47,248 nt of DNA. Source: a virus. The stretch lies in the IMG/VR virus record IMGVR_UViG_3300027902_000003, positions 1 through 47,248 of that record; one strand, written 5' to 3'. Under the pieces are notes generated by a model. The model searched no databases and was not told where the DNA came from. It saw only the letters and a program-made list of their open reading frames with translations. Shown piece by piece: positions 1 to 47,248 of this stretch. Position 1 is the first letter of the stretch, and each line of letters starts with the position of its first letter. The position numbers and the translations under genes were made by a program.

Positions 1-6820: not shown

Positions 6821-9174
6821 TGCCAACGCTTCGCATTCCTGTCTCGCAGCCGACGAATCAGCGTGGCACCGGATTTCTCATCAATCGGGACGCCTATCGC
6901 TCGAACGTGATGGACGAGGTCTATCAGGACAAGATCTACACGGTGAAGCGCCCCGGCCTCGCACTCACCCAGGCGCTGGGCTCCGGTACCGGGCAGGGGA
7001 TCGTCAACTACGGAGGCATCTTCTACGCCGTCATTGGCGACTCGTTGAAGGCCTCGGCTGCAGCACCGGCCAGCGGGGCAACCGGAGCGACCTGGGCCAA
7101 CATCGGCAATGCCCCGTGGTCAGTGCGGACTGTCTCCGGTGTCGTGGTCATGGGCGGCTCGATGTACGTCATGGCCGGATACTCGGTTGTGAGTGCCGCC
7201 GATGTGGTCTACAACGACGTGTGGTCCTCGGTCGATGGCATCAACTGGACGATCTGTGCTTCCTCTCCGCCATGGAGCGGACGCGACGGCTTTGCCTCAG
7301 CGGTGCTGAACGACAAGATCTACATCATCGGTGGCGAGGACGTGGCCGGCAATCGCCTGAACGATGTCTGGTCCTCGCCCGATGGCACGACATGGACTCA
7401 GGAGACAGCGGCGGCGGCATTCTCGAAACGCTGCGCCATGGGTTGTCTGTCGACCAACAACGGCATCTACATCTTCGGTGGCCGCGACACGACCAAGACC
7501 GGGACCAACGGACCCTTGGCCGACATCTGGTATTCGTCCGACGGTTCCACGTGGAACAACCTGCAGATCAATGGCACCTCGTGGAGTGCGCGATCGCACG
7601 TTGCGGTGTTCTTCTACAACAACGTTTTCTACCTTGCTGGCGGGCTCGAGGGCGCAAGCCCAGGCACTGCCGTCAACGATTGCTGGTCGTCACCCAACGG
7701 CCAGACGTGGACCAAGATCGCAAACGCACCCTTTCCGTCAGCGCGGTACATCCCCGGCTATGCCGTCTACAACAAGAAGATGTACCTCGTTGGCGGATTC
7801 GGCGCAGCCGGCGCTCTCGGAGATGTCCTGTCTTCTACCGACGGCATCACCTGGACGGTGGTGACTGCAGCGGGGCAGTTCGGACCCAAGGGCTTCACGC
7901 CGATGGTGGTCTTCCGCACGCCGACCTCGGTCAGCGCCAAACGCTATGACACGATGTGGTTCTGCGGTGGGGTGTCGACTGGCCCGACGACCTTCTACAA
8001 CACCGTCTACTACGCAGTGCTCGACATCGTTGCGCCGACGACCAATGCCTTGGCGCCTGCCGTTGCCGGCCAGCCGTTCCAGTTCAACTCCTTCGTCGAG
8101 GGCACCAAGCTCCTGGTCAAGAACCAGTGTGGCCTCTGGATCTGGGATGAGGGCGGGGTCACCAAGGTCACCGACGTTGGCTACCCAGCAACGACGGTGC
8201 CGGGGCTGGTGGTGCTCGGCGCCTCGGCCTACGTCATGGACCCGACGGGGCTGATCCGCAACTGCGTGCTGGACGACCCGTATCAGTGGCCGTCACTGAA
8301 CGCGCTCGGGGCTGACTACGCCGATGACCCGGGTGTGGCGATCGCCAAGTATCAGAACTATCTGGTGGCGTTCGGGACGTACACCATCCAGTTCTTCTAC
8401 GACGCCGGGGTCAATCCTGGGAGCCCGCTGCTGCCGTATCTCAACTCGAACATGAAAATTGGTTGCGCTGCAGCATCAACAGTGGCCGAGGTTGGCAACA
8501 CCTTGGTCTGGGTATCGCAGACGCAGCAACTCGAGCGGCAGGTGATGGTCTTCAATGGCCTGCAGCCGACACCGATCTCGACTCCGTTCATCGACAAGAT
8601 CCTGAGCGAGGCCAACCAGACCAACATCAACGGCATGGCGATGGGAGTCGACGGGCATCTCTTCTACCTGTTGAGCGTCACCGACACTTACGGCAACCCA
8701 CAGACCCATGTCTATGACTTTTCGACCAAGAATTGGTATCTCTGGGATACGGGTGGTTTTCCCACAGGATTCCGGTTTGCCGGGTATTGCATCAGCTATG
8801 CACCCAAGGGCTACTATTTGCTAGGGGCTACAGATGGCAACATCTATAACGTCAGCACTAACTATTTGAACGACAACGGCAATCCATTTCGCGTGTCAAT
8901 TCAGACCGACAAGTTCGATGCCGGCAACAACCGCACCAAGTTCTGGGGGCAATTCGAGGTTATCTGTGACAAAAATCCTGGAACTGCGTCCATCTACTTT
9001 AGTGATAATGACTACAACAGTTACAGCGCGCCGCGCACCGTTGACTTGAACACGCCGCGCCCGATCCTGTATCGCAATGGCGCAAGTCGCAATCGTGCAG
9101 TTTATTATGAGCAGACAGACTCCAATCCGCTGCGCCTCGAGGCTTTCGAGATCACCTACGAGCAGGGGCTCTGA
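6820..9174 (+). CDS. P22 gp10-like DNA stabilization protein with Kelch insert
   Basis: A 784-residue protein; P22 gp10 has about 470. The N-terminus (residues 1-50) and the C-terminal half (about 390-784) have the gp10-type tail hub look. Between about residues 105 and 385 lie at least five Kelch-type repeats, each a DVWSSxDGxxWT strand followed by an IYIIGG, IYIFGG, FYLAGG or MYLVGG strand, predicting a beta-propeller. The start at 6820 overlaps the adaptor stop (TAATG); an upstream in-frame start at 6757 would overlap that gene deeply. It would plug the head and may display a carbohydrate- or protein-binding propeller. Confidence 0.75.
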   Translation: MPTLRIPVSQPTNQRGTGFLINRDAYRSNVMDEVYQDKIYTVKRPGLALTQALGSGTGQGIVNYGGIFYAVIGDSLKASAAAPASGATGATWANIGNAPWSVRTVSGVVVMGGSMYVMAGYSVVSAADVVYNDVWSSVDGINWTICASSPPWSGRDGFASAVLNDKIYIIGGEDVAGNRLNDVWSSPDGTTWTQETAAAAFSKRCAMGCLSTNNGIYIFGGRDTTKTGTNGPLADIWYSSDGSTWNNLQINGTSWSARSHVAVFFYNNVFYLAGGLEGASPGTAVNDCWSSPNGQTWTKIANAPFPSARYIPGYAVYNKKMYLVGGFGAAGALGDVLSSTDGITWTVVTAAGQFGPKGFTPMVVFRTPTSVSAKRYDTMWFCGGVSTGPTTFYNTVYYAVLDIVAPTTNALAPAVAGQPFQFNSFVEGTKLLVKNQCGLWIWDEGGVTKVTDVGYPATTVPGLVVLGASAYVMDPTGLIRNCVLDDPYQWPSLNALGADYADDPGVAIAKYQNYLVAFGTYTIQFFYDAGVNPGSPLLPYLNSNMKIGCAAASTVAEVGNTLVWVSQTQQLERQVMVFNGLQPTPISTPFIDKILSEANQTNINGMAMGVDGHLFYLLSVTDTYGNPQTHVYDFSTKNWYLWDTGGFPTGFRFAGYCISYAPKGYYLLGATDGNIYNVSTNYLNDNGNPFRVSIQTDKFDAGNNRTKFWGQFEVICDKNPGTASIYFSDNDYNSYSAPRTVDLNTPRPILYRNGASRNRAVYYEQTDSNPLRLEAFEITYEQGL

Positions 9175-10058
9175 TGGCTGAAGGCGACGTACAACGCGGC
9201 ATTGACTGGACGCCCAAGAACGATCCTGTTGCGTATCAGCAACAGGTGGAGGAGTCGGCCAAGGGGCAGAGCTTCAAGGACAAGTTCGTCGCCAACCAGA
9301 CGCCGGCCTCGGGGGTGGCGTTCCAGGGCGACCCAGCACTGAGTCTTGCGGCTGCACGGAAGTTTGATCCCAATGCCAAGCTCACTTCGACCTGGGTGCC
9401 GGGGACGGCCAACAACAGCGAGACGGGTGGGCAGAGCGGTGGTTACTGGTCGAACGCGATCGACTACGACCAGAGCAAGGTGCCGCAGATTGGCGCCGGC
9501 TGGGGGCTGACCAAGGATCAGCAGTCGAATCTGATCGGGGTTCCCGGCAACACCAAGGAAGAAGCGGCCAAGCACTTCAAGTATCTGCGCGATCCGAACG
9601 CTTTCAAGTTCGATCCGAACTATGGCTGGGTGACCGACAAGCGCAACATCATCGAGAAGGAAGGAACCGACTGGATCGGTATCCTCGGCCCGATGCTGGT
9701 GGGCGGGTTTGCCGGGTTGGCTGGCGCCGGAGCGGGACTCTCGCAGGCGATGGCCGGATTCAATGCCGTCAAGGGCGTGGCATCGGGTGGCAGTGCTCTA
9801 GGGGCGGGGCTCGGCTTCCTGGGCGGGCTCACCGGAATCCCCGGCTTGGGCGCCGCAGGTAGTATCGTAGGCAGCAAGTTGAGCCCATCCAAGGCTCCGA
9901 GTGCGCCGTCGCCCACGTCGCAGTTGATCCAGGCATCAGGTGGACAGGGCAATCTAGGCACGCAGCGCAGCACCCAACAGATGTCCCCACAAATGCAGCA
10001 GTTGCTGAAGACGCCGCAAGGTCGGCAACTATTGAAGCTCATTCTCAGTAGAGGTTGA
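9174..10058 (+). CDS. Ejection/internal virion protein candidate I (294 aa)
   Basis: A 294-residue protein with a hydrophilic N-terminal half, an Ala/Gly-rich, mildly hydrophobic region at about residues 170-240 (GFAGLAGAGAGLSQ and following), and a Gln/Ser-rich tail. Small hydrophobic-centre proteins in this position, after gp10-like genes, are typically ejected with the DNA (compare P22 gp7, gp20 and gp16). It starts by a TGATG overlap. Function assigned by position and composition only. Confidence 0.6.
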   Translation: MAEGDVQRGIDWTPKNDPVAYQQQVEESAKGQSFKDKFVANQTPASGVAFQGDPALSLAAARKFDPNAKLTSTWVPGTANNSETGGQSGGYWSNAIDYDQSKVPQIGAGWGLTKDQQSNLIGVPGNTKEEAAKHFKYLRDPNAFKFDPNYGWVTDKRNIIEKEGTDWIGILGPMLVGGFAGLAGAGAGLSQAMAGFNAVKGVASGGSALGAGLGFLGGLTGIPGLGAAGSIVGSKLSPSKAPSAPSPTSQLIQASGGQGNLGTQRSTQQMSPQMQQLLKTPQGRQLLKLILSRG

Positions 10059-10059
10059 T

Positions 10060-10932
10060 ATGGCCCTCACCATTCCCGGCGCCAACACAGGTGGTTCTGG
10101 AACGATTGGAACCGGAGATCTGCTCACCCAGTTCTACGATCTCATTTCCGGCGTCAGCGGCAAGGACATCAATCGCGCCAAGGAAGCGGCGTCGTTGGCC
10201 GATCCCTTTGCCTCGCAGCGAGGGCAGTATCAGCAACAGTTGCAGGGGCTGCTGACAGATCCCAGTTCCTTCAAGACCGATCCCGGCTATCAGTTCGCTT
10301 TGGGACAGGGGCAGGAGGGAATCAGCCGCGCCTCGAACGCTCTCTATGGAACGCAGCGCACCGGGCACCTCGCGCCGGAGCTCGCCAAGTTCACCGAGGG
10401 CTATGCCAATCAGGCCTACAGCGATCGTATCAATCAGTTGATGCAACTGTCGGGAGCGAATACCGGATCGCCGGCTGCGGCGGGACAGTTGCTTGCCGGA
10501 GGATTTGCCAACCAGGACAAGTCTCTGGCCGGTGGAGCGGCAGGAGTTGGCACTCTGATTGATCTGTTGATGCAGGGCGCTGGAGCCGGATCAGGCGGGA
10601 TGCTTGGATATATCAAGTCTCTCTTGAGTGGCGGCGGCGGTGGTGGTGGCGGATTGCCGACGCTCATCCCCCCCGGCTCGACGACTGATGCGTCTGGGAA
10701 TGTCTTCGACCAGAGCGGCAATCAGATCGGGACGATGGGGCAAAACGGACAGATGGTTCCGAACTATCCGACGCAGGGCGGTATCAACATCGGAGGAACT
10801 GATCCATCTCTTGATCCGACTCTTGGCAGTCCGGGCATGGGGGAGTATCAGCCAGATCTCAGTGGACTCGGTGGAGATGGAGGGATTGATCTCAACAGCA
10901 TCGTCGGCAGCTACGACATCGGTCTAGGCTAG
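10060..10932 (+). CDS. Ejection/internal virion protein candidate II (290 aa)
   Basis: A 290-residue protein. Residues 40-130 contain segments typical of an internal virion family seen beside P22-like necks (DPFASQRGQYQQQLQ, then DPGYQFALGQGQEGI). A Gly-rich membrane-active-looking stretch covers about 135-200, and the C-terminus is Gly/Asp-rich and disordered. The start ATG at 10060 has AGAGGTTGAT upstream. Probably ejected or packaged with the genome; this is inference from context. Confidence 0.6.
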   Translation: MALTIPGANTGGSGTIGTGDLLTQFYDLISGVSGKDINRAKEAASLADPFASQRGQYQQQLQGLLTDPSSFKTDPGYQFALGQGQEGISRASNALYGTQRTGHLAPELAKFTEGYANQAYSDRINQLMQLSGANTGSPAAAGQLLAGGFANQDKSLAGGAAGVGTLIDLLMQGAGAGSGGMLGYIKSLLSGGGGGGGGLPTLIPPGSTTDASGNVFDQSGNQIGTMGQNGQMVPNYPTQGGINIGGTDPSLDPTLGSPGMGEYQPDLSGLGGDGGIDLNSIVGSYDIGLG

Positions 10933-10940
10933 GAGCCATC

Positions 10941-12191
10941 ATGCCTCTCACCCAGAACCTATACGACCTGCTGCAGAGTCAGGCGAACATACAAGACACT
11001 CGCGCCCAGACTGAGCAGAGGCAGTTGTCTGCAATGGCACTGAAGCAGCAGATGCAAGAGCAGGACATGAAGATGAAGGAGCGGGACGCGACCAAGCAAG
11101 TGCTCATGCAGACGCTTGCTGGTGGTCCTGCGGCTCAAGTCGACAAGTCGCTCGATCCGGCAGAAACCGATACGACCATCATTGCCGCCAAGAAAGAGAT
11201 CCAGCGGCTGCGGATCGAATCGCAGCAGAGCTCTAAGATGGCACAGGAGATACTCAAGGCTGGCGGCAGCATGGAAGCGGCAGAGCAGTATCGCAAGGAC
11301 GCAATCAACGCCACCTCTCGCGCTGGACTTGCTCAGTCGCGCCTGCTGAACGAGCAGAAGACGGTAGCGCAGGAGATCGGTGGGATTGCCGGCACAGCCA
11401 ACAGCGACGACAAGGCCGGCAACTTTGAGCTTGCCGCCAATCGCATCAAGGAACTCGACCCTGACCTCTACAAGCGCCTACCGTTCGACAAGGACGTGAT
11501 GGGCAATCCGGTCTGGGGCAACACCTCCAAGCAGACCATGGATTCCCTGTTCAACTCGTCCATGACCTCGGCGCAGCAACTGGATCGACAGATCAAACTG
11601 ACTGACCAGCAGCGCAAGGATCGAGAAGAACAGCTTCGCGCCGAAGATCAGAAGCGCAAGGACAGGTTGACTGACGCGCAAATCGCCAAGCAGCTTTCAG
11701 GCGTGGCTAAAGATGAAGCACAGACAGCAAAGTACAAAGAGCAGACTGGCGAGCAGAAGGCCAAGGCGCAGCGCCTAGATCAGATGGCGGCGAAGCCGGC
11801 CACTCCTGCGCTCAAGGAATCGGCCAAGCAGGTGGCAAAGACAGCGTTCCCCGACGAGAAGTTCGATTCGTCGCTCGATGCCTTTGCTGCTGACGTTGCC
11901 GATCGCGCCAATCGTATTCGCTCGGAAGCATTTCGCGCCGGAGATGAGATCGGTTTGGATGAAGCGCGGCAGCAGGCGATCGACGAACTGAAGCCGTTCG
12001 TGACCAGAAAGGTCGAGAAGAGATGGTTCGGCGCCGACATCGTCACTCGCAGCTATAGTCAAGCCGGCAAGCCCACCACGGGAGAGAAGGCAGCGCCCGC
12101 ATCTAGCGTGCAAGATGGAACGGTCATCGTCAACAAGGCGACGGGCGAACGCAAGGTGATGAAGGACGGGCAATGGCAGACAGTTCAGTAG
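10941..12191 (+). CDS. Ejection/internal virion protein candidate III, coiled coil (416 aa)
   Basis: A 416-residue, very hydrophilic protein rich in Gln, Lys, Glu and Ala. Two long coiled-coil regions are apparent (about residues 10-150 and 205-290), with repeated QxxKDRxxQLxxE-type heptads. There is no enzyme motif. GGAGCCATC lies just upstream of the ATG. It overlaps the next gene by 19 bases. It could be a structural rod of an ejectosome or a scaffold for the large protein that follows. Confidence 0.6.
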   Translation: MPLTQNLYDLLQSQANIQDTRAQTEQRQLSAMALKQQMQEQDMKMKERDATKQVLMQTLAGGPAAQVDKSLDPAETDTTIIAAKKEIQRLRIESQQSSKMAQEILKAGGSMEAAEQYRKDAINATSRAGLAQSRLLNEQKTVAQEIGGIAGTANSDDKAGNFELAANRIKELDPDLYKRLPFDKDVMGNPVWGNTSKQTMDSLFNSSMTSAQQLDRQIKLTDQQRKDREEQLRAEDQKRKDRLTDAQIAKQLSGVAKDEAQTAKYKEQTGEQKAKAQRLDQMAAKPATPALKESAKQVAKTAFPDEKFDSSLDAFAADVADRANRIRSEAFRAGDEIGLDEARQQAIDELKPFVTRKVEKRWFGADIVTRSYSQAGKPTTGEKAAPASSVQDGTVIVNKATGERKVMKDGQWQTVQ

Positions 12192-15100
12192 CATTGCCGG
12201 AAGGCTTCGAGCTCGAGGGCGCTCCACCCTCGGGCACCGACTTCAAAATCCCCGCCGTTGGTACGCCTGCCGGCGCCGCATGGAAGATCCCGCCTGAAGT
12301 GCAGCAGGAGCGCGATCGCGTGCGTCTGTCCATGCTGAACAAGGAGCTTGCCTCGGAGAAAGATCCGAGAGTCCAGACCGCGCTCAACAAAGAGATCGCC
12401 CAGACTGAGAAGAAGGTCGGCCCCAGCAAGAAGCCTGCTGCTGCGCCGACCATTCCCGAAGGGTTCGAGATCGACAAGGCGGAGCAACAGAAGGGATTCA
12501 TCCAGGAGTTTGGTGACGCCATCTCTGGCATCGACATGAAGAACAATGTCTTTGCCCGACTCACTTCGATCTCGAATGAGCGATCGGAGATCAGCGACAA
12601 GATCAACAAGAGTGATGCCTATCGCGCAGAGCAGAAGCGCCGGGAGTTGGCGGGTGAACGGTCGTCCGACTATGCCATGATCGACTGGGTCAAGGAGCGG
12701 GTCGACAAGGAATACTCCAAGCGGCATCAGAAGCCCGATGAGAAGGACGAGTCGATCGGACAGATGTTGCATCAGACAGCGCAGGCCGCACTCAATCATC
12801 CTGGCATGGTGGCCGGCGAACTGGTCAAGGCCGCAGTCGAAGACCCGGAACTCTTCCTGATCCCAATGAACTGGGAGCTCGGACTGGCTCGAGTTGCCAG
12901 CAGAGCAGGAGCCGCCGTCAAGGCTGCGGCACGCACGGCAGAGGTCGGAGCCTTGGGCGGAGCAATGCAGGCACCGATCAGCGCGGTACAGCAGTACCAG
13001 GAAACGGGGAAGGTCAGCGGCGAGAAGGTGGCGAAGGAAGCGGTCGTTGCCGGCGCGTCCATGGCCGCGCTTCATGCCGGCGCCAAGCTCGGGCTCGAGG
13101 CTATCGCCAAGGACAAGGGCACCAAGGTCAAGGCCGAGAACGTCGAGCAGGCGATCGACTCCGTCAAGGAACAGGCGAAGACTCAGGGCATCACCGAGTC
13201 AGATGCTCTGAAGTCCCTGCTCAAGAACATGGACCTGCCGCCGGCAGAGGCCGAGGCCATTGGCGAAGCGGTCAAGCCGCACACCGATCCCAAGCCCAAG
13301 GCAGTAGAGCCTCCTGCCGAGAGCCCGGTCGCCTCTGCTGTCGTCCGCATGGGTGGCAAGGAGTACGAAGCGCCCAACCATGTGCTGGCGCTGAAGCAAG
13401 CGATGGCCGAGGGCATGGTGCCGAAGGACGCGCAGGGTCGGGTGAAGTTGAATCCTGGCGACACTGCGAACCTGTTCAAGCTGAAGGATGGTCGCATCGT
13501 CACCCGCGATGAAGTGGGCGAGATGATGGGCGGGGCCAAGCGCACCGAGGACATCGCGGTCAAGGTCAAGGATCTGCGCGAGGCGGCGCAGGAACAGAAG
13601 ATGAAGACGGAGCCGCTGCTCACGCGCACTCCGTTGCCGACCGACTTCCAGCGGGGCAGGATCGATCCGCGCCTGCTCGCCGGCATGGGGTTGGTTGGAA
13701 CTGGAGCGGCGGTCGGCTACCTGTTCGACAAAGACCCGGTGCAGGCAGTCGAGGGTGCGCTTGCCGCAGGCGGCGTGATTGCTGCCGGCAAGGTGCTGGG
13801 CAAGATGGTCGGTGGCATGGGCAAGCTCTACGATCATTACCTTGCCGACACTCGTTATCGCATCGACAACCTGACGGAGCCCTATGCCGGCAACGTTGCC
13901 TCGGGTGAGCTCGCCGCCTATCGCGTATCCGAGGGCGTCAAGGCGCTGGTCAAGGACAAGAAGCTGCGCGAGGAGATGACGCACGCCATGCAGTCCGGTG
14001 ACCTGACCAAGCTCTCGCCGGAAGCCCGCTCCGCCGCGCAGGAACTGCAAAAGGCCTACGAAGAGATCGGTAAGCGTGGACAGGCGGCAGGCATCTTGCC
14101 CGACGAATTGCTCGAGAACTACGTCACCCAGCTATGGGTGCCCGGGCTCAACTCCAAGGAATCGTTGTTGACCAACCTGCGTCAGGCAATGAAGGCGCGG
14201 CCAGATCTCGCTCCTGGCATGGCGCCGCGCTCGCGCTTCGGAATGCAGCGATCGATCCCCGACTACAAGTCCGGCATGGATCGCGGTCTGGTGCCGGTGA
14301 CTCTGGACGCGGCAGAGATCTTTCGCATCTACGCCAACAACGTCAATAAGGCGATCCAGAACAAGAAACTGATCAACGCGCTGGAGAAGGACCGCACCCC
14401 ATGGGGCGAGCGGGTCATGGTCAAGGATGCTCCGGACGCCATCCAGCGCGAGATCTTCAAGCGGCAGGCGATCGCTGCCGATCAGATCGGACTCGATCCC
14501 GCTGCCAAGCAGATGATCCAGGAGACATCGGTCATCCGGGCGCCGCGCGAATACAAGACCATCAACCATCCCCAGTTGCGCGGGTACAAGGTACATCAGG
14601 ATGTGGTCGCTCCGCTGAAGGCGTTGTTCGATGCGGCGGATGCCAATGCCGCCACCAGGGCGGCGTATGCGGTATCGGTTGCTGCCAAGCGCGGGCTGTT
14701 CTCGTTCTCGCTCTTCCATGCCAAGTCCCTGCTCGACGCTTTCCTCGGCACCCCGCTCGCCGGCTGGAAGAAACTCCCCGGCGTGATGGGGCAGATCAAG
14801 GGCGGCGCGATGGGGGACGCCGTCGACCAGCTGGTCAAGGCAGGGCTGAAGATTGTCGAGAAGCCGATAGAGGCCGATGTCGGGCCGCTCTCCAATGCAA
14901 TGAAGTTGATCGAGTCCAAGTTCCCCGTAGCAGGATTCCCGGTCAAGGGTGTGCGTTGGGTGCAGGAGCATCTCGACCATCTGCTGTGGAATGTGATCCA
15001 TCCGTCGTTCAAGACAGCATCAGCCCTGGCTCTGTACGAGAAGGGTATCCGCAAGCAGCCCAACGTGCCGAAGGAACAGGTTGCCAAGCAGGTGTCGTCA

Positions 15101-15856
15101 GCGGTCAACGACATCTTTGGTGGGCTCGACTGGTATCGCATGGCCGATGGCGTGCAGAACAAGTACGGGCGTGATCTGGCGCTTGCGCTGACCAGCCCTT
15201 CGGGTCGGCGCTTCATGCAGATCGCCATGCTTGCTCCCGACTGGACGGTGGCGACGACGCGAGCGATGGCGAAGGCAATCCCCGGCGTGTCGGAGAAGGC
15301 GATTGGCGACATCCATCGTGGCTATGTGCTGCGCTCGGCCTTGCTGTATCTGATGGTTGGCAATGCGCTCAACAATCACTTCTCGGGACACAATCTGTGG
15401 GAGAACGAAGACCCAACGATGGTGGACCTGGGCGATGGTCGGCGTCTGCAACTGTCCAAGCACTTCATGGAGCCGGTACACTGGCTGACCAAGCCGGGAC
15501 AGCAGGCGATCAACAAACTGGGCTACGTCATCAAGGAGCCGCTCGAGCAGGCCTTTGAAAAGCAGTACCTGTCGACCAAGGGCGCTCCGCCCATGGACAC
15601 CTCGGTTGTCGGCAGAGTGAAACACGCCGTAGGATCTGCGTCACCGATCCCGTTGCAGAACCTGATGACCGATCCAGGTGCCGCTGCCGCTGGCGTGGTT
15701 GGGCTTCCGATCTATGGTAAGACTGAGGATCAGGCAGCGGCATTGGCGGTCGAGAAAGCACTTAAGCTGGACAAGGACGCCGCCCGCGCCGAGAAGCGGG
15801 TGCGGAGTCAGTACGCGAAGAAACGCAAGAAGCAGCAGGAGCGCGAAGAAGAATGA
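12173..15856 (+). CDS. Large internal virion/ejection protein (1227 aa)
   Basis: The longest gene in the window. The N-terminal 110 residues contain two copies of a short motif (LPEGFELEGA and IPEGFEIDKA) with a Pro/Lys linker. Residues about 190-300 are Ala-rich and helical, with a Gly-rich hydrophobic stretch near 500-550. The C-terminal half is mostly helical and ends in a Lys/Arg/Glu-rich tail. I see no transglycosylase or other catalytic motif. Such very long proteins at the end of podovirus tail operons are usually ejected into the host to span the envelope or protect DNA; that is inference. Confidence 0.65.
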   Translation: MADSSVALPEGFELEGAPPSGTDFKIPAVGTPAGAAWKIPPEVQQERDRVRLSMLNKELASEKDPRVQTALNKEIAQTEKKVGPSKKPAAAPTIPEGFEIDKAEQQKGFIQEFGDAISGIDMKNNVFARLTSISNERSEISDKINKSDAYRAEQKRRELAGERSSDYAMIDWVKERVDKEYSKRHQKPDEKDESIGQMLHQTAQAALNHPGMVAGELVKAAVEDPELFLIPMNWELGLARVASRAGAAVKAAARTAEVGALGGAMQAPISAVQQYQETGKVSGEKVAKEAVVAGASMAALHAGAKLGLEAIAKDKGTKVKAENVEQAIDSVKEQAKTQGITESDALKSLLKNMDLPPAEAEAIGEAVKPHTDPKPKAVEPPAESPVASAVVRMGGKEYEAPNHVLALKQAMAEGMVPKDAQGRVKLNPGDTANLFKLKDGRIVTRDEVGEMMGGAKRTEDIAVKVKDLREAAQEQKMKTEPLLTRTPLPTDFQRGRIDPRLLAGMGLVGTGAAVGYLFDKDPVQAVEGALAAGGVIAAGKVLGKMVGGMGKLYDHYLADTRYRIDNLTEPYAGNVASGELAAYRVSEGVKALVKDKKLREEMTHAMQSGDLTKLSPEARSAAQELQKAYEEIGKRGQAAGILPDELLENYVTQLWVPGLNSKESLLTNLRQAMKARPDLAPGMAPRSRFGMQRSIPDYKSGMDRGLVPVTLDAAEIFRIYANNVNKAIQNKKLINALEKDRTPWGERVMVKDAPDAIQREIFKRQAIAADQIGLDPAAKQMIQETSVIRAPREYKTINHPQLRGYKVHQDVVAPLKALFDAADANAATRAAYAVSVAAKRGLFSFSLFHAKSLLDAFLGTPLAGWKKLPGVMGQIKGGAMGDAVDQLVKAGLKIVEKPIEADVGPLSNAMKLIESKFPVAGFPVKGVRWVQEHLDHLLWNVIHPSFKTASALALYEKGIRKQPNVPKEQVAKQVSSAVNDIFGGLDWYRMADGVQNKYGRDLALALTSPSGRRFMQIAMLAPDWTVATTRAMAKAIPGVSEKAIGDIHRGYVLRSALLYLMVGNALNNHFSGHNLWENEDPTMVDLGDGRRLQLSKHFMEPVHWLTKPGQQAINKLGYVIKEPLEQAFEKQYLSTKGAPPMDTSVVGRVKHAVGSASPIPLQNLMTDPGAAAAGVVGLPIYGKTEDQAAALAVEKALKLDKDAARAEKRVRSQYAKKRKKQQEREEE

Positions 15857-16005
15857 AGATGCCGGAGTTCGAGTCGTTCGAGGAGGAGTTCACCGGCTTG
15901 CCGCACAGCGACGAGCGGATCAGCTTCGACCCGGATGAGGAAGAGCCCTGGGATGAGATGGTGCAGTACGGGGAAGACGAAGACGACGACGAAGACGACG
16001 AGTGA
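15853..16005 (+). CDS. Extremely acidic small protein (50 aa)
   Basis: A 50-residue protein in which 24 residues are Asp or Glu and only two are Lys or Arg. The last ten residues are all acidic (EDEDDDEDDE). It is coupled at both ends, by ATGA with the large internal protein and GTGA with the ATP-grasp gene, which supports it as real. Phage proteins of this composition include DNA mimics and inhibitors of DNA-binding host proteins, or histone-like partners. No family is recognised, so any such role is speculation from charge. Confidence 0.7.
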   Translation: MKMPEFESFEEEFTGLPHSDERISFDPDEEEPWDEMVQYGEDEDDDEDDE

Positions 16006-17330
16006 ACATCCTAATTCTCGATGCTACAGGATCTGCGGTAGATTTTTCTCTCCGCTGCATGAAGGCGGGGCATCACGTCCGGGTCTGCATGGCGTATGAC
16101 AAGGAAACGAAGCAGCGCCGCATCATTGGCGATGGGCTCGTAGAGAAACTGGAGCGGGAAGAATGGCAGAGATCTGCAAGCTGGTCCGACCTCATTATGA
16201 CGACGGACAATGTGAAGTGGCTGCGCGAGCTGGACGTTTATCGCAAGCGCGGCTACCCAGTGTTTGCGCCCTCCTACGAGTCGGCGGAGCTCGAGCTCGA
16301 TCGCAACAAGGGGCAGCAGTTCCTGTCCAAGTGTGGGGTCAAGACCATACCGTTCCAGATGTTCAGCGACTATCGCACGGCGGGAAAGCACGTCATCGCA
16401 AGGTCGGAACGCTTCGTCAGCAAGCCCAACGGCGACAAGGATAAGGCGCTCTCCTACGTCAGCAAGAGCCCTGCCGATATGCTGTTCATGCTCCGCCGCT
16501 GGCAGGAGAAGAACAAGGGCGTCGGCCAGTTCATGCTGCAGGAGTTCGTCCCGGGCGTGGAGTTCGCCGTCAATGGCTGGCTCGGCAAGGAAGGCTTTGC
16601 TTCCTACATCGAGGAGTCGTTCGAGCACAAGAAGCTGATGGCCGGCGACGTTGGCCCCAACACCGGGGAGATGGGCACCGCCATCAAGTACGTCAAGGAC
16701 TCGGCGCTCGCCCGTGAGATCCTGCTGCCGCTAGAGCGCGGGCTGATCAAGATGGGGCACACCGGGTCGGTGGATGTCTCCTGCATCGTAGACGAGAATG
16801 GCGACCCACGCCCGTTGGAGTTCACCTCCAGGCCGGGGTGGCCGGCATTCAACATCGTGCAGCCACTGCACCCGGACCCCTGCGAGTGGATGGTGCATCT
16901 CCTGGACGGGGAGGACAGCTTCATGCCGCTGACCGATCATGCGATCGGGGTGGTGCTGACCATACCGCCGTTCCCCAACGACAAGGTCGTCCTGAAGGAT
17001 GTGTCCGGGGTGCCGCTCTATGGGATGGACGACGAGAACCCCTACCGCGAGATGCTCTGCCCGTGCGAGGTGATGTCGGGCGAGGCGCCGGCCATGGAAG
17101 GCGACGAGCTCCTGGAGAAGAAGCGGCTGATGGTGTCAGCCGGCGCCTACTTGGCTGTGGCCGTGGGCCTGGGAGAGACACTGGGCGAGGCGCAGCGGGA
17201 GGCCTACAAGGCGGTCGACTCGCTCGAGGTGCCGCAGAACCTGCAGTACCGCACCGACATCGGGGACAAGATGAAGAAGGATATCCCTTCGTTGCAGTCG
17301 CACGGCTTTGCCATGGAGTGGCAATACTAG
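16002..17330 (+). CDS. ATP-grasp ligase, PurD (GARS)-like
   Basis: A 442-residue ATP-grasp enzyme. It shows an N-terminal Rossmann-like strand (MNILILDATGSAVD), a central ATP-grasp fold with FVSKPNGDKDKALSY (ATP-binding Lys), MLQEFVPGVEFAVNGWL, then GPNTGEMGT, the hallmark block of glycinamide ribonucleotide synthetase. The metal-binding end is PLEFTSRPGWPAFN. PurD ligates glycine to phosphoribosylamine; the phage enzyme may join an amino acid to another amine, for example in a modified base or surface sugar. It starts at GTG 16002, overlapping the acidic protein stop. It ends the + arm, and its TAG shares a CTAG with the opposing gene. Confidence 0.8.
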   Translation: MNILILDATGSAVDFSLRCMKAGHHVRVCMAYDKETKQRRIIGDGLVEKLEREEWQRSASWSDLIMTTDNVKWLRELDVYRKRGYPVFAPSYESAELELDRNKGQQFLSKCGVKTIPFQMFSDYRTAGKHVIARSERFVSKPNGDKDKALSYVSKSPADMLFMLRRWQEKNKGVGQFMLQEFVPGVEFAVNGWLGKEGFASYIEESFEHKKLMAGDVGPNTGEMGTAIKYVKDSALAREILLPLERGLIKMGHTGSVDVSCIVDENGDPRPLEFTSRPGWPAFNIVQPLHPDPCEWMVHLLDGEDSFMPLTDHAIGVVLTIPPFPNDKVVLKDVSGVPLYGMDDENPYREMLCPCEVMSGEAPAMEGDELLEKKRLMVSAGAYLAVAVGLGETLGEAQREAYKAVDSLEVPQNLQYRTDIGDKMKKDIPSLQSHGFAMEWQY

Positions 17331-17545
17331 CGCAGCAGATCCTTCGCTCCGCAGCGGGCGCAGACGTAGACCTTCTGGTTGATCATGTGCCAGAAGCCGT
17401 AGTGGACCTTCACCACCCACTCGTGGCCGTCGTGGCAGCGGTTCTTGGGGCAGATGTAGCGCCCCATGGGCTTGCCGGTGGCCTCGTCGAACATCCCCGT
17501 CTTCTCGATCGCCTTCTTCGCCCCGCAGATGCGGCAGTACTTCAT
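17327..17545 (-). CDS. Small zinc-ribbon protein (72 aa)
   Basis: A 72-residue protein with CRIC near the N-terminus, a central CPKNRC plus His (CHDGHEW), and a C-terminal CARC, suggesting two interleaved zinc sites. It is the last gene of the long minus operon and is coupled to the upstream HTH gene by ATGA. Its stop TAG is the complement of the stop of the convergent ATP-grasp gene. Probably a nucleic-acid or protein-binding adaptor; function unknown. Confidence 0.7.
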   Translation of the reverse strand: MKYCRICGAKKAIEKTGMFDEATGKPMGRYICPKNRCHDGHEWVVKVHYGFWHMINQKVYVCARCGAKDLLR

Positions 17546-17787
17546 AGGATCTTGTGCTCCGGGTCACGCCACTCTGGGTGTTGATGGGCTTGTTTCTTGA
17601 ACTTGTTGAGCAGCATCTCGATCTGCCGATTGACGCTCTCGGTCGCCGCTTCCGACTTCGGCTCCCCGCCCCGGCAATAGCGGCGGATGGTGGGCAGCGA
17701 GATGCCGAAGGCCAACGCAAGCTCGGTCTTGGGCATGAGCCGCATGAGCTTCTGCAGGCCGGCGCGGTCGAGCCTACGGCGGGTCAT
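17542..17787 (-). CDS. Helix-turn-helix protein (81 aa)
   Basis: An 81-residue protein with a helix-turn-helix pattern at about residues 17-40: KTELALAFGISLPTIRRYCR. The rest is basic and helical. I chose the ATG at 17787 because it overlaps the upstream stop (ATGA); longer in-frame readings are Arg-rich and look out of frame. It may be a small regulator of the phage or host. Confidence 0.65.
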   Translation of the reverse strand: MTRRRLDRAGLQKLMRLMPKTELALAFGISLPTIRRYCRGGEPKSEAATESVNRQIEMLLNKFKKQAHQHPEWRDPEHKIL

Positions 17788-17975
17788 TTGATCCCTCGCT
17801 GCCGCATGATCTCGGTCTGATTGACCCAGACGTTGCCGGCGATGTCGCGATGAAAGCCCTCGTGCCCGCGCTGCAGCACGCAGCGGTGCTCGATGACGAT
17901 CATGCTGCCAACGGAGTCCCGCACCGGCAGAATGTCCGGGCACTGGCGCGGGTCGAAGACTTTGATGATGGTCAT
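17784..17975 (-). CDS. Small His/Cys protein (63 aa)
   Basis: A 63-residue protein. The segment HRCVLQRGHEGFHRD carries closely spaced His and Cys residues, with another Cys at residue 12, a pattern seen in small phage zinc-binding proteins of unknown role. The start at 17975 overlaps the stop of the endonuclease gene (ATGA), and its stop overlaps the next start. Confidence 0.65.
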   Translation of the reverse strand: MTIIKVFDPRQCPDILPVRDSVGSMIVIEHRCVLQRGHEGFHRDIAGNVWVNQTEIMRQRGIK

Positions 17976-18475
17976 ACAGGAATCCTGTACGGGTCTTGCG
18001 GTGCCGAAGGGCCGACGTTGACTCCGGTCAAGTATGCAACGGCACGCTGCAAAATTAGCCGACTGTCTTTGAAGTGCCCAATTCCAGCATTGCAATGATG
18101 GCAGAGTAGCGCCCTGACTTTCCCGGTGATGTGATCGTGATCAACGTGTAGCTGATAAACCTTGCCGTTCCTGCTTCTTGTTTCCGGCTTCCCGCAGATC
18201 TTGCATACCCCGCCTTGCGCGAGAAGCATGGACTCAAACTGGTCGATGGAGAGTCCATATTTCGCAAGCAAGGCGCGATGTCTCTGCTGGCGCGGATTGT
18301 TTGCGTGCCACTCTTTGGATCGGTTCCGGTATGTCTCTGCGTTCTTCGCGTAATACGCATCCCAATACGACTTCCCGCATGGGCGACATCTGGTGTCGAG
18401 ATTGTCCTGATAGGCGGCGTTTCTTCCGAACGAATCTTCTGGAAGCTCTTGCTTACAGACGCGGCACGTTCTCAT
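17972..18475 (-). CDS. Endonuclease VII-type HNH nuclease
   Basis: A 167-residue protein with a clear recombination endonuclease VII domain: CKICG, then LHVDHDHITGKVRALLC with the His-Asp-His core, then HHCNAGIGHFKD, at about residues 95-140. The N-terminus has a CRVCKQEL zinc knuckle and CRPCG. T4 endonuclease VII resolves branched DNA; freestanding relatives scattered in phage genomes are often homing endonucleases. It sits in the minus operon with ATGA overlaps at both ends, unusually tidy for a homing insertion. Confidence 0.85.
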   Translation of the reverse strand: MRTCRVCKQELPEDSFGRNAAYQDNLDTRCRPCGKSYWDAYYAKNAETYRNRSKEWHANNPRQQRHRALLAKYGLSIDQFESMLLAQGGVCKICGKPETRSRNGKVYQLHVDHDHITGKVRALLCHHCNAGIGHFKDSRLILQRAVAYLTGVNVGPSAPQDPYRIPV

Positions 18476-19743
18476 ATTTCTACCAACCCAGGCTGTCGTT
18501 GACCTTTCAACGCCACCAGATCAGCGTAACCGCAGATGATGTTGTGCGTTTTGTACCAGTCGTTCGGATGATTTGCCCAGACCCTGTTCAACTGGAATCT
18601 AGCGTTGTTGCCTTGAATGAATCGCGCCTGTTCCTGTCGACAGTAGTACCACCAACTGTTCGGCACGTTCCAGAACGAGCAGTGCGTAGGATCTTGAAAT
18701 GCTCCGCGACCGTCAGTGCTTGGAACCATCGTCAGCAACCATCCTCCGGGCGCCAAGACCCTGTAGCATTCATTGATGAACCCAACCGTGCAGTATGGCT
18801 TCTCGTGCTTGCAGGTCGAGTCCCGGCAGTGGGGGATGTGCTCGAGGAAGTCGTAGGCGCGGAGCACCCCAACGGAGTTGTCCTTGAACGGGAGCCCCTG
18901 CATCACATTGCAGTTGACGTTGGCGCCGTCGAGGTCGACCGAGAGGTAGCCTTCCTGGGTGCCGCGCTTGGCGCCGAGGTCGTACTTCGGGAGTCCCTTG
19001 CGCCGGCACCATTCGTAGATCATGGAGTAGATGTACTTGTTGCTCACCTCCTGCTGCTTGGTCTGGATCTCGGCGTTGCGCTTGACGTAGGTGTTGCTGC
19101 CATCGGAGTGCAGGCGGTAGAGGTAGAGGCATTCGGGGATGTGGGCGAACTCCACGCCTGCCAGATAGGTACGACAAACGAGATCGTAGTCGTCGCAGAT
19201 CTCCATCGAGGGAGCGTAGCCGCCGGTCTTTTCGTAGGCATCTCGGGTCCAGGCGCGAACGTGGTTGGGGGCGAAGAAGATGGCGGCGAGCGAGGAAGCG
19301 TCAGTCTCGAATGCACGATGGGCGGTGTAGCCGCCGAAGGGATAGCTCTCCCAGCCGAAGACTTTGTCGTAGACCTCGCAGGTGCCGTTCTCCCTGAAGT
19401 TGGCGAAGTCGGAGTAGACGAACCCGGCACCGCGATCGACGGCCTCGCCAATCCTCTGCAGCGCGTGTGGCTCGAGCAGGTCATCGTGGTCGAGCTCCAC
19501 CAGGATGCTGCCCTCGCAGTGGGAGACAGCGATCTGTTTCAGCAGGCCCACGGCCTTGACATCGTTCATGCCGACGGCCACCCGCACCTGCGGATCGTTC
19601 TTGATGTCGATCGGCACCGTGCCGCCGTTGTTGGGCAGGATCACCCACTCCCAGTCCTGGTTGGTCTGTTTCAGCAGGGTCTTGTACGCGGCTTCGAGGA
19701 AGTCGGGGCGATGGGTCGGGGTGAAGATGGAGAATCTAGGCAT
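18472..19743 (-). CDS. GT2 glycosyltransferase-methyltransferase fusion
   Basis: A 423-residue two-domain protein. Residues 1-240 are a family 2 (GT-A) glycosyltransferase: FSIFTPTHRPDFLEAAY at the N-terminus, the DHDD metal-binding motif in ILVELDHDDLLEP (near residue 85), and GGYAPSMEICDDYDL as the acceptor-side acid block. Residues 250-423 look like a SAM-dependent methyltransferase: YLSVDLDGANVNCNVMQGLP, then LRAYDFLEHIPH, then ECYRVLAPGGWLLTMVPSTD. A second methyltransferase lies just upstream. Substrate unknown: DNA, phage protein or host surface sugar. Confidence 0.8.
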   Translation of the reverse strand: MPRFSIFTPTHRPDFLEAAYKTLLKQTNQDWEWVILPNNGGTVPIDIKNDPQVRVAVGMNDVKAVGLLKQIAVSHCEGSILVELDHDDLLEPHALQRIGEAVDRGAGFVYSDFANFRENGTCEVYDKVFGWESYPFGGYTAHRAFETDASSLAAIFFAPNHVRAWTRDAYEKTGGYAPSMEICDDYDLVCRTYLAGVEFAHIPECLYLYRLHSDGSNTYVKRNAEIQTKQQEVSNKYIYSMIYEWCRRKGLPKYDLGAKRGTQEGYLSVDLDGANVNCNVMQGLPFKDNSVGVLRAYDFLEHIPHCRDSTCKHEKPYCTVGFINECYRVLAPGGWLLTMVPSTDGRGAFQDPTHCSFWNVPNSWWYYCRQEQARFIQGNNARFQLNRVWANHPNDWYKTHNIICGYADLVALKGQRQPGLVEI

Positions 19744-20245
19744 TGGGCTTCCTAAGTAGGCAGAAGGAGTCTCTCCAGACTCCGAAGTTGTTCATTCCGA
19801 CCTCGAGCATCTCCAGGTTCGCCCACTTGGCGAGGGCGACCCAGCCGTCGGGGAGGATGCGCCAGCAGTCGACGGGATAGCGATGGATGAGCGGCGTGGT
19901 GGGGGCGATGATGGCAGCGAGCCCTCCGGGCTTCATTGCCTTCTCGATCTCCTTGATCGTAAGCCACGGCCAGTTGATGTGCTCGAAGGCCTGCCCGGAG
20001 ATGACGAAGTCGTAGGTGGAGGGGAGCTTCCAGTCGTAGGCGTCGACGGTGACGAGGTCGACGTTCGGTCCCGGCTCGACATCCAGCCCGGTGTACGCAT
20101 AGTTCTCGTTGAACAGGATCTTGTAGGTGGCGTGCCCCTCGTGCGATTGAGAGCCGACATCGAGCACGGTGATGGGGGTGTGCGTGAAGTGGCGCCGCGT
20201 CTTGACGACGAAGTTGGACATCAGGTCCATCGACTCAGCGTGCAT
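19736..20245 (-). CDS. SAM-dependent methyltransferase
   Basis: A 169-residue class I methyltransferase. Motif I is VLDVGSQSHEGHATYK (about residues 26-41), the acidic end of strand 2 is GLDVEPGPNVDLV, motif IV is YDFVISGQAFEHINWP, and the post-motif is KPGGLAAIIAP. The short C-terminal region and HRYPVDCWRILPDG segment match methyltransferases found with sugar-modification genes rather than DNA methylases, which would have a DPPY/NPPY motif. AGGAG precedes the ATG. It overlaps the glycosyltransferase fusion by 8 bases, suggesting a shared pathway. Confidence 0.85.
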   Translation of the reverse strand: MHAESMDLMSNFVVKTRRHFTHTPITVLDVGSQSHEGHATYKILFNENYAYTGLDVEPGPNVDLVTVDAYDWKLPSTYDFVISGQAFEHINWPWLTIKEIEKAMKPGGLAAIIAPTTPLIHRYPVDCWRILPDGWVALAKWANLEMLEVGMNNFGVWRDSFCLLRKPNA

Positions 20246-20254
20246 CGTCGGCTC

Positions 20255-20341
20255 CTAACATCCGGTCTTGTTTATGACGGCAGCAACGTACCCCGCGACA
20301 AATGCCACAATAATCAAAAACACAAGGTATCGCGTACTCAT
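20255..20341 (-). CDS. Membrane microprotein (28 aa)
   Basis: A 28-residue protein consisting of one hydrophobic segment (YLVFLIIVAFVAGYVAAVI) between short polar ends. It starts by an ATGA overlap with the upstream 43-residue membrane protein and ends 10 bases before the methyltransferase start. Coupled position and clean membrane profile support it as real. Function unknown. Confidence 0.6.
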   Translation of the reverse strand: MSTRYLVFLIIVAFVAGYVAAVINKTGC

Positions 20342-20469
20342 TCGTCGGCTCCCTTAGCTACGCTGTGCGCTTCGGCATAGCGCCCATGCGCGTACCCGGT
20401 AATGTAGATCAGCCCGGTAGCGAATACGCCGATCCAGAAGCTGAAAACCACGCCCCATTCAATCGGCAT
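20338..20469 (-). CDS. Small membrane protein (43 aa)
   Basis: A 43-residue protein with a single membrane segment (about residues 6-26, WGVVFSFWIGVFATGLIYI) and a hydrophilic tail. It overlaps the upstream Cys-rich gene by 11 bases and the downstream microprotein by 4. Function unknown. Confidence 0.6.
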   Translation of the reverse strand: MPIEWGVVFSFWIGVFATGLIYITGYAHGRYAEAHSVAKGADE

Positions 20470-20680
20470 CGTCGACTCCCAGTGCGGCTCGTGCTGCGTC
20501 GTCGTACCAATAGTCGCCCTCGCAAGTGCAAGTGTTAAGGTCAGGTATTTCTTCGTCGATCATTCCGCCGCAGAAGTCGCAGATATAAATCATCGCGTAA
20601 CCGTTCATCCGCAAGCAGCCTGCTCCGTGGCACATATCGTCGCAGCACGCTTTGCCGTCCTTCGGGCAAACGTAACTCAT
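20459..20680 (-). CDS. Cysteine-rich small protein (73 aa)
   Basis: A 73-residue protein with nine cysteines in the first 53 residues, including CCDDMC and a CDFCGG knuckle followed by CTCEGD, consistent with one or two bound zinc ions. The C-terminus is acidic. ATGA coupling with the upstream coiled-coil gene. Function unknown; small Cys-rich proteins of early operons often target host machinery. Confidence 0.65.
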   Translation of the reverse strand: MSYVCPKDGKACCDDMCHGAGCLRMNGYAMIYICDFCGGMIDEEIPDLNTCTCEGDYWYDDAARAALGVDDAD

Positions 20681-21270
20681 GCGCCCTCCCCGGTGCCGCT
20701 GGCGGCGATGGCTTCCCTAGCGGCAGTCCATGCGAGCGGTTTGCGGCGTAGATACATCAAACGGTTTCGCTCCGATTCCGCAGTCATAGTTACCTTTGAG
20801 TCGATTGCATCTTTCAGGTCTTTGCACGCGACAAGTTCCACAAGCGCCGCCCGTAACCGCTCCGCATCGCGCCGGTACTGGTCGCACCGGGCCTCAATCG
20901 CTTTTACGCGCTGCTCGCCAACAAAAGTTGCGTTGCCTTCGTTCTCGCGTATCTGTTCGTTCTCGCGTTCGAGCCGTGCCACTTCCGCTTCGGCACGATC
21001 GGCACGTTGATTCTGCTCATTAGCGAAATGAGCTTCCGCTGCTGCGGCATCTCGGGCGGCATTCATTTCAAAGCGCATGGTGGTCTTGACCGGCGTGCCT
21101 TCCATGCCTTCGGTGGTGCCGTAAAAGTCAGTCGGGCCGTCCGCAGCGAGGCGTTCCAGCGCGGCGGCGGCTTCCCGGTACAGCATCCCGGCGGATAGAC
21201 GCTCATCATGCGATGCCGCAATGCAACGCTCGATCAGCGCCGCCACGTCGTCCGTCTGCTCAGTGGTCAT
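20677..21270 (-). CDS. Coiled-coil protein (197 aa)
   Basis: A 197-residue protein with a central coiled coil (about residues 70-150) of Ala, Glu, Arg and Gln heptads, and a segment ALERLAADGPTDF typical of phage early-operon proteins of the Ead/Ea22 type. The C-terminal AWTAAREAIAASG resembles the tail of such proteins. There is no enzymatic motif. Function unknown. Confidence 0.6.
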   Translation of the reverse strand: MTTEQTDDVAALIERCIAASHDERLSAGMLYREAAAALERLAADGPTDFYGTTEGMEGTPVKTTMRFEMNAARDAAAAEAHFANEQNQRADRAEAEVARLERENEQIRENEGNATFVGEQRVKAIEARCDQYRRDAERLRAALVELVACKDLKDAIDSKVTMTAESERNRLMYLRRKPLAWTAAREAIAASGTGEGA

Positions 21271-21272
21271 GG

Positions 21273-21575
21273 CTATCCTCTGCTAAACACTTGAGCGCGG
21301 GTCAGTTTTCCGGCTTTCTTCCCGTCGCGCTTTATCCGCTTCAATTCGGCTTGCATTTGATCCAGAGTTAATTCGCCATCTTTCATTCGCTTAATCAACG
21401 CAAGCCGGACTTCCATGCTGTCACACAAGACACCGGAAGCCTCGGCCTCATTAACGGCTAGTCGTTTATCAATGGCTGCTTCAAATCTTGTTCTAGTGGT
21501 CATGGTTTGCATCCTGATGATGTCGTCCGGGGGAGCGTTCAGGCTGGAATTGTTCACGTCGAGGTCAGTGGTCAT
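21273..21575 (-). CDS. Unknown basic helical protein (100 aa)
   Basis: A 100-residue protein, helical and basic in its C-terminal half (LKRIKRDGKKAGKLTRAQVF). I chose the ATG at 21575 because it overlaps the end of the 23-codon gene upstream; an internal ATG at the MTTRTRF segment would give a 76-residue protein. Unrecognised. Confidence 0.55.
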   Translation of the reverse strand: MTTDLDVNNSSLNAPPDDIIRMQTMTTRTRFEAAIDKRLAVNEAEASGVLCDSMEVRLALIKRMKDGELTLDQMQAELKRIKRDGKKAGKLTRAQVFSRG

Positions 21576-21636
21576 GGTCGATGTCCCGCGCAGCAGATGC
21601 CATCATGCCTAGAAAGAATGTGCCATGCAAGCTCAT
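21565..21636 (-). CDS. Very short ORF (23 aa), translationally coupled
   Basis: A 23-codon ORF with GGAGGAGAA directly before its ATG. The ATG overlaps the stop of the upstream winged-helix gene (ATGA), and its own stop overlaps the start region of the next gene. The peptide ends in RDIDHDH. It may encode a real peptide or act as a coupling leader for the downstream gene. Confidence 0.4.
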   Translation of the reverse strand: MSLHGTFFLGMMASAARDIDHDH

Positions 21637-21875
21637 TTCTCCTCCGGCAGGTAGTATTCGGTGATCCACTTGCCGTTGGACTTGTAGTGGTCCTTGCGGA
21701 TGTCGTAGCCCTCCTGCTTCAGCTCCAGGATGCGGGCGGCGAGCCGGAAGCAGCCGAAGAGCCGCAGGGCGGCGATCGGCGTCAGCCGGCGATGGAACTT
21801 GAGGTAGCGCAGAATCAGCTGGTTCTGGGTCATGCCCTTGACCATCACGTCCTCGAGCACCGGGATCGGGTTCAT
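21633..21875 (-). CDS. Winged-helix/HTH-like protein (80 aa)
   Basis: An 80-residue protein. The segment QNQLILRYLKFHRRLTPIAA followed by LRLFGCFRLAARILELKQEG and then KWITEYYLPE matches small winged-helix domain proteins common in phage and prophage early operons. These are DNA-binding folds. The start at 21875 has AGGAGG close upstream. It overlaps the homing endonuclease gene stop by 4 bases. Confidence 0.7.
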   Translation of the reverse strand: MNPIPVLEDVMVKGMTQNQLILRYLKFHRRLTPIAALRLFGCFRLAARILELKQEGYDIRKDHYKSNGKWITEYYLPEEK

Positions 21876-22396
21876 GCGGTCCTCCTAGATCTACCATGTC
21901 GCCTGTTCTTGTCATAGGCTCTCTGGCATTGAAGGTGCCACGCATTGCCCTCGTTACACTTCATTGAGTCAGGAGGGCTATATTTTTGGCAGAAGGAGCA
22001 ACGTCGCCAATTGGCGTTGCCGCAAGCCAACATTGAATCCGTTCTTCTGTGCAGCAGGTGGTGATACTTTGTGCTTGGACAAATAACCAAATTCTCGTTT
22101 CTATTGTCGGAGCGATTGCCGTTGACGTGGTGAACCACGGCCCGAGGAGGCAATTTTTTTCCTAGAGCTTTTTCCGCTATCGAAACGTGCTCTCTTTTTC
22201 TGACGCCGTATTTAGTCATCACGATATATCCGCAAGAAACGCCCCCTGTTCCGCGCTCTCTCCTCCGAATGATGAGCGGGTCGCCATAAACACTCCACCT
22301 CCAGTAGTGCTTTGCACACAACCCCCTAGACAAGTGCTTCTTTCCACAATCAAGAACAGAGCATACAAAAGCTATTCTGGCAGGCATGACTCTCAC
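21872..22396 (-). CDS. HNH homing endonuclease I
   Basis: A 174-residue protein. The N-terminal zinc module has C-x4-C then SRGLCAKHYWRW (about residues 12-34). The HNH core is VVHHVNGNRSDNRNENLVIC (about residues 90-110), the signature of free-standing phage HNH homing enzymes, and a C-terminal zinc ribbon carries CGNANWRRCSFCQK. It is a close paralogue of the gene at 25027-25527. Base composition is visibly more AT-rich than its neighbours, a sign of separate transfer. It is inserted between the NinB-like and winged-helix genes. Confidence 0.9.
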   Translation of the reverse strand: MRVMPARIAFVCSVLDCGKKHLSRGLCAKHYWRWSVYGDPLIIRRRERGTGGVSCGYIVMTKYGVRKREHVSIAEKALGKKLPPRAVVHHVNGNRSDNRNENLVICPSTKYHHLLHRRTDSMLACGNANWRRCSFCQKYSPPDSMKCNEGNAWHLQCQRAYDKNRRHGRSRRTA

Positions 22397-22728
22397 CCTC
22401 TGCGTTGACGTTCATCCTCTGCGTCGGAAAGGAAGACTCCATGTTCGCTTGCCCAGGCCTCGACCGCCGTCATGTAGTCGTTGAACTCCGGCGTATCGAG
22501 ATCGGAGGAATTGTTCGGGATCACCAAAGTCTTGCCGTTGGGCAGGATGAATTCCTGACAGCCCAGCCACTTCGACTTCGCCCAGAGGTGGAATGTCTCT
22601 GCGCTGAACTGTTGCCCGCGAGGTTTCAGCCGTTCGGAAAGCAGATGCAGGAGCGCCCAATAGCGGCGATTCTGCTCGTTGCTACGCCGCTTGCGCTGTT
22701 TGCAAAGGGGGCATCTTTCTACCTTCAT
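22393..22728 (-). CDS. ninB: NinB-like recombination protein
   Basis: A 111-residue protein. The pattern KRRSNEQNRRYWALLHLLSE followed by FSAETFHLWAKSKWLG, and a C-terminal AVEAWASEHGVFLSDAED, matches the NinB (lambda Orf) family, which helps load recombinases or anneal ssDNA bound by SSB. It additionally carries a CPLC knuckle at the N-terminus. The ATG at 22728 overlaps the stop of the PD-(D/E)XK nuclease gene (ATGA), so the two are probably produced together for recombination. Confidence 0.75.
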   Translation of the reverse strand: MKVERCPLCKQRKRRSNEQNRRYWALLHLLSERLKPRGQQFSAETFHLWAKSKWLGCQEFILPNGKTLVIPNNSSDLDTPEFNDYMTAVEAWASEHGVFLSDAEDERQRRG

Positions 22729-23471
22729 GGCCGGTAACTCTTTTGGGCTTGCCAGAAGGTGAGCAGCGCGTTGAACATCTCCCAGCCGCGTTGCAGTTCG
22801 GAGTCCGATGCCTCGGCCAGGATCGCCTTGGGCTGATCGCGTCCGACGAACAGGATGCCGCAGCGGGCGCCGGGGATGTTCAGCCCATCGCGGTAGGCGG
22901 CGAGTTGCATCAGGTGCTCGTCGTAGATGACCGGCGAGAGCGGGCTGTCCTTGGTCTTGACATCGACCACCCACTCCCCGGAGTGCAGGTCGGTCTTGCC
23001 GCCGTATCCGCGAGCGTCGGCAAAGGACCGCTCGGCGTTCCACTTCTGGGGTCCGCAGCCCTTGATGATGGCGTCGTTGACGCTGGACACCCATTCGGTG
23101 AACTCGGGCTCGAACGCCTCGCCCCGGAAGTGCTGCTCGACCGCCGCGTGGATTGCGGTGCCCCGATCGGCGGCAGCACGCCCCTGCTCCTGCCAGTCCT
23201 GCTCGACCCGGGCGAGCCAGTTCGACTCGCTCTCCCCGTCGATCCTGGGCAGCGTGAGGGCAGCGATCAGGACTTGGTCGCGCTTCCACTTCTCGAGCTG
23301 CGGGGCGGCAGCGCAGCGGATGATGCCGGTGACGCTGGGGACGAGCCCCAGCTTGCGGGCATCGCGCAGCGTGGTGGGCCGCATCCCCTTCTTGTCGGCA
23401 CGCTCGACCTCATAGACGGGCCGGCCCGCCTTGTCGTACCAGTGGCCTCCGGCAGTGGCGAAGTCGGACAT
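22725..23471 (-). CDS. PD-(D/E)XK exonuclease (RecB/Cas4-like)
   Basis: A 248-residue nuclease of the RecB-like PD-(D/E)XK superfamily. The active site reads GYGGKTDLHSGEWVVDVKTK (about residues 151-170) with the Asp and the D-x-K pair, preceded by AADRGTAIHAAVEQHF (His motif) and followed by a QLAAYRDGL helix with the conserved Gln. These phage enzymes process ends for recombination-dependent replication. It sits beside the NinB-like and SSB genes, forming a recombination module. Confidence 0.85.
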   Translation of the reverse strand: MSDFATAGGHWYDKAGRPVYEVERADKKGMRPTTLRDARKLGLVPSVTGIIRCAAAPQLEKWKRDQVLIAALTLPRIDGESESNWLARVEQDWQEQGRAAADRGTAIHAAVEQHFRGEAFEPEFTEWVSSVNDAIIKGCGPQKWNAERSFADARGYGGKTDLHSGEWVVDVKTKDSPLSPVIYDEHLMQLAAYRDGLNIPGARCGILFVGRDQPKAILAEASDSELQRGWEMFNALLTFWQAQKSYRP

Positions 23472-23683
23472 CAGGAAGCCTCCCCGGCGATCTGGATGGT
23501 CTGCGGGATGGCGTCGACCACCTGCATCCCGGCCATCACGAGGGTGATCAGCTGGTCTTGGGTGGCAACGGCGGCGTCGTAGCGGGCGCCGGCAATGTGG
23601 CGGATGGCTTCTGCCGGCGAGCGTGCCCGGATGAGGGCGGTGGCTTGGCCGGACTCGGAAATAACATAGACTCGGGTGCTCAT
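23471..23683 (-). CDS. Unknown small protein (70 aa)
   Basis: A 70-residue protein with an alpha/beta look (RVYVISESGQATALIRARSP, then helical segments). The centre (SPAEAIRHIAG) resembles small phage proteins thought to share a fold with DNA-binding regulators, but I cannot name a family. A clear AGGAG precedes its ATG, and a stable hairpin sits just upstream. It ends on the start codon of the nuclease gene. Confidence 0.6.
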   Translation of the reverse strand: MSTRVYVISESGQATALIRARSPAEAIRHIAGARYDAAVATQDQLITLVMAGMQVVDAIPQTIQIAGEAS

Positions 23684-23701
23684 GGAATGCTCCTAGATGG
23701 T

Positions 23702-46726: not shown

Positions 46727-46854
46727 CCGACACCGGACTCACGGCGATGCTGACCTTCTGGAACTTTATCTGGTGGCTCGGCATCGGCGTGGGAGCGGCC
46801 TACGGGCTGCTGGTGCTGTTCGTGTGGTTCAGTAATCGCAACGGGAGCAACTGA
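46723..46854 (+). CDS. Small membrane protein (43 aa)
   Basis: A 43-residue protein with a Trp-rich membrane segment (FWNFIWWLGIGVGAAYGLLV). Coupled by ATGA upstream and TGATG downstream. A pair of tiny membrane proteins here in a virion region is curious; they could be holin-like or entry-associated. Confidence 0.65.
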   Translation: MTDTGLTAMLTFWNFIWWLGIGVGAAYGLLVLFVWFSNRNGSN

Positions 46855-47153
46855 TGGCAACTTACGACGAACTTTTGACCGCGAGCGCGAACGATGCATT
46901 GCGGCAGCGAGTGTTGGTAGCCGTGGTGGTGACGGCGAACACCATCATTCTTGAGGCTCCCGCAACGGCCAATCATGCGGCGAGACTGGTGTGGGCCAAG
47001 TCGACCATCGCCAATCCAGAACCGGCTAGGAATCAAGTACTGTGGTCGGCCATCGCCCAGAATAAGGCGGCGACGTTGGCGCAGATTATTGGCGCCACTG
47101 ACGCCGCGTTGCAGACGGCGGTTGACGCTGCGGTTGCCGGCTTGGCGGTGTAA
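46854..47153 (+). CDS. Unknown protein near the map junction (99 aa)
   Basis: A 99-residue protein, Ala-rich and helical (ASANDALRQRVLVAVVVTAN), ending in an Ala/Val-rich tail. It ends at 47153, just inside the terminal repeat (47150-47248), so the following gene restarts at position 7 of the window. Similar small Ala-rich proteins precede fibre or lysis genes in phages. Function unknown. Confidence 0.65.
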   Translation: MATYDELLTASANDALRQRVLVAVVVTANTIILEAPATANHAARLVWAKSTIANPEPARNQVLWSAIAQNKAATLAQIIGATDAALQTAVDAAVAGLAV

Positions 47154-47248
47154 CCATGACCGCCATCTCAACTGTCATCGGCACGCGAACAGCGTTTACC
47201 ATCACGCTCAACGCACTCGCTAATGTGACCTACGTCGCCGGGACCGCG
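47150..47248. repeat. Terminal redundancy, right copy
   Basis: Identical to bases 1-99. Joining the copies gives a circular map of 47,149 bp. Confidence 0.95.
47157..47248 (+). CDS. Start of the 154-aa gene, repeated copy (partial)
   Basis: This is the second appearance of the first 92 bases of the gene at 7-471, cut by the window end. It is not a separate gene. Confidence 0.9.

Follow-up and report, generated by a model that had tools for sequence, protein, structure and literature searches.

Genes at the locus

The window, the whole 47,248-nt stretch of viral DNA analyzed, carries on its plus strand an arm of terminase, portal, major head, head closure Hc3 and DNA ejection genes. The final gene of this arm (16002-17330) starts at GTG and encodes a PurD-like ATP-grasp ligase of 442 aa, hereafter PurDL, assigned from matches to Pfam GARS_A and TIGR00877 and from an AlphaFold2 model. 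The reading frame is not a chance one, because full-length relatives, 42-75% identical, reside in 80 fetched contigs. Upstream lie the gene for a head closure Hc3/stabilisation protein (6757-9174; phrog_578, E = 2e-34), that for a 290-aa protein with a weak DNA ejection match (10060-10932; phrog_598, E = 2.3e-4), a presumed ejection-module gene assigned from its position (10941-12191, 416 aa), and the last large gene of the virion operon (12173-15856), whose 1227-aa product, presumed from its position to be an ejection or internal protein, found no match in PHROG and Pfam searches. This gene and the ligase gene are separated by a called ORF encoding a very acidic 50-aa peptide (15853-16005, net charge about -22), which overlaps each of them by 4 nt. 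Similar small acidic ORFs were found in two close relatives only (L094 and L096). Gene calls come from a simple script, and the ejection genes are named mostly from their position.

The ligase stop codon overlaps tail-to-tail the stop of a called 72-aa ORF of the minus strand with no assigned family (17327-17545). Further minus strand genes encode an endonuclease VII-like/HNH protein (17972-18475; PF02945, 76.5 bits; phrog_2633), a 423-aa fusion of a GT2 glycosyltransferase and a methyltransferase (18472-19743; PF00535 and PF08241, Methyltransf_11), and a 169-aa SAM methyltransferase (19736-20245; PF08241 and PF13489). ORFs and Pfam matches thus confirm what a sequence-only reading of this DNA had described, an ATP-grasp protein featuring GPNTGEMGT which faces a minus strand GT2-methyltransferase fusion and a separate methyltransferase. 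The arm was rightly called late, the plus strand genes upstream of the ligase being virion genes, and the ligase does end it, with the addition of the acidic ORF placed before it. The GPNTGEMGT string is present, too, but it is not the GARS (glycinamide ribonucleotide synthetase) block it had been taken for: the canonical GARS loop is GPNTGGMG, and the G-to-E change is therefore a deviation.

The arrangement was monitored in 83 loci, partly redundant. In all of them the ligase and the virion genes share one strand. Almost always, the ligase gene comes directly after the last of the large ejection-type genes, and before a tail-fibre N-terminal module or lysis genes. Naming of the ejection genes is helped by a transglycosylase SLT domain in the gene at position -2 of locus L081, and by weak phrog_598 (DNA ejection) matches at position -3. 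The start of the ligase gene and the stop of the upstream gene overlap by 4 nt in 51 of 108 non-redundant loci, and by 1 nt in 6 more. The overlap suggests that the ligase is translationally coupled to the upstream virion gene in many loci. No conserved C-terminal target motif was seen in the upstream gene when a few sequences were inspected by eye, and the position in the operon shows the timing of the ligase, not its target.

Motifs and fold of the ligase

The window ligase scores 33 bits against Pfam GARS_A (cut-off 27), 29.2 bits against GARS_C, under the cut-off of 34.8, and 80.9 bits against the TIGR00877 purD equivalog, phage relatives scoring 72-90; the cut-off of 288 is reached by none of them. 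The PROSITE signature PS00184 (R-[LF]-G-D-P-E-x-[EQIM]) reads RPGWPAFN in the window protein. Motif counts gave this signature in 0 of 130 distinct phage sequences, 0 of 49 cellular paralogs and 25 of 27 PurD proteins. The N-terminal loop GxGGREHA is likewise missing in all 130 phage sequences and all 49 cellular paralogs, and found in 27/27 PurD; the Asn which acts as Mg ligand is found in 0/130 phage proteins vs. 27/27 PurD. Conversely, TGExG is present in 129/130 phage proteins and 39/49 cellular paralogs, and in none of the 27 PurD proteins; E-x-T-x-R-x-G is found in 128/130 phage proteins and 48/49 cellular paralogs.

Alignment to 28 true PurDs shows that the ATP/Mg core is kept in the window ligase (K141, K148, E187, K210, E273 and R277), and that both the GxGGREHA and the GPE N-terminal loops are altered. 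Residues of the Salmonella PurD are replaced at E187 (Q180 in the window ligase), D214 (E208), G229 (E223), Y271 (D258), N288, the Mg-ligand Asn (T275), and D293 (W280); these positions are presumably binding sites of phosphoribosylamine, glycine and Mg in the GARS family. The ATP-binding lysines, the acidic Mg ligand and the catalytic Arg, common to PurD and to the paralogs, place the protein in the ATP-grasp superfamily, and are among 102 residues conserved at 95% or more across 82 sequences.

The AlphaFold2 model of the window ligase (pLDDT 94.3) retrieved GARS as the top 15 Foldseek hits. The model aligns to GARS structures with VIA Z of 31-35 over 377-399 residues, and the predicted fold would accordingly span the whole length of GARS (N, A, B and C domains). 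A viral structure library yielded no close relative of the model.

Taken together, these data leave little doubt that the window gene encodes a divergent ATP-grasp ligase of the PurD family, and not a glycinamide ribonucleotide synthetase. PurDL is probably a mislabelled ligase foreign to purine synthesis, because the signature substrate motifs of PurD are lost. That the enzyme probably works outside ordinary purine synthesis had been anticipated, and agrees with the motif losses in 130/130 phage relatives and with the purD score below cut-off. Annotation pipelines are likely to label PurDL as purD because its GARS_A match passes the Pfam cut-off. Phage purD or GART genes are given as purine auxiliary metabolic genes (AMGs) in published virome work (PMC11097641, PMC12043954, PMC11360552). 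In this phage group the gene annotated purD and counted as a purine AMG is almost certainly something else, and phage purD AMG calls need rechecking.

Distribution in phages and cells

PurDL is encoded by 261 IMG/VR stretches when searched with a four-relative alignment, and by at least 555 with a 20-member alignment. The carriers are podovirus-type environmental phages, in the hundreds. In the collection of phage records, a full-length close relative was found only in the uncultivated Myoviridae sp. ct2os315 (43% identity, gene unannotated). Bacterial genome contigs with PurDL are phage contigs binned in MAGs, plus one long contig from a cultured strain, Glaciimonas immobilis DSM 23240. The latter hosts a prophage of about 55 kb, in which genes resembling those of an integrase, a repressor, a terminase and a portal protein were recognized by inspection. 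Its ligase, at 44-48% identity, keeps the 4-nt overlap. No similarity of the prophage terminase, portal and ejection genes to the compared set was detectable, and its stabilisation protein gave a weak match only. The host has its own normal PurD (559 bits). The prophage makes PurDL accessible to testing in a cultured strain.

As a control for ascertainment, loci were scanned starting from the head closure Hc3/stabilisation protein, independently of the ligase. In the near clade the ligase was found in 41 of 41 decidable loci, 4.6-6.8 kb downstream of the marker; 38 loci were too short to decide, and the lone apparent exception stops inside the upstream gene. A more distant scan gave 17 loci with the ligase and 18 without it despite at least 8 kb of downstream sequence, eleven of the latter records lacking the ligase anywhere. 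PurDL is therefore a core gene of one clade, not universal among related phages, and biased ascertainment is rejected as the cause of its constant presence in that clade. It is single copy in 15/15 records. In a comparison of 13 genomes carrying the ligase and 7 lacking it, the ligase was the sole family found in 13/13 and 0/7, respectively. Other families present in at least nine of the 13 carriers all match or fall within the structural block; the family of the 290-aa protein is found in 13/13 carriers and in 2/7 non-carriers. Whole records of the 13 carriers have in common no replication, nucleotide or modification enzyme, and the search for a partner enzyme found no second enzyme family shared by all of them. 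A defence role was discarded, PADLOC giving no match for the ligase.

Glycosyltransferase or methyltransferase genes lie near the ligase in 3 of 83 loci only, the window, L005 and L007. The L005 and L007 ligases are 75% identical to that of the window; L007 features both genes, L005 a glycosyltransferase-like gene. The fusion gene is not in a conserved unit with the ligase.

PurDL-like paralogs were found in 33/97 Halobacteria and in 18/93 genomes of one class of Patescibacteria. Cellular paralogs score 353-460 bits against the phage-family profile, true PurD proteins 37-157. A phylogeny of the ligase, which had been advised along with the sequence-only reading, sets phage proteins and cellular paralogs apart from PurD (FastTree, midpoint root; support 0.986 for phage plus cellular paralogs, 1.0 for PurD, only 0.64 for phage proteins alone). 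By sequence, PurDL thus groups with the PurD-like paralog of Halobacteria and Patescibacteria. Several patescibacterial copies are close to polyamine genes (AdoMet decarboxylase, spermidine synthase, pyruvoyl arginine decarboxylase, agmatinase). AdoMet decarboxylase or pyruvoyl arginine decarboxylase genes lie within 5 kb of the paralog in 6 of 11 genomes having both, 0.2 being expected, a figure obtained on the same discovery set in which the link had first been noticed. The loci are not independent, because they have a SecA/HPF/MurB neighbourhood in common. The link was not replicated in a fresh set of ten further carrier genomes: the single one with AdoMet decarboxylase has this gene 33 kb from the paralog, and one locus with adjoining carboxynorspermidine-synthase-like and decarboxylase genes is about what chance would give. 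The polyamine link of the cellular paralog is only a hint. In the neighbourhoods of the haloarchaeal paralogs, no gene recurred except among related genomes. Cellular paralogs without virion genes show that the chemistry of the ligase need not concern virions.

Possible roles and known relatives

The reading preferred here, held tentatively and at slightly less than even chances as a whole, is that PurDL is a non-GARS ligase which is made late and joins a carboxylate to an amine for the particle or the ejection module. The enzyme would use ATP to turn a carboxylate into an acyl-phosphate, and then join it to an amine; the pair of substrates would differ from that of GARS. Made together with the ejection proteins, it would most likely modify a virion component (ejection or tail), or ride in the particle and act at DNA entry. 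Judged from sequence and gene order, a link to the particle is the somewhat favoured part of the proposal; confidence in any named substrate is low. The amine could conceivably be a polyamine. That PurDL joins a carboxylate to spermidine, agmatine or a similar polyamine on, for instance, an ejection protein or material packaged along with the DNA is improbable; if true, a polyamine conjugate carried covalently in the particle would aid DNA compaction or entry. The Glaciimonas prophage speaks for the proposal, since it retains the ligase despite terminase, portal and ejection genes too diverged for any similarity to be detected. The replacement of the Mg-ligand Asn by Thr, the related phages without the gene, and the cellular paralogs in archaea and Patescibacteria speak against it. 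Because such related phages exist, the ligase is not required for particles of this kind per se. Should PurDL modify the particle, it would represent a new kind of enzyme of virion maturation or infection entry.

The main competitor, a less probable explanation, is that PurDL acts late on a soluble host metabolite (e.g. a cell-wall precursor, a nucleotide or a polyamine) and is unrelated to the particle itself. PurDL would then be an accessory or exclusion factor, its gene inserted between those of the last ejection protein and the tail fibre. This explanation would suit the cellular paralogs, which occur without virion genes and in several cases near polyamine genes, and the matching place in P22 hosts accessory genes such as sieA. 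However, accessory genes usually come and go, whereas the ligase is constant in the near clade (41/41 decidable loci) and single copy in 15/15 records, and its translation is in many loci probably coupled to that of the upstream virion gene. The same coupling, with the replaced Mg-ligand Asn, might point to a catalytically dead PurD relative with a structural or scaffolding function; conservation of the 102 residues mentioned above, ATP lysines, acidic Mg ligand and catalytic Arg included, and the same motif pattern in cellular paralogs make this quite unlikely.

Two further explanations have very little room. The sequence-only reading had envisaged a product shared by the ligase and the glycosyltransferase and methyltransferases, a modified sugar, a surface glycan or a DNA base. 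The genes are indeed adjacent and convergent in the window, and one or both types lie near the ligase in L007 and L005, but neither does in the other 80 loci, the ligase resides in all decidable members of the near clade, and the transcription arms are opposite. A shared pathway is rejected by synteny over the 83 loci, and the idea as a whole is very unlikely. Modification of a DNA base in particular finds no second enzyme family common to the 13 carriers; of the particle-linked product proposed at the same time, the link to the particle is plausible, its sharing with the minus strand enzymes being unsupported because of the 3/83 count. Least probable of all is an ordinary GARS acting as a purine-boosting auxiliary metabolic gene. 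The fold and the GARS_A match would fit, but PS00184, the Mg-ligand Asn and GxGGREHA are missing in all 130 phage sequences, purD scores (72-90 bits) are far from the cut-off of 288, the gene has a late position among virion genes, and Glaciimonas already has a full PurD. On motif loss, purD score and the host PurD, a true GARS is rejected.

Among the papers searched, none tied PurD-like proteins to phage virions or polyamines, and the place of PurDL in phages appears to have been undescribed so far. The closest known system is PurD/GARS itself (EC 6.3.4.13; TIGR00877; PDB 2YW2, 2XCL, 2QK4, 1GSO), which has the same whole fold as the PurDL model, C-terminal domain included. PurDL keeps the ATP lysines, the acidic Mg ligand, the catalytic Arg and the GxxTGxxG loop frame, but is only about 20% identical to PurD, and PS00184, GxGGREHA, the Mg-ligand Asn and the GG of the loop are all replaced. 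PurK, PurT and PylC belong to the same superfamily and have the same domain order, with Z of about 23-25, clearly under the 31-35 of GARS. Compared by description only, the LUZ24-like cluster (UFV-P2 ORF28 and neighbours, PMC3890496) also features a phage ATP-grasp enzyme with no assigned substrate, as is the case for PurDL; ORF28 is however 291 aa long, and belongs to an early region in which amidoligase and amidotransferase genes lie close to it. In their account of the haloarchaeal extra PurD-like proteins Hlac_1553 and rrnAC0307, Brown et al. 2011 (PMC3261824) describe the lack of GARS_N, of Mg sites and of the PS00184 Asp, and judge neither to be an actual GARS; phages do not come up in that passage. 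Going by that description, the same losses are found in the Halobacteria paralogs analyzed here, which are cellular and share about 30% identity with the phage enzyme, and Hlac_1553 and rrnAC0307 apparently belong to the PurDL group.

Small acidic ORF and the last ejection-type gene

Following the last virion gene and preceding the PurD-like ligase is a tiny, very acidic ORF of 50 aa (window 15853-16005, plus strand). Very acidic small ORFs, 37 and 36 aa in size, are found directly 5' of the ligase in the related loci L094 and L096, and the motif FDPDEE.PWDE.VQ is common to the ORFs of the window and L096. In this subclade the acidic ORF may encode a protein that partners the ligase or serves as its substrate. 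The last ejection-type gene, named mostly by position, spans roughly 500-1300 aa in most ligase carriers, but is larger, about 1490-1875 aa, in related phages lacking the ligase (L363, L375, L384, L407, L408, L410).

Other window genes

Three HNH/endonuclease VII-like genes (17972-18475, 21872-22396 and 25027-25527, minus strand) reside in the minus-strand arm, and are possibly homing endonucleases. An 882-aa collagen-like tail fibre protein, matching many tail-fibre families, is encoded at 42354-45002 (plus strand).

Prophage and cellular relatives

Cultured Glaciimonas immobilis DSM 23240 carries a ligase-encoding prophage (G001:C29, about 170.2-224.8 kb; loci L502-L504, L089), apparently complete, in which integrase-, repressor-, terminase- and lysis-like genes were recognized by inspection.

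In Patescibacteria (L476, L479, L480, L500) the cellular PurD-like gene is recurrently surrounded by genes for the ribosome-hibernation factor HPF, SecA, MurB/MurC-like and GNAT proteins, an AdoMet decarboxylase or pyruvoyl arginine decarboxylase gene occupying a similar place. In L501 (5338-11332, minus strand) the PurD-like gene overlaps one that is carboxynorspermidine-synthase-like, scoring 80 bits with NF043000 against a cut-off of 800; a decarboxylase gene of lysA/nspC-like type is close by.
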